Source: Lepas anatifera (lineage: Eukaryota; Arthropoda; Thecostraca; Lepadidae). From it: DNA of 64,000 nucleotides. Both the position numbers and the translations under genes were made by a program. The stretch spans positions 1 through 64,000 of the forward strand of contig JAOTON010001493.1 of NCBI GenBank assembly GCA_034440635.1, given 5' to 3'. Positions 1 to 64,000 of this stretch are shown here, piece after piece. The notes beneath the pieces were generated by a model. It was not told where the DNA came from and did not search any database. It saw only the letters and a list, made by a program, of their open reading frames with translations. Position 1 is the first letter of the stretch. Each line of letters begins with the position of its first letter.

Positions 1-862
1 ACATTCTCGGCTCACGTATCCCATGTAGTAAAACAAGCCAACAGGGCTCTAGGTCTCCTAATCCGATCTTTCCAAAATGCCTCAAAAACTGCAAAAATTG
101 AAAAAAGTCTTTACTTACAGCATATTATGCCAATGTACGCTCTCATCTGGAGTACTGCAGCGTGATCTGGGCAGGCGCGGCCAAATCTCATGGCGTGCGG
201 GTTGATCGAGTGCAGCATAAGTTCCTTCTATGGCTAAATCATCACACAATCAGACCATGCTTATCATTGTCCTATGACGCTCTCATGCATCATTTTGGCG
301 TAACATCTCTTGAATCTCGAAGAATTCAACACGATCTGCTTTTATAAAAAGTATTTATTGTGGAAAAATAGATTCTGAAATTCTGTTAAGTAAATTTCCT
401 TTACACGTGCCATCTCGATCAACTCGCACGCGTCATCTTTTGCGGAGCGGCGCGGGCGTGTGAACACTGTGGGCCAGGGGCTTTTGTGTCGGATCCCGCG
501 GGCAATGAATGCCTTCTTATCATGTTCCGGTTCCGACCTATTTTTAGAATCTTTTAGCAGTTTTAAAGTCAATGTTTTAAAATACATACGTTCACCCCGT
601 GTACTTGCTGCGAGCTAACGCTCTCGCCGCAGCAGGTAATTTTTAGACCATGTATTTTCTCTAAGCTTTCAATTCATGTTTTACCAGTATCATTTATCCT
701 CGGGGAGGAACATCCTAGCCTAGGGTAATTCATTGTAGTGTTCTCATGTGTGATGCGTGTCTTTTACTTGTAGCATATTGTTTATTTTTAGGCTCTGACT
801 TCGCCTGTAAATGGATAGACATCTGTTGGCGATATAAATAAATAAATAAATAAATAAATAAA
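1..862 (+). mobile_element. LINE 3' end (CR1/Jockey-like), 5' cut by window edge
   Basis: This is the C-terminal part of a non-LTR retrotransposon reverse-transcriptase ORF, followed by its 3' UTR and tail. Positions 162-347 encode a peptide with the motifs VIWAGAAKSH, RVQHKFL and RIQHDLL. The same motifs occur in the better preserved minus-strand LINE at 50.2-51.65 kb. After a frame break the homology continues to about 600 (HVPSRSTR, CRIPRAMNAFL in that frame). The copy ends in a tandem TAAA microsatellite (about 837-862) just after the sequence CTGTTGGCGATA, a typical 3' tail of this LINE type. Frames are broken, so the copy is dead. The family assignment (CR1/Jockey group) is an inference from motif wording. 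Confidence 0.8.
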
Positions 863-865
863 TCT

Positions 866-1128
866 CAGGCCAGGTCACCAGTGAAAGTCAAGTGGCCACA
901 CATTCAAAAGTGTTTAAGGCGGCATAAGCGTTTAAGCTGGCGAAGGGCGAATCTATGAACTGAAACTTACACCACATAATGAGCCTACCGAGTACTACAA
1001 AATATGTCCGGGGATTTTCATATCGGTGACCTAGGGTCCGGTAGGGAACATGACCTCTTCATGGAAATGCATGGGAAAAACGGAAATTGGCAAACAATTG
1101 CTCTATTTCTGTACCACTTGCAATAACT
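866..1128 (-). mobile_element. Family D/C-like TTAA element, left part (split by insertion)
   Basis: The sequence from the GGTCACCAGT box to the ATTGCTCTATTTCTG box is collinear with 6240-6380 and with the internal part of family C (for example 20500-20700). It stops matching near 1128 and resumes near 5015, so the element appears split by a 3.9-kb insertion. The outer edge next to the LINE tail is not clear. Confidence 0.5.
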
Positions 1129-1837
1129 CATGAGCAAAACTCATGCTCAAGTCGACTCAACTCCGACTCAAGGCCAAATTCATCCCACTCAACTCTGACT
1201 CAACTCACGACTCAACTCAGCTCAAACTTCGAATTGTTTCAAAATAAAATGAATAAATGATGAATATATAGACAGTATTAAAAATTAAGAAATAAATCAA
1301 CAAACCAGCAAAAAACAAGCTATTCAGAAAGTCGGACACGAAACGGAAGATCAATAGAAGCAAAAATAATTAATTGTCATTCAAACATTGGTTAACAATT
1401 AGCCAGCAACCATGAATAACTTTAATTCTTCCAGACTGCCACTGCCCAAAAAGCTACCACATGCTGCAATTATTTTTAAAAGGAGCATTACATACTAAAC
1501 TAGGTAAATGGAATGGAAAGGAACCTAAAAGGGCTAAGTTTACACCAACACAAGCAAAAATTGAGCCTCCATACTGTCAAAAAAGGTCCAAGCTAAAAAG
1601 CATGATATAAACTGTATTTGTAAGGATGGTATAGGTATTGCTGTTTTCTGTAGAAGAACGATGCTAGGTAATTCTTATAGATGAAACATTACTGTGCCAT
1701 TAGTTTAATCAAAATTTAAGCAATAATTACTAGAGTACCTAGTTGCTAATTTTGAGAACTACAGCAAAACCTAAGAAAAATTACACCATATATGACGGAG
1801 GACAATAGAAATGGAAATTCTATCAACGTGTTGGATT

Positions 1838-2295
1838 TTAAAGGGAAGGCGGCACCTTTATAACGTGATTTTAACTGAGATAGCCAAGTTGTAAAGCAAG
1901 TCGGAAAACCCGTTACTCCATATATCATTTGTTTTGGAACTCGAGATTTCCGTGAGAAAAAGCTAAAATCTACCAGCAACGTACCCCTCTTGTACCCCTA
2001 GCAGCAGGCCACAGTTGTCATGGCTGTTGGTGTGACGACATGTGCTGACGTCACGATGAGCAACAGCCAATTGAAGCCCTTGAAGCGTTTCAAGTATGGT
2101 AGTGGCTGCCAGATCATGACATCATCCACAGGCTGATATTTAATTATTTTCCTAGAGGAGTATTTTGAAAATCAAGATATTGAACTTATTTTAAATTTTT
2201 CAGAGAAATCATGAGTGGTTCCATTATTTTCGGCTAAAAGTACGCCTAATTACACTAAATTCTAGGATTAGACCAAGGAATCACATTCCATTTAA
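1838..2295 (+). mobile_element. Family B TTAA MITE, about 458 bp
   Basis: It begins TTAA then AGGGAA..GGCACCTTT and ends with a degenerate inverted copy (ACATTCCATTTAA). Five copies in the window share ends of the form TTAAAGGGAATGTGGCACCT. It contains the CRE-like palindrome TGACGTCA. No coding capacity. The TTAA ends suggest a piggyBac-like origin (inference). Confidence 0.75.
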
Positions 2296-3323
2296 CCCAC
2301 GCCCCACCGGGGGTCCGGCGCCACCCTTCACCCCACCGGGGGCCATCGATGGCCCCCCTCTAAATCCAAAAAATATGGGCGTTAGCGCAAATCTGCAAAG
2401 TGCATTAGAAAGCTCGCATGAATTCAGTAGGAAATTACTTGCATGTTTTAGCGCTCAGGTCAATAGTTTGACCTCCAGAGGTCAAATTAGGTCAAGATCG
2501 GCTATTTTCACTCAAATATGCAATGCTTAAGCAAACTAGGCATACCTCTTATGCCATTAGAGCTATTGGGATGTGGTAAAGTACATTGGATAGGAAAATG
2601 CCAGACCTTTTTCCGCTATGTGGATTGTAATTACCTCCCGCCAGTGGTTTGACCTCCAGAGGTCACCTCGTGACCTAATATGACCTGAGGTCACAAAAGG
2701 TCAGAAAGTAACCTTGCCGTATATCAAACGAAAGCCAGTGATGAGAAATACACGACGGTGTTTATTTCAGCGTTCTAGCTTATATAGGTCAAAAGTTATT
2801 GCCAAAATGCTGTTTTTGACCCCTGGTGACCTTGGATGACCTTGAAGAGGTCAAAGGGGAAATATGGCCTCTGGGATCCGTGAAAGGGTGTCCAAGAACG
2901 CTGTTCTGAGCACGCTGAGCACTTTCAATCATTTTTGTGACTTTTAGATCATAAGACAACTTTTCCCCATGCTTTTTCAATGGGAGAGGTCACCTCGTGA
3001 AGTGACCTCAGATCACGAAATCGACAAATCCCTGATATACACCTTATAGACCCTGGAAGGGTCATAAAGTGTAGAAAGTTTCAAATCGATCGACTTCGAA
3101 ATGTAGCTCTTACAGAGCTCTAAAGTTGAAGTGAGGTGACCTTGGTTGACCTCGCCTTGGGACCTGACCTTGGGTGACCCGGGGTGAAAAATTTCAGGGA
3201 TGGTGGGGAAATAATGCAGTGAGAGGTAGAGCCCCCAACCGCGGTGCTGCGCCCAGTCGTTTTTCTGCTATCTTGGAAAAAACCTTAGGGGGCCATCGAT
3301 GGCCCCGGTGGGGCGAGGGTTAA
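2292..3323 (+). mobile_element. Family A TTAA MITE, about 1.03 kb
   Basis: Ends are TTAACCC-CGCCCCACCGGGG at the left and CCCCGGTGGGGCGAGGGTTAA-type (its inverted copy) at the right, i.e. terminal inverted repeats starting CCC on a TTAA, as in piggyBac elements. The interior is packed with TGACCT/AGGTCA hexamers. Its left TTAA is also the right TTAA of the family B copy before it. No ORF of note, so non-autonomous. Confidence 0.85.
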
Positions 3324-4120
3324 TATATTCATATTTTAAACCCAATCCAATTTTCAGCTTCAGCACCTCCAATACAGTACATACCTATCTCCCTTCAAAA
3401 TTGGAGCACGATTGCATAGAAAATTGCCATGTATAGCTTTCCAAATAAAACACGGACGCCAAGCAAGGGTCTCTGATTAGAAAAACCAGTAACATGAAAT
3501 AATTCCTCTGATTCTTGCCACAAAGGCGTCTCAACATTTCTGTCCAATCAGGGGTATAACTTTTTTCTATGCTAATAGCAGTGTCTGCTGCTTTAATAGG
3601 CAAAATAAAAAGAGCGGCGGCAGACGGCACACTTAGGACAAAATAAGCGATATAATATGTAGGTATACAAATATTTGCATGGCTTTATGAATTATCACGT
3701 GATGTTTACATTTTTTGCCTTGAGGCTAGTTAAGCTTGAACCTATACTCGGTTGAATTTGTTCTTCAAAGACAGCAACGGCGCACACTATTCTCAGACGA
3801 CGACCACTGGCACTGACGACAGCCAGCGACGACGACGCGTGTTGTTGGAGTGGTTGAAGAAAATAAGTAATGTTAAATATTGAAGTTGAGAAGTTTTTGA
3901 GAGATTTGAAATCTATTTTGTAGTGCGTTCCACCACTTCAAATGTTTAAGACAAGGCCAGTGATAGGAACCTGTTTAATTTTTCGAGTATGTGTAATATT
4001 TGTGCTTAGGGATTTCTTCAGACCAGATCGGCCTTTGAAATAAGTAATTGAACCATATAATGATTGATGTATTGAACGAAATTGAAACTTTTATTTTGAA
4101 ACGCTGGAGGGAAAATGAAC

Positions 4121-4752
4121 TTAAAGGGAATGTAGCACCTTCATAACTTGATTTTAACTGAGATAGCCAAGTTGTAAAGCAAGTCGGAAAACCCGGTACT
4201 CTATAATCATTTGTCTTGGAACTCGATATTTTTGTAAACAAAGCTAAAACCTACCCGAAATCTACCTCTCATGTACCTCTTGCCAGGCGGCCATTGTTGT
4301 GAGCTGCTGGTGTGACGACATATGCTGACGTCACGATGAGCATCAGCCAATCCAAGGGCTTTAGCGACGCACCAACTGCCAGGGTCATACGGCGTCGCCA
4401 ACTCTCACCCTGTTGAAAGGGATTTTGGGGATCAGATCAAATTACTCAGAGGCTACGCCGGGGATTGAACCCGGGACCGGTGGATTAGAAGTCAAGGGTG
4501 CTATCCACTAAACCACCTCATACCCAATCGAAGCCCTTGACGCGTTTCGAGTATGGTAATGCTTGCCAGATCATGCCATCATCCACAGGCAGATATCTAT
4601 TTCTTTTCCTAAAGGAGTATTTTAAAAATCAGAATATTGAGCTTATTGTACATTTTTCAGAGAAATCATGAGTGGTTTCATTATTTGCGGCAAAAAGTAC
4701 GCCTAATTACACTAAATTCCAGGATTTGACCAAGGTGCCACATTCCCTTTAA
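4121..4752 (+). mobile_element. Family B TTAA MITE interrupted by a SINE
   Basis: Starts TTAAAGGGAATGTAGCACC and ends ACATTCCCTTTAA. Collinear with 1838-2295 except for the extra 4357-4532 block, which is a SINE plus its target duplication. Confidence 0.8.
4357..4522 (-). mobile_element. tRNA-derived SINE, full length about 166 bp
   Basis: Read on the minus strand it has a box A (TGGTTTAGTGG), an anticodon-arm-like ACTTCTAAT and a box B (GGTTCAATCCC), as in a tRNA-Arg(TCT)-like head. The acceptor stem does not pair, so it is not a tRNA gene. The body ends with GCCCTGGCAGTTGGTGCG-like sequence (degenerate) that recurs at 7912-7976. It is flanked by CCAATCCAAG (4347-4356) and CCAATCGAAG (4523-4532), a target duplication with one mismatch inside a family B element. 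Confidence 0.8.
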
Positions 4753-5014
4753 AGGAGGTTAAAGGAGGTTTGCAAAAGGTAGGCAAATTCAAACACTTTT
4801 ACTTTATATCATGTTTACCTGTTGAGCCAACTTTTTTCGTTAACTCATTTGACTCACTGTCTTCACAACTCAACTCAACTCATTGACGTGTTGTGAACCG
4901 ACTCAACTAACTCACTTGCCTGATTTTTTTACTCAACTCAACTCAACTCAGAGTCGAATGAGTCGGAATTTGAGTTAAACTCAGACTCTGACTCATGAGT
5001 GAGTCACACAACTC

Positions 5015-5585
5015 TGATCGTAGGCCCCTTTATAGGTTTATGTTGAAATCTTGGACCTGTGACTTCTGAGGGGTAATCTAGGACTACTTAAGCAGGTTTG
5101 GAGACTTGAGTCACTAACTTAGCAGGGAATGATCATAAAGCTTTTATTTCGATACAATTTCATTTTTATTGATATTGCGAATCGATTGATATTCATATTG
5201 ATTATGCCAGGTTAGATGGGGCCTTGGCCTGACCATAGGTCACGCCATTTTTATGTTTTGACCTAGTATACTCACAGTATACATAATTCAATTTGTCTTG
5301 AGAGGAAGCGAATGGTGACTGAGGAAATGATTCGATTTCAACTCTGTCAATCGCTGGAGCCCAGAAACGTTTCTCCAACATGCCACCTTCTTTGAACTGT
5401 CATGACCTTAATATTGACCTGAGCCAAAAAGCGATCGATGTATTTTCTTCATGCATTTTTATGGGCTATCCAACAGCGTTCGCTTTTTTTGCTATCCCAC
5501 ATAGGAGCCAAGTTCGAGGGGAGGGGGTGTTTGAAACACCCCACCAGGGCGAAGGTGGCTTGGTGGCCGACGGGGGCGGGTGTTA
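5015..5585 (+). mobile_element. Family D TTAA element, right part
   Basis: Continues the split copy from 866-1128. It ends with CACCAGGGCGAAGGTGGC and GGCGGGTGTTAA (TTAA at 5582-5585). Similar ends occur at about 6640-6735, in inverse at 23641-23800, and degenerate at 34560-34660. Confidence 0.6.
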
Positions 5586-6239
5586 AAAAGCCATCTTCAG
5601 TAAAAAAATACTAGACGGCATATCGACGCACATTTGACACTATACGGACATGGTCGAAAGGAGCCTATATTTTGAATGTCTAAACCCGCGTGATCTTGCT
5701 CCTGAACACTCCCTAAATCTCAGCTTCTATGCAGGATAGCGGAAAAACGTGAATGGTGGCATAACGCCCATTTGAATTGATAAAAACTACACCTGTCACT
5801 TTTCAGCTCAGGACAATTTTGAGGTCCTAATTGTAAGGGAAAACACTCTGACAGGCCAAATAATATTTTTGGGCTTTTAACATCTGACTGGGTTGAGACA
5901 GAGTAAATTTTTGGCAGTCATTCAACTCCTCTCATTACGGAAAATCTAATACTGTACGAAATGAGCAGACTGGGCCAAAAAGTAAAAATGGCTTAACAGG
6001 TCATTTTCTAACCTTACCAATTAAATACATATACCTATCAGCTCGCAATAATAATCTATACGTAATAATATCAAAATAAAAGCTCGATTCCCATTTGCAG
6101 CAAAATTATTGAACCCAGTCTGAAAACCTGCTTAAGCAATCCCAGATCACCTATGATATGTTACAATTCCAAACATGCAACCTGACTCAGGAGAGAAGCC
6201 TAAGATATTACGACTTTGAGAATAATAATTCTTGTTCCG

Positions 6240-6735
6240 TAGCCAGAATATATACAAAATGTACTCCGGTATTTTTCATATCGATGACCTAGGATCAGGT
6301 ACGGATCATGACCTCTCCATTAGAAATGCATGGGGGAGAACGGAAATTGGCCAAAACATTGCGCTATTTCTGTAAACACCACCGCTTGGAATACCCTTTT
6401 ATTCCCCAAATCATGGTATCCCGGGCCCCTTTGTAGGTTCATGCTGTAAGTTTGGGCGCGTGATCCCTGAGATGTCATCTGAAGCTACTTAAGCAGGTTT
6501 TCAGACTTGGTCAGGCGCTAGAGCCAAAAAACTCTACAATAACATGCCACCTTCTTTGACCTGTCATGACCTTCGTAATGACCTCAGGAAAAAAGTGGCT
6601 GATATAGTCCCTTTATTAATTTTTATGGGTTCTCCACCAGCGTTCACGTTATTCGTCATTCCGCACAGAAGCCGAGTTCGAGAGGGGTGTCGTTGAAGCC
6701 CCCACCAGGGCGAAGGTGGCTCGGAGGCCCTGGTG
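6240..6735 (+). mobile_element. Family D element, second copy (eroded ends)
   Basis: Collinear with the split copy 866-1128 plus 5015-5585. Shared blocks include ACTTAAGCAGGTTT, TTTGACCTGTCATGACC and CACCAGGGCGAAGGTGGC. The terminal TTAA has been lost. Positions 5586-6239 between the two copies hold a further AT-rich stretch with a similar composition and no gene. Confidence 0.55.
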
Positions 6736-7360
6736 TATGATTTTGGCCATAGGCGGTTCCTGCAGCTCAAAATGGGGGTTTACAATGTTATCCATCCGAA
6801 CTCTTCAACTCTTCCAAAGTAAATAGATTGCGTACATAATGTTCGGGAGGGTAAACATAACCATGCATTGATCCCATATCTGTATTATATGATCATAGGA
6901 AGCCATAGGCGTGCTCAGGTACCGTAATTAGGGGGGGTTCACTCGCACTCAAGTTCATTTTCGTGTTGTGTGTGCATTGAATGGGACAAAGCATTGTAAC
7001 TATGCATTTTTCTAACACCAAATTAGATTTGGGATGATAGGTGTATTTTCATATATTTTTGGCCATATGCAGTTCCAGGAGCCAAAATAGGGGGTCTAAA
7101 AATGTTATCCATTCGAATTCCTGCAAAGTGAATAAATTGTCTACAGAATGGACGGGAGGGATAAAAATAAGGATGGATTGATCTCATCTGTGTATTATAT
7201 GAGAATAGGATATCATAGGCGTGCTCAGGCCCCGTAATTAGGGGGTTCGATAACTTTCAAGGGTATCTTAGTGTCGTGTTTGCATTGAATGGGACAAAGC
7301 ATCGTAGATATGCATTCAGTTCTAACACCAAATGGACACAATTCATCCATAGGCGGATCC
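6735..7360. repeat. Tandem duplication, two diverged units of about 316 bp
   Basis: GGCCATAGGCGGTTCC at 6745 recurs as GGCCATATGCAGTTCC at 7061, and the following 300 bp stay collinear: TTATCCAT, TGTATTATATGA, CATAGGCGTGCTCAGG, CCGTAATTAGGGGG, GAATGGGACAAAGCAT. It is followed at about 7350 by CATAGGCGGATCCAG, a hAT-MITE-like terminus. Confidence 0.75.
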
Positions 7361-7911
7361 AGAAGTATTCCCCGGGTCGGGCATGGGTGGATAAAGGCAG
7401 GTAACTTGAAAAGTACCAATACCTGAAAGGTGGGGTAGTTTGTGTCTTACCCCGCTATTTCGGCTTCTTGAAGCCGCCTCTCGCATATTTTTTTACATTT
7501 GAGCACTTTTCTTGACATCAGAAATATTACACTGTACCTGGCGTGTGCATTTCTGCAAAAAAGAAATGAACAAATTCATATAATTCCTGCCGAACTTCTG
7601 AACCTAGAACTGCCCTTGAATTTTGAATTTCGCCTAAATTTGAAGTAGGACTATTTCCAAAACATTCCCTGTCAATCCACACTACATAGTTTTGTGAAAA
7701 TCAAGTCTAAGAGATAAGAGTTACGGAAAATCTAAAGAAGGCAGAAGTTTTGTATGTTTTGCACCCCTACCCTCAATTTTCAAAATTTAGAAATTTCCTT
7801 TTTCAAAATTGATTTTATTTACCACACGAGGAATGGCGACGCGGAAGCTGAGACGAGTGAAAGGACTTCTAAGTTGTTGGTCTACAAGTGTCTCCTCCGG
7901 CGTTGCAGTGG

Positions 7912-7976
7912 TTAGTTAGTTAGTTATTTGGGCTTAAGGGGCGCACCAGCCTGGCAAGGCCATATAGCGCCCAATA
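7912..7976 (-). mobile_element. 5'-truncated SINE with perfect 13-bp target duplication
   Basis: GGCGTTGCAGTGG occurs at 7899-7911 and again at 7977-7989. On the minus strand the insert ends with repeated AACT units (the plus strand reads TTAGTTAGTTAG). Its body (GCCTTGCCAGGCTGGTGCGC) is the relative of the 3' body of the SINE at 4357-4522. Confidence 0.85.
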
Positions 7977-8083
7977 GGCGTTGCAGTGGACTGCACGGTA
8001 AACAAAAGCTGCAAGTCACTAATGTTGAGTATAACGCAAGATTTCGAGCAGCTGTGTAGCACAATTCATGAAAAACCTACTGG

Positions 8084-8234
8084 TTGGACAATTCTGTGTG
8101 GTCGGTTGGTATATCTGGGTGGTTGATCGGTATATCTAAATGGCTGATCCGTACATCTAAATGGCTGATCCATATATCTAAATGGCTGAACCGTATATCT
8201 GAATGGTTGATCCGTATATCTGAATGTTTGATCC

Positions 8235-8270
<36 letters not shown>

Positions 8271-8286
8271 CTGTATATATATATAA

Positions 8287-8326
<40 letters not shown>

Positions 8327-8660
8327 TTGAGCCGTATATCTATATGGCTGATCCGCATATCTGAATGGTTGATCCGTATATATGAATGGTTGATCGGTAT
8401 ATCTATATGGTTGATCCGTATATCTATATGGCTGATCCGTATATCTGAATGCTTGATCGTTATATGTATATGGTTTATCCGTATATCTGAGTGGTTGATT
8501 GGTATATCTGAGTGGTTGATGGGTAATATCTATATGGTTGATCTATATATCTGGATGGTTGATCGGTATATCTATATGGTTGATCGGTACATCTGAATAG
8601 TTGATCTGTATGTCTATATGGTTGATCTGTATATCTGAATGGTTGATTGATACCTCATAT
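8084..8660. repeat. 21-bp minisatellite with internal TA microsatellite
   Basis: Units of the type TGGTTGATCCGTATATCTGAA repeat about every 21 bp. The array is interrupted at 8237-8322 by TA runs separated by AACTG. Since 21 is divisible by 3, both strands are open over the array, but nothing suggests it encodes protein. Confidence 0.9.
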
Positions 8661-8963
8661 CTAGACCTCAGGCCCAGTGGGGCTACGCAACTGCAAGAAC
8701 AGGTCTACTTCACCACTGACAACAAGGTGCAAGCGCTGCCTGCTTGCTGCCGTTGAGGGCTGCTCACAAGTGACGTTATCTTTTAGGAGGGTTTCTTAAG
8801 CCCTCTCCCACGACGTGGTAACACCTTTGGGCGAAACCGCATGCCATGGCGTCATTTTTGGGCGGACCCCAAAGTCAGAGCGTCAACTTCGGGCGGATGT
8901 CATGGCGTTCAAGAAATCAGTGGCCCATGTCACGGCGCCAATTTCGGATGAACCCTCCCCCCA

Positions 8964-9418
8964 TTAAAGGAAATGTGGCACCTTGGTCGAATCCTGGAAT
9001 TTAGTGTAATTAGGCGTACTTTTAGCCGAAACTAATGAAACCACTCATGATTTCTCTGAAAAACGTACAATAAGCTCAATATTTTGATTTTCAAAATACT
9101 CCTCTAGGAAAATAAATAAATATCAGCCTGTGGATAAGTCATGATCTGGCAACCACTACCATACTTGAACCGCTTCAAGGGCTTCAATTGGCTGATGCTC
9201 ATCGTGACGTCAGCATATGGCGTCACACCAACAGCTATGACAACTGTGGCCTGCTGCTAGGGGTACAAGAGGGGTAGATTGCAAGTAGGTTTTAGCTTTT
9301 TCTACGGAAATCTCCAGTTCCAAGACAAATGATATATTAAGTACCGGGTTTTCCGACTTGCTTTACAACTTGGCTATCTCAGTTAAAATCACGTTAAAAG
9401 GTGCCACCTTCCCTTTAA
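8964..9418 (-). mobile_element. Family B TTAA MITE, inverted
   Basis: Reads from TTAAAGGAAATGTGGCACC to GGTGCCACCTTCCCTTTAA with TTAA on both sides. Collinear with the other family B copies in inverse. Positions 8661-8963 before it hold unclassified repeat-like DNA (several CATGGCGTCA-like boxes). Positions 9419-9930 after it show no feature. Confidence 0.8.
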
Positions 9419-9934
9419 AGGTATTCCTCTCCGCTTGCTCTGCTGTTCGCGCTGTGAAGCAGGGCCAAAGATCGAAAAGTTTTGTTCGCGTGTAGAGTTG
9501 GGTTGGAACAACACAGCCAAAGCAGCAGTCGTGTACTAAGGCTTCCATGTAGGTATTTCCAGCCTTGGCCTCGCGTTAATAACGTCACAGTAAAACATGG
9601 TGTCTCACTTTAAGACAAATGTGGAAGAAACGTAATGTATCACACATAAATCAGTATCATAAGATATATGAAACGGCATTCGTTAAAGATAGTGCATCTC
9701 TAAGAAGTTACATATAACAAACGGTCATGCTACATTTTAGAACAGGGCTCCAAGTTTGACATTGGAAGTCACTGCCGTCCTAAAGGAGAATCCATGCCTT
9801 CCAGTCTCAGTCCTAATTCTCGGCACCTCTGCCTTCCCTGATAAACCAAACACCAACTCAATAATAAAAAACTTTCCTCCCAGCTACCTCCCCCACTTCA
9901 GCGAGTGATGTCCTTACGAATAGCCCATTAACAT

Positions 9935-10145
9935 TTGCCCCGGTAGGATGTGCTTGAAACACCACCCCAGGTTTTCCGGCTGAACCCAGGGGAGCGAAGC
10001 GCCGCCCTACTTGACACACCTTATTCTTGATTAACTCTGCCAGTTTTTTCCAACATTTTAAGGTTGAGTCATTTCAGATAAAGTCACCAGTGCAGGTCAA
10101 GTTACCTCACCCCCAAAAAGGTTTAAGATAGCATAAGTTTTTTTT
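9935..10145 (-). mobile_element. Decayed family C relic
   Basis: The boxes TTTTAAGGTTGAGTCATTTCA, GTCACCAGTGCAGGTCAAGT and GTTTAAGATAGCATAAG match the first 250 bp of the inverted family C copy at 20339-21190. The terminal TTAA is lost. Confidence 0.55.
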
Positions 10146-10167
10146 ATACCATACGTACTTTTCCACA

Positions 10168-10838
10168 ATAAAAATCTGTTGTTGATCGGTAGCATGCCAA
10201 CCTATATATTTCTATAATCTACAAAACAAACACCTAGATAGAAGAACGCGTTTCAGTGGCGGATCAAAGGGGGAAATAAATACATTTGCCCCCCAACGGA
10301 AAAGTTCGGGGCAACACAATGTTTTTCCCCCAAAGTGATCGACTTCCTTTTTCCCCCGACTCCTTTTTAGTTTATAAGCAAGCTTTTGGTGCTTCAACTC
10401 TCAACTTCAAACAGAACCAGTTAAGTTCAGTGTAAATATTAGGCGGTGGTCTGGAAGTAGCATCTCGAGCCGATATTTTTCATCCCGTTACGTTTTTTTA
10501 CCTCAAATACCCAAAATTCTACCGGCAAGTGATATTATAGCGCAGCTTTCACGGCGTAACGTTTTTTTGCTTTTCGACTCTTGACTTCGGTTTGCCCCTC
10601 CCAAACCGACCGGCTAGATCCGCCCCGGACGCGTTTCTATCGCAAGATTATCATCAGATCTTATAACTATTATCTTTATCTTATCACTGATGATCATTAT
10701 CATGAACATCTTGTGATAAAAACTTCTTGCTGATAATCTTATGATAGAAATGCGTCTTCCTATTTTAGGCTTGGTTTGTATGCTATAACAATACATAGAC
10801 TGGCCTGTTAACGATCAACAACATCTTGTCATTATTAA
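10168..10838. mobile_element. Foldback element with nested MITE
   Basis: The left arm (about 10168-10253, continuing at 10637-10655 after the nested MITE) pairs with the right arm (about 10724-10838). Matching boxes include TGTTGTTGATCG, TACAAA-C, and CTATC-CAAGATTATCA in inverse. The centre is ATC/TTATC-rich. No coding capacity. Confidence 0.7.
10254..10628. mobile_element. hAT-like MITE, 375 bp, with perfect 8-bp target duplication
   Basis: Flanked by ACGCGTTT at 10246-10253 and 10629-10636. Ends are CAGTGGCGGATC and GATCCGCCCCGG, inverted copies of each other. The 8-bp duplication and CAGTGGCGGATC-type ends point to the hAT superfamily (established features of hAT elements). It sits inside one arm of the foldback element, and the other arm shows the unbroken site. 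Confidence 0.85.
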
Positions 10839-10879
10839 ACATCACTATGGCATTTGTCTCCAAATGATAACTTACTTTT

Positions 10880-11150
10880 TCAGCTAGTTACTTTTTCGTC
10901 GATTATAATTTTACGTTACATATTTTTACCGTACGTACTTTATCCGTAAGAACTGCTTCCGTTACGAAAAGAACACCTTGCCTACTGTATCCCATATGAA
11001 CTTTATCCGTACTTACTTTTTCAACTACGAACATTTTACCTTACGTTCTTTATACCGTACGAACCTTTTCCTTTACGATCATTATACCCTACGTAACTTA
11101 GCGAGACGTACTTTAGCCATTCGTACTTTTGCATACGTACTTGAACCATG
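10880..11150. repeat. Degenerate short repeat (CGTACTTT-type)
   Basis: The motif TTA(T/C)CGTACGTACTTT and variants recurs about every 20-24 bp with heavy divergence. It looks like an old minisatellite. No gene seen. Confidence 0.55.
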
Positions 11151-11351
11151 CAAACCTCTTAATTGCGTGTCTTTGTCTGTAAGCCCTGGCTCATCATGAA
11201 GAAACAACCTATCTCCTCCCTTCCTGACCTGGTGGCCGCTTGGTGAAGCTGTAGTTCCGTCTTGGCCACCAGCTGGATACACCACTGCTTCAGGTTTTCC
11301 GTCGGCAGAGTAGAGAGTCGCCTTCAAAATTCGCAGCACCGGTTTCGACTC

Positions 11352-12126
11352 TGAGGAGCTCTGTCGACGGTGACACTGTATGTAAGCAGGAGAGGAGCTC
11401 TGTCGACATTGTCACTGTTGAAATGTAAGCAGTAGAGGAGCTCTGTCGACAGTGACACTGTTGAAATGTAAGCAGGAGAGTAGCTCTGTCGACAGTGACA
11501 CTGTTGAAATGTAAGCAGGAGAGGAGCTCTGTCGACATTGACACTGTTGAAATGTAAGCAGAAGAGGAGCTCTGTCGACATTGACACTGTTGAAATGTAA
11601 GCAGGAGAGGAGCTCTGTCGACAGTGACAATGTTGAAATGTAAGCAGTAGAGGAGCTCTGTCGACAGTGACACTGTTGAAATGTAAGCAGGAGAGGAGCT
11701 CGGTCGACAGTGACACTGTTGAAATGTAAGCAGGAGAGGAGCTCGGTCGACAGTGACACTGTTGAAATGTAAGCCGGAGAGGAGCGCGGTCGACAGTGAC
11801 ACTGTTGAAATGTAAGCAGGAGAGGAGCTCTGTCGACATTGACACTGTTGAAATGTAAGCAGGAGAGGAGCTCTGTCGACGGTGACACTGTTGAAATGTA
11901 AGCAGGAGAGGAGCTCGGTCGACATTGACACTGTTGAAATGTAAGCAGGAGAGGAGCTCTGTCGACGGTGACACTGTTGAAATGTAAGCAGGAGAGGAGC
12001 TCTGTCGACATTGACACTGTTGAAATGTAAGCAGGAGAGGAGCTCTGTCGACATTGACACTGTTGAAATGTAAGCAGGAGAGGAGCTCTGTCGACATTGA
12101 CACTGTTGAAATGTAAGCAGGAGAGA
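11352..12126. repeat. 43-bp minisatellite, about 18 copies
   Basis: GAGCTC recurs at 11395, 11438, 11524 and onwards in exact 43-bp steps to 12083. Each unit holds GAGCTCTGTCGAC, the near-palindrome ACAGTGACACTGT and GAAATGTAAGCAGG. Because 43 is not a multiple of 3 and no minus-strand frame has a stop, all three minus frames are open for more than 250 codons. This is a by-product of the repeat, not evidence of a protein. Confidence 0.97.
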
Positions 12127-12666
12127 GTGATATGGGAACAGACGAATCGCCTCGAGTTCTCTTCTCCTCGTGTGGTTTCAGGCACCACGCACCGCTGTCT
12201 CTACGGTCAGAGCAAGACTGAGGTCACAAACTGACATACGGGCTGTTTCAGTACCCTTCATGAAAAAGGTTGAGGTGAGACTGCTAGATTACTTACGGTA
12301 AGAAGACAATTAGTTCATTAACGAAATAAGTTGTTTTATAGTCAATTTACAAATTCCGTGGACCTTCCTTGGTTGTTTCAGCCAGTTTTCACTGATTCCT
12401 GGTCATTTCAGCAAAACTATACCTGGCATCCTAACCCCCTCAGTTTTTGTTGAGGGAGCTAGAACAGGTTCACACAAGGAAAATGGCATGGCAGCTGACA
12501 CGGTTCAAAGCTTCAGTGTCGGCTTCCCAACCTCGCTGGTGGCCCGAACTAACGGTTAGTCAACAACTATCTTGTATCGTCACCGTGTCAGCTTTTGTTT
12601 TTTACATTTGAAAATTTCGGGAAAGTATGACCCTAAAATCAAGATGACAATGTGTGTAATGCGTTC
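12127..12666. other. No feature recognised
   Basis: Unique-looking DNA between the minisatellite and the family C element. No ORF, RNA gene or repeat that I can support. Confidence 0.5.
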
Positions 12667-14531
12667 TTAACACGCGCATTGACGGGGGTCTGAGCCACCT
12701 TCGCATTGACGGGGGGCGGGTACCCGCCCCCTAAGATCTCGAGAACCACGGTAGGTAGCGAAAAACGGTAAACAGCGTTGGACTGCCCATCCACTTCTCC
12801 ATCGAAAACATTTGAACAATTTTTTGGCAGGTCACATTTAAGGTCACGAGAGGTCAAAACATGCCCGTCATAGGGATAACATGTAAAATTCAGTTTTTCG
12901 GGCATTACATCTGAACAATTAAAGATAGAGCAAAACGATTTGAACTATATGAATCCTCTTAGCAAGCCGAATCGAATGATATATAATTTGACCTTGCTAG
13001 GTCAAATCAAGGATTTGACCTGACCTGAGGTCAGGTCAGGGTCAAATTATATAAAATGCATATCATTAAAACCGCAAAGCCCAGGCGAGTCTAATGCAGC
13101 TAAAATAAATGCTCTGTCACCATCCGTTACTGAGTTATTCCGTAAAAACCATTTTCCCATGTATTTCCAATGGAGAGGTCATGCCTCGTACCTGACCTTA
13201 GGTCATCGATATCAAAAATAATGGAACATATTTTAGAGAACTCGGTGGGGCCATTATGTGATATGAGTTTCAATCCGATAAGTTCACCCTGCTCCGACTT
13301 ATGCTATCTTAAACTTTTTTGAGGTCGGGTCACTTGACCTGTACTGGTGACCGGACCTGAGATGACCTAACCTTAACCCGCGCCCCACCGGGGGTCCGGC
13401 GCCACCTTCGCCCCACCGGGGGCATCGAAGGCCCCCTCTAACTCCGAAAATATGGGTGTTAGCGCAAATCTGCAAAGTGCAATAGAAAGCTCGCGTGAAT
13501 TCAGTAAGAAATTACTTCGCATGTTTTAGTGCTCAGGTCAATGGTTTGACCTCCAGAGGTCAAATTAGGTCAAGATCGGCTATTTTCACTCAAATATGCA
13601 ATGATTAAGCAAACTGGGCATAACTCTTACGTCATCAGAGCTATTGAGGCCTGGTAAAGTACATTTGATAGCAAATTGCCAGTACTTTTTCCGCTATGTG
13701 AAACGTAAAGACCTCCCGCCAGTGGTTTGACCGCCAGAGGTCACCTCGTGACCTAATATGACCTGAGGTCACGAAAGGTCAAAAAGTGACCTTGCCGTAT
13801 ATCAAATGAAAGCCAGTGACAAGACAAACACGATGGTGTTTGTTTCACCGCTCTAGCTCAATTAGATCAAAAGTTATTGTCAAAATACTGTTTTTGACCT
13901 CTGGTGACCTTGGATGACCTTGGAAAAGTCAAAGGGCAAATGTGACCCCTGGGATCCGTGAAAGGGTGTCCAAAAACGTTGTTCTGAGCAGTCTGAGTAT
14001 TTGCAATCATTTTTGTGGCTTTTATATCATGAAATAGCTTTTCCCCATGCTTTTCCAATGGGAGAGGTCGCCTCGTGACCTGACCTCAGGGCACGAAATC
14101 GAAAAATCCCGGATATACACCTTGTAGACCCTGGAGGGGTCATGAAGTGTAGGAAGTTTCAAATCGATCAACTTTGAAATGTAGCTCTTACAGAGCTCTA
14201 AAGGTGAAGTGAGGTGACCTTGGTTGACCTCGTCTGGTGACCTGACCTTGGGTGACCCGGGGTAAAAATTTCAGGGATGATGGGAAAATAATGCAGTGAG
14301 AGGTAGAGCCCTCAACCGCGGTGCTGCGCCTCGTCTTTTTCTGCTATCCCGGAAAAACCTTAGGGGCCATCGATGGCCCCCGGTGGGGCGAGGGTTAAAA
14401 TTTTCACAGAAGTTGTAAAAATGATGAGGGAAAAGGTATACCAAGTACGGCGGCGCTACGCGCCGCGTTTTTCTGCTATCTCCGAAAAACCCGAGGGGGG
14501 GGGTACCCGCCCCCGTCAATGCGCGTGTTAA
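12667..14531 (+). mobile_element. Family C TTAA MITE, about 843 bp, split by family A
   Basis: Starts TTAACACGCGCATTGACGGG and ends CCCGTCAATGCGCGTGTTAA, perfect inverted ends on TTAA. Its sequence is interrupted at 13373-14394 by a family A copy. The uninterrupted copy at 63131-63971 shows the empty site CCTTAAAATTTTCACAG. The interior includes a strong palindrome of TGACCTGAGGTCA type near 13015-13045. Confidence 0.9.
13373..14398 (+). mobile_element. Family A TTAA MITE nested in family C
   Basis: TTAA at 13373-13376 and again at 14395-14398. Ends CCCGCGCCCCACCGGGG and CCCCGGTGGGGCGAGGG. Removing one TTAA plus the element restores the family C sequence exactly, proving a 4-bp TTAA target duplication. 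Confidence 0.93.
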
Positions 14532-15432
14532 CACCCACACCGGGGAGGGGTCTGGCACTAACGCACACTGAAGGGGGGCCTGGTAGAAACCCCTAAGGTC
14601 TCGGAAACTGAGAGGCATAGAAAAACGCCAGTTGGAAGGTGGGTGGCAGGTATGATGATCTACGTCATGACCAATCTTCATCGACCTAGGTCAATATCTT
14701 TAAGGTCAAATGAGGTCATAAAGTTCAAATATTGGACATGCTTGGAGCTATTGTGAAATGCCGTGATTATGCGGAAAATGACGGAAATAAGCTACAAACA
14801 GACAAGGGTTATAGAGGGAAGGTCGCAAAGAATCTATCCTACAATTTTGCAGTCAGGGTCATTCAAGGTCATTGAACTAAGAGATCAAAATATGGTATAC
14901 TACCTATAATGTACACCATGACTAGCACTATAGCCACTGTTTGGCAGGAAATGAGGATTTACTTTACCAATGACTTTTGACCTTGATCTTTACATTGTGG
15001 TACCTAAGCTATGACGTCATAGCATAATATACGTCAGACCGAATAAAGCCATTTGACCGGAAGCACTGGGGTCAATGTCCTTGAAAAAGTGCAGATATGA
15101 CATTGATCTACGACCTTTGAACTTGAACTTGACCTTTATGTGCGGTGAGCTTGACATATCTTCCCATATGGCGTTGTGACGTCACCACTCTGTCTCCAAT
15201 GCATGTGAACTGGTCCGTCCGCGCGATTGCGGCGATCTCAAAATGCAAGTTTGATTTGAAAGCCTATAAGTGAAAAACTGTTCGACTGAGGTTCAAAATC
15301 TTTTACCAATCGACGTGCCGTTAAATTTTCTCAAATATGGCAAAATATCGTTTTTTGGTTACGAGCGGTTCTCCAGCCACCTTGGAAAAACAGGTGGGAA
15401 ACCTCTGAGGCCCCCTCCAGTGCGCGTGTTAA
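14528..15432 (+). mobile_element. Family E TTAA MITE, about 905 bp
   Basis: Shares the TTAA at 14528-14531 with the end of the family C copy before it. Left end TTAACACCCACACCGGGG, followed by ACGCACACTGAAGGGGGG. The right end CCCCCTCCAGTGCGCGTGTTAA-type (TTAA 15429-15432) is an inverted match to that subterminal block. Relics of the same family occur at about 26860-27150 and 27830-27883. Confidence 0.75.
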
Positions 15433-15830
15433 TATCACCTGCCGCCCCATCCTTATATTTCTAAAAGCAGCTTTCTGCCACTAAAAATTTTTCAGTGCGA
15501 AACATACAGATAATATTGTCGCCTCCGCATGACCAATGGTCCTATTACAAGTGCTGATATTACCTGTCACCCAGAATCGTGTTCTTCCTGGAAAAACTAC
15601 TGGTTAAAACAATTCAGACCTAAATATAGTACCAAAGCAATTTTGACTGCCTGAACATAAAAAATGTTACAAAAAATTGAATAGCTTAAGATGCTTATTC
15701 GGTAAAAATCCTACGCGACCCATACAAGCCTAACATGAGAAAAACAGACCATTATGGTTCCTAAAGAAGCCAAATGTCCACTTTCACTCCCACCATGCCC
15801 TACGTACCGTCTTCTTGCTTTCGTATTCAA
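15433..15830. other. No feature recognised
   Basis: Unique-looking DNA. No gene or repeat supported. Confidence 0.5.
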
Positions 15831-16290
15831 TGACCCGTTCCCTCCGGTCGCGCGTGGTCGAGACAGTGGGCTCCATCTGATCTCTGCAAAACAAACAGCA
15901 TCATTCATGCTCAATGACCTGTTCCCTCCGGTCGTGGAGACACTGGGCTCCATCTGATCTCTGCAAAACAAACAGCATCATTCATGCTCAATGACCTGTT
16001 CCCTCCGGTCGTGGAGACACTGGACTCCATCTGATCCCTGCAAAACAAACAGCATCATTCATATTCAGTGACCTGTTCCCTCCGGTCGTGGAGACACTGG
16101 GCTCCATCTGATCTCTGCAAAACAAACAGCATCATTAATACTCAATGACCTGTTCCCTCCGGTCGTGGAGACACTGGGCTCCATCTGATCCCTGCAAAAC
16201 AAACAGCATCATTCATACTCAACATTCATACTCAATGACCTGTTCCCTCCGGTCGTGGAGACACTGGACTCCGTCTGATCCCTGAAAAAA
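15831..16290. repeat. 77-bp minisatellite, 6 copies
   Basis: GTTCCCTCCGGTCG starts at 15837, 15921, 15998, 16075, 16152 and 16242. The 77-bp steps are exact in the middle of the array. The first step is 84 bp (extra CGCGTGG) and the last is 90 bp (extra 13-bp duplication of AACATTCATACTC). Confidence 0.95.
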
Positions 16291-16429
16291 CAGCATCAGC
16301 GTGCCCCGCCCTCATGACTGTCAACTTTCAGCAACCTTCTTGAAAAGGCATGAAGTGTCGGCCTGTTTAACCTATTATTTTCATAATTAGGTATCAGTCA
16401 GTATTACACAGATCGATTATTGTATTGTA

Positions 16430-16766
16430 TTATATCATGTTATACCTTGCGCCCCTTTGCTACCGCACGCGAACCACCGGCATGCACCACGTGCCAGGCG
16501 TGCACCCCCTCGCGCCAGCCCGAGCGACGGGATCTCGGGCGCAGCGCACACCGACACGTGTGCGGGGGCAAGGCTTTGTCCTGTGGGCACATATTATTGT
16601 TCGTTCACCAATACAATGATTCGGTCTCCAAGACTTTGCCTTACAACTGTGCGCGGTGGGATGGATTCCAAGAAGACTGATGAAGGCTCCTCCGAAGAGA
16701 CTGGTGCGTGGTATATGCCGGTGGTTCGCGTGCAGTAGCAAAGGAGTGCAAGGTATAATATGATAG
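16430..16766. mobile_element. MITE with about 60-bp terminal inverted repeats
   Basis: The left end TTATACCTTGCGCCCCTTTG..GCACGCGAACCACCGGCAT (16440-16485) is matched in inverse at 16700-16757 (ATGCCGGTGGTTCGCGTGC..GCAAGGTATAA). The GC-rich core has no convincing gene. Superfamily unknown. Confidence 0.75.
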
Positions 16767-16936
16767 AATCCCATAAAACACGATATTAACATTTTGTCAA
16801 GCATCTGTTAAGACATATTGCATATGACGTGACATTCTCTGTAGAGGTGTTGACGACCTGGTGGGTCGGACCTGAACCCCCACTTCGATCTCGGAAACCG
16901 GTGGCGATACGAAAAAAATCAGATCGGCTCTGAAAT

Positions 16937-17690
16937 TGCCCTACCGTTTTCTAATTCTGGAATATGCATGTGCCATCTGGGGCGGAGCTGCAAGATGTCA
17001 TTTAGACAGATTAGAAATGGTTCGGCATAAATTTTTGATTTGGCTCGCATCCAACATTCACATATCTCGACCATCTCTTTCATTGTCATACCATGATATT
17101 TTAAAGCTCTTCAAAATTAGCAGTCTGTCCCAGAGGAGGCTCCAGTACGACATTTGCTTCGCACCTACTCAAAATCATAATTACGAAGGTGGACTTCGCC
17201 TGTCTGCTCGGAAGCTTCCCACTCCATGTACCTCAGCGGCGAACCAGGGGGATGCAAAGCCACCTTTTACATGTTGCCCTGCCTCGTGTGGAGACCATCA
17301 AAAGGGGTTTATTTCGCAGGGCAGCGATTGCTTTTAATGACCATCTTGGATGCTGTCCCGAGGCAGACCACTACGCTTCCACCTTTAGCAGTTTTAGAGC
17401 CAGGGTGAGGAAATATGTTATAGATCATCCATTTCAGGCTTCTTAACCTATTTTATGTCGTTTTTTCATGTCTTAATGTATTGCAGTTCTTCAGATGTCT
17501 TTTTATATGATTAATCTTCATAGCTTCATGTATATTTTATATCGAGTGTTTTATATCACTGTTGCAAGAATAGGTTGCATTGCATTGTTACACTGTTGTA
17601 TTGTAAACATTTATTGACGTGGTGTTTTAATGCTCGACTTCAGCTGTAATTGAGCTTTCAAATACCTGTTGCTGATAAACCTGAAAAAAA
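16937..17690 (+). mobile_element. LINE 3' end (CR1/Jockey-like)
   Basis: The frames of 16936-17337 and 17189-17446 together give LEYACAIWGGAAR, VRHKFLIWLA, SQRRLQYDI and, after a frameshift, HVPQRRTRGMQSH and FRARVRKYVIDHPF. This is the C-terminal end of the same kind of LINE protein as at 50.4-51.65 kb. It ends near CTGTTGCTGATAAACCTGAA. One clear frameshift, so a dead copy. Positions 17691-18210 after it show no feature. Confidence 0.75.
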
Positions 17691-18219
17691 TGAAATGATA
17701 TAATATTAGGCCAGCTTTAATAACCATATTCTTGAAATATAAATTAACAACGCTACCATCCACACCTATACTGCTCGCTGCCCTAGCATGGGTTTGAGAA
17801 CCCCACACCCGGCACGGGTAGGGCTGTTTGTAAACCTCTCATTTCACTGCGACTCGTGGGCAGATCCATGAATTCTGACCTTTTTTAGCCCATCATGTTA
17901 ACTTCGACAGAAATAAATATGACTGGGTCAATCTTGTCATTCACATTACATACCGAAACTGCAGTATTCCCCTAATTATATAACACATTTATCTTTGATT
18001 AAACACGGGAATCATTCAAACAATACATTCTAGTTTTTTTCTCAGCGTTGTATTTTTGCAACGATCGTTATGAAAAAGTGATTAGGAATGTGTCTTGCGG
18101 ATGGAATTCCCACTAGCAAAAGCACTCATTGCTGAAAAAACAAGCCGCCCGATTATGTCAAGAATGTAACCTGTGTTCCCTTGGTAACAAGGTCGCGCGT
18201 ATTTCGGTACAGACAGGCA

Positions 18220-19520
18220 GACTTTCGTGAACTGAGGCGAACACTACAATCTCCTCATTACATGGATGTAGATGATGCAGTGGATGTGTTTTATGATGTT
18301 TAGATGCAGTGTTTCGTGATTTTATTTCTGTTGTGTTGATCGAGCGGCAATTTCCTCCATGGTTTGATCGGGAATTGAGAGGTGCCTTGAAGGAAAAGGA
18401 GACAGCCTTGAGGAGAATGAAAAGAAAGAGGTGTGATGTAACTGCCCAATAATTTCTGAAAAAATACAGTTCAAGAATACTTCAGAAAATGAGTAGGCTG
18501 ACTATTTGTTAGATCTTACTCAGGAATCAAGATTAATCGAATACAATTTCGGCCATTTTTTACAAGAATTAAGGGGGAAAATGGCTTTCAGTTTTGAAAT
18601 TAACGGTGCTAGGGTAACGAATAATAGAAAGTGCGCCACCATTCTGAACTGTACTTTTCTCATCCAAGTTCACGAACTCCGATGTAACACATCTCCCAGA
18701 CGCCCTGGACTTTAGCCTGCAACTGATGAATACGTTCACTGCAACATCGAGAGCGTTCGGGCGATTCTGCGGGCTATACCGGCCATTACAGCTTGTAGGC
18801 CAGATGAAGTCAGCGCCAGAATCATACATGAAGGTTATGACGAACTCTCGGTTCCAATCACCATCATATATAACCTGTCTCTGGCCCCAGGGACTTTCCC
18901 AAAACCGTGAAAACAGGCAAACGTTATTCAGATATGCAAAAAGGTAGCCTCTCTGATCCACGGAATGATAGTTCTGTCTCTCTAGCCTTCCCTTTATGTC
19001 CAGCTGTTGGTTTACGAGCGTCCTGTCATTTCCGTCGCCTAACATGGTTTCATTGCCAAAAGATCGTGTGAAACCGACTTGGCAACTCTCTTGAAAACAG
19101 GATGGGACTCCATTTCTCTGGGCACTCAGACAGACTGCATTTATAGGGACGTGTTAAGGCTGCTAGCTGCTATACTTGACGAGAAATGCACATTCGGCAC
19201 CCATATTGAAAATGCTGTAAAAAGGCAAACAGGGGTCTAGGAGTTCTATTTCGGCCATTACAAACCTTAGAACCAAATGACATGTCATACGTCATCTGTC
19301 AGAACCGCCCGTACCGCCTTATATGCGCGTTCCGTACTAGAATATGGCTGTGTCATCTCGTCGGGTGCAGCAAAGAGTACGCGTGTACGATTGGAGAGAA
19401 TGCAACGAAAGTTCATTTTGATTTACTATCGCTCTTCATATCGGGCTGTATCCCAGAGATTGTCATTCCAGGATTTGCTAAAGTAGTATTACTAGACACC
19501 TTTATAGTCCCGTAGAACTC
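18220..19520 (+). pseudogene. Decayed LINE reverse transcriptase (CR1/Jockey-like)
   Basis: Reading through several frames gives, in order, FPPWFDREL (about 18350), LPDALDFSLQLMNTF (about 18695-18735), PDEVSARIIHEGYDELS (about 18800-18850), ITIIYNLSLA (about 18855-18890), KQANVI (about 18910) and SVLEYGCVIS (about 19330). This is the order expected for the linker, fingers and C-terminal region of a CR1/Jockey-type reverse transcriptase. The catalytic YADD region is missing or unreadable. Many stops and frameshifts. Confidence 0.7.
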
Positions 19521-19636
19521 AGTATGATCTCATATTCCTCAGAAACTCTTTTGACGACCGCATCGACTCGCTATTCTTAGTCAGCTCATTGTCAATTTTA
19601 GCTCCACTGAGAGAAGCCCTAATCTGTCTTTGTTTA

Positions 19637-19637
<1 letters not shown>

Positions 19638-19668
<31 letters not shown>
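19638..19668. repeat. CT microsatellite
   Basis: Pure CT dinucleotide run just before the family B element. Confidence 0.95.
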
Positions 19669-19669
<1 letters not shown>

Positions 19670-19682
19670 GACAGGGCTACGG

Positions 19683-20140
19683 TTGAAGCGAAATGTGGCA
19701 CCTTCATAACGTGATTTTAACCGAGATAGCCAAGTTGTAAAGCATGCCGGAAAACCCGGTATTCAATATATCATTTGTCTTGAAACTAAAAATCTCCGTG
19801 GAGAAAAGGTAAAAACCTACCTGAAAGGTACCCCAAATCTACCCCAGCCAGGCAGCAACAGTTGTCAGCTGTTAGTGTGACGACAGCGCTGACGTCACGG
19901 TGAGTAATCAGCCAATTTGAGCCCTTGAAGCCTATTGAATATGGTAGTAGCTGCCAAATCATGACGTCATCCACAGTCAGAGGTTATTTTTCACCCTAGA
20001 GGCACATTTTTTAAAATCAAAATATTGAACTCAATGTACGTTTTTCAGAAAAATTATGAACGGTTTCACGATTTTCGGCCAAAACTACCCCTAATTACAC
20101 TACATTCCAGGATTCGACCAAGGTGCCACATTCCCTTTAA
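19683..20140 (+). mobile_element. Family B MITE (left TTAA mutated to TTGA)
   Basis: Left end TTGAAGCGAAATGTGGCACC, right end GGTGCCACATTCCCTTTAA. Collinear with the other B copies. Confidence 0.8.
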
Positions 20141-20300
20141 ACGCGGGAGCCCACCCCGCGTCCAGTGGGTCCCGGAATTTGAACCCGATACCCTTAGCTC
20201 AGAAGACGGACACGTTACGCCTAAGCTGCACTGGGTGCTACGCTCGCTTGCTCTCTCTTTCTCTCGTTCTCTCTCTCTCTCTCTCTCTCCCTCTCTCCCT
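20141..20300 (-). mobile_element. tRNA-like SINE fragment plus CT microsatellite
   Basis: On the minus strand at 20240-20150 there is a tRNA-like segment: AGCTTAGGCGTAACGTG (box A-like), an anticodon arm CGTCTTCTGAG and box B GGGTTCAAATTCC. It is too irregular to be a functional tRNA. It is followed on the plus strand by a CT microsatellite at about 20240-20300. Confidence 0.5.
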
Positions 20301-20338
20301 CGACCCAGGGTTATTGCTCCATGAAGGGGAGAAGAAGT

Positions 20339-21190
20339 TTAACACGCGCATTGACGGAGGGGCGGGTACCCGCCCCCCTCGGGTTTTTCGGAGATAGCAA
20401 AAAAAAAAAACGGCGGCGCGTACGCGCCGCCGTACTTGGTATGCCTTTTTCCTCATTATTATTACAACTTTTGTGAAAATTTTAAGGTTAAGTCATCTCA
20501 GGTCAGGTCACCAGTACCGGTCAAGTGACCCGACCTAAAAAAAGTTTAAGATAGCATAAGTCGGAGCAGGGTGACCTTATCCGATTGAAACTCATATCAC
20601 ATAATGGGCCCACCGAGTTATCTAAAATATGTTCTGGTATTTTTTATATCGATGACCTAAGGTCAGGTACGAGACATGACCTCCCCATTGGAAATACATG
20701 GGAAAATGATTTTTACTGAATAGCTCGGTAACAGATGGTGATAGAGCGTTTATTTTAGCTGCATTAGACTTGCCTTGGCTTTGCAGTTCTAATGATATGT
20801 ATTTTATATAATTTGACCCTGACCTGACCTCAGGTCAGATCAAATCTTGATTTGACCTAGCAAGGTCAAATTATATATCATTCGATTCAGCTTGCTGCGA
20901 GGATTCATATAGTTCAAGTCGTTTTGCTCTATCTTTACTTGTTCAGATGTAGTGGCCGCAAAACTGAATTTACATGTTATCCCTATGACGGCATGTTTTA
21001 ACCTCTCGTGACCTTAAATGGACCTGACAAAAAATGGTCCAAATATTTTCCATGGACAAGTGGATGGGCTACCCACCACCGTTTACTGTTTTTCGCTACC
21101 TACCGTGGTTCTCGAGATCTTAGGGGGGGCGGGTACCCGCCCCCTCGTCAAAGCGAAGGTGGCTCAGACCCCCGTCAATGCGCGTGTTAA
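20339..21190 (-). mobile_element. Family C TTAA MITE, inverted, 852 bp, intact
   Basis: TTAA at 20339-20342 and 21187-21190 with perfect inverted ends (TTAACACGCGCATTGACGG and CGTCAATGCGCGTGTTAA). This uninterrupted copy is a reference for the nested copies. The subterminal GGCGGGTACCCGCC is a perfect palindrome present at both ends. Confidence 0.93.
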
Positions 21191-22034
21191 CTATCAGGGA
21201 CTCCTAATCTTGCTGACGAAAAACTTGAATCAGTACGGAAAAAGTGAACTGAAGACATTTTCTATCGAGGGGGTGCTCTTCTTCCGTTTCTGTCCGTGCA
21301 TTTATCTAAACGTTCTGCGGATCTAGACACATCAATGATGATCAATCCTTCAATCCTGATCTAGGCGCAGCTCAGTCTTCGCTGACGGCGGTGTGAGATG
21401 AAATGTCACCAGCCAAGGGCGATCACATAGACGAAACAGACACGGCTGCTACCGTACGGGGTACTAATAAATACTACTATTAGAGCCAACACGAACGTTC
21501 CATTATATATAGCTTTAACACGTCAAGTTCAAATGGGTACTGACCATTGTTTCGTCGTAGTCAATGACGCCAGGAGTTGGCTGGATCTCAACTGGAATCA
21601 TGGGCGTGATCGCTTTGCTAGCATCATCTATTGGCTCAGGAGGCTGCCCACCACCTGTTCTCGGGCGCTCCAGAAAAAGGTGCTACTGCTTCTTTTGGCT
21701 GTGGCGTTTAGATGCTGCAACTGGATTGGAGAACTTTTGTTGACGCAGGGGTTGGTGTTAAATGCAGCCGTTATTTCTTCTCTTGCTCTGCCTGTCTTCT
21801 GTATGTCTTGTGCCATACCGTTTGTTCTCAATTTATGTCTTTGAAATTGATCATTATAACCACAAGTTTTGTTTCCTCCTCCTTTGCAAAAAAATTGGAC
21901 CTCGCTTGTTCTTGTCTGTCATTTGGAAAGCAGATTAGGGGTCAACTCCTCATCACCAACAAGCTTTGGGGTACACTGAAGAACTCCATGTTATCCTAGA
22001 CAAGAACGAAGGGTAACAGGGAGGAGGTGGAACA
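21191..22034. other. No gene recognised
   Basis: Contains open frames of about 100 codons at 21533-21844 (+) and 21628-21831 (-). Neither matches a family I know and neither shows splice-site or domain support. Confidence 0.5.
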
Positions 22035-22039
22035 TTTTT

Positions 22040-22255
22040 ATTTTTTTAACATATTTATTTATTTCATTAGTGCCACTCCCAACAGGCACACTTGCCCAAT
22101 TACAGGGAGCATTGGCGTGAGTGTTTAACGAACCTCTCCACCGGGTCGGGTTGGGCATGGAAGGCGGTTTCCCGCCATGAGGATTGAACCCACGTTACTC
22201 TATGCTGTCTGATGGGAAGACTGGCAACGAAGCCACTTGGCTACCTGGCCCCCCA
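22040..22255 (-). mobile_element. tRNA-derived SINE with LINE-like tail
   Basis: On the minus strand the head reads GGTAGCCAAGTGG (box A) and GGGTTCAATCC (box B) with a long variable arm, as in tRNA-Ser/Leu. The body includes ACCGGGTGGAGAGG-like and CAATGCTCCCTGTAATTGG blocks. The 3' end CTGTTGGGAGTGGC then AATGAAATAAATAAATA resembles the LINE end at 829-862. A partial relative lies at 27225-27345. Confidence 0.75.
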
Positions 22256-22606
22256 TGCTGATGACGTCATCATATCGATTTAGTAGGAAACTTGGTTATA
22301 CCCGTATTTAAAGTACGCTTTCTAAGCCCTCCTCTTAGCTTTAGCTTACAAATTCTACACCCTGGGGAGCTAAGTGCTCCAAAGTCTCGGTTAACCCAAA
22401 TATTTTTATCGGAGTGCAATGCCCTCCCACATTTTTTATACTCTACGTCCAAAACTAACTTGCTCAATAACTTTACTAAATTAGCTCCCATAGAATGAAG
22501 ACAACCAGGCTCTAAATTAAGTTGCTCAACTTTTCTCTTAGATTTATCTTGAATCTAAATTCCACGACATATCCTTAGAGGCACAAAAAGCCATGGTCAG
22601 AATGTC

Positions 22607-23644
22607 TAATAACCCTCGCCCAACCGGGGCCATCGATGGCCCCCTAAGGTTTTTTCGGGATAGGAGAACAACAACGAGGCGCAGACCGCGGTTGAGGACT
22701 CTACCTCTCACTACATCATTTTCCCACCATCCCTGAAATTTTTATCCCGGGCCATCCAAGGTCAGGTCACCAGGTGAGGTCAACCAAGGTCACCTCACTT
22801 CAAATTTTGAGCTCTATAAGAGCTACATTTCTAAGTCGATCGATTTGAAACTTCCTACACTTCATGACCTCTCCAGAGTCTACAAGATGCATATCTGGGA
22901 TTTTTTAGATCTCGTGACCTGAGGTCAGGTCAGGTCAGGTCACGAGCTGACCTCTCCCATTGAAAAAGAATAGGAAAAAACTGTCTTATGATCTAAAAGT
23001 CACAAAACGATTGAAAATGCTCAGCCTGCACAGAAAAGCGTTCTTGGACATCCTTTCTCGGATCCCAGGGGCCATATTTGCCTATTGACTTCTCCGGGGT
23101 CATCCAAGGCCACCAGGGGTCAAAAACAGTATTTTGGAAATAAATTTTTACCTAATTAAGCAAGAGCGCTGAATCAAACATAATCGTGTATGTCTCGTCA
23201 CTGGTTTTTATTTAATATACAACAAGGTCACTTTCTAACCATTCGGGACCTCAGGTCATATAAGGTCACGAGCTGACCTCTCGAAGTCAAACCACTGGCG
23301 GGAAGTAATTACGTTCCACATAGTGGAAAAGGTTCTGGAATTTTCCTATCCAATGTACTTAACCACATCTCAATAGCTCTAATGGCATAATAGTTATGCC
23401 CAGTTTGCTTAATCCTTGCATATTTGAGTGAAAATGGCCTATCTTGAGCTAACTTGACCTCTGGAGGTCAAACCATGGACCTGAGTGCTTAAACATGTAA
23501 AGTAATTTCTTACTGAATTCACGCGAGCTTTCTGATGCACTTCACAGATTTGCGCTAACCCCCATATTTTCGGAGTTAGAGGGGGCCATCGATGTCCCCC
23601 GGTGGGGCGAAGGTGGCGCCGGATCCCCGGTGGGTCGCGGTTAA
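22607..23644 (-). mobile_element. Family A TTAA MITE, inverted
   Basis: Begins ATAACCCTCGCCCAACCGGGG (left TTAA mutated) and ends CCCCGGTGGGTCGCGGTTAA with TTAA at 23641-23644. Collinear in inverse with 13373-14398. Confidence 0.88.
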
Positions 23645-23815
23645 CTCCCGCCCTAGCAGGCTTCCGATCCACCTTCGCCCTGGTGGGGGTTTCAAACACT
23701 CCCACTCTCGAACTCGGCTCCTGAAAGGGATAGGGAGGTAATATAAACGCTGGTGGATAGCTCATAGCAGATAATGATCTGATCAATAGAATAAATGAAT
23801 ATCAGATCAATACAT
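23641..23815 (-). mobile_element. Family D end fragment between two family A copies
   Basis: TTAACTCCCGCC, CACCTTCGCCCTGGTGGGG, TCGAACTCGGCTCCT and ACGCTGGTGGATAGC are the inverse of the D ends at 5460-5585 and 6630-6735. It shares its TTAA with the preceding A copy and is cut off by the next one. Confidence 0.65.
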
Positions 23816-25660
23816 TGACCCGCGCCCCACCGGGGTCCGGCGCCACCTTCACCCCACCGGGGGACATCAATGGCCACCCTCTAACTCCGAAAATATGGGG
23901 GTTAGCTCAAATCTGAAAGTGCATTGGAAATCTCGTGTGAATTTAGCATAATCTTAATTGAAATGCTTAAGCGCTCAGGTCAATGGTTTGACCTCCAGAA
24001 GTCAAGTTGGGTCACGATAGGCTATTTCCGCTAAACATGCAAGGCTTGAGAAACTTGGTCATAGCTCTCATGCCATTAGAGTTATTGAGAGCATGCCAGG
24101 TATTTGTCCGCCATGTGGAACATAATTATCTCCCGCCAGTGGTTTGACCTCCGAAGGGCACCTCGTGACCTAACATGATATGAGGTCACGGAAGGTCAGA
24201 AAGTGACCTGGCCGTATATCAAATGAAAGCCAGTGATAAAACCTATACAATGATGTTTAACACGCGCATTGACGGGGGTCTGAGCCACATTCGCCTTGAC
24301 GGGGAGGGGCGGGTCGGGTACCCGCCCCCCCTAAGATCTCGAGAACCGCGCTAGGTAGCGAAAAACAGTAAACGGCGTTGGATATCCCATCCACTTCTCC
24401 ATAGAAAATATTTGAACCATTTTTTGTCAGGTCACATTTAAGGTCACAAAAGGTCAAAACATGCCGTAATAGGGATGACATGTAAATGAAGTTTTTCGAC
24501 TATTGCATCTGAACAAGTAAAGATACAGCAAAACGATTTAAACTATATGAATCCTCTCAGCAAGCCGAATCGAATGATATATAATATAACCTTGCTAGGT
24601 CAAATCAAGGATTTGACCTGAACTGAGGTCAGGTCAAGGTCAAATTGGAAAAAATGCATATAATTAGAATTGCAATGACAAGGCAAATCTAATGGAGTCA
24701 AAATAAATGCTCTATCTCTATCCCTTATTAAGTTATTTAGTTAAAACCATTTTCCCATGTATTTCCAGTGGAGAGGTCATAGCTCGTACCTTACCTTAGG
24801 TCATCGATATAAAATATACCGGAAAAATTTTTTAGAGAACTTGGTGGGGCCATTATGTGATATGAGTTTCAATCGGATAAGTTTACCATGTTCCGACTTA
24901 TACTATCTTAAACTTTTTTTTAGGTCAGGCCCTTGACCTGTACTGGTGACCTAACCTGAGATGACCTAACCTTAAAATTTTGACATAAGTTATAAAAATG
25001 ATGAGGAAAAAGGTATGCCAAGTACAGCGTCGCTACGCGCCGCCGTTTTTATGTGATCTCCGAAAAACCCGAGGGGGCGGGTACCCGCCCCCCGTTAATG
25101 CGCGCGTTAACTCAGCGCTCTAGCTTGATTAGGTAAAAAGTTATCGTCAAAATATGTTTTTGACCCCTGGTGACCTGCGATGACCTTAGATAAATCAAAG
25201 GCAAGTATCACCCGTGAAATCCGTGAAAGGGTGGCCAAGAATGCTTTTCTGAGAAATCTGAGCATTTGCAATTATTTTTGTGACTTTCAGATCATAAGAG
25301 AGCTTTTCCAATGCTTTTTCTATGGGAGAGGTCGCATCGTGACCTGATCTCACGTCGCGGAATCGAAAAATCCCGGATATGTATTTTGTAGACCCTGGAG
25401 GGTCATCAAGAGTAGAAAGTTTCAAATCGATCGGCTCAGAAATATAACTATGGTAGAGCTCAAAAGCTGAAGTGAGGTGACCTTGTTTGACCTCACTTGG
25501 TGAACTGACCTAGTGTGAACCGGGATAGATTTTAGGGATGGTGGGATAATGATGGAGTGAGAGGTAGACCCCCTCCACCGTGGTGCTGCACTCCATCGTT
25601 TTTGTTATTTTGAAAAACCCTTAGGGGGCCATGGATGGCACCCAGTGGGGCGAGGGTGAA
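23815..25660 (+). mobile_element. Family A MITE split by family C
   Basis: Left end TTGACCCGCGCCCCACCGGGG (TTAA mutated to TTGA), right end CAGTGGGGCGAGGGTGAA (TTAA mutated to TGAA). Family C is inserted at 24257-25110. The two A halves join to a normal A sequence around the element's CGCTCTAGCTTGATTAGG box. More diverged than the other A copies. Confidence 0.85.
24257..25110 (+). mobile_element. Family C TTAA MITE nested in family A
   Basis: TTAA at 24257-24260 and 25107-25110. Ends TTAACACGCGCATTGACGGG and CGTTAATGCGCGCGTTAA. This is the reverse nesting order to 12667-14531. Confidence 0.9.
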
Positions 25661-25960
25661 ACCCGCTTTCACTGGTGCCACTTGAAACATTTTGCAAGTG
25701 AGGTGACTTGATATGGCCTGTTGTCCAGGTCTGAGATGTTAAAATGTTCAGTAAAATCGATCAAGGATAAGATATGCCAAGTACGGATATGCCAAATATG
25801 ATAGATATGCCAAGGATATGATATATGTATATGCCAAGTATGCCAAGTCTTTCGGTGCCGCCGGAAAAAACCGAAGGGTACCATGGGATGTTCCGGAATC
25901 CTTTGAAAGATATTCAAACAACCCAATGGGCCGAGGCTCAAGAATACATCAGAAAGTAGC
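25661..25960 (+). mobile_element. Family C-like end relic with ATGCCAAG repeats
   Basis: GTGCCACTTGAAACATTTTG, AGGTGACTTGAT and GTGCCGCCGGAAAAAACCGA resemble the last 150 bp of family C. GATATGCCAAGTACG-like units are repeated about five times at 25770-25850. Confidence 0.45.
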
Positions 25961-26859
25961 TCTATAGCAAACGCTCAGCAGGAAATGGGGACTTGACTTT
26001 GACCCATGCTATTTTGACTCTCTTGGTTTTGTGGTTTTTGGCCACGAGAGCTGGCGATTAATTCAAATTTTAGAACATATTTCAAGTTTCAAGCTAAGTC
26101 CTGATTTTGGCCTCTCATAGCCGATCTTGCCTCTGTGGCTGCTATTGAAGACACTGATAAAAATCAGATAGAGCGCAACAATATAGTCATCGGAGTGGTC
26201 ACGAGATATTTGCACTTATATTGGTATGCAATTCAGTAAAGTGACTAATCTAGGTGTTGCGTGGGGCGGGGTTAGATTTCAAATGTCACAAATGGTGGCA
26301 ATTCAGAATCATTGAAAACGTCCGATCTTTTCTTTCAGGAAGTATTTTTGAGAACTGTCTTTGTATTCAGGACTATAAATTACACAATAGGTTTCATCCC
26401 TCAAATTTTTTTTATTACCCAAAAATATCACAATGTAGGACTCACAAGGCAAAACCCTCATAAGGGTCACCAGAGGTCACCAACGGCAAATAATGTCGTA
26501 GGTTGATAAAGGTTGCAAGAGGTCACTTAAGGTTGTAGGTCAGCTGAGGTCTTACGTCCGAGCGCACACGGTGTGGCGGCTAGAGAAACCGGAAATCTAG
26601 CTTACATGCTTCCCGAAATGGCCTCATAGCTCGGTGACCTAATCTGAATCGGATCTAATTTTCTCATGCTACAGAATGAATGCCTCATGTGAGCTAAGCA
26701 AGGTGCCGCGAGCTGCGATGCAATCGTTTCCCGGGCCATATCCGGAAAATCGTAGAGAAGGGGTTGCAACAATAGATCCACCCCCCTCTCCAATGTCAAG
26801 GCAATGGCTAACATTGAGTATCCATAAGTGTGACACGATAACATAAAATGAGCCATACT

Positions 26860-27150
26860 GAGCGACGCCATCTGGCCGGAAGAATTAGGGCCAATAACAT
26901 CGAAAATGCTGGTAAAGCCTTAACCTGTGAACTTTGGCCATGACATTGGCCTTCATTTGATGTGACCATGACATCATAGGCGTAGGAATAGAGTTGCCAT
27001 GGCCCCCAATGCTCAAGATCTTAACCATTGACCCTATGGCGTTGAACGGAAAGAAACGACTTCAAAATACACCCCTGGCCGCCCAATATTCTGAACGTTC
27101 CTACGCCTATATGACATATCATGTCATCATGTCACCACTCGGTGACAATG
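26860..27150 (+). mobile_element. Family E-like relic
   Basis: TGGCCGGAAGAATTAGGGCC, CATCGAAAATGC, TGAACTTTGGCCATGACATT and ATGTCACCACTCGGTGA follow the order of family E at 15050-15200. No intact ends. Positions 25961-26859 before it have no feature that I can support. Confidence 0.45.
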
Positions 27151-27224
27151 CAGGGAATGGCTGCGACCGCACAATACCAAAACATAGTTCCACATTTGCC
27201 GGCCTTTACTTGAAAACTTTACCC

Positions 27225-27345
27225 ACCGATTACAAAAATCACCTCCCATCAGTGTTTGATTACGGCCACCTCCAACAGTCCCAATTCCAGGGAGCATTGC
27301 CGTGGCTGTATGCCGACTCCGGGTCCTCTCCACCGGACCAGATAA
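27225..27345 (-). mobile_element. SINE fragment related to 22040-22255
   Basis: Shared blocks in the same order: CCAATTCCAGGGAGCATTG and CCTCTCCACCGG. tRNA-like head missing. Confidence 0.5.
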
Positions 27346-27454
27346 GACATGCAAGACAGCCTCCAGCCGCGAGGTACTGTGGATGCAGGCGAAGAAACAC
27401 CAAGCCACCAAGGCCGCCAGTGGCGGCGGAGGGTCCGGGCATGAGAGGGGGCAC

Positions 27455-27608
27455 CAATGGCGGATCCAGGACTTCATTTCGAGGGGGCTCGGGAACGCGA
27501 GACTTCCCTACCACTGTCTCAGATTAGCATCCACCCATGCATTAGCTATAGGCACTCAGACATGTCAGGGTGGCTTAAGCCCCCCACCTCCCTCTTGTAT
27601 TTGCCACA
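27455..27608. mobile_element. Small hAT-like MITE with 8-bp direct repeats
   Basis: Flanked by GGGGGCAC at 27447-27454 and 27609-27616. The left end CAATGGCGGATCCAGG is of the hAT-MITE type. The right end is less clear (TTGCCACA). Confidence 0.55.
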
Positions 27609-27705
27609 GGGGGCACCATGGACTTTTCAACTCATTTATTTCCAGTCAACGCCATAGGGCTAGTGTTAAAATTCATAATTTAAGGTGCACCCTAATTCCG
27701 TCGCA

Positions 27706-27770
27706 TGTGTAGCCGTAGTGTGGCCGTAGTGTAGCTGTAGTGTAGCCGTAGTGTGGTAGTGTGTAGCCAC
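27706..27770. repeat. Short tandem repeat of GTAGCCGTAGTGT type
   Basis: About five 10-12-bp units (GTAGTGTAGCCGTAGTGTGG and variants), followed at 27830-27883 by a family E-like end (CACCTTGGAAAAGAAGGG..GAGCGTGTT). Confidence 0.75.
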
Positions 27771-28555
27771 CCGCCAAATGTAGCCTTGAATATAGCCAAG
27801 CAGCGATTTGTTTTCTGGGAACGATTCGCGTGTCACCTTGGAAAAGAAGGGATATCTCGGATCCCTCCACTGAGCGTGTTGTGCCATGGTGCTAGCCATA
27901 TTGCTATCAGATCTGTCAGGTCATCCCTTATCCGGTTGGGGAAGGCGGGATTGGACTTCCCCTAAGATCACAGAAGCTTCAGGTTATATCCTACAATGAA
28001 ACTGGAATAAGCTAGACTCCATCTTGGAAGAAGATAATTCCAAAATTTTGAAAATTATCGGATGGGGAATTCATTTTTTCCCCTTTCAATGTTTTCCATA
28101 AGCCCTGGTGCCATTGTCTGATTTTCAAAAATCGGTAAGCATTCATAGAGAAGGGGTTAAAACAAGTATGTATTTGGAACAGGTGCAAATCTAGAAATAA
28201 ATGCTGGCTCCAAGTTCAGGAATATGTGGTGAAATTTATACCCTTTACTAGTCTTTAAAGTAGGTTAGTAAGCGTAAAACTCTGTGTGATATCATTGACA
28301 TTAAAATAAATGATATGTTACAAACAAATTATCAGAGGCTGACCCAGAAACCTACTAATAGCGGGAAGAGGCCTGCACATACATGGCTCCTTCGGCCAGT
28401 GGTGCTTTATTCTTGCCCAGCTTTTATCCACCCATGCAAAGCACGGGGAAGTATGGAATGATACTGAATTCATGAACCTTCATTAACCAATAGATAGTTT
28501 CCATATTCGCCCCTGGAGCCAAATGCTCGCCTCATCAACCGTCAGGCTGATATTC

Positions 28556-29420
28556 TCTGACGGTTGATAAGGCGCTGGATGCACTTCCCCGTGACAGTTG
28601 ACAAGGCAATGACTGCACTCCCCGCGACGTTTGGCAAGGCGCTGACCGTACTCCTGGTGACATTTGACAAGGCTCTGACTGCACTCCCGATGACATTTGA
28701 CATGACACTGACTGCACTCCCCGTGACAGTTGACAAGGTCCTAACTGTACTCCTGGTGACAGTTGACAATGTCCTGACTATACTCCCGGTGACAGTTAAC
28801 AAGGCACTGGTCGTACTCCTGGTGACATTTGACAAGGCACTAACTGTACTCCCGGTGACATTTGAAAAGGCGCTGACTGCACTCCTGGTGACATTTGACA
28901 AGGCGCTGACTGCACTCCTGGTGACAGTTGACACAGCGCTGTCTACACTCCCGGTGACAGTTGACAATGCGCTGTCTGCACTCCCCGTGACAGTTGACAA
29001 GTCCCTGGATATACTCCCGGTGACAGTTGACAAGACACTGACCGTACTCCTGGTGACATTTGACAAGGCACTGACTGTAGTCCCGGTGACATTTGACAAG
29101 GCGCTGACTGCACTCCTGGTGACAGTTGACACAACGCTGTCTACACTCCCGGTGACAGTTGACAATGCGCCGTCTGCACTCCCGTGACAGTTGACAATGC
29201 GCTGTCTGCACTCCCCGTGACAGTTGACAAGTCCCTGGCTATACTCCCGGTGACATTTGACAAGGCGCTGGCTGTCCTCCCGGTGGCAGTTGACAAGGCA
29301 CTGGCCGTACTCCTGGTGACATTTGACAAGGCGCTATCTGCACTCCCCGTGAAGTTGACAAGGCGCTGACTGTACTCTCCGTGACAGCTAACAAGGCGCT
29401 GGATACGCTCCCCTGACGAT
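28556..29420. repeat. 33-bp minisatellite, about 26 copies
   Basis: The unit is GTGACAGTTGACAAGG then CGCTGACTGCACTCC-type sequence, repeating every 33 bp. Because 33 is 11 codons, both strands stay open for 207 codons and give an 11-residue repeat (VTVDKALTALP-like on plus). No start context, splice sites or known domain, so I read it as a minisatellite. Positions 27884-28555 before it show no feature. Confidence 0.93.
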
Positions 29421-30652
29421 TAACAGTTCTCACTACTCTGCTTGTTCATGAAGTGGTGCGATTTCCTGACCATGAAATGACGTCAGTCTGGTAGTATACA
29501 TCATGGCAGTACTGGATCCAGGGGGCAAGTAATTTACCGCGCCCATCACCGATCGATTTCACTCGATTTGCTTAAAAAGAAACTACTGAGTTTTTCCCGA
29601 TCCTGGATCCCACAGCCATGGCTGGATATTTCTTCTCGATGGGGGGGTGTCCTGGGTGGGTTAACGCTGGCACGGCAATACAAGCCCTCTACAAAGCCTA
29701 TGAGAGCCCCAAAATCCAGAGGGGGCCCTGACCCTCCCCGGGGATTTCCGCCCATGCCCGCAGCCCTCCTCCCAGACGTGCCCGCAGGCAGGTAATTCGA
29801 CGGCGGCAGCAGCCCGGCTGGACTGTTTACAGCGCCATCGTTCCGACTCTGTTTACAGCATGAGGGCAGGTATTCACCGCCAAAATACGCAGACCGGCCC
29901 GGCCCACGCCCCCGGGGCAAGTAACAGGTGATGCCGGCGATCGGGCGGTCTCCATGCAGCGGGACTGGCCTGTGTCTCAGCTCCGGGGCTTTCACGGCCT
30001 CGTCTGGCGGAGTTTTGTACGAAGTGGAAATAGGTTTTTATTGATCTGTAACGAGTCGGATACTATAACGACTACATACTTTCAGGTATCATTGACAGAG
30101 ACAGGAGTTTGCGCTACTAAATAGTAGAACGTGCTGTGTGAGGTAGTTTGTCCTTGAATGCTGAATAAATCCTTAACAACGCTCTAACAATTCATAAAAA
30201 TTGCAAAAGATTCCTAAGATGTCATGGATAAGTGGGTATGGAATACAGTTAAGGATAAATTAGAGACAAAGCCATCTCTGTGCTGTGGGCACAGGCACAA
30301 TCTGCCTCTTCACTTCTGAGGCAGCCTTCTCCAAGAAGCGTTGCCAGCCCTCTCCAGGTGGTGCCAGGCGTTTACTCTTAAAGCCCCATATATCATTTGA
30401 AACACGAGGACAGGCAGTAGTGTCCGCATTAGTTACCACTTCCTCACATTAACTTGTCGTATTCTTGTTTGTGATAGTATTAGTACCAGTCAAACACCTT
30501 CATTGGTGACAAACAAGCTGACGGTTCTGTTTCAAAATGGGAAAATGAGGTTGGCTTAAACTTTTGTGGTGGCTCATTATTATTCGGTAACATAAATGCG
30601 GTAATTCCGCACATCAAGTCCAGTAAAGACAAATGCATGTCTTTCAGCCACA
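29421..30652. other. No gene recognised
   Basis: Partly GC-rich (29540-30000) with frames of up to about 149 codons on the minus strand. I see no recognisable domain. Confidence 0.5.
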
Positions 30653-31070
30653 TTAAAGGGAATGTGGCATCTTTATAACGTGATTTTAACTGAGATGGCC
30701 AACTTGTAAAGCAAGTCGGAAAACCCGGTACTCTATATATCATTTGTCCTGGAACTCGATATTTCCGTAGAAAAAACCTAAAAACTACCTAAAATGTACA
30801 TCTCATGTACCTCTCGCCAGGCGGTCATTGCTGTGAGCTGCTGGTGTGACAACATATGCTGACGTCACGATGAACATCAGCCAATCCAAGCCCTTGAAGC
30901 GTTTCGAGTATGGTAGTGGTTGCCAGATCATGACATCATCCACAGGCAGATATTTATTTCTTTTCCTAGAAGAATATTTTAAAATAAAAATATTGAGCTT
31001 ATTGTACATTTTTCAGAGAAATCATGAGTGGTTGCATTATTTTCGGCTTAAAGTACGCCTAATCCTTTAA
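30653..31070 (+). mobile_element. Family B TTAA MITE with internal deletion near right end
   Basis: Starts TTAAAGGGAATGTGGCATC. Near the right end AGTACGCCTAAT jumps directly to CCTTTAA, skipping about 40 bp present in other copies. Confidence 0.75.
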
Positions 31071-31311
31071 CTCATACGCGTCGGAAAAGGGGGACCAGGG
31101 GGCCTATTCTCCCCACTATTTGGCCAAAAATTTCCTGATCTCAGTCAAAATGGGAGAAAACCGGGCAGTCTTATATCCAGCCGCTGCGGAAGGCAACGAG
31201 GAGCCCCAATTCGAACAGTTTTTGGTCCTGATGTTGAACGTTTTTTGTCAGCTTCAGGTTGAAGTTTGGCTGGCCCCCCACTTTTTGCCGGTGGCGACAC
31301 TTATGCTTTAA
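31067..31311 (+). mobile_element. Family G TTAA MITE, 245 bp
   Basis: Left end TTAACTCATACGCGTCGG, right end inverse TTAAAGCATAAGTGTCGCC. Shares TTAA 31067-31070 with the family B copy. A second partial copy lies at 40650-40785. Confidence 0.6.
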
Positions 31312-33089
31312 CTATAGTCAAACAATTCTCTGAACGTCTTTTTACAGGATCTTTAAGACAGCTGCGGAGAGAGGTTTTTATTGCAGCTCACGTACATACA
31401 TTCTGGCTGCCAGTACTTCCTTTTCCAGCGTTAAAATTTCTCCAGTCTTCGAAAGATGTTGCAAGTCCAGGAAACGCACATCCCTGCCACGTGAAACAAC
31501 GAAATTGCTTAAAAATTCCATCAAAAGAATTGCAATGACGTAGCTGCCTGATGGTGCCAATTATATTCCATTACGACAGATGCTGGCAGAGTTAGTTGTA
31601 AGCTCGCCAAAAGCGTTAGTGAGGCCCGACCGGACCCGGCTGGGTCTTATGCAACTTTTACTACTAAGTTAGAGCGAGAACTCATGGACGCTATATGACC
31701 ACGTGGGCTATGGCATTCATAAGCCCAACTTGGGCCTGGGCTTAATCAATCAGAGAGAAAACTTGCGGACTTGGTAACAAGCCAATCAAGACTTTAAACG
31801 TATGTGAAAGAAATGAATGTAAAAAGTTTTACCAATTGCGTTTTATAGACTATTACATTTCGCAGCATTTCAGCTCTTGATCGCAAGTGCGTAGGAGCTC
31901 TCTTTTCCACAGAGTAGTGATTGGCCAACAGTAGATGACGTCAGCTCACCTGCCCAGACGACAACTGCTGGCGGACTAATCACTGCAGGTGACCGTTGGA
32001 CATCGAGGCGCTGTGGTGTCCGACTGGCTCCCTTCTTTTGCAGCACAAGCTTCCTGTGATATGGTTCTGAAGCTTCCTGTGATGTGGCTCTGACGACGAC
32101 CAGGAGTTGACTTTGCCAAGAACAACGCTTCTGGAATGTTAAATAATGCTTTTGGAGAATTAGCAGTAACCAAGAGAGACCGAGTGCGTCTCTGAAGTCA
32201 GCCACCTCATCAGATTCATAAATCTTCCGGCTGACATTTAGCTTGAACAATTACCAAAGTTAGAGATCACTCATTTGCTCCTCGAAAACAATGTACTGCT
32301 GACCTCTCTCCCAGCAACAGCCAGAACCACCACTTATTTTCCAGCGAATCACCAGCTGATGTCACCTCCCACAATTCACAGCAGTTCACAAACTGGCCTC
32401 CGACCTCGCGCCGACACCGCCCCGACGTCAGCTCCAGACAGATGTCGTTCCTAGCGTCGATCCTGATTCCAGGTAAGATTAACGTACCTGTCTGCCTCCC
32501 GTGGCCCGCGGACGCCCTGGTACATTTGTACCGGACGCCAGCAAAGCGTTCACCACCAGTGACACGTTTACTGGGCGCTAAAGTCGTTAATGTCGCATTG
32601 AAATTCAGAATTATTTTGTTGCCAAGCAACAAAAGCAAAGCGAATAGCTTACCTTGACATCTGAGTACGTTTAGTAAATGAATGATGGCAGCATCTGGTC
32701 CGAGAAAACCGACGAAACTCTCCAACGGCGGAGGTGGCGATGGAAATAGATCACACGGCGGCAATTTGCCAGCGGCGGCGGCGGCTGAAATTCCGACTTG
32801 TGCATCGCTTCAAAGTCAATTTAACAGACACTAACATCTCACCCGTCAGACCTGCCTGTTTATGTGGTGATAATCGCTTGGTAGTTAACCGCCCATCTTT
32901 CAGGGATGCCGTTATGCTTAGCCTGTTGCTTTCAAAAGTTGAGGGAGATGCGTGTACGTAATGTGTATGACGTACTTTAATTTTTATCGTCCTTGCGTTT
33001 TATCAGCTGAAATCTATAATTTTTTGTGACAAGAAAGCAATGAACAAAACTAGCGTTATCCCTTATATCTACTTCGAGCAGACATCGCC
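31312..33089. other. No gene recognised
   Basis: Frames of 126 and 165 codons on the minus strand (31870-32250, 32267-32764) and shorter ones on plus. None shows a known domain. The stretch 32380-32830 is GC-richer and contains a good donor (CCAGGTAAG at about 32469), so a small unrecognised exon cannot be excluded. Confidence 0.4.
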
Positions 33090-33205
33090 GTGACGTTACT
33101 GTCGAAAACGGCTGACGTGGCGTTACTGTCCAACACAGCTGACGTGACGTTACTGCTCAAAACAGCTGATGTGGCGTCACTGTTCAGAATAGCTGACGAA
33201 AATCA
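33090..33205. repeat. 30-bp minisatellite, 4 copies
   Basis: GTGACGTTACTG then AAAACAGCTGAC-type units every 30 bp. In-frame, giving a 10-residue repeat, but no gene context. Confidence 0.85.
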
Positions 33206-33305
33206 GCTGCGCAAGGCTGGCCAGGGACACTGGAACAGCGTCCGTCTGTCGATGCTTCTGTCAATCATTCAAGTCTTCTTCTCGGGGTGTCTAGCTCCAA
33301 AGTCT

Positions 33306-34478
33306 TTAACCCTTGCCCCGGTGGCGGGTACGAGCCACCTTCGCCCTGGTGGGGGGGCTAAAAGACCCCCATGATCTCAAAAACTAAGAGAGCTAGAAAA
33401 AACGCAAAACGGCAATCAAAGCTCTTCGAAAATGATATCGAAAATACTTCGGTATTTTTTTGTCAGGTCAATATCAAGGTCACCAGAGGTCAAAATAGGT
33501 CAAAATCGCTAATATGAGGTGTACTAAGAAAACCTCAGATATCTCAGAAACTATGATAGCTAAAACATTTTTCTAACACCATTCAAAGCTCTTGAGATGC
33601 GCTTTCATTACAGTGCCATTCATTTTCGTGTAAGTCAAAGCCTAGGGAGCTACAGGTCACCAGATATTGGGCATATTCTGGGAATGCCCATAGCCACCCA
33701 TGCATAAGGGCGTTTACTTTTTCGCTAATAGCTTCCAAACCAAACAAGATACAGCCATAGTTTATGCACCATTGCAATCCTCCCGTCAATACGAATCGAA
33801 TGATATATGATATTGCTATGCCAGGTCAAGTTTAAGAATTTGACCTGACCCAGGTCAACGGTCTGACCCAACTTGACCTGGTATAGTCATGATGTATATC
33901 ATTTGACTTCCAGTGACTATACAAACACTTTGGTGACAAAATAAAAGCTCTATCTTATTTTATTCAAAATTTATAGAGAAAACACCAAAAATGCTTATTT
34001 GACCTAAGGTGACCTTTTAAAGGTCACAAGTCAAATTTTGGGATCAGCTCCAGAAATGGGCTAAGAGCAAGTCGCAACCGATGTTTGAAGTTGATTCCAT
34101 CTATACTTACTGAGAAAAGCTCATTTCGTGATTTTCCCATGTATTGACAATGGGGAGGTCATGCTCTGCACATGACCTTAGGTCACCAATATCAAAATCC
34201 AGGAACAAATGTTGTAGCTCCTGGTGGGCCCAATATGTGGCATGAGTTTCAACTTGATCGATTAACCCTTCTTTTAGTTATGGGTCCTAAGTATTTTTGA
34301 GGTGGGTCACTTCACCTGGCCTGGTGACCTGACCTGATATGACCTTGAGCCAAAATTTTCAGGAAAGATGTAAAATGATGAAGGAACAGCTACACCAGTT
34401 TGGCGGGCTGGCGCCGGTTTTTGGTCGCTTCGGAAAAACCCGAGGGGGTCTAAAGACCCCCACCCGGGCGAAGGTTAA
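33306..34478 (+). mobile_element. Family F TTAA element, about 1.17 kb
   Basis: TTAA at 33306-33309 and 34475-34478. Left CCCTTGCCCCGGTGG, right CCACCCGGGCGAAGG in inverse. Dense TGACCT/AGGTCA hexamers inside, like families A and C. The subterminal CTAAAGACCCCC is present at both ends in inverse. Confidence 0.8.
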
Positions 34479-34662
34479 TGCCTCCATCGGCACCTTACAA
34501 AACATACTGTAACGTTTGTAGCGGGCGTGAGTGCCGTCTATAGCCTTCAAGTACTGTGATGCCCACCTTCGCCTCAATGGGGAGGTAGAGGGCACCGGAA
34601 CGCCCTCCTCGGTCTCGGCTCCCACGCGCGTTGCCGAAAAAAACGCGAACGCTGATAGATGG
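34475..34662 (-). mobile_element. Family D end fragment, cut by foldback element
   Basis: CACCTTCGCC, GGTCTCGGCTCCCACG and AACGCGAACGCTGATAG match the D end at 23641-23770 in the same orientation. The match stops where the foldback element begins. Confidence 0.5.
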
Positions 34663-34663
34663 G

Positions 34664-37500
34664 TCATTCCAGGACAAATCGTCTAGGAAGGCACGAAAAG
34701 TTCATCATGACCCCTCAGATTTCCACCAAATTTTGTACCCAAGGTCCCCTATACAAAATACAAGTTCGGGTCCTTTTTCAGGTCTCAAGGTCAAAAAGGT
34801 CATCTAAATTTCGAGGTCAACGCAAACGTTGAAGCAGAAATAGTTTTGTATCTTAAAACTGGCCGATCGAAATTAGCTAACATTGATACCAATCGATAGA
34901 AAATACAACAGGCTATACAAGGAACATACAAAGTTGACCTCAGGTTTGGTTTTGACCTTGTGACTTTGTGAACTTCTCTTGAAATTAGTTTTTTAAAAGT
35001 TTTATTATCATTTTTCACTGGGTGGTCCTCAGGGTATAAGCTAACCAGTGGTGGGTGATTTTCTTTGTAACTTAGCTTAGGTAACGGGGGCCGCCCGGAT
35101 TCGGGGGACGACCGGCGCGGGGGTTGTGTACCGGCTTGACATTACATTTTGGGACGCCCTTTGGGCGCGCCCCGCCTGGTAACAGGTCACAGAGGTCTCT
35201 GTGACCTCGTTGTAAAGGCTCGTTGCAAGTACTTTTCGTGCGAATACGCTACAACAAGGCTAAAATGAATGTCAAATGAAAGCTGATCACTCACCTACCA
35301 CAGGTTTCGTACCATTACTTGTGCCTTAGATCTGAAACGACCCTCGTAACCTGACTAAATGACCTAGCTTGACTTTACATGTCATTTAGAAGAAAAGTAC
35401 GCCAATACGTCGCTACCCATTTCACCTCAAAGCTTGACAGGTTCATGGTGCTCCGGATATGTTGGAGCATTACCAAATCATGCCGAACTCGGGTGACCTT
35501 AGTTCATGACCTAAAATGACCTCTACTATTTTGTCGCATTACACCATAGTCGAGATGACTACCATTTGAGAGGCCATTTGGCCGCCAGTTTGTTATCAGA
35601 TGCTTCACACATGTAAAGACTTACTGTGGATGGAACATGGCATTTCTCTGTAGTATAATTGGTTTTGAGTTGTACGCGTTGCGGCAATAAATATGCAATC
35701 ATACAAATTACCAAACAAAACTGGAACGGATGTTTCAACATCTCATACAATATCAACCGCCAAAGTTGGCAGAAAAAAACAGTTTGTTTCAGCGTCTTAT
35801 ATGCATATAATTTCATTTAACATTGTTCACTGCCATGCACACTTCAGCCCTGGACACTTCGAACACAGGGCTCATCAGTGGACGACATAGGTTACGCATC
35901 AGATGCTGTCATGCCCACCGGGACGATGCATTGAAATGTTTTAGTGCCTTTTACCATTATCACGGAAGCGGTTTTCCAGCTAGTTGGCCATACTGGCTAA
36001 AGCAGCACTCGTCACAAAAATGACTTGATATTATCCGTGAGGCTTGTTTTTCAGTAACCAAAAAATTACGGAACACATAAAATGTATTCATTCAGCGGTA
36101 TTTTAAGAACCAGGCGGTACACGGCACGCTATATAGAGCCACCCATACCATCACACTCCTTTCTTTCCGTGGGAAGTCGTGAAAAAGTACCATTCACGCT
36201 CAATGCCAAAATCTGGTTGAGGTTGACAGATATTAAAAACAAGTTGTGCCGGTTTTTAAACTGTCGGGATATGTAAGAAGATAACGGTTGCGAAGTCCGC
36301 TGTGTTGTGCACGAGAAAATCAGAACTAAAGCAAAAACTTTGCTAGCTCTTACGAGTGTATAGGACGAATGGATGTATTCCCAACACTGAAGGTTGTCCC
36401 AATGAAAACCCTGCGTTGAATCTAGTGCAAAAAGATTCAAAGAATTTTTCAAAGATATTTCCTCCCAATTGTGTGGGTTGATATCTTATCAGATGTTGAA
36501 ACAAACTGTTCTTTCTTTCAGTTTTGTTGTTTGGCATTGTTTATAGTCGGGCATTTATAGCCGTAAAGCATACAACTCAAGACCAATTATAATACAGGGA
36601 AATGCCATATTCATATTAAATCATATTCCATCCACAGGATCTTTACATGTGTGGAGCACCAGATAATAAACTGGCGGCCAAATGGCCTTTCAAATGGTAG
36701 GTGTTTCGACTATGGTGTAATGCGATAAAATAGCAGAGGTCATTTTAGGTCATGACTCTGACCAAGTTCACCCGAGTTCGGCATGACTTTGTAATGCTCC
36801 AACATTTCCGGAACACCATGAACCTGTCCAGCCTTGAGGTGAAATGGGTAGCGACGTATTGGCGTACTTTCCTTTCAGATGTCATGTAAGGTCAAGCTAG
36901 GTCATTCAGTCAGGTTACAAGGGTCGTTTCAGATCTAAGGCACATTGAATGGTACGAAATATGTGGTGGGTAAGTGACCAGCTTTCATTTGACATCCATA
37001 TCAGCCATGTTGTAGCGTACCCATAACGTACCTACAATGAGCGTTTTGCCCTAGGTGATGACCTCTGTGACCTGCTACTTAATCTAAGCCACTAGGAAAA
37101 TTGTCCACCACTGGTTAGCTTATACCCTGAGGATCACCCAGTGAAAGATGAAAAATAAGGTTTTTCAAAAAATTCTTAATTTAAGAAAATGTTCCAAGTT
37201 AGCGAGGTCAAAACCTGACCTGAGGTCAAAGTTTTTATTTTTATAAAACCCGTTGTATCTTCTATCGATTGGTATCACTTTAATTAATTTTGATCGGCGA
37301 CTAAGATACAAAATTATTTTTGCCTCAATGTTTGCGTTGGCCTAGAAACTTTGATGACCTCTATCTGGTGACCTTTTTGACCTTGGGACTTGAAAATGGA
37401 TCAACATTTTTTATTTTGTATAGGGGACATTGGGGACAAAATTTGGTAGAAATCTAAGAAGTGGTGGTGAACTCGCCCGGAAGATTTGCCCTGTAATGAT
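34664..37500. mobile_element. Large foldback element with arms of about 1.1 kb
   Basis: The left arm (34664 to about 35775) is matched in inverse by the right arm (about 36455-37500). Paired blocks include TCATTCCAGGACAAATC with TCATTACAGGGCAAATC, ACCAAATTTTGT, GTCCCCTATACAAAATA, TGGCGTACTTTTC and TTTCAACATCT. The central 680 bp is not repeated and has no recognisable gene. No clear target duplication was found. Confidence 0.85.
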
Positions 37501-37594
37501 CCTATATGAGTCATTACATATGGGTCATCGGATATATATAGCCGATGAGAAATGAGCCAACAAAACTTTATCCGATAAGAAGTAGATCAGTCTG

Positions 37595-40500
37595 GATCAG
37601 TCTGGGGTCAAATATAACACGGGGCAATTGTAACACTGGCCATATTGTCTAAACTAATCAATGGTTGGAGCTAGTGGCACAACCGGAAATGCGCTATCAG
37701 CTGTTGCCTTTGTTAACGAAGTTTCAACTTGGTGCGGTGGGTAAGTCAGGTTCTGTTCACAATTATGTGTTTTTGAGGGTGTTTGGTAACTTTTGAAATA
37801 TTTAAAGATGACAAGCATAACGGGTGAGCACTTAGTTTTGGGACGAAAATTAAACAGCAATAACTTCTGTGCGTTTGTTACTAGGACGATGCAATTTCAC
37901 ACCTGGCTGGTGCACAGTCTGGAGTATCTCTCATAACTAGTGAAACAGTTTATTGATGCCCTGTCGGTCTGCGGCTCGCACGCGCTCGCCCACCCTTCTC
38001 ATCATCATTCGAGGGACCTCCGGGTCGATCTCGGCGACTACCTTGCGGATACGAGCCTTCAGTGACTGATCAGATTTTGCCTCCCATCTACCTTTGTGAA
38101 TCTATTGCTTAAATATGCCCCAAAATCCTCGATCGGCCTCAGCTGGGGTACATTTGTTGGGTTTTCTACGTGGTACCACGGGCACGCGCGCCTCCTTCAG
38201 AAGCTTCAGTTCTCTTGGCGTAGTGAGCTGCTGCGAGATCCTACCAAAATATGTAACTACCATCTGGATAGTTGTGGGCCACATAGGGCAGAATAAACTT
38301 CTTTAGGCACTCATTCCTGTAGGTTTCCTATCGAATTTTGCTCGACTGGGGCAAATCGCAGGCCTGGAGATCGCCTTCGGTGATATGGCTACCCACACAA
38401 GTAGTTTCCGTGGGAACTTGCTGGTCGGACGCCATCTGACTTGTGGAAGCACATCTCCATCTGGCCCACCATAGAAGCCCCGGCTGCACGGCGTTTCGTT
38501 TCCCGCGTATGTGAAGTAACTTTCGTCGTCCATTATGACATCATTCTTCACGCTCGCTTTGAGCACCCCTCGGGACAAGCTACGCAGACGTAACTTTTGG
38601 GCACGTCGCTGTCTTTCTGTGGTGTCTGGTGCCCACCCTTTCTTCCCGTACTTAAGGTCAGCTTTATCCAGCATTTTCCTGACGTAAGTATGTGAAACGG
38701 CGAATTTTCGGGCAAGAGCACGAGTGGAAATCCCGACCTTGTTTCTCGCTGCGTGATCAGTGCATAATGTTTCTGGGGTGTCATTTTTGTGACTGGTCGG
38801 CATTTTTCTACAATATTGCCATGTGCAACGTTTCTTCCTGCCTTGGCGATAATATTCACACGGTAAATGGTTGCCTTCGCCATATCAAATTTCTGGTAAT
38901 GGCGAACAACATTTGACTTTGGTTCATTTGGCCTATTTTTCAGAAATTCCGCGACAGAGCCGCGAGCAGCCGATTTGATTAAAGTCTCCATGTCCACTAT
39001 GAAATAAACATGATGAGCTAATTTTTTGTCTGCACATAGTCAATCTATTGGTCCTGCATTATGCAAATCATCAATTACATATATTAATTATATTTGAAGA
39101 TATTGATCACAAACTATTTGTCCCAAAACTAAGTGCTCACCCGTTAGTGATGGGTATGATAAGGTACAGCGAAAACAGTTTCAGTGCATAAAGAGTGTTT
39201 AATTAGCTACGAAATGAGCACAGAATCTGTCGCCTAGGCCAGCCCGTCGAGCGGCAATTTCGTTTCAAAATTGCACGTTGCGATGGGGACAATTGTAACA
39301 TTTCTCTTGGGGTCAAATGTAACAATGTTACAATTGAACCCTATGGCCTTACGACGTATTAAACTTGCTTCCATTGTACAAATGCAGTAGCTAGGTTAGT
39401 GATTTTATAATCCTGGGCGCACCCTGTATGCTCGTTTAGGGGATGCTGACGAGGGGACGTCAGGCTGATGAAGGGGGCGCACTTGTTCACCCAAAGGGCC
39501 AATTTTCATATCCTGGGGTGGGAGCGATGAACGTTTTGCTTCGCGGACCTGGCGTCAACTGTTTTTCGGGTAGGCACTTAACACGTTGGGGGGGCACACC
39601 TGGATCCAGGCCAACCGTTGAGGGCGGAAGGGGGGCAAAGTGGCCTAAAATAGGGAAAACATGGATTTTAGAGAAAATCGACAAAATCGGGCGATTTTGG
39701 GGTATTGCCGTTTGCCCCATGGATCCTCCAGTGGGGAGGGGGAGGGTGGAGTGCGGTCCTACTATCCCTGGGTGCGCTACTGTTTATGATTTGCTTTTCA
39801 GTGATATGTTTGTTCGTTGGTTGGTATATGTCTCGGAAAAGTGTCAATGTGGGCTGCCCTATAGAATATTTCCAATATTGATCACTAGATGATAATTGAG
39901 GTTTAAGGGTACGTCAGCTGCTAAGGCTATATGTGCACAGTTTGAAAAATTAAGGAGATTTCAGTCACCTTATACATATATTTTTGTAGGTAGTCAGTCA
40001 AATAGGCAAATGTGCCAAAAATAATACGTTTTTGGTTCTAGAAAGGGTGATTCCTTTTCGGCAGAATACTCAAGATTTACTGACCGGACTGATAGCTAAA
40101 TTTTGGCAAAAATTTTAAACGCAGCTTATTCAGGTCATTTCTAGGGATTATTCAAATCACCGGTATTAGTTTTTGTGTTCATCTTTCTAAAAATTGCATC
40201 GGCTGTTTTCAAACAAATGTCTCGCACTTTCGGAGAATGCCTCGTTTTCGACCACGCACCACCGAACGCGGGACTCGACTGGAGACGTTCCATGAAGCTG
40301 AAGTGAATGCCAAAGATGCAGAAGTGTTTGCATTAATATTTTTGTAATACAAATAAATGGTCGAAATTCATACGGCTTTAACATGGTAAAATTGACCCCG
40401 GTGCTGTTACAATTGCCCCTCACTTGGGGTCACTTGTAACAGGTGAAATAAATTTTTAGAAGTGAAATTTTGACCCCTAATCTTTTTATTTTGAATTCTT

Positions 40501-40625
40501 TCCACGTCTGTCACATCGCAAAATCTTCAAAGTTGATGAAAATATAATTATAAGTGATCTAACTCAAAGCACTATTTCTCCAGAATCAGAAATGTAAAAT
40601 TTGTTACAACTGACCCCAGTCTCCC
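37595..40625. mobile_element. Decayed Tc1/mariner-type transposon with complex ends
   Basis: CTGGGGTCA followed by TGTAAC-type sequence occurs at 37603 and in inverse at 40600-40622. Further inverted copies of GGGGCAATTGTAACA occur at 39290-39335 and 40395-40445. Closer in, ACGGGTGAGCACTTAG (37818) pairs with CTAAGTGCTCACCCGT (39126). The inner unit (37600-39345) carries the transposase pseudogene. The outer ends suggest a second nested or duplicated terminus. Positions 39346-40380 hold no gene. Confidence 0.6.
38105..39000 (-). pseudogene. Tc1/mariner-superfamily transposase, frameshifted
   Basis: Reading minus from about 38997, three frames must be combined. The N-terminal region has an HTH-like character (GISTRALARKFAVSHTYVRK, 38720-38660). 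A first catalytic aspartate lies in MDDESYFTYAG (about 38530). LLVWVAIS follows (about 38390), then DLAAAHYAK (about 38230) directly after a stop where WQD is expected. The sequence ends NVPQLRPIEDF (about 38130), the usual third acidic motif. There are at least three frameshifts and one stop, so it is inactive. Spacing of about 36-37 residues between the second and third acidic residues would fit a DD37E-like subgroup, but the frameshifts make this approximate. Confidence 0.85.
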
Positions 40626-40649
40626 TATATGAATTCGGCTGGTTACAAT

Positions 40650-40785
40650 AATGTCCAATTTTCTCCCATTTTGACTGAGATCAGGAGATTTTTGGAAATT
40701 ATCACCATCAGCACCACCACCACCTCACCGCCTGATCATCAGCACCCGGCCCCACTGGTCCCCCCTTTTCCGACGCTTATGATAT
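40650..40785 (-). mobile_element. Family G-like fragment
   Basis: In inverse it shares CATAAGCGTCGGAAAAGGGG, GGACCAG and CTGATCTCAGTCAAAATGGG with 31067-31160. Confidence 0.55.
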
Positions 40786-41172
40786 TCAGAACCGTGCCAG
40801 CTGCGGGTTCAATGACCCTCGCCATTGCATTCACAAATCTCAGCCGTGTATACAGCATAACAACATGTGCGCTGCTAACATTAGTTTTCGAGTACATCAA
40901 CAACCCTCGGCTGCCTTGTTGGCTCTTGACCTTTCAAGGCTATCGATCTGAAATGACCTTATTGAGGTTCAACATCACATGCAGAAGGATTCAAGCGCAT
41001 TAGAAGCCGTTAATAGAAGTCTGGCTGCTCGTGTACTCAAGAGGCCAACATTCGTCCGGTTCTTTGATGTTGCAAAGGATTTTATTAGAACTTTTAGGTT
41101 TGAAACATAAAATTGCACGTGCAGAAAATTGAAAATGTATCTAAGCACGCTTCTGTCAGGATCAAAGAAAAC

Positions 41173-41470
41173 TTCTGAGGTCAGGTTATATATGTGATAT
41201 CTCCAGGTCACCACTTCACACAGGGTAGACAAATTATACACCCCCGCAGAGGTCAGGTCATGCATGTGACCCTTCAAGATCACCAGTTGCCTCCGGGGAG
41301 ATAAATTATACACCCCCGCTTAGTTCAGGTCATGCATGTGACCCCCCAAGATCACCAGTTGCCCCAGTGGAGACAAATTGTACACCCCTGCAGACGTCAA
41401 GTCATGTATGTGACCTCTAAAAGTCACCAAGTCATCCAGGGTAAAAAATAAACACCCCGCAGGGTTCGGT
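41173..41470. repeat. 72-bp minisatellite, 4 copies
   Basis: CAGGTCATGCATGTGACC-type sequence recurs at 41182, 41254, 41326 and 41398 (exact 72-bp steps). Each unit ends ACAAATTATACACCCC. Positions 41471-42129 downstream contain no recognisable gene. Confidence 0.92.
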
Positions 41471-42129
41471 TCAGAGGAAGCAGACTGCAACCTACCACGC
41501 CCCTCTATCTCTTTCAAGATATGGACTCTCACTTATAAATCCAATGTTTAGAACCTTTCGTCGAACCCGTTACCCACAATGGACTTTCCCGCAAGTGATC
41601 CTTCACAAAGCTGCAAGCATGAAAGACACCACCTTCCGTGGCATGTTAAAGAAAATAAAACGTCTGCTCGAAACACAAGCGTTGGCGTCTGGTGGTGAAG
41701 GTTTACAAGCACGGCTCAGTTGGGTGCGTCATCAATGTTCAGTTAAGCGTCTGTTTAAAATATAGATGTAAACACCATTGTATATTGCGACGTCTTAACG
41801 ATGATGCAGATGCCGAGTCTACATTCGTATGCATAAATAACATGTTCACTTCTTCCGGCCACTTTTGCTGCATGTTCAGAAATGCAAATATAAGTTCAAA
41901 AACATCCACGATAAACACGATCGCCGCGCACAGGTGCGTAGTTCAATGGCCAAGGCGCTTCAACTTCTTATATCTATTGTTGTTGCTTAAAGCAAGGCCT
42001 TCTTATTTTGAATATTCTAATAAATATAAACTTGTCTTAGAAGAATCAACCAATAACGCTAACCTACCCGAAAAAATCCACCTATCACGCCGAAAATAAC
42101 AAAATGAGCGTATCTTCCTTCACCAAATA

Positions 42130-42311
42130 TCAGTGGCGCTTTACAAATTGGACGCTGAAAGGAACCGGAGCAACCACCAGGCCTGTGGAAGCTACAATCT
42201 GCGGCGGCTTCTGGCCGCCTGGCGGCCGAACTTCGAAGCTGTGAAGGACGTTGGCGATGAAGAGGAAGCTCTCTTGACGCGCCAGGGACTCCCCCATGCA
42301 CACTCGCTTCC
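42130..42311 (-). CDS. P450 last exon, residues 368-427 and stop
   Basis: Completes the haem loop FGIGKRVCMGE with C372 as the axial thiolate ligand, followed by SLARQESFLFIANVLHSFEV (L-helix) and the C-terminal VAPVPFSVQF strand. It ends with the TGA at 42130-42132. Acceptor GGTCTGCAG before GGAAGCG. 182 bp. The GKRVCMGESLAR wording is typical of arthropod CYP2-clan enzymes. Confidence 0.96.
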
Positions 42312-42438
42312 CTGCAGACCATACGGACAATAAGTTAATGATGGGGGAACTTCGCAATCATAAGTGTTTCGATGTCTATAGGCGTTGTATAATGGCTATA
42401 TTTTCCCAATGGATTATAAAGCAGGCCCTACTCATTTA

Positions 42439-42742
42439 AACGTGGATAAGTTTTGAAGTGCTGCGGCGAGGAGCATGATGATTAGTTGTTAAGATGTTCC
42501 TGGCCTCTCCCTCGAATCCGGAAATGTAAAAAACACTGAAGATTATACATTCGGGCACGCCCTTCATCAGAATCGTGGAGTAAATATCAATAATTCTCAG
42601 TCCTAGTATAGCCAGACCTCGAATTCGAGGTCTGGCTATCTAGGACTGAATATTGATATTTACTCCACGATTCTGATGAAGGCTGTCGAATATATAATCT
42701 TCAGTGTTTTATTTCCGATTCGAGGGGAACATCTTAACAACC
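42439..42742. mobile_element. Palindromic insertion in last P450 intron
   Basis: Arms 42485-42626 and 42627-42742 form a long hairpin centred on CCTCGAATTCGAGG; the ends read GTTGTTAAGATGTTCC and GGAACATCTTAACAAC. The 13-bp sequence CCCTACTCATTTA flanks the block at 42426-42438 and 42741-42753, so the whole is probably an insertion with a 13-bp target duplication. Confidence 0.75.
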
Positions 42743-42825
42743 CTACTCATTTAGGTTGACACATTTGAATTGACAACTCTGAGGTCACATTTGTGAGCGT
42801 ACAATTTTGGAGCGAAGTTTCTCAC

Positions 42826-42898
42826 CTATTCCGAACGGCACGAGGTGTTTGTCGGCCACAAACTTCCCCTCAAAAATAAAACGTTCGGGCCGAAACGC
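42826..42898 (-). CDS. P450 exon, residues 344-367
   Basis: AFRPERFIFEGKF includes the PERF motif (347-350). LVPFGIG starts the haem-binding loop. Acceptor TTTCCGCAG before GCGTTTC, donor GAATAG before GTGAGAA. 73 bp, phase 0 to 1, so the haem loop is split between this exon and the next. Confidence 0.95.
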
Positions 42899-43217
42899 CT
42901 GCGGAAATGGAAACACCACGTAGCAGCTCAGATTTCAGCCGGGCCAATATTTACAGCTATATTTCAGGCATGCCAAGCTAAATGTATCCATTTATATTAT
43001 TCCATGTGTTAAAAAAGGCTTCAAGACCTTGTAATATATTGAACAGAAATATCGAAAGGGATGCATACCTTCAAGTTTAACACAATATTTAAAACCATGA
43101 TCAGGGTGCAGCAACGAAGACATTTCAATAAGCGTCAGTGTATAACTACAGATTAAACATCCAGCATTTGTAGGCGCTGCATTCACACCAATAAAACATT
43201 CTGGGATATCACGTTAC

Positions 43218-43300
43218 CTCAGGATCTCCCCAGTGCCTCTCATCGTAGTGGATGGCGTTGACGTTCATACTGATCCACGTGTCCTTCGGAATAGTGTATC
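43218..43300 (-). CDS. P450 exon, residues 316-343
   Basis: [20 protein letters not shown] and RHWGDPE form the beta-sheet and meander lead-in typical of CYP2. The acceptor is CTCTCGCTCAG before GATACAC; the polypyrimidine tract is a CT microsatellite of about 290 bp. Donor CCTGAG before GTAACGTG. 83 bp, phase 1 to 0. Confidence 0.95.
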
Positions 43301-43597
<297 letters not shown>

Positions 43598-44032
43598 AAA
43601 ATTATTCCACGTTGTTAATCTCGGCTGCAAAGTGTGATCTTAATACTGCACCTCTAAAAAAATTGGAGGCCAGATCACTTGACGTGAACTGGTGACTCTA
43701 GCTGATATGACCTGGCGCTAAAATTTCGTCGGGATCTGCAAAAAGGACGGTAACAGCTATGCTAGTATAGTCGCTCTCTGCAGCACTGCTTTTTTGCAGA
43801 ATGCCATACACTTCAGGTTTAGGTACGTACACTAGGTACGGACAGAGGTTACAAAACGACAACATTGGGAAGTTCGAAGACTTGGAAATACCTATATATA
43901 TATATATACCGCCAAATGAAATAATAGACAATTTAACTCTCTGTTGCAGGGACTGTTTTGAATTACCATCACTGTTGTCAGCTTTCTTATATATACATAC
44001 TAGTTTAGGTTTCAGGTTGGTTTTCCTACATA

Positions 44033-44340
44033 CATAGGCAGATCGAGGGGAGGAGGGAGGTGAGGAGGGGAAGGAGGTGAGGAGGGGAAGGGGGCAAGTG
44101 AGGGCACTTGTTCCCACACCTCGATCAACCCTTGGCACTCAGAAATGGTCACGGCGCACCCCTGAAAGGTTGATGGCGCCCCCTGAAATTTCACTCCCCA
44201 GCATGCGAGCATCAGCGCCCCGCGATAGGATTTGGCACCCACCTGATAGGTTTTGCCAACCAAACGTGGCTTTCCCTGGTGTGAATGGACCCCCCTTCCT
44301 AACCATGTGCCCTCCATCAGAACTCCTGGATCCGCCTATG
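44033..44340. mobile_element. hAT-like MITE, 308 bp, intronic
   Basis: Ends CATAGGCAGATCGAGGGG and, in inverse, CATAGGCGGATCCAGGAG. Flanked by CCTACATA (44025-44032) and CCTGTATA (44341-44348), an 8-bp duplication with two transitions. It lies 15 bp from the donor of exon 44355-44514. Confidence 0.75.
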
Positions 44341-44354
44341 CCTGTATATATTAC

Positions 44355-44514
44355 CAGCCACTTGGATATCCTCCATGGCCCGATGTGGCACAGCCTGCGG
44401 CAGGGCGGCGCTGCGTCGCATGGTCTCCGCCAGCACGGCCTCCGTGTAGGGCAGCTGACTGCGGTGTCGCATCTCCACCCGCTGTCCCGCTCCCACCACC
44501 GAGTCCAGCTCCGC
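44355..44514 (-). CDS. P450 exon, residues 263-315 (K-helix)
   Basis: AELDSVVG, LPYTEAVLAETMRR and VPHRAMEDIQVAG cover the J-K helices. The ExxR pair is E292-R295, which stabilises the haem core in all P450s. Acceptor GGTTGCCAG before GCGGAG, donor GTGGCTG before GTAATAT. 160 bp, phase 0 to 1. The acceptor is the last of three 30-bp tandem units. Confidence 0.96.
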
Positions 44515-44610
44515 CTGGCAACCCCAGTCAGCTGATCACGTCATCTGGCAACCTCAGTCAGCTGATCACATCATCTGGTAACCCCAGTCAGCTGATCGCA
44601 TCATTTGGAA
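44515..44610. repeat. 30-bp repeat ×3 over a P450 acceptor
   Basis: CTGGCAACC/CTGGTAACC recurs at 44515, 44545 and 44575. On the coding strand every unit ends GGTT(G/A)CCAG, i.e. carries its own AG acceptor. Use of the next upstream acceptor would bring in an in-frame TGA. Confidence 0.93.
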
Positions 44611-44724
44611 ACCAGGATCTGTGAGATACATACCACAAATACTGAGAACTAAGTATCTTTTAGCTGCTGGTGCGGCCTTACACTGTAATGATATTTCCAT
44701 TAGCTGAACTTCTCCGTTTAGAAT

Positions 44725-45572
44725 TTAACATGCGCATTGACGGGGGTCTGAGCCACCTTCGCATTGACGGGGGGCGGGTACCCGCCCCGCCCTAAGATCT
44801 CGAGAACCACGGTAGGTAGCGTAAAACGGTAAACGGCGTTAAACTGCCCATCCACTTCTCCATCGAAAACATTTAAACCATTTTTTGTCAGGTCACATTT
44901 AAGGTCACGAGAGGTCAAAATATGCCGTCATAGGGATAACATGTAAATTAGTTTTTTCGGCCATTACATCTGAACAAGTAAAGATAGAGCAAAACGACTT
45001 GAATTATATGAATTCTCTCAGCAAGGCGAATCGAATGATATATAATTTGACCTTGCTAGGTCAAATCAAGGATTTGACCTGACCTGAGGTCAGGTCAGGG
45101 TCAAATTATATAAAATGCATATCATTAGAACCGCAAAGTCCAGGCGGGTCTAATGCAGCTAAAATAAACGCTCTATCACTATTCGTTACTGAGTTATTCA
45201 GTAAAAAAATATTTTCCCATGTATTTCCAATGGAGAGGTCATGCCTCGTACCTGACCTTAGGTCATCGATATAAAAAATACCGGAACATATTTTAGAGAA
45301 CTCGGTGGGACCATTATGTGATATGAGTTTCAATCGGATAAATTCACCCTTTTTTGACTTATGCTATTTTAATTTTTTGAGATCAGGTCATTTGACCGGT
45401 ACTGGTGACCTGACCTGAAATGACCTAACCTTAAAATTTGCACAGACGTTGTGAAATGATGAGAGAAAAGCTATGCCAAGTACGGCGGCGCTACGGGCCG
45501 CTGTTTTTTGTGCTGTCTCCAAAAAACCCGAGGGTTGGCAGGTACCCGCCCGCACGTCAATGCGCGTGTTAA
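44725..45572 (+). mobile_element. Family C TTAA MITE, 848 bp, intronic
   Basis: TTAA at 44725-44728 and 45569-45572; ends TTAACATGCGCATTGACGGG and CGTCAATGCGCGTGTTAA. Sits 70 bp downstream of the I-helix exon's donor (minus strand). Confidence 0.92.
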
Positions 45573-45600
45573 AGAAGTTAAAGCCACGTGATTTTGTTCA

Positions 45601-45650
45601 CCACTGACCTGCGTGCGTACCCGCCGCTGTGCACCACTAACCTGAACGCG
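45601..45650. repeat. 33-bp imperfect duplication of a P450 donor
   Basis: CCACTAACCTG (45634) and CCACTGACCTG (45601) are the inverse of CAGGTTAGTGG and CAGGTCAGTGG. Both are usable donors 33 bp apart. Confidence 0.75.
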
Positions 45651-45763
45651 TGCTTGCGCGTCGCGGTTACACAGCATGTAGAGCATAGCCCACTCTATTG
45701 TGGTACTGGTCGTCTCACTCCCCGCCAGGAACAGGTCCTGCAGCAGGGCGTACAGCTCCCACT
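45642..45763 (-). CDS. P450 exon, residues 222-262 (I-helix)
   Basis: Encodes the oxygen-activating I-helix: DLFLAGSETTTSTIEWAM, with AGSETT at 235-240 and T240 in the catalytic threonine region. Acceptor TCTGTTGCAG before AGTGGG, donor GTTCAG before GTTAGTGG. 122 bp, phase 1 to 0. The acceptor is duplicated in a 20-bp repeat. The donor is duplicated 33 bp downstream (CAGGTCAGTGG); its use would add 11 codons in frame without a stop. Confidence 0.95.
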
Positions 45764-45845
45764 CTGCAACAGAGGCCAGGTCACTGCAACAGAGGCCAGG
45801 TCACACCGCTTATCTTACCTGCTGGCCGCACTCTGCAACAGAGGA
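45764..45845. repeat. 20-bp repeat over a P450 acceptor, plus pseudo-exon
   Basis: CTGCAACAGAGGCCAGGTCA at 45764 and 45784, with a third partial copy at 45833. On the coding strand each gives CCTCTGTTGCAG. Between the second and third lies a 14-nt segment bounded by GTTGCAG and CAGGTAAGAT, i.e. with both an acceptor and a strong donor. Confidence 0.93.
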
Positions 45846-46746
45846 GCATAGACGGATCCAGGACCTCCAATCGGGATAGGGCACATGGTCGTAGGAGGGG
45901 AGACGCCACCCGTACCAGGGAGCGCCACTTTTGAACGGCAAACCATATCAGATTAGCGCCAAACCCTGTGGTGGAGACGCCGATAGTCCCATCCCTGGGG
46001 GTTGGGGAAGTGGCATTTCAATGGGGTGCCATCGACCTATCAGGTAGGCTGTTTGAAAGAAATCACGTTGTTCTGGGTGACGTCATGCGGTACTTTAACC
46101 GATTGAGCGATAATTTTGTATACATCTTCGGCCGTTATATTACGGAAGGTCAGTCTACTTCATCCCTTTGCCTGCCCCCACCTGGGCTGTTTTGATAACC
46201 CAGGACTGCCAGGAGAATCACTTCTGCCCCTGCTATGACCTCGAGAACAGAGGTGGGGGCACAGTCGGCTGGGCCGGTGCGTCTCCGAGCGTTTGGCTCG
46301 ACGCGGCTTTCTGAAACCCGCTGCGGGCCCGGCATGTGACAAACACACCCAAATTCGCGTAAATATGTGTAATAAATACCATGATCAGCAGCATCATCAC
46401 CACCTGATGAAACATAACTATATGTGTAATATTTCTGGTTTTCAGATTGATGCTACACCCAAAGTGCTGGCTCATACAAGCATATATAAAGCACACGGTC
46501 TAATGTTCAATACATTGAAGCCTTGAGACACTCTTGGCTTCCGATAACAGATAAAACTGCGGTTGGTTAAGTGATTTGCACTTATGAAGCTCACAGAGTT
46601 GGTCTGTGGTTAAATGTGTGAGATATTCAAAGTCCAATTCGCAGCGTGTCTGTCGCTTTATTGACACTGTACTAGTTCCCTATCAGGGGTGAAGTGAGAG
46701 GGTGTGGCCGGGTTATTCCGGTGCAGTCGAACCGTCGCTCATTCGA

Positions 46747-47402
46747 GGGCCGCTCATAAATTATGGCACGCTTTTTCGATGTGTGTTCGAGCTCCCCCTC
46801 TTGCCACGTAACGACACGTCACATTTCAGCCATACCTCCCCCAAGAAGGGTGACGTAATGTATGAACAAAAATCACGGCCCCTCTTTTTTATGTGGTTTC
46901 GATACTCCCCATGACATGTAACGTCACTTTTTGACGTCCAAGACGTCCACTTTTGTCCTTTTTGACGGCCAATATTTTAGATCCGCCTTCAAAAAGAGTG
47001 GCTGGAATCTTCATGCGCTCTGGAGAGGGACCAGTGAGCGCTGGTTAGACTGGTTCTGTCAGGAATAGAACAATGGAATACAAGGACAAGCGTGCTTCTG
47101 TATGTTTTAGATGTTGCGATATAAAAGTATGGCACCCGGTGATTATTTTGTATTTCAGACATTAGGAGATTTCATGCTACGAAAGGTGCAGTGCGCCTGC
47201 GTTTTTTAAAATGAATCCGGAAAATTTACCAAACCACAACTTAACAGTAAAAACAGGGCCCCAAAAAAATGTCAGCGGGAAAAGACCACCCCGTGTGATA
47301 GCACGTCACCTTTCGTCAACCCCTTCCCCCACGTCACGGCACGTCATGTTTCGGCTGACCCCTCCCCCTCGGAGCGTGACGTAATTTATGACCGCCCCCT
47401 TA
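46747..47402. mobile_element. MITE with CATAAATTA inverted ends (Tc1/mariner-like)
   Basis: Left end GGGCCGCTCATAAATTATGG, right end GCGTGACGTAATTTATGACC followed by GCCCCCTTA. Similar GGGCCGTTCATAAATTACG ends are common in mariner-like MITEs of invertebrates (recalled, unchecked). Several TGACGT/ACGTCA boxes inside. Positions 47403-48975 of the same intron show no other feature. Confidence 0.6.
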
Positions 47403-48975
47403 CACCTGGGTGTAGCCGGCGTGTCTGTCTCGTCATCCCTGTGATGAGTGCCGCTGGGTCACTGGGGCGGATCGCCAAACAAATCGCTGGGACGGTCACA
47501 GGGGAGAATGGACACACGATGGTGTTTGAACCAGTAAGCATTTGAGCAAATAGCACTCGACCATCAAGTGCTTTGGGAAGATTTAATGATCATTTAATGA
47601 GAACAATCATATTTTGATTACTGTGTCAATTGGGACTTCCGTAGTTCACTAATTACAACTGACAGCATTTCACAAGTCACACACCGTGTATACCTATGAG
47701 AAATGCATATCTCTGGGGAATATGGCGACCAAAGTAATGAATGGATCCAGCTTGAACGGTTTTTTGCGGGAGAACGTTCCACTCCCCGCTGAATTTTGGG
47801 AGAAATGAGTTCAATGGTATGCTGTCTTGCTGCGAGGTACCAAAAACGGTCGGCTGTGCCCCGGACGGGAACGTTGTGGCACTGGTCGTCTGGATGTGAA
47901 CGACGCGAAAGTGTCAATGAATACTATTTATGTGAACAGAGAACACCAGGGCCAGGAGTTCTGGGGAATAGAAGAAAAGGTTTAAACAATGTCTATTTTG
48001 GACGCCCCTACATCCGATATCCAAAATTTTGAAGTTGCCATCTTTTAAAAGGAGCCTAGCTTAAAAAGTCAATCCCACCTCGATTTTTTTAATTGGGCGG
48101 GTGGATTTTGAGATCTTAGGGGGGCCAAATAAGCCTCCGACAGGAAGAGGGGTAGCCAGGAGCATGACAGGAATAGTGTTAGAGCGAATGTGGCAGCTTG
48201 AGGCAGTTTTTTCCTGGACTAATTTTAGGGGTATTTATATTGAAAATGATGAATCAGACCTTATCACTGTTGACAAGCTTATCATAAGGTTAATTTTTCT
48301 TTAAATTCTCTTTGCATGAGGTAGAAAACATCCACATTGGCGTGACCTCTTCATATGGTAGCACGTGATACTGCCACATACAATGCAATTAAGTCATGCT
48401 GCCATATACAATTGGCTGCTCCATACAAGAATACGAACACAAATGGAGTGTTTTTAAGCTCAAACAGGATAATATGAGGACCTAAAGTGATGCTTAAAAA
48501 TGTTGTTAATTTTCATAAGATATCAAAACATATTTGACGTTTGAAACTAGTCATCCAAGCAAGTTATACCCATTTACAATCGCAGCACGTAGGTTTTAAA
48601 GAGGTCCAAACAATCGAAATTGGTCCGCACAGCGCACGCAATGCAGCTTGAGTGGACGTCACTCTCCCTGCAACTCATACCACGCCACCACCCAGAAGGG
48701 GAGGTGGTGGGTGGGCAGCCAGTTTTTACACCTTTTCTCCACGAACGGTAAAGTCTGGGCAAATGTAAATTGTATAATGTGTTTCTTTCGGCATGGTCTC
48801 CCACATGTCTGTCTCAGTTCAAATCCCATTATGAAGTTGCCACATTCCCCTAAAGAAGTTGCCACTTCCCTATGTATTTTTCCCGATGCATACGTGTGTC
48901 GCAAGTGCATCGGAAGTAACTCAGAAATAGACGAGTAATTTTTAGCTGTATTTGTCTTCTGTTGCTCGCACTCAC

Positions 48976-49087
48976 CATCAAATGCATCCGACTTGTTTCC
49001 TTCCAGGTCACTGCGAATCAGGAAGTGGTCCAGGAAGTCTCGAGGTGACGTCACATCCAGGCTCGCGCGGTGCTCCTCAATCTGAGT
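48976..49087 (-). CDS. P450 exon, residues 185-221
   Basis: TQIEEHRASLD then SPRDFLDHFLIR is the CYP2 G/H-helix segment (family pattern EH..., PRDFID). Acceptor TTTAATTTCCAG before ACTCAG, donor TTTGATG before GTGAGTG. 112 bp, phase 0 to 1. No tandem repeat at its edges, though a 25-bp minisatellite lies about 460 bp upstream. Confidence 0.95.
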
Positions 49088-49546
49088 CTGGAAATTAAAG
49101 ACAATGCGTTGAAACCTCCGCTTAAGCTCTCGCCATATGTCTATGCGTTTGGCATGCACGTCATATGAGGAAACCCGTTTCAATCATTAGATATCATATA
49201 CACCTAATTTTCTATATGGTCCAATCTATAAATTTGTAAATTGTAAAATTGTAAATCTGTAAGTGTGGATATATGATTACCTCAGCGGAAACGGCTTCCT
49301 TGTAGAAAAGCTGCATTATCCAAACACAAAGAGAGCTCGCCAGCTTTGTTTGGGCATTTCCCAAGCGCAGAGTGTCGGGTGGATAAGGTTCAGACGGGGA
49401 CTGAAGGCAACTCTCGCTTCAGAAAAGTCGCGGGGAAACACCAACGGTTTGTTGAAGCGATGTTGAGATGAAGGCAGCTGTGTGCTGAGGTCAGCTTTCT
49501 GAGACGGTCTAATTAAAGTTTGGCCAGTAGCAGCCCGCGGGGCCCA

Positions 49547-49720
49547 GTCTGTCACGGAGTAGTCTGGCCAAGTCTGTTACTGGATATTACTGGACAATTC
49601 TGTCACTGAGTAGTCTGGCCAAAAATGTCACTGTGTATTCTGGGCCAATGCTGTCACTGAGTATTCTGACCAAGTACGTCACTGAGTAATCTGGCCCAGT
49701 CTCTCACTGAGCAACTTGTG
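49547..49720. repeat. 25-bp minisatellite, about 7 copies
   Basis: CTGTCACTGAGTAGTCTGGCCAA-type units every 25 bp, inside a P450 intron. Confidence 0.85.
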
Positions 49721-50154
49721 GAAATAAAAATTAGCTATTTAACACGTTTATATGTACTTTCCACGATGCATTAAAACCTGTATTTTTTACTTTGTCACGC
49801 ACATTTTTCTCACTTTGAACCTATTTCTTCCAGTAAATAAAACACACCTACTTGACTTTTTTAGCCACGGGATTCTAACATGAATAACCTAGATTGGAAA
49901 ATGTTTAGCATGTATTAGATTGGGGATTTTATATTATTATTAAAATTGTATACAGTTTTATTTCTGACCGGAGTCGCCGTATAATTAGACAGTATACACT
50001 GCTTTCTGCCGTATCCTGTGTAAGCTTAAGGGTCCATATCACTGGCCGATCTAGGGACTTGCGTGAATATAGTGGCGAGAGCGCAAACACAGTGGCAAAG
50101 GCAGTCTATAAACAGGGCAATCTAAAACAACACCGGCCGACCAAAATGTATAGT

Positions 50155-51660
50155 TTGATATGTTTATTTGTTTATGTTTATTTGTTTATTAAACATAATC
50201 ACCAACAGGCTGATGCCCACCAACAGGTGAAGTCAGGTATTAAAACTCTCTCACCAAAAACTAACACATACACATAAACATGTCCGAAACACCCTAGTGC
50301 TAAAAACATACAAATGAGTAAAATGGGTGCTGTAAAATAAAGTTATTAAAATAGTTTGAGCTCATTCCCTCTTCATATATTTGGTGCACATATACCTTGG
50401 TGACGTCACACTCTTAGGTCCCTTATGTACTCCACAACGCGAGCTCTAAAAATGCTATAGGTATCAACAAAAAAATCGGAGTTGATCATGGTCAAAAACC
50501 TATTAGCAGATTTTGGTATCCGGCACAGAAACCCCGAGGCAACCGTGTTTACACGGCCGCGTGGCTCGGCGAAAAGTCGCAGGTTGCGGGTGGAGCGGGG
50601 TGGAACATGAAGGCCAAAACAGTTCAGAAGAGTTTGAGAGGAAATTTTTGAGAAAATATTGCTTTCAGAAACAGAAGATCGTGTTGAACTCTCCTTGCAG
50701 CAAGAGACTGGACGCCGAAATGCCGAAGAAGTGAATGGTAATTCAAAGTGCCGCAAGACTGAGAAGTATGAGAATTTAGCCACATCAAGAATTTGTGTTG
50801 TACCCGCTCGACCCGTTCGGCATGGGATTTGGCTACACCAGCCCAGACTACACTACCGAACTCCAAAACAGACCGAACGTTCGCGTTATATGTTGTGAGC
50901 AGTGTTTTGGTATTGAAATTTGTTGAGCGCAGGCCGGTTTGAAAAGATCGAATTAGCAGTCCTAGTGATTTGTTGGCCTGTCGTGTTATGCCAGAAACGT
51001 GGGATGAGAAATTCAGTTTTGAGTCAATGATTATTCCTAAGTCACGGATTTCTTCAACAGACTCTAGGCGAGTGTTTCCGATGTAGTACGTTGTCTGGAC
51101 CGGTGTCCGCCTGAGGGTCAACGTAATGTTTTTTACATTTGGATGGGTTAAGTTTTAGACCCCATCTGACGGACCACTGATGCAGGTGGCTCAGGTCCCT
51201 CTGCAGCAAGAGTCCGTCAGATGGCTGCTTGATTGTTCGAAAAATTTTGGCATCATCTGCATAACGGAGACAACTAGACTCAATTTCAGCCGGAAGATCG
51301 TTGATGAAGAGTGCGAACAAGAGAGGAGCATTTAGAGAGCCCTCAGGCACCCCTGAGCTGACGTTTTTCCACTCTGAGGTTTTTCCATTAAGAACGACCC
51401 TCTGGCGGCGGTCGGAGAGATACGAGATAAACCAATTTAGGGCTGAATCTTTCAAATGATAGGAATTTCGGAGTTTGTAGATCAGGAGTTTGTGATTGAC
51501 ACTTTGAAAAGCGGCCGAGAAATCTGTGTAAATAGCGTCCGTCTGGTATCCATCCGAAACGGCCTTCCACGCCGAATCAAGAAAAACAGACAGATTGCTG
51601 ACGCACGACCTGCGAGGAACGAATACTGCCTCAACTGCCTCTTAAAATCGTAGGCTGATT
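50155..51660 (-). mobile_element. 5'-truncated LINE (CR1/Jockey-like) in P450 intron
   Basis: Minus-strand reading gives reverse-transcriptase motif A (IYTDFSAAFQSVNHKLL, about 51530-51480), the GVPEGS..PLLFALFINDLP block (about 51345-51290) and the catalytic YADDAKIF (about 51265-51240). The C-terminal region follows, with VVWAGVAKSH, RVQHKFLMWL, RRVQHDLL, CFGLHVPPRSTRN and FRARVVEYIRDL, ending at the stop near 50406. The 3' UTR ends with GTTGGTGATTATGTTTAATA and AAACAAATAAACA units (50195-50155), matching the tail style of the LINE at 1-862. A 1-bp insertion in an A-run near 51125 and a second frame break near 50650 make it inactive. Same orientation as the P450 gene. Confidence 0.88.
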
Positions 51661-51669
51661 TTAAGAGGC
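51627..51669. repeat. Perfect 18-bp hairpin at LINE 5' junction
   Basis: CAACTGCCTCTTAAAATC and its exact inverse GATTTTAAGAGGCAGTTG are separated by 7 bases, exactly where the LINE homology stops. Confidence 0.85.
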
Positions 51670-51929
51670 AGTTGCGAAAAATTTAGAGCATACGCGTCAG
51701 TAAGGGAGACAGGGAAGGGAGGGGAGGGTGTCAGAGCCATTGGTGTCAGAGCCATTTGCCATTTGCTGGAATGGTTGTAACTATTCCCACTTCCATACAC
51801 GAATTCCTCATTCCAGCCAGAATGGTGAAAACAGCAGGAGTTTGTAACTGGTTTACAGGGAATGCGACAAGGATGCAAAATCACTTAGCACGCCTCCTTC
51901 CGCAACTTCCCTAAAGTTTAATTTTGAGT

Positions 51930-52265
51930 CATTTTAATTCAGTTCCCCAGACCAGGCCAAGTGATCTGACCTCTGAAAGTGTTTCAAGGGACACCAGTGA
52001 ATGCAGGTTTAATCTATTGACATCATATATGTAATGCACCAGCGATATACTTCATTTCCAATTTGGAGAGCTCATGACCCGTAGCATGACCCGTAGGTCA
52101 TCCATATAGAAATTCCCGTTATCACAACTTGTGGTACTCAATGGTACACCATGGGATGTAAACATTATACTAATAGACGAAGCCTGTTTTCACTTGAGCC
52201 TCTCGAAATATTTTGGAAGCCGAGGCGACCTGATCTATCCTGGTGGCTTGACCTGAGATTATCCA
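51930..52265 (-). mobile_element. Decayed family C/D relic
   Basis: The boxes CAGACCAGGCCAAGTGATCTGACC, TGACCCGTAGGTCATC and CTGGTGGCTTGACCTGAG-like, in order, match the internal part of family C/D; no ends left. Confidence 0.4.
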
Positions 52266-52367
52266 GCTGAAATCTATCGATAAAACAGTTGCACAATAGA
52301 TAAAGGTTCAGTACAGTGGCGTTTCGTACCAGCAAGGGGCCTCATGCAAAACACATGTCTGCTGAAG

Positions 52368-52477
52368 CTCACCCTGAAGAGCTGCACCAGCTCGTCTTTG
52401 GCCGTGACGACGCCGGCGTAAACTCACCCTGAAGAGCTGCACCAGCTCGTCTCTGGCCGTGACGACGCCGGCGTAAA
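52368..52477. repeat. 55-bp tandem duplication of P450 exon end and donor
   Basis: CTCACCCTGAAGAGCTGCAC starts at 52368 and 52423. The two units differ by very few bases. Each contains the coding end (AGCTGGTGCAGCTCTTCAGG in inverse) and the GTGAG donor. Confidence 0.97.
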
Positions 52478-52608
52478 GGTCTCCGCCCAGTGGTCTCCAA
52501 ACGGCGCCGGCGAACGTCCTCACTATCCCGCTGAGGTCCGAGGAGCTTCTCAGGAAACTCTGCAGCGCCCGCATGATGATTTGAATACCACTGTCGTCAT
52601 GCTTGAAT
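52428..52608 (-). CDS. P450 exon, residues 124-184
   Basis: Begins FKHDDSGIQIIMRALQ, the family's F-helix lead-in, and ends with DELVQLFR. Acceptor TCCCTCGGCAG before ATTCAAG, donor CTTCAGG before GTGAGTT. 181 bp, phase 2 to 0. A 55-bp tandem duplication repeats the exon end and the donor. A second donor of equal quality lies 55 bp downstream (last exon base would be 52373) and would shift the frame. Confidence 0.95.
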
Positions 52609-53584
52609 CTGCCGAGGGAAAAGGCGAAGAGGTTAGTAAAGACCCTACCAATACTGATATGGGAGAATATCGGTTGAAAATGCTAAACATGTCAGAACTG
52701 AGGAAAGACATCCTTTGAGGTGCAAATAATCCCTGCGACGCTATCCAAATCGGGTACCTAAAAGTTCAAGAAACAATCAACTAGATAAAATGAAAATGAA
52801 ATCAGATCAACCCCAAATAATAACTTTCTCACTTTCTTAAGAATCTACTTTATATGCCCTACGATAAGGTAATGGTACCCTACAGACCTGCTGTGCATAA
52901 ACAGTGCGGGTAAATACATAGCAACCGGTGCTGTTCCATTAACAACATATTGCCATCCAAAACCTGCCGAGAGAGTTCGGAGAGTTGCAGCAGTAGTTTT
53001 AGTTTTGCTGCACATGACGCCCCGGAATGAGTGGTCTCGATCAGTGGGCCTGTTGCCCTGTTATAACACACACACAGTGTGTTCTAAGCCCTTAAGCCTG
53101 CAATGGATGACGCCTGCAGTAATCCTCGCGATGTCTCGAGTGTCGATAAGGGGGCGATCGTCCTACTTCTGTTTCAAGTGCCGGGAATTTGTCTAGAGTT
53201 AGATCCCCTGGGGCAGCGCGATTATTTCGGAGCTGATCAACCCATTAACTGGCAGACAAAAGACGTCAAATCTAAAACTGCTGGATGGAATTCCGGGGGA
53301 TCAAATTACTCTTTGTTCAGAGAATTTGCGGGATCTTGAACTCGGGTCAGTCGTACTAAAAGCAGACATTTTAAACACTACACCAACGCACAGTGAAACA
53401 GCTGGGCCAAAAACCAGGTTAAAATCTCCAAAAGATACATTCCAGATATTGTTTCGAGCGGATATTATACGTTTAATAATTTATTGATACAAGGACAAAC
53501 GGAGTGTCTTCATTTAGCGAGCTACGTCGATTTCAAAGGAGATGAAACATGTAACTTTTCCTACGTTGCTTCATACCAATTTAC

Positions 53585-53710
53585 CCAGAATAATAATAAT
53601 AATAAATAAGTAATATAAATTTAAATTTAAAATTTATTTAATTTAAAATTTAAATATAATTTTAATTTAATAATATTTAAATATAAATATATGGGTAATA
53701 TAAATTTACC
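53585..53710. repeat. AT-rich palindromic stretch
   Basis: AATAAT units followed by AAATTTAAATTTAAAATTTA-type self-complementary sequence. Intronic. Confidence 0.8.
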
Positions 53711-53737
53711 CAGAATAAGAATAATACCCAGAAACAA

Positions 53738-53948
53738 AATACCCAGGTAGCTCAGCTGGTAGAGCGTTTGTCCCCAGCCCCTCTCAGAAAACCATGCAGT
53801 GGCAGTGCACCGGTGAAAGCCTGGGATCGGTTACCCTGAGGCGTTCCGGTGCTCAAAATTACCCGACGTACAGGTCGACTGGCAACTGACTGGCGAGAGG
53901 GTGACCTGAGCGGGGCGGCCGTCTCTGTGCTTTGTGGGCATTAAACTT
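53738..53948 (+). mobile_element. tRNA-headed SINE-like element
   Basis: Begins CCCAGGTAGCTCAGCTGGTA, a good box A, with a weak box B-like GGGATCGGTTACCC about 90 bp later and a GC-rich body ending TTTGTGGGCATTAAA. Not a tRNA gene because the cloverleaf cannot close. Confidence 0.55.
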
Positions 53949-54624
53949 TTACTTCTCAATTAACCCTTCATTGTGGGAGTGGCTCGTTCGGAATGGCTGG
54001 AACGCAGTTTCCCTGATAAGTCTCTTGATGGCTTTAGTCAGGCTTCGACCCCAAAAGCCAAACAAGCTATAACTTGAAAACATTAAAAAGCTGCCGGAAT
54101 CTTGCCTAAAAAATGACATTATTTTAAACGAGAATAACAAATGCCCACACCGGGACCTACATTGTATAAGTGTGTAGCTGCAAGCTTCGAGACGTCTGTG
54201 GCTTTCTGGCCAGAAAAATCGGATCCAGCTGGTCCTAACAACATGGTGAGATTGGTTTAAAACGATGTGTTTTGAAAACACGAATTTCCACGCAAATCCT
54301 TAAGTCGGCACGAAGGCACCATCAAAACCAGCTAGCAGAGCATATCGAATGATTGGGGAAGTGTCCTCTTTACATATGTGACATTATTAGGTCGGCATCC
54401 GACGACCAAATAAAAAGTTGTAACGGTTTTAGTGAGTGCATGTCCTGCCAATAGTTGACGGTTGAGGCTACGCCCCGGCCGCCAGGCGGCGCACACCGGC
54501 AAAGCATGAAGCACAAATCTGATAATGTACCTAAGTATTAAATAAAACAAACAGGAGCATCAATACAAGAAGGGGGCCAGGGGACTCACCTGCACTAGTC
54601 TAAAGCATCACTGGTTTAATGGAA

Positions 54625-56492
54625 GTTTTCCAGTGACCATCTCCCACAGTACGTTCTACCCACTGTTTCCCGGTAACGATCTCCCACAGTACGTTGTACC
54701 CACTGTTTCCCGGTGATTGACTCCCACAGTACGTTGTACCCACTGTTTCCCGGTGATTAACTCCCACAGTACGTTGTACCCACTATTTCCCGGTGATTAG
54801 CTCCCACAGTACGTTGTACCCACTATTTCCCAGTGACGATCTCCCACAGTACGTTGTACCCACTGTTTCCCGGTTAACTCCCACAGTACGTTGTACCCAC
54901 TATTTCCCAGTGACGATCTCCCACAGTACATTGTACCCACTGTTTCCGGTTTTTAACTCCCACAGTACGTTGTACCCACTATTTCCCAGTGGCGATCTCC
55001 CACAGTACGTTGTACCCACTGTTTCCCGGTTAACTCCCACAGTACGTTGTACCCACTATTTCCAGTGACGATCTCCCACAGTACATTGTACCCACTGTTT
55101 CCGGTTTTTAACTCCCACAGTACGTTGTACCCACTATTTCCCAGTGGCGATCTCCCACAGTACGTTGTACCCACTGTTTCCCGGTGATTAACTCCCACAG
55201 TACGTTGTACCCACTGTTTCCCGGTGACGATCTCCCACAGTACGTTGTACCCACTGTTTCCCAGTGACCATCTCCCACAGTACGTTGTACCCACTGTTGC
55301 CCGGTGATTAACTCCCACAGTACGTTGTACCCACTGTTTCCCGGTGATTAACTCCCACAGTACGTTGTACCCACTATTTCCCGGTGACGATCTCCCACAG
55401 TACGTTGTACCCACTGTTTCCCGGTTATTAACTCCCACAGTACGTTGTACCCACTATTTCCCAGTGACGATCTCCAACAGTACGTTGTACCCACTGTTTC
55501 CCGGTTATTAACTCCCACAGTATGTTGTACCCACTATTTCCTAGTGACGATCTCCCACAGTACGTTGTACCCACTGTTTCCCGGTTATTAACTCCCACAA
55601 TACGTTGTACCCACTGTTTCCCGGTAACGATCTCCCACAGTACGTTGTACCCACTATTTCCCGGTTATTAACTCCCACAGTACGTTGTACCCACTATTTC
55701 CCAGTGACGATCTCCCACAGTACGTTGTACCCACTGTTTCCCGGTTATTAACTCCCACAGTACGTTGTACCCACTGTTTCCCAGTGACCATCTCCCACAG
55801 TACGTTGTACCCACTGTTGCCCGATGATTAACTCCCACAGTACGTTGCACCCACTGTTTCCCGGTGATTAACTCCCACAGTACGTTGTACCCACTGTTTC
55901 CCGGTGATTAACTCCCACAGTACGTTGTACCCACTATTTCCCAGTGACGATCTCCCACAGTACGTTGTACCCACTGTTTCCCGGTGATTAACTCCCACAG
56001 TACGTTGTACCCACTATTTCCCAGTGACGATCTCCCACAGTACGTTGTACCCACTGTTTCCCGGTGATTAACTCCCACAGTACGTTGTACCCACTATTTC
56101 CAGTGACCATCTCCCACAGTACGTTGTACCCACTGTTGCCCGATGATTAACTCCCACAGTACGTTGACCCACTGTTTCCCGGTGATTAACTCCCACAGTA
56201 CGTTGTACCCACTATTTCCCGGTGACGATCTCCAACAGTACGTTGTACCCACCGTTTCCCGGTTATTAACTCCCACAGTATGTTGTACCCACTATTTCCC
56301 GGTAACGATCTCCCACAGTACGTTGTACCCACTGTTTCCCGGTTATTAACTCCCACAATACGTTGTACCCACTGTTTCCCGGTAACGATCTCCCACAGTA
56401 CGTTGTACCCACTATTTCCCGGTTATTAACTCCCACAGTACGTTGTGCCCACTGTTTCCCGGTAACGATCTCCCACAGTACGTTGTACCCAC
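54625..56492. repeat. 40-bp array made of P450 exon end plus donor, about 47 copies
   Basis: The unit on the minus strand is AACGTACTGTGGGAGATCGT then CACCGGGAAACA then GTGGGTAC. This is identical in order to the last 32 bp of the exon 56493-56608 plus its first 8 intron bases. Two unit types tend to alternate: one exon-like (GAGATCGTC), the other with GAGTTAATAAC or GAGTTAATCAC, giving an 80-bp higher-order period in places. A few units are 36-39 bp. The GT of the donor is kept in all copies I checked. Confidence 0.97.
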
Positions 56493-56608
56493 TGTTTTCC
56501 GGTGACGATCTCCCACAGTACGTTGAGCACGTGGACGTTGAAGAAGCTGTTGACTTCTACCGTCTGGCCGGGCTCCAGACAGTGTAGGCGACCTAGCAGC
56601 TGCGTAAC
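56493..56608 (-). CDS. P450 exon, residues 86-123 (D/E-helix)
   Basis: Encodes VTQLLGRL, GQTVEVNSFFNVHVLNVLW and EIVTGKQ, the D-E helix stretch of CYP2 proteins (family pattern N-LW-I-G-RF). Acceptor TTATTTCAG before GTTACG. The donor is AAAACA before GTGGGTAC; the split codon CA|A gives Gln, followed by FKHDD in the next exon. The last 32 bp of this exon and the first 8 bp of its intron form the unit of the long 40-bp array that follows at once. Confidence 0.95.
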
Positions 56609-56954
56609 CTGAAATAACCACGTCACAGACGGGTGACTGACCGCTTCAACTTGGCCGAGGTGATGGGAACATTCTGAGGCAAATTGTGAAGAATGGATCG
56701 CTTCGGTGTGATGCCAATTTATACATCCCCGTGAATGAAATGGCTGAGTATGATAAGCAATGGTTTAAGTGCAAGAAATTGACTGACAGACTGTCAAACT
56801 GTGCAGACTGGGACTGACAGGGCCGTCAAACTCCACGTATGGCTGCCAGCCCCAGGGGCGTCTCCAGATTCTGGCTTCACGAGATAAACTAACATAATAT
56901 TGAAACAACAGGGGTTTGAAGGGAGTTTTAAGATAAATCTGGGACTTGCAGGCG

Positions 56955-57430
56955 CACCCAATGGTGTGTCTGTACGCCTTGTTTACATGCAGTGGCGTTT
57001 TGGCTATTCCCAGGCTGGGCAGAAGCCGGCCAAGATGCCCGCTGCTAGGACTGACTTTTTGGGAGCAGGCTGGAAGATCAGGCTACATCACCAATAGAGT
57101 CTTTTCGGAACTCAACTTACAATAGTTTTGAACACAAAATCCAGTGTTGTCTTGAAACCCCACTCGTCTTGCTGCTTGCCGCGCTTGGCAGACAAAGCAA
57201 GCGCTCATCCGCCAACGTGGTGAGTGGGGTTTAAAGACAATACTCGATTTGTTGCTCTAAAAAGATGGGGGTGGAATCCAAAAGAAAACAACCGCTCTTC
57301 GTGCTGTAGCTCATTTTCCCAGCCTGCCCCCCCAAAAGTCGACCCTGGCACCGTGCACGTTGTCCGGCTCCATGGGCTTGCCAATTCCGCCGCTCGTGTA
57401 AGCGTGTCTGTAGGCGCCTCTGCTTGACTG
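56955..57430. mobile_element. Foldback element, arms about 190 bp, intronic
   Basis: The left arm (56955-57170) pairs with the right arm (57215-57430). Examples: TTGTCTTGAAACCCCACTC with GAGTGGGGTTTAAAGACAA, and CTGACTTTTTGGGAGCAGGCTGG with CAGCCTGCCCCCCCAAAAG. Arms are diverged. No coding capacity. Confidence 0.7.
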
Positions 57431-57951
57431 GCAGGCTGGTTAGCGGTGTTATCTGCGTACTGGCCGAGGGTTCTAACTCAACCACACATCACCTCATCAG
57501 ACACACTGTATACGTGTTGTATTAAGCTTGACCAAACGGTAACTGAATCGACACGTGTGCCATACTGGACTCGAGACGTTAGTCAATTAATCACACATTA
57601 AACAAGTGTTTTACTAGGCTGAAACAGACAGTCCCCTGATCTGACACGTGAGGTGTGTTTGGCAAGAAAAGGAAGGACATGTTCAAATCCTCAATCACTA
57701 TAAATCAACAGCTCGCCGCAGGATCACTTCGTCCGGATATTGTCTTTGTTCTGATATTCTTTGGCATATCCTTCCCCGTCTGAGCACTGGCGGGGAAAAG
57801 GGGGAGAGGGGGAGCAAGGGACTATGGCCGTCCCTTAAATGGCGAAATTTTGGCCAGTTTTGTTAAAAACACTACATTTTTACGATTTCTCCCGAGTTTC
57901 TCCCCAAACGGCGCTCCTGCGCCCGCCCCTGCGCCTGAGTGACGTACACAC

Positions 57952-58064
57952 CTGATGTTGAACAACATCTTCCAGGGATGACTTTCCCATGCCCAGGTCG
58001 CGGAGATGGTGCAGGGCGAAGCGTCGCTGGGCGGACCAGACGGGACCTTCGTTCAATAACACGC
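57952..58064 (-). CDS. P450 exon, residues 48-85 (C-helix)
   Basis: Encodes the C-helix WSAQRR motif (W57..R61, which contacts a haem propionate in the family) followed by FALHHLRDLGMGKSSLE, a hallmark of the CYP2 clan. Acceptor TGCCCCCAG before GCGTGTT, donor CATCAG before GTGTGTA. 113 bp, phase 1 to 0. No tandem repeat at its edges. Confidence 0.95.
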
Positions 58065-59063
58065 CTGGGGGCAGAGTCGGGGCGAACTCAGGGCGAGGTG
58101 AGAACACAGCAGATTCATTGCCAGCTGGCTCTATTTTATAACGGATATGAGTCTCGAGCAAAAGTAAGCATAGAAGATGGCAGAGGTCGTAAAACCTGCC
58201 TGCTCGCGGACAAAGTTGGTAGCAATAATACAGCAAGTCTGTGACAGTAAAGGCAAGATTGTGCACAGCTGATCGTGAAAAGTTGAAGAATCAGAATCAG
58301 TGTATTCGACGAAGGTTCGCCATTACAGGGGCCTTTCAAGCTCTCTGTCAATACGCTGTTCAAGAGTTAGACGGACTCAGAAGGTCTGGCAGATACCCTC
58401 TTTATTGTCAAAATTTAACATTTTGGTCAAACAAGTCTGGTTTGAAATTCTGTTGGTGATACTTATACACTTTTTCCGACCTCTGGAAGACGGTATACGC
58501 TGGACAATGTATGCCAGTCTGGTCTAGAGCGGCTCTCATTACTCACGGCACCAATAGCTGATTTTACAGTGATACTTTCCCTAAGGTGTGGACATGTCTA
58601 TCCAAAATAAATAGAGCTTAATGTAGGAAATAAAAAACAGTATGTTTAATTACAATGAAAATAGGCACCCAACCCTTGGCTGAAACATTCTTATTGATAA
58701 AATAAAATGTCGGAGAGGTTTTTATTGCGAAGTGCCTGAAACGTTTCGAGGCACTGTAATATCTGAAGCAGCACCCTTCTTATACATATCAGCTTTCCAT
58801 GAGTCCTCATTTTGGTGTAGTCGGGGTGAGATCTACCGAATTGATATATGTATGATAAGATGAATAGATAATGATAGATGAATATTGTAACTTATACATG
58901 ATAATGGATGATAATTAGATAGATATAGACAAATAGATTTGCTTTATGCGTGCTTTATCGACTCCCCGTGACAAAATGACCACAATGCAAGCAAAATGGA
59001 AGCTTTTCTCAATTCAGAGTGAAACGTGCTTTTGTAATTAGGTGCTTCAAAGATTCAAGAGGC

Positions 59064-59257
59064 CACTGGCGGATCCAGGGGGGGGCAAAGGGGCTGTGGC
59101 CCCCACCAAAGCCTAAAATAGTATATTATCCCCAAAGAACTACAGTTTTGCAATTTTTTCTTTAAAATATGATTTTGAATTTTATTTTTCATTTGGCACC
59201 TCCCCCCAAAAAGCGTCGGTTTGGCCTCCCCAAAAGTTGCTCCTGGACCCGCCAATG
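59064..59257. mobile_element. hAT-like MITE, 194 bp
   Basis: Left CACTGGCGGATCCAGGGGG, right inverse CATTGGCGGGTCCAGGAGC. No clean target duplication. Intronic to the P450 gene. Confidence 0.65.
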
Positions 59258-59405
59258 AGCGAAGAGACTACAATATAGGAGGCAGTGTCTTACAGTACCA
59301 GATTTAGGCTGATGGAGTGGCGTGTGGGTGCGGAGCACAGGGGCCCAACATCGTAAAAACACTACTCTGAAAGAAAACGGGCGAATATTGGCGGGTTAGG
59401 TTAGA

Positions 59406-59556
59406 GAGGGTCAGGCCAGATGCCTTTTTATCCCTCCCTGAATCCGCCTCTGTCAGAGTATACCTCTCAGCTGCAGGTTGGGGTAGGGAGAGGGTGGGCC
59501 AGACGCCACTGTCATCCCTCCCTGGATCCGCCCCTGTCAGGGTATACCTCTCAGTT
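59406..59556. repeat. 84-bp tandem duplication over a P450 donor
   Basis: GTATACCTCTCAG ends at 59470 and again at 59554. The upstream parts (GTCAGGCCAGATGCC and GTGGGCCAGACGCC, ATCCCTCCCTG, TCCGCC(T/C)CTGTCAG) are collinear. The unit includes the last bases of the exon (CTGAGAG in inverse) and the GTATAC donor. Confidence 0.9.
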
Positions 59557-59689
59557 TGCCGTGAGTCCTCAGTTTCGTGTACTCCAGGTGGGGTCTGCCG
59601 GAGGCGGCGGCCTTGTTGAGCACCTCCCTCGCTATCTCGTAGTCGTTGATCATCACTGAAGGGTGGCCCAGTAAGTAGTAGCCGATTAT
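59548..59689 (-). CDS. P450 exon (first seen), residues 1-47
   Basis: Encodes the region after the hinge: LLGHPSVMINDYEIAREVL is the usual CYP2 beta-1/B-helix segment. The acceptor is TCGGCAG before ATAATCGG; the donor is CTGAGAG before GTATACC. It starts in phase 0 and ends in phase 1. The upstream exon is not in view. The donor region is tandemly duplicated (84-bp step), with CTGAGAGGTATAC present again 84 bp into the intron. Confidence 0.9.
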
Positions 59690-59790
59690 CTGCCGAGCGC
59701 ATTACCATCAACAGTGTGGAGATATAATTGTAAGCCGAAATTCTCTCTCTCTCCCTCTCTCTCGCTTCCCCCTCTCTCTCTCTCTCACTC

Positions 59791-60800
59791 AATTACCCGC
59801 CCCACCGGGTCCGGCGCCACCTTCGCCCCACCAGGGGGGCCATCGATGGCCCCCTCTAACTCCGAAAATATGGGCGTTAGCGCAAATCTGCAAAGTGCAA
59901 TAGAAAGCTTGCGTGAATTAGTAAGAAATTACTTCGCATGTTTTAGTGCTCAGGTCAATGGTTTGACCTCAAGGTCAAATTAGGTCAAGATCGGCTATTT
60001 TCACTCAAATATGCAATGCTTAAGCAAACTGGTATAACTCTTATGCCATTAGAGCTATTGAGGTCTGGTAAATCACATTTCATAGAAAATTGCCAGTACT
60101 TTTTCCGCTATGTGGAACATAAAGACCTCCCGCCAGTGGTTTGACCGCCAGAGGTCACCTCGTGACCTAATATGACCTGAGGTCACGAAAGGTCAAAAGT
60201 GACTTGCCGTATATCAAATGAAAGCCAGTGACAAGACAAACACGATGGTGTTTGTTTCACCGCTCTAGCTCAATTAGGTCAAAGTTATTGTCAAAATACT
60301 GTTTTTGACCTCTGGTGACCTTGGATGACCTTGGAAAAGTCAAAGGGCAAATATGACCCCTGGGATCCGTGAAAGGGTGTCCAAAACGTTGTTCTGAGCA
60401 GTCTGAGTATTTGCAATCATTTTTGTGGCTTTTATATCATGAAATAGCTTTTCCCATGCTTTTCCAATGGGAGAGGTCGCCTCGTGACCTGACCTCAGGG
60501 TACGAAATCGAAAAATCCCGGATATCACCTTGTAGACCCTGGAGGCCATGAAGTGTAGGAAGTTTCAAATCGATCGACTTTGAAATGTAGCTCTTACAGA
60601 GCTCTAAAGGTGAAGTGAGGTGACCTTGGTTGACCTCGTCTGGTGACCTGACCTTGGGTGACCCGGTAAAAATTTCAGGATGATGTAAAAATGATGCAGT
60701 AAGAGGTAGAGCCCTCAACCGCGGTGCTGCGCCTCGTAGTTTTTCTGCTATCCCGGAAAAACTTAGGGGCCATCGATGGCCCCCGGTGGGCGAGGGTTAA
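59791..60800 (+). mobile_element. Family A MITE, 1.01 kb, with many 1-bp losses
   Basis: Left end ATTACCCGCCCCACCGGG, right end CCCCGGTGGGCGAGGGTTAA (TTAA 60797-60800). Closest to the copy at 13373-14398 but with over ten one- or two-base losses, nearly all in homopolymers or short doublets. A CT microsatellite lies just before it (59740-59788). Confidence 0.88.
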
Positions 60801-60862
60801 ACACTGAACTGTTCAACGTTTTCGCCTATTTAATGCCATATTGAATATTTGTTTATATAAAC

Positions 60863-60863
<1 letters not shown>

Positions 60864-60928
<65 letters not shown>
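60864..60928. repeat. TA microsatellite
   Basis: Pure TA run of about 65 bp. Positions 60930-62040 after it hold no recognised gene. A possible hAT-MITE remnant (GGGCGGATGCAG at 61188) is too weak to call. Confidence 0.95.
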
Positions 60929-60929
<1 letters not shown>

Positions 60930-62049
60930 GTGTATCACTTATCACGGTGCAAGGTGTTTATATGATTTTATCATGCCCAGTCACCCTGAATCAATACTGT
61001 ACCAATTATTTTATCCAACTTCAAATCCCCATCCTGCCCCAAGCAAGCGAAAGTTACCCCATCTCATACCATTGTCTACACTAGCGCCGCCCTGCGGTGA
61101 GCTGATAAAACACCATCTGCTCTATTTTTGCCTTCTTCCAACGAGTCTGCCAGTAATAATGCCAGTAATAAATTTATGCAAGAGACCGGGCGGATGCAGA
61201 TATATCTTTTGAGAGGGGGTAAATGGGGTTTGGGGTCAAGTTAAAAATCCGGTTTCCAGAAACTCATTGGAATTCGACGGCTTACGAGTCACTAGTGCGT
61301 TTAAAATCGACTTTCCTTAATACAAGTTGCTTCGTTTGTGTTGTACCTACACGGCGAAATGTATACATTTTGCCCTTATTTTCTGGTGCTTTGCGGGGCA
61401 TGGCCCAGTTGCCCCTCCCTCCCTGGTTCCGTCCTTGCAGAGAGTGGACACTGTGCCTAAAAACTGTCATAGGTATTAATGAGGAGAGTGACAAATCATT
61501 ATTCTTGCTTACCTACAAGTCACATTCTGTCCGTGTTCAGTACTCAGTCCTGGCGTACCCAGTTCACTGACCTTGATCCATCTTTGTTTTCTTTGCGTGA
61601 GTGACAGGACGTACGCGTTGGTAATTTTCTCATTATAGGCGCCTAAATACTTCGATTTTATTGGAGTTAAATTACTTGAACAGCCGCTGGTGATTTTATT
61701 ATGGTCTTTATCATGCATCTCATGTTTCGATAAGCATGTACTGTAGGGTCGGTTCATGCTTTGTTTTAAATGCTTGTGCCAAATTAAGCTTTGAAAATGC
61801 GGGACATCTTGCGGACTAAAGTACCCGGCGCGTCGAACCCGGGTCGTTCAATAGGGTTGAATAATTGCAGAGCTTGTCTAAGCCAAACTACACGTCTGGA
61901 TGCAATAAGGGTGAATTTTCCACCTCTCAAAGTGATCTTGATTTCCCTTTCCGCCAAAGCAGTTACATTCCTGACCCTGTGATCCCATCTCCTTTGCAGG
62001 TTTTGTATTTTGATCCTCAGTGGAGATGCCGCCCGCAGTAATTCCAATC

Positions 62050-63005
62050 ACTTCTACCTAGGAGCACCGAACCAGCTTCCTCAAACCAACTTCCTACCAA
62101 CAAAGATGTAAACTACATCCGGCTCCTCCATAACAGGCGTGTGAAAGCACGTGGTGAGCCGTTAAAAGGAACTTTCAAAAATGTCGCTGACAAAATAATA
62201 GATGTATGGGAAAGCGAAGGAATCCCGGTCATACGGCCCAATAACGTCTTCTTGAAGGTTGTCGCGTGCTACAAGAAATTCCAGAGTATGAACAAAGTCG
62301 TGACGAAAAACCGGAACCAGAAGAACGCGAGGCTGCAGAAAGGGAAAAGTTCTTCAACAAGCTTTTCGACATCGCTGTCTGCAAGTGCAGGAACCTGACC
62401 CACTGCAGCTGTCCCCGTGACAACCGAGAGCCGCCGGCTGAGGTGAATTAATCATGGATCAACGAGGGCCGAGGAAAATGTTCCTCGAGGCATCGATCTC
62501 CAGAGAGCAGCCGGCGGCATACAGCGGCCTTGCGTAGGTGGAGGCTGTCCGAGAGAGAGGGAGGGAGCCGCCGACGGCCGGAGGCCCACCAAGCAGCGAA
62601 GTCGGTCCATCTGTGCAGCCGGGCCACCCAGCACCGACCCCGGACCTTCCGGCTTGCAGAGCCATGCAACTGGCTCCGTGACTGACACTGCAGGTGACAC
62701 CGAGTCCTCTGAAACAGACGACCGTCCTTCTGATGTCGACTGGGAGCCTGGTGATGCCGACGACCATGACGCCGCTGCGTGGAATACGGACAGGCTGGTG
62801 AATACGGCTCTGGCTGCCGATCGCTACGGATTCTCCAACCGTGTAACGGCGGCCGTAATAAACGGGTTTCAAATGGACATCGGTCGCATTTCGGAAGAGA
62901 ACACGGCTCTGATAGTGGAACCAATGAAACTATGGCGCGATATCAACACAAAGGTCGCGTCCCTGCATAAGGTTTTGGTAATAGTCATGATAGTTCTACC
63001 CGGAT
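62050..63005 (+). pseudogene. Broken gene of an uncharacterised, probably transposon-linked family
   Basis: Three frames together give a recognisable order. First comes KDVNYIRLLHNRRVKARGEP with KNVADKIIDVWESEGIPVI (62107-62230). Next is FFNKLFDIAVCKC then THCSCPRDN, a cysteine cluster CKC..C.C (62345-62425), followed by MDQRGPRKMFLEAS (62453-62495). An acidic Ser/Thr/Asp-rich linker (62690-62780) precedes AADRYGFSNRVTAAVINGF and DIGRISEEN (62810-62910). From memory this LFDI.CKC / DQR..RKM / DRYG.S.R.AA layout belongs to uncharacterised multi-copy invertebrate proteins; I cannot name the family or a function. At least three frame breaks make it a pseudogene unless small introns explain them. 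A good acceptor (CCTTTGCAG, 61992-62000) precedes it. Confidence 0.5.
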
Positions 63006-63130
63006 GCCTCGTACCTAGCAAAGGTAGAAAAGCAAGGCACATCTTGATACCGTATCATGGCTGTGGTGTTCATGATTCCGTCAGCGCAGTATGTATGTCT
63101 TTGTTAGCAGTTTGACAGCATCTGCGTCCA

Positions 63131-63971
63131 TTAAACGCGCATTGACGGGGGTCTGAGCCACCTTCGCATTGACGGGGGGCGGGTACCCGCCCCCTAAGAT
63201 CTCGAGAACCACGGTAGGTAGCGAAAAACGGTAAACGGCGTTGGGCTGCCCATCCACTTCTCCATCGAAAACATTTGAACCATTTTTTGTCAGGTCACAT
63301 TTAAGGTCACGAGAGGTCAAACATGCCCGTCATAGGGATAACATGTAAATTCAGTTTTTCGGCCATTGCATCTGAACAAGTAAAGATAGAGCAAAACGAC
63401 TTGAACTATATGAATCCTCTTAGCAAGCCGAATCGAATGATATATAATTTGACCTTGCTAGGTCAAATCAAGGATTTGACCTGACCTGAGGTCAGGTCAG
63501 GGTCAAATTATATAAAATGCATATCATTAGAACCGCAAAGCCCAGGCGAGTCTAATGCAGCTAAAATAACTGTTCTATCACCATCCGTTACTGAGTTATT
63601 CCGTAAAACCATTTTTCCTATGTATTTCCTATGGAGAGGTCATGCCTCGTACCTGACCTTAGGTCATCGATATCAAAAATACCGGAACATATTTTAGAGA
63701 ACTTGGTGCGGCCATTATGTGATATGAGTTTCAATCGGATAAGTTCACCCTGCTCCGACTTATGCTATCTTAAACTTTTTTGAGGTCGGGTCACTTGACC
63801 TGTACTGGTGACCTGACCTGAGATGACCTAACCTTAAAATTTTCACAGAAGTTGTAAAAATAATGAGGGAAAAGGTATACCAAGTACGGCGGCGCTACGC
63901 GCCGCCGTTTTTCTACTGTCTCCGAAAAACCCGAGGGGGCGGGTACCCGCCCCCGTCAATGCGCGTGTTAA
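63131..63971 (+). mobile_element. Family C TTAA MITE, 841 bp, intact
   Basis: TTAA at 63131-63134 and 63968-63971. Ends TTAAACGCGCATTGACGGG and CGTCAATGCGCGTGTTAA. This copy shows the unbroken site (CCTTAAAATTTTCACAG near 63830) into which a family A element jumped in the copy at 12667-14531. Confidence 0.93.
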
Positions 63972-64000
63972 TATACCCGAGTGTGGTAGTTCCAGGTTTG

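Follow-up and report, generated by a model that had tools for sequence, protein, structure and literature searches.

The 64-kb window, that is, the whole stretch of DNA analysed here, contains ten exons of a cytochrome P450 gene on its minus strand, and the 183-kb contig carries two further exons outside the window. Joined at GT/AG borders, the 12 exons form a single open frame that codes for 490 residues and ends in a stop, and the gene is intact; the in-window part accounts for 427 aa. From the 5′ end, exons E1 (73277-73193, minus strand) and E2 (71451-71348, minus strand) are located outside the window, followed within it by E3 (59548-59689), E4 (57952-58064), E5 (56493-56608, 116 nt), E6 (52428-52608, 181 nt), E7 (48976-49087), E8 (45642-45763, encoding the I-helix with AGSETTS), E9 (44355-44514), E10 (43218-43300), E11 (42826-42898) and E12 (42130-42311), the last of which includes the stop codon and a Pfam p450 match. 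By sequence, the product is a cytochrome P450, and a CYP2-like one by PDB match: Pfam PF00067 (p450) matches occur on exons of the gene, and the top PDB match of the joined model is CYP2D6 (E = 2.8e-67, residues 6-427 of 427), alongside other family-2 enzymes. Short exon fragments alone gave no PDB or Pfam match, whilst the joined model did. In a protein search, the closest protein is P0001, a P450 from the barnacle Amphibalanus amphitrite, at 58 % identity, and the next comes from Pollicipes, at 47 %. Since barnacles head these matches, the source is most likely a barnacle, and an origin in amphioxus is rejected.

Some other P450 sequences of the same genome are built differently. At least 25 of the 98 scored matches are intronless, one open frame covering almost all of the query, at 28-38 % identity (e.g. 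C1449:5863993-5865252 and C979:5368184-5386693), whereas the gene in the window is divided into 12 exons. Neither a second allele nor a close paralogue is found among these 98 scored matches, and outside its own contig none of them exceeds 43 % identity, the set being a lower bound in both respects.

With regard to other content, no second gene was detected by Pfam in any minus-strand frame of the window or in the plus-strand frames of positions 1-44,800. The matches besides P450 and reverse transcriptase are SHMOOSE (E = 0.0087), PFF1_TM (0.054) and Glyco_hydro_38N (0.12). A reverse transcriptase fragment (RVT_1, Pfam, E = 2.6e-20) resides in the E6-E7 intron at 51123-51623 (minus strand), and upstream of the first P450 exon there is a retroelement with reverse transcriptase, RNase H and integrase domains (L010, C1402:74001-84000).

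A minisatellite spanning the E5 donor

At the end of E5, TRF identifies a single array of 1.9 kb (54625-56525, minus strand) with a period of 40 bp, 47.8 copies, 86 % matches and a score of 2731, the first 33 bp of which (56525-56493) are exon. The minisatellite described in a sequence-only reading of this DNA is therefore real, although the stretch 54485-54624, which had been included in it, is not part of the repeat. The unit consists of the final 33 coding bp of E5 followed by 7 intron bp, such that the earlier view of it as an exon end plus donor holds, with a split of 33 + 7 rather than 32 + 8 bp. Read along the minus strand, the E5 end forms the first unit, after which come the donor GTGGGTA and then the further 40-bp copies, in keeping with the seamless start at the exon that had been proposed.

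E5 itself, the source of the array unit, carries the acceptor ttatttcag and the donor ACA|GTGGGT, and its frame stays open into E6, the next exon downstream. Frame and homology point to the phase 2 GTGGGT at 56487-56492 (minus strand) as the authentic 5′ splice site. P0001 is, by eye, colinear across both the E5/E6 and the E6/E7 joins and matches the gene exon by exon in tblastn; as it continues across the E5/E6 join in this way, the donor is placed at 56492. The suggestion that a P450 exon with its donor gave rise to the unit is thus borne out by the open frame into E6 and by a colinear, 58 %-identical barnacle protein.

A total of 48 unit starts are present, with a donor in units 1-47 and a degenerate end as unit 48. 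Since the exon end serves as unit 1, the extra donors behind the real one number 46 (54659-56452, minus strand, first bases 56452 down to 54663) and not 47, as had been counted. The donor core is conserved, with GTGGG in 47/47 units and GTGGGT in 46/47; invariant positions are, however, not limited to the donor bases. The units fall into two types, A (E5-like) and B, that are distinguished at an ATCGTC/TTAATC block and that alternate along the array, adjacent units being unlike in 38 of 45 pairs, a value reached by none of 100,000 shuffles. Correspondingly, the mean identity of the 40 full-length units is 0.931 at lag 2 versus 0.878 at lag 1. Both the alternation and the lag-2 periodicity agree with the dimer-wise growth that had been envisaged, and from these patterns growth looks largely dimer-wise. 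Across the 1.04-Gb genome, the 22-mer bridging the unit junction has 35 exact matches, each of them within this array, and its reversed control has none.

Amongst the 47 donors, only the exon-proximal one keeps the frame into E6 without a stop. When each of the other 46 was joined to E6 in silico, a stop followed at codon 141-146 of the in-window sequence of 427 aa, which supports the earlier expectation that later donors would truncate the protein; the in-frame TAA anticipated near 56426 is found at 56428-56426. The true donor matches a simple consensus at 6/9 positions, belongs to the weaker donors of the gene and is no stronger than its copies. A special RNA structure at the donor was considered and ruled out, as the fold at the E5 junction is no better than those of shuffles (z -0.37). 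Classical tests of tandem identical donors point to a preference for the intron-proximal one, in this array the last copy. Frame and homology nevertheless indicate use of the exon-proximal donor, and, as in exon definition, the closest donor would most likely be paired with the E5 acceptor over the 116-nt exon.

Arrays at other exon ends

A tandem-match scan (period 10-200) reveals that 5 of the 22 splice sites of the P450 gene touch an array, namely the donors of E3, E5 and E6 and the acceptors of E8 and E9. At E3, an 84-bp-period duplication (59430-59554, minus strand) contains the donor GAG|GTATAC but only about 7 coding bp; from the look of its sequence it may be transposon-related. The E6 end is covered by a 55-bp × 2 duplication (52368-52477, minus strand; TRF, 98 % matches) that comprises 50 coding and 5 intron bp, with the donors GTGAGT and GTGAGC. 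Both acceptor cases lie on the intron side only: a 20-bp × 2 duplication at E8 (45764-45804, minus strand; TRF) in which TGACCTGGCCTCTGTTGCAG appears twice, and a 30-bp × 3.3 array (44515-44613, minus strand; TRF) that ends exactly at the E9 acceptor and the copies of which end in CCAG. Use of the non-proximal copies at the E6 donor, the E8 acceptor and the E9 acceptor (two tested) leads to a stop. Under a first-AG scanning rule, the upstream copy of a duplicated acceptor would be preferred. At E10, the polypyrimidine tract consists of a simple repeat, since a (GA)n/(CT)n microsatellite, roughly 290 bp long (43303-43594), reaches the acceptor.

Five of the seven arrays in the P450 gene touch a splice site (P = 0.00016 under random placement), as do four of six when the long array is left out (P = 0.00017); these array-level tests were chosen after the repeats and the weak rotation results had been seen, and their P values are not pre-planned. 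Position-level rotation of splice sites against array coverage yields P values of 0.045-0.24, the weakness of which stems from the dominance of the single long array.

Exon ends elsewhere in the genome were sampled in the myosin-head and AMP-binding families, 66 of the 94 listed matches being hand-picked to provide 132 ends. Intron zones of equal size were taken from 57 of 58 scored stretches (L080 being left out; L081 was unscored, and L062 contains array only). Two contigs that are probably alleles, C597 and C198, were both counted. Near-identical match scores and spacing suggest that C597/C198 and C431/C1554 are haplotig pairs, in which the lengths of allelic arrays could be compared. Sampled ends are HMM match ends, with a zone from 20 outside to 10 inside, and by this measure they are not enriched for arrays: 6/132 (4.5 %; 4/92 in the first batch and 2/40 in the second) touch one, compared with 296/3762 intron zones (7.9 %; Fisher P = 0.19).

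Two of the six sampled cases span an exon end, and both are in genes with myosin-like sequence. A myosin-V-like gene (C2003; L034/L062; identified by PDB match) has an 87-bp unit × 8 across a donor, composed of the last coding bases (ending PSR), GTAGGG and intron; AGCAG|GTAGGG is retained in 8/8 copies, and at the first border read-through encounters a TAG. The other gene, also myosin-like (C2107; L079), has its array over an acceptor, with a 40-bp unit of 25 intron bp and the first 15 coding bp in 9.9 copies (TRF), and all 9 upstream acceptors found there run into a TGA after LVQLL. In both myosin arrays, as at E6, E8 and E9, the sole stop-free copy is the exon-proximal one. Exon-boundary arrays are thus present in several genes of this genome, i.e. 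the P450 gene and two myosin genes, and their sequences are unrelated. The remaining four cases (L053, L059 and L060, for which the sequence was read, and L075, known from the scan only) are intron arrays that reach, or stop slightly short of, an acceptor.

These observations bear on a reading according to which introns are so rich in arrays that some simply overlap exon ends, there being nothing special about boundaries. It concerns only why an array arose at this position, since under any such reading the exon end is the source of the unit. In its favour are the higher share of intron zones than of sampled exon ends that touch an array, and the four of six sampled cases in which an intron array merely comes up to, or near, the acceptor. 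The placement of five of seven P450-gene arrays at splice sites (P = 0.00016, with the proviso given above) speaks against it, as does the comparison of 5/22 sites in this gene with 6/132 in the sample (Fisher P = 0.0098), in which exact splice sites are set against HMM match ends. Once the E5 donor that drew attention to the gene is removed, however, 4/21 sites remain, for which P = 0.03 against the sample and P = 0.08 against intron zones, so that the gene does not clearly exceed the level of the intron zones and, site by site, is only weakly special. With evidence on both sides, this account of the placement comes close to an even chance, without quite reaching it. As sampled exon ends are not enriched, recurrence in other genes may only reflect dense intron minisatellites, and the same result suggests that arrays at boundaries may arise without any special mechanism.

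Origin and precedents

The E5 array is very probably an exon-boundary minisatellite, or 'mirage', in which a tolerated tandem duplication has grown out behind a proximal donor that continues to be used, with no function of its own likely. A tandem duplication across the border of E5 and its intron would have set a second block of 33 coding bp plus donor behind the first. Everything behind the exon-proximal donor is intron, and for this reason the coding sequence stays whole; boundary-crossing duplications are among those that do not disrupt the protein. Being harmless in this respect, the duplication is tolerated provided that splicing keeps to the exon-proximal site, and it can grow like any minisatellite. 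Its copies would then have diverged into the A and B types, and the resulting dimer been expanded, through slippage or unequal exchange, while being partly homogenised; neither a dimer intermediate nor an array-free allele is seen in the one assembly available. Homogenisation or youth could account for the retained donor sequence in the copies, selection not being demonstrable. The array is most likely without function of its own, and any leak to later donors, which in silico brings a frameshift or stop, would presumably end in mRNA decay.

Arrays of similar layout are on record, and the description of this one as unusual was therefore too strong. In Ebner et al. 2010 (PMC3087553), mirages are reported for the amphioxus globin genes BflGb6 and BflGb9, and Adh3 is cited for the term; PMC3902484 adds one in amphioxus PGBD5 and cites Adh and troponin C (TnC). 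Units of 10-72 bp are given there for Adh3 (PMC3087553, PMC3902484), and the Adh3 data together with RT-PCR of the globins suggest that splicing is normal (PMC3087553). As in the present array, with its 33 + 7 bp and 47 donors, the repeat unit of the amphioxus mirages spans the exon-intron boundary including the splice site. They differ in copy number, with 2-7 copies in the globin and PGBD5 cases quoted, against about 47 here, and in lineage, being chordate (cephalochordate), whereas the closest protein here is that of a barnacle, at 58 %; it is the taxonomic range that differs and not the mechanism. Splicing and length instability were examined in amphioxus, whilst the present array is known from its sequence.

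The human CBS gene provides a parallel in design. Its 31-bp VNTR, c.1444_1467+7(16_21), is made up of the last 24 exon and first 7 intron bp in 16-21 copies (PMC2630376, PMC1395315). This is nearly the same arrangement as the 33 + 7 bp found here, albeit in an unrelated gene and sequence, with a shorter array that is polymorphic in people. The CBS repeat is reportedly associated with enzyme activity, going by the title of a 2001 paper. A second CBS variant, 844ins68, duplicates the intron 7/exon 8 junction over 68 bp, and the distal site is strongly favoured (PMC2630376); it is harmless because this distal splice site is used. Variable tandem repeats with units of about 30 bp are also described at exon-intron boundaries of human segmental-duplication paralogues, where they alter gene structure (PMC2812944). 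In those paralogues they are linked to novel introns or retained repeats, with a mean of about 4 repeats, whereas here about 47 occur at one intron position.

Proto-splice-site duplication, a route of intron gain, offers a further comparison. Intragenic tandem duplication copies splice signals in that process, and an AG/GY motif supplies both new sites (PMC2891723). The doubled AG|GT expected of it is absent here, the exon ending in ACA|GTGGGT and the consensus unit lacking AGGT, and frame and homology put the intron at one site only. No comparable array in barnacles or crustaceans was found among the titles and opening abstracts listed from the open-licence literature. With the present case, arrays of a type on record for amphioxus and man are seen in an arthropod, apparently a new phylum; this is a striking example and not a new type of element, its approximately 47 copies being far above the globin and PGBD5 examples quoted. 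The locus is also a natural experiment on spliceosomal choice between 47 near-identical donors, since every wrong choice leaves a recognisable, stop-bearing transcript.

Alternative uses and artefacts

One could also suppose that the array acts as a splicing rheostat, in which the 46 near-equal donors divert transcripts to stop-bearing mRNAs or soak up U1, with array length tuning P450 output. Retention of GTGGG in 46/46 extra donors, each of which leads to a premature stop, would fit with this, as would a true donor that, at 6/9 to the simple consensus, is no stronger than its copies; in C. elegans, moreover, the CeRep25B intron minisatellite has been tied to splicing (PMC4039745). Set against these points, invariant unit positions also lie outside the donor, which means that no special constraint is apparent, the junction fold does not surpass shuffles (z -0.37), and the amphioxus precedents are reported as normally spliced. 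A regulatory role of this type is therefore unlikely. The broader proposition, that exon-boundary minisatellites recur in barnacle genes and that the 46-donor field of the P450 gene is a length-tunable, unproductive-splicing switch setting enzyme output between individuals, appears very unlikely.

An assembly artefact, by which the array or its length would be wrong, receives some encouragement from the resemblance of certain other contigs to haplotig pairs (C431/C1554, C597/C198). The array is, however, embedded in a continuous 183-kb contig, its units vary in an ordered, alternating fashion and its junction 22-mer is absent from the rest of the assembly, all of which makes such an error highly improbable. 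An incorrect exon model, with E5 ending elsewhere or the array being coding or a set of alternative exons, can be dismissed almost entirely: the E5 end is deduced from sequence and B units in one frame read the P450-like VLWELITGKQ, but the 40-bp unit shifts the frame with every copy, many units contain stops, the E5-E6 join is colinear with P0001 and all later donors lead to stops.

Finally, the exon-boundary minisatellite behind E5 is not the only long repeat in the window, as further minisatellites lie outside the detected genes at 8109-8649 (21 bp × 26), 11353-12125 (43 bp × 18), 15827-16289 (77 bp × 4.7) and 28558-29401 (33 bp × 26).
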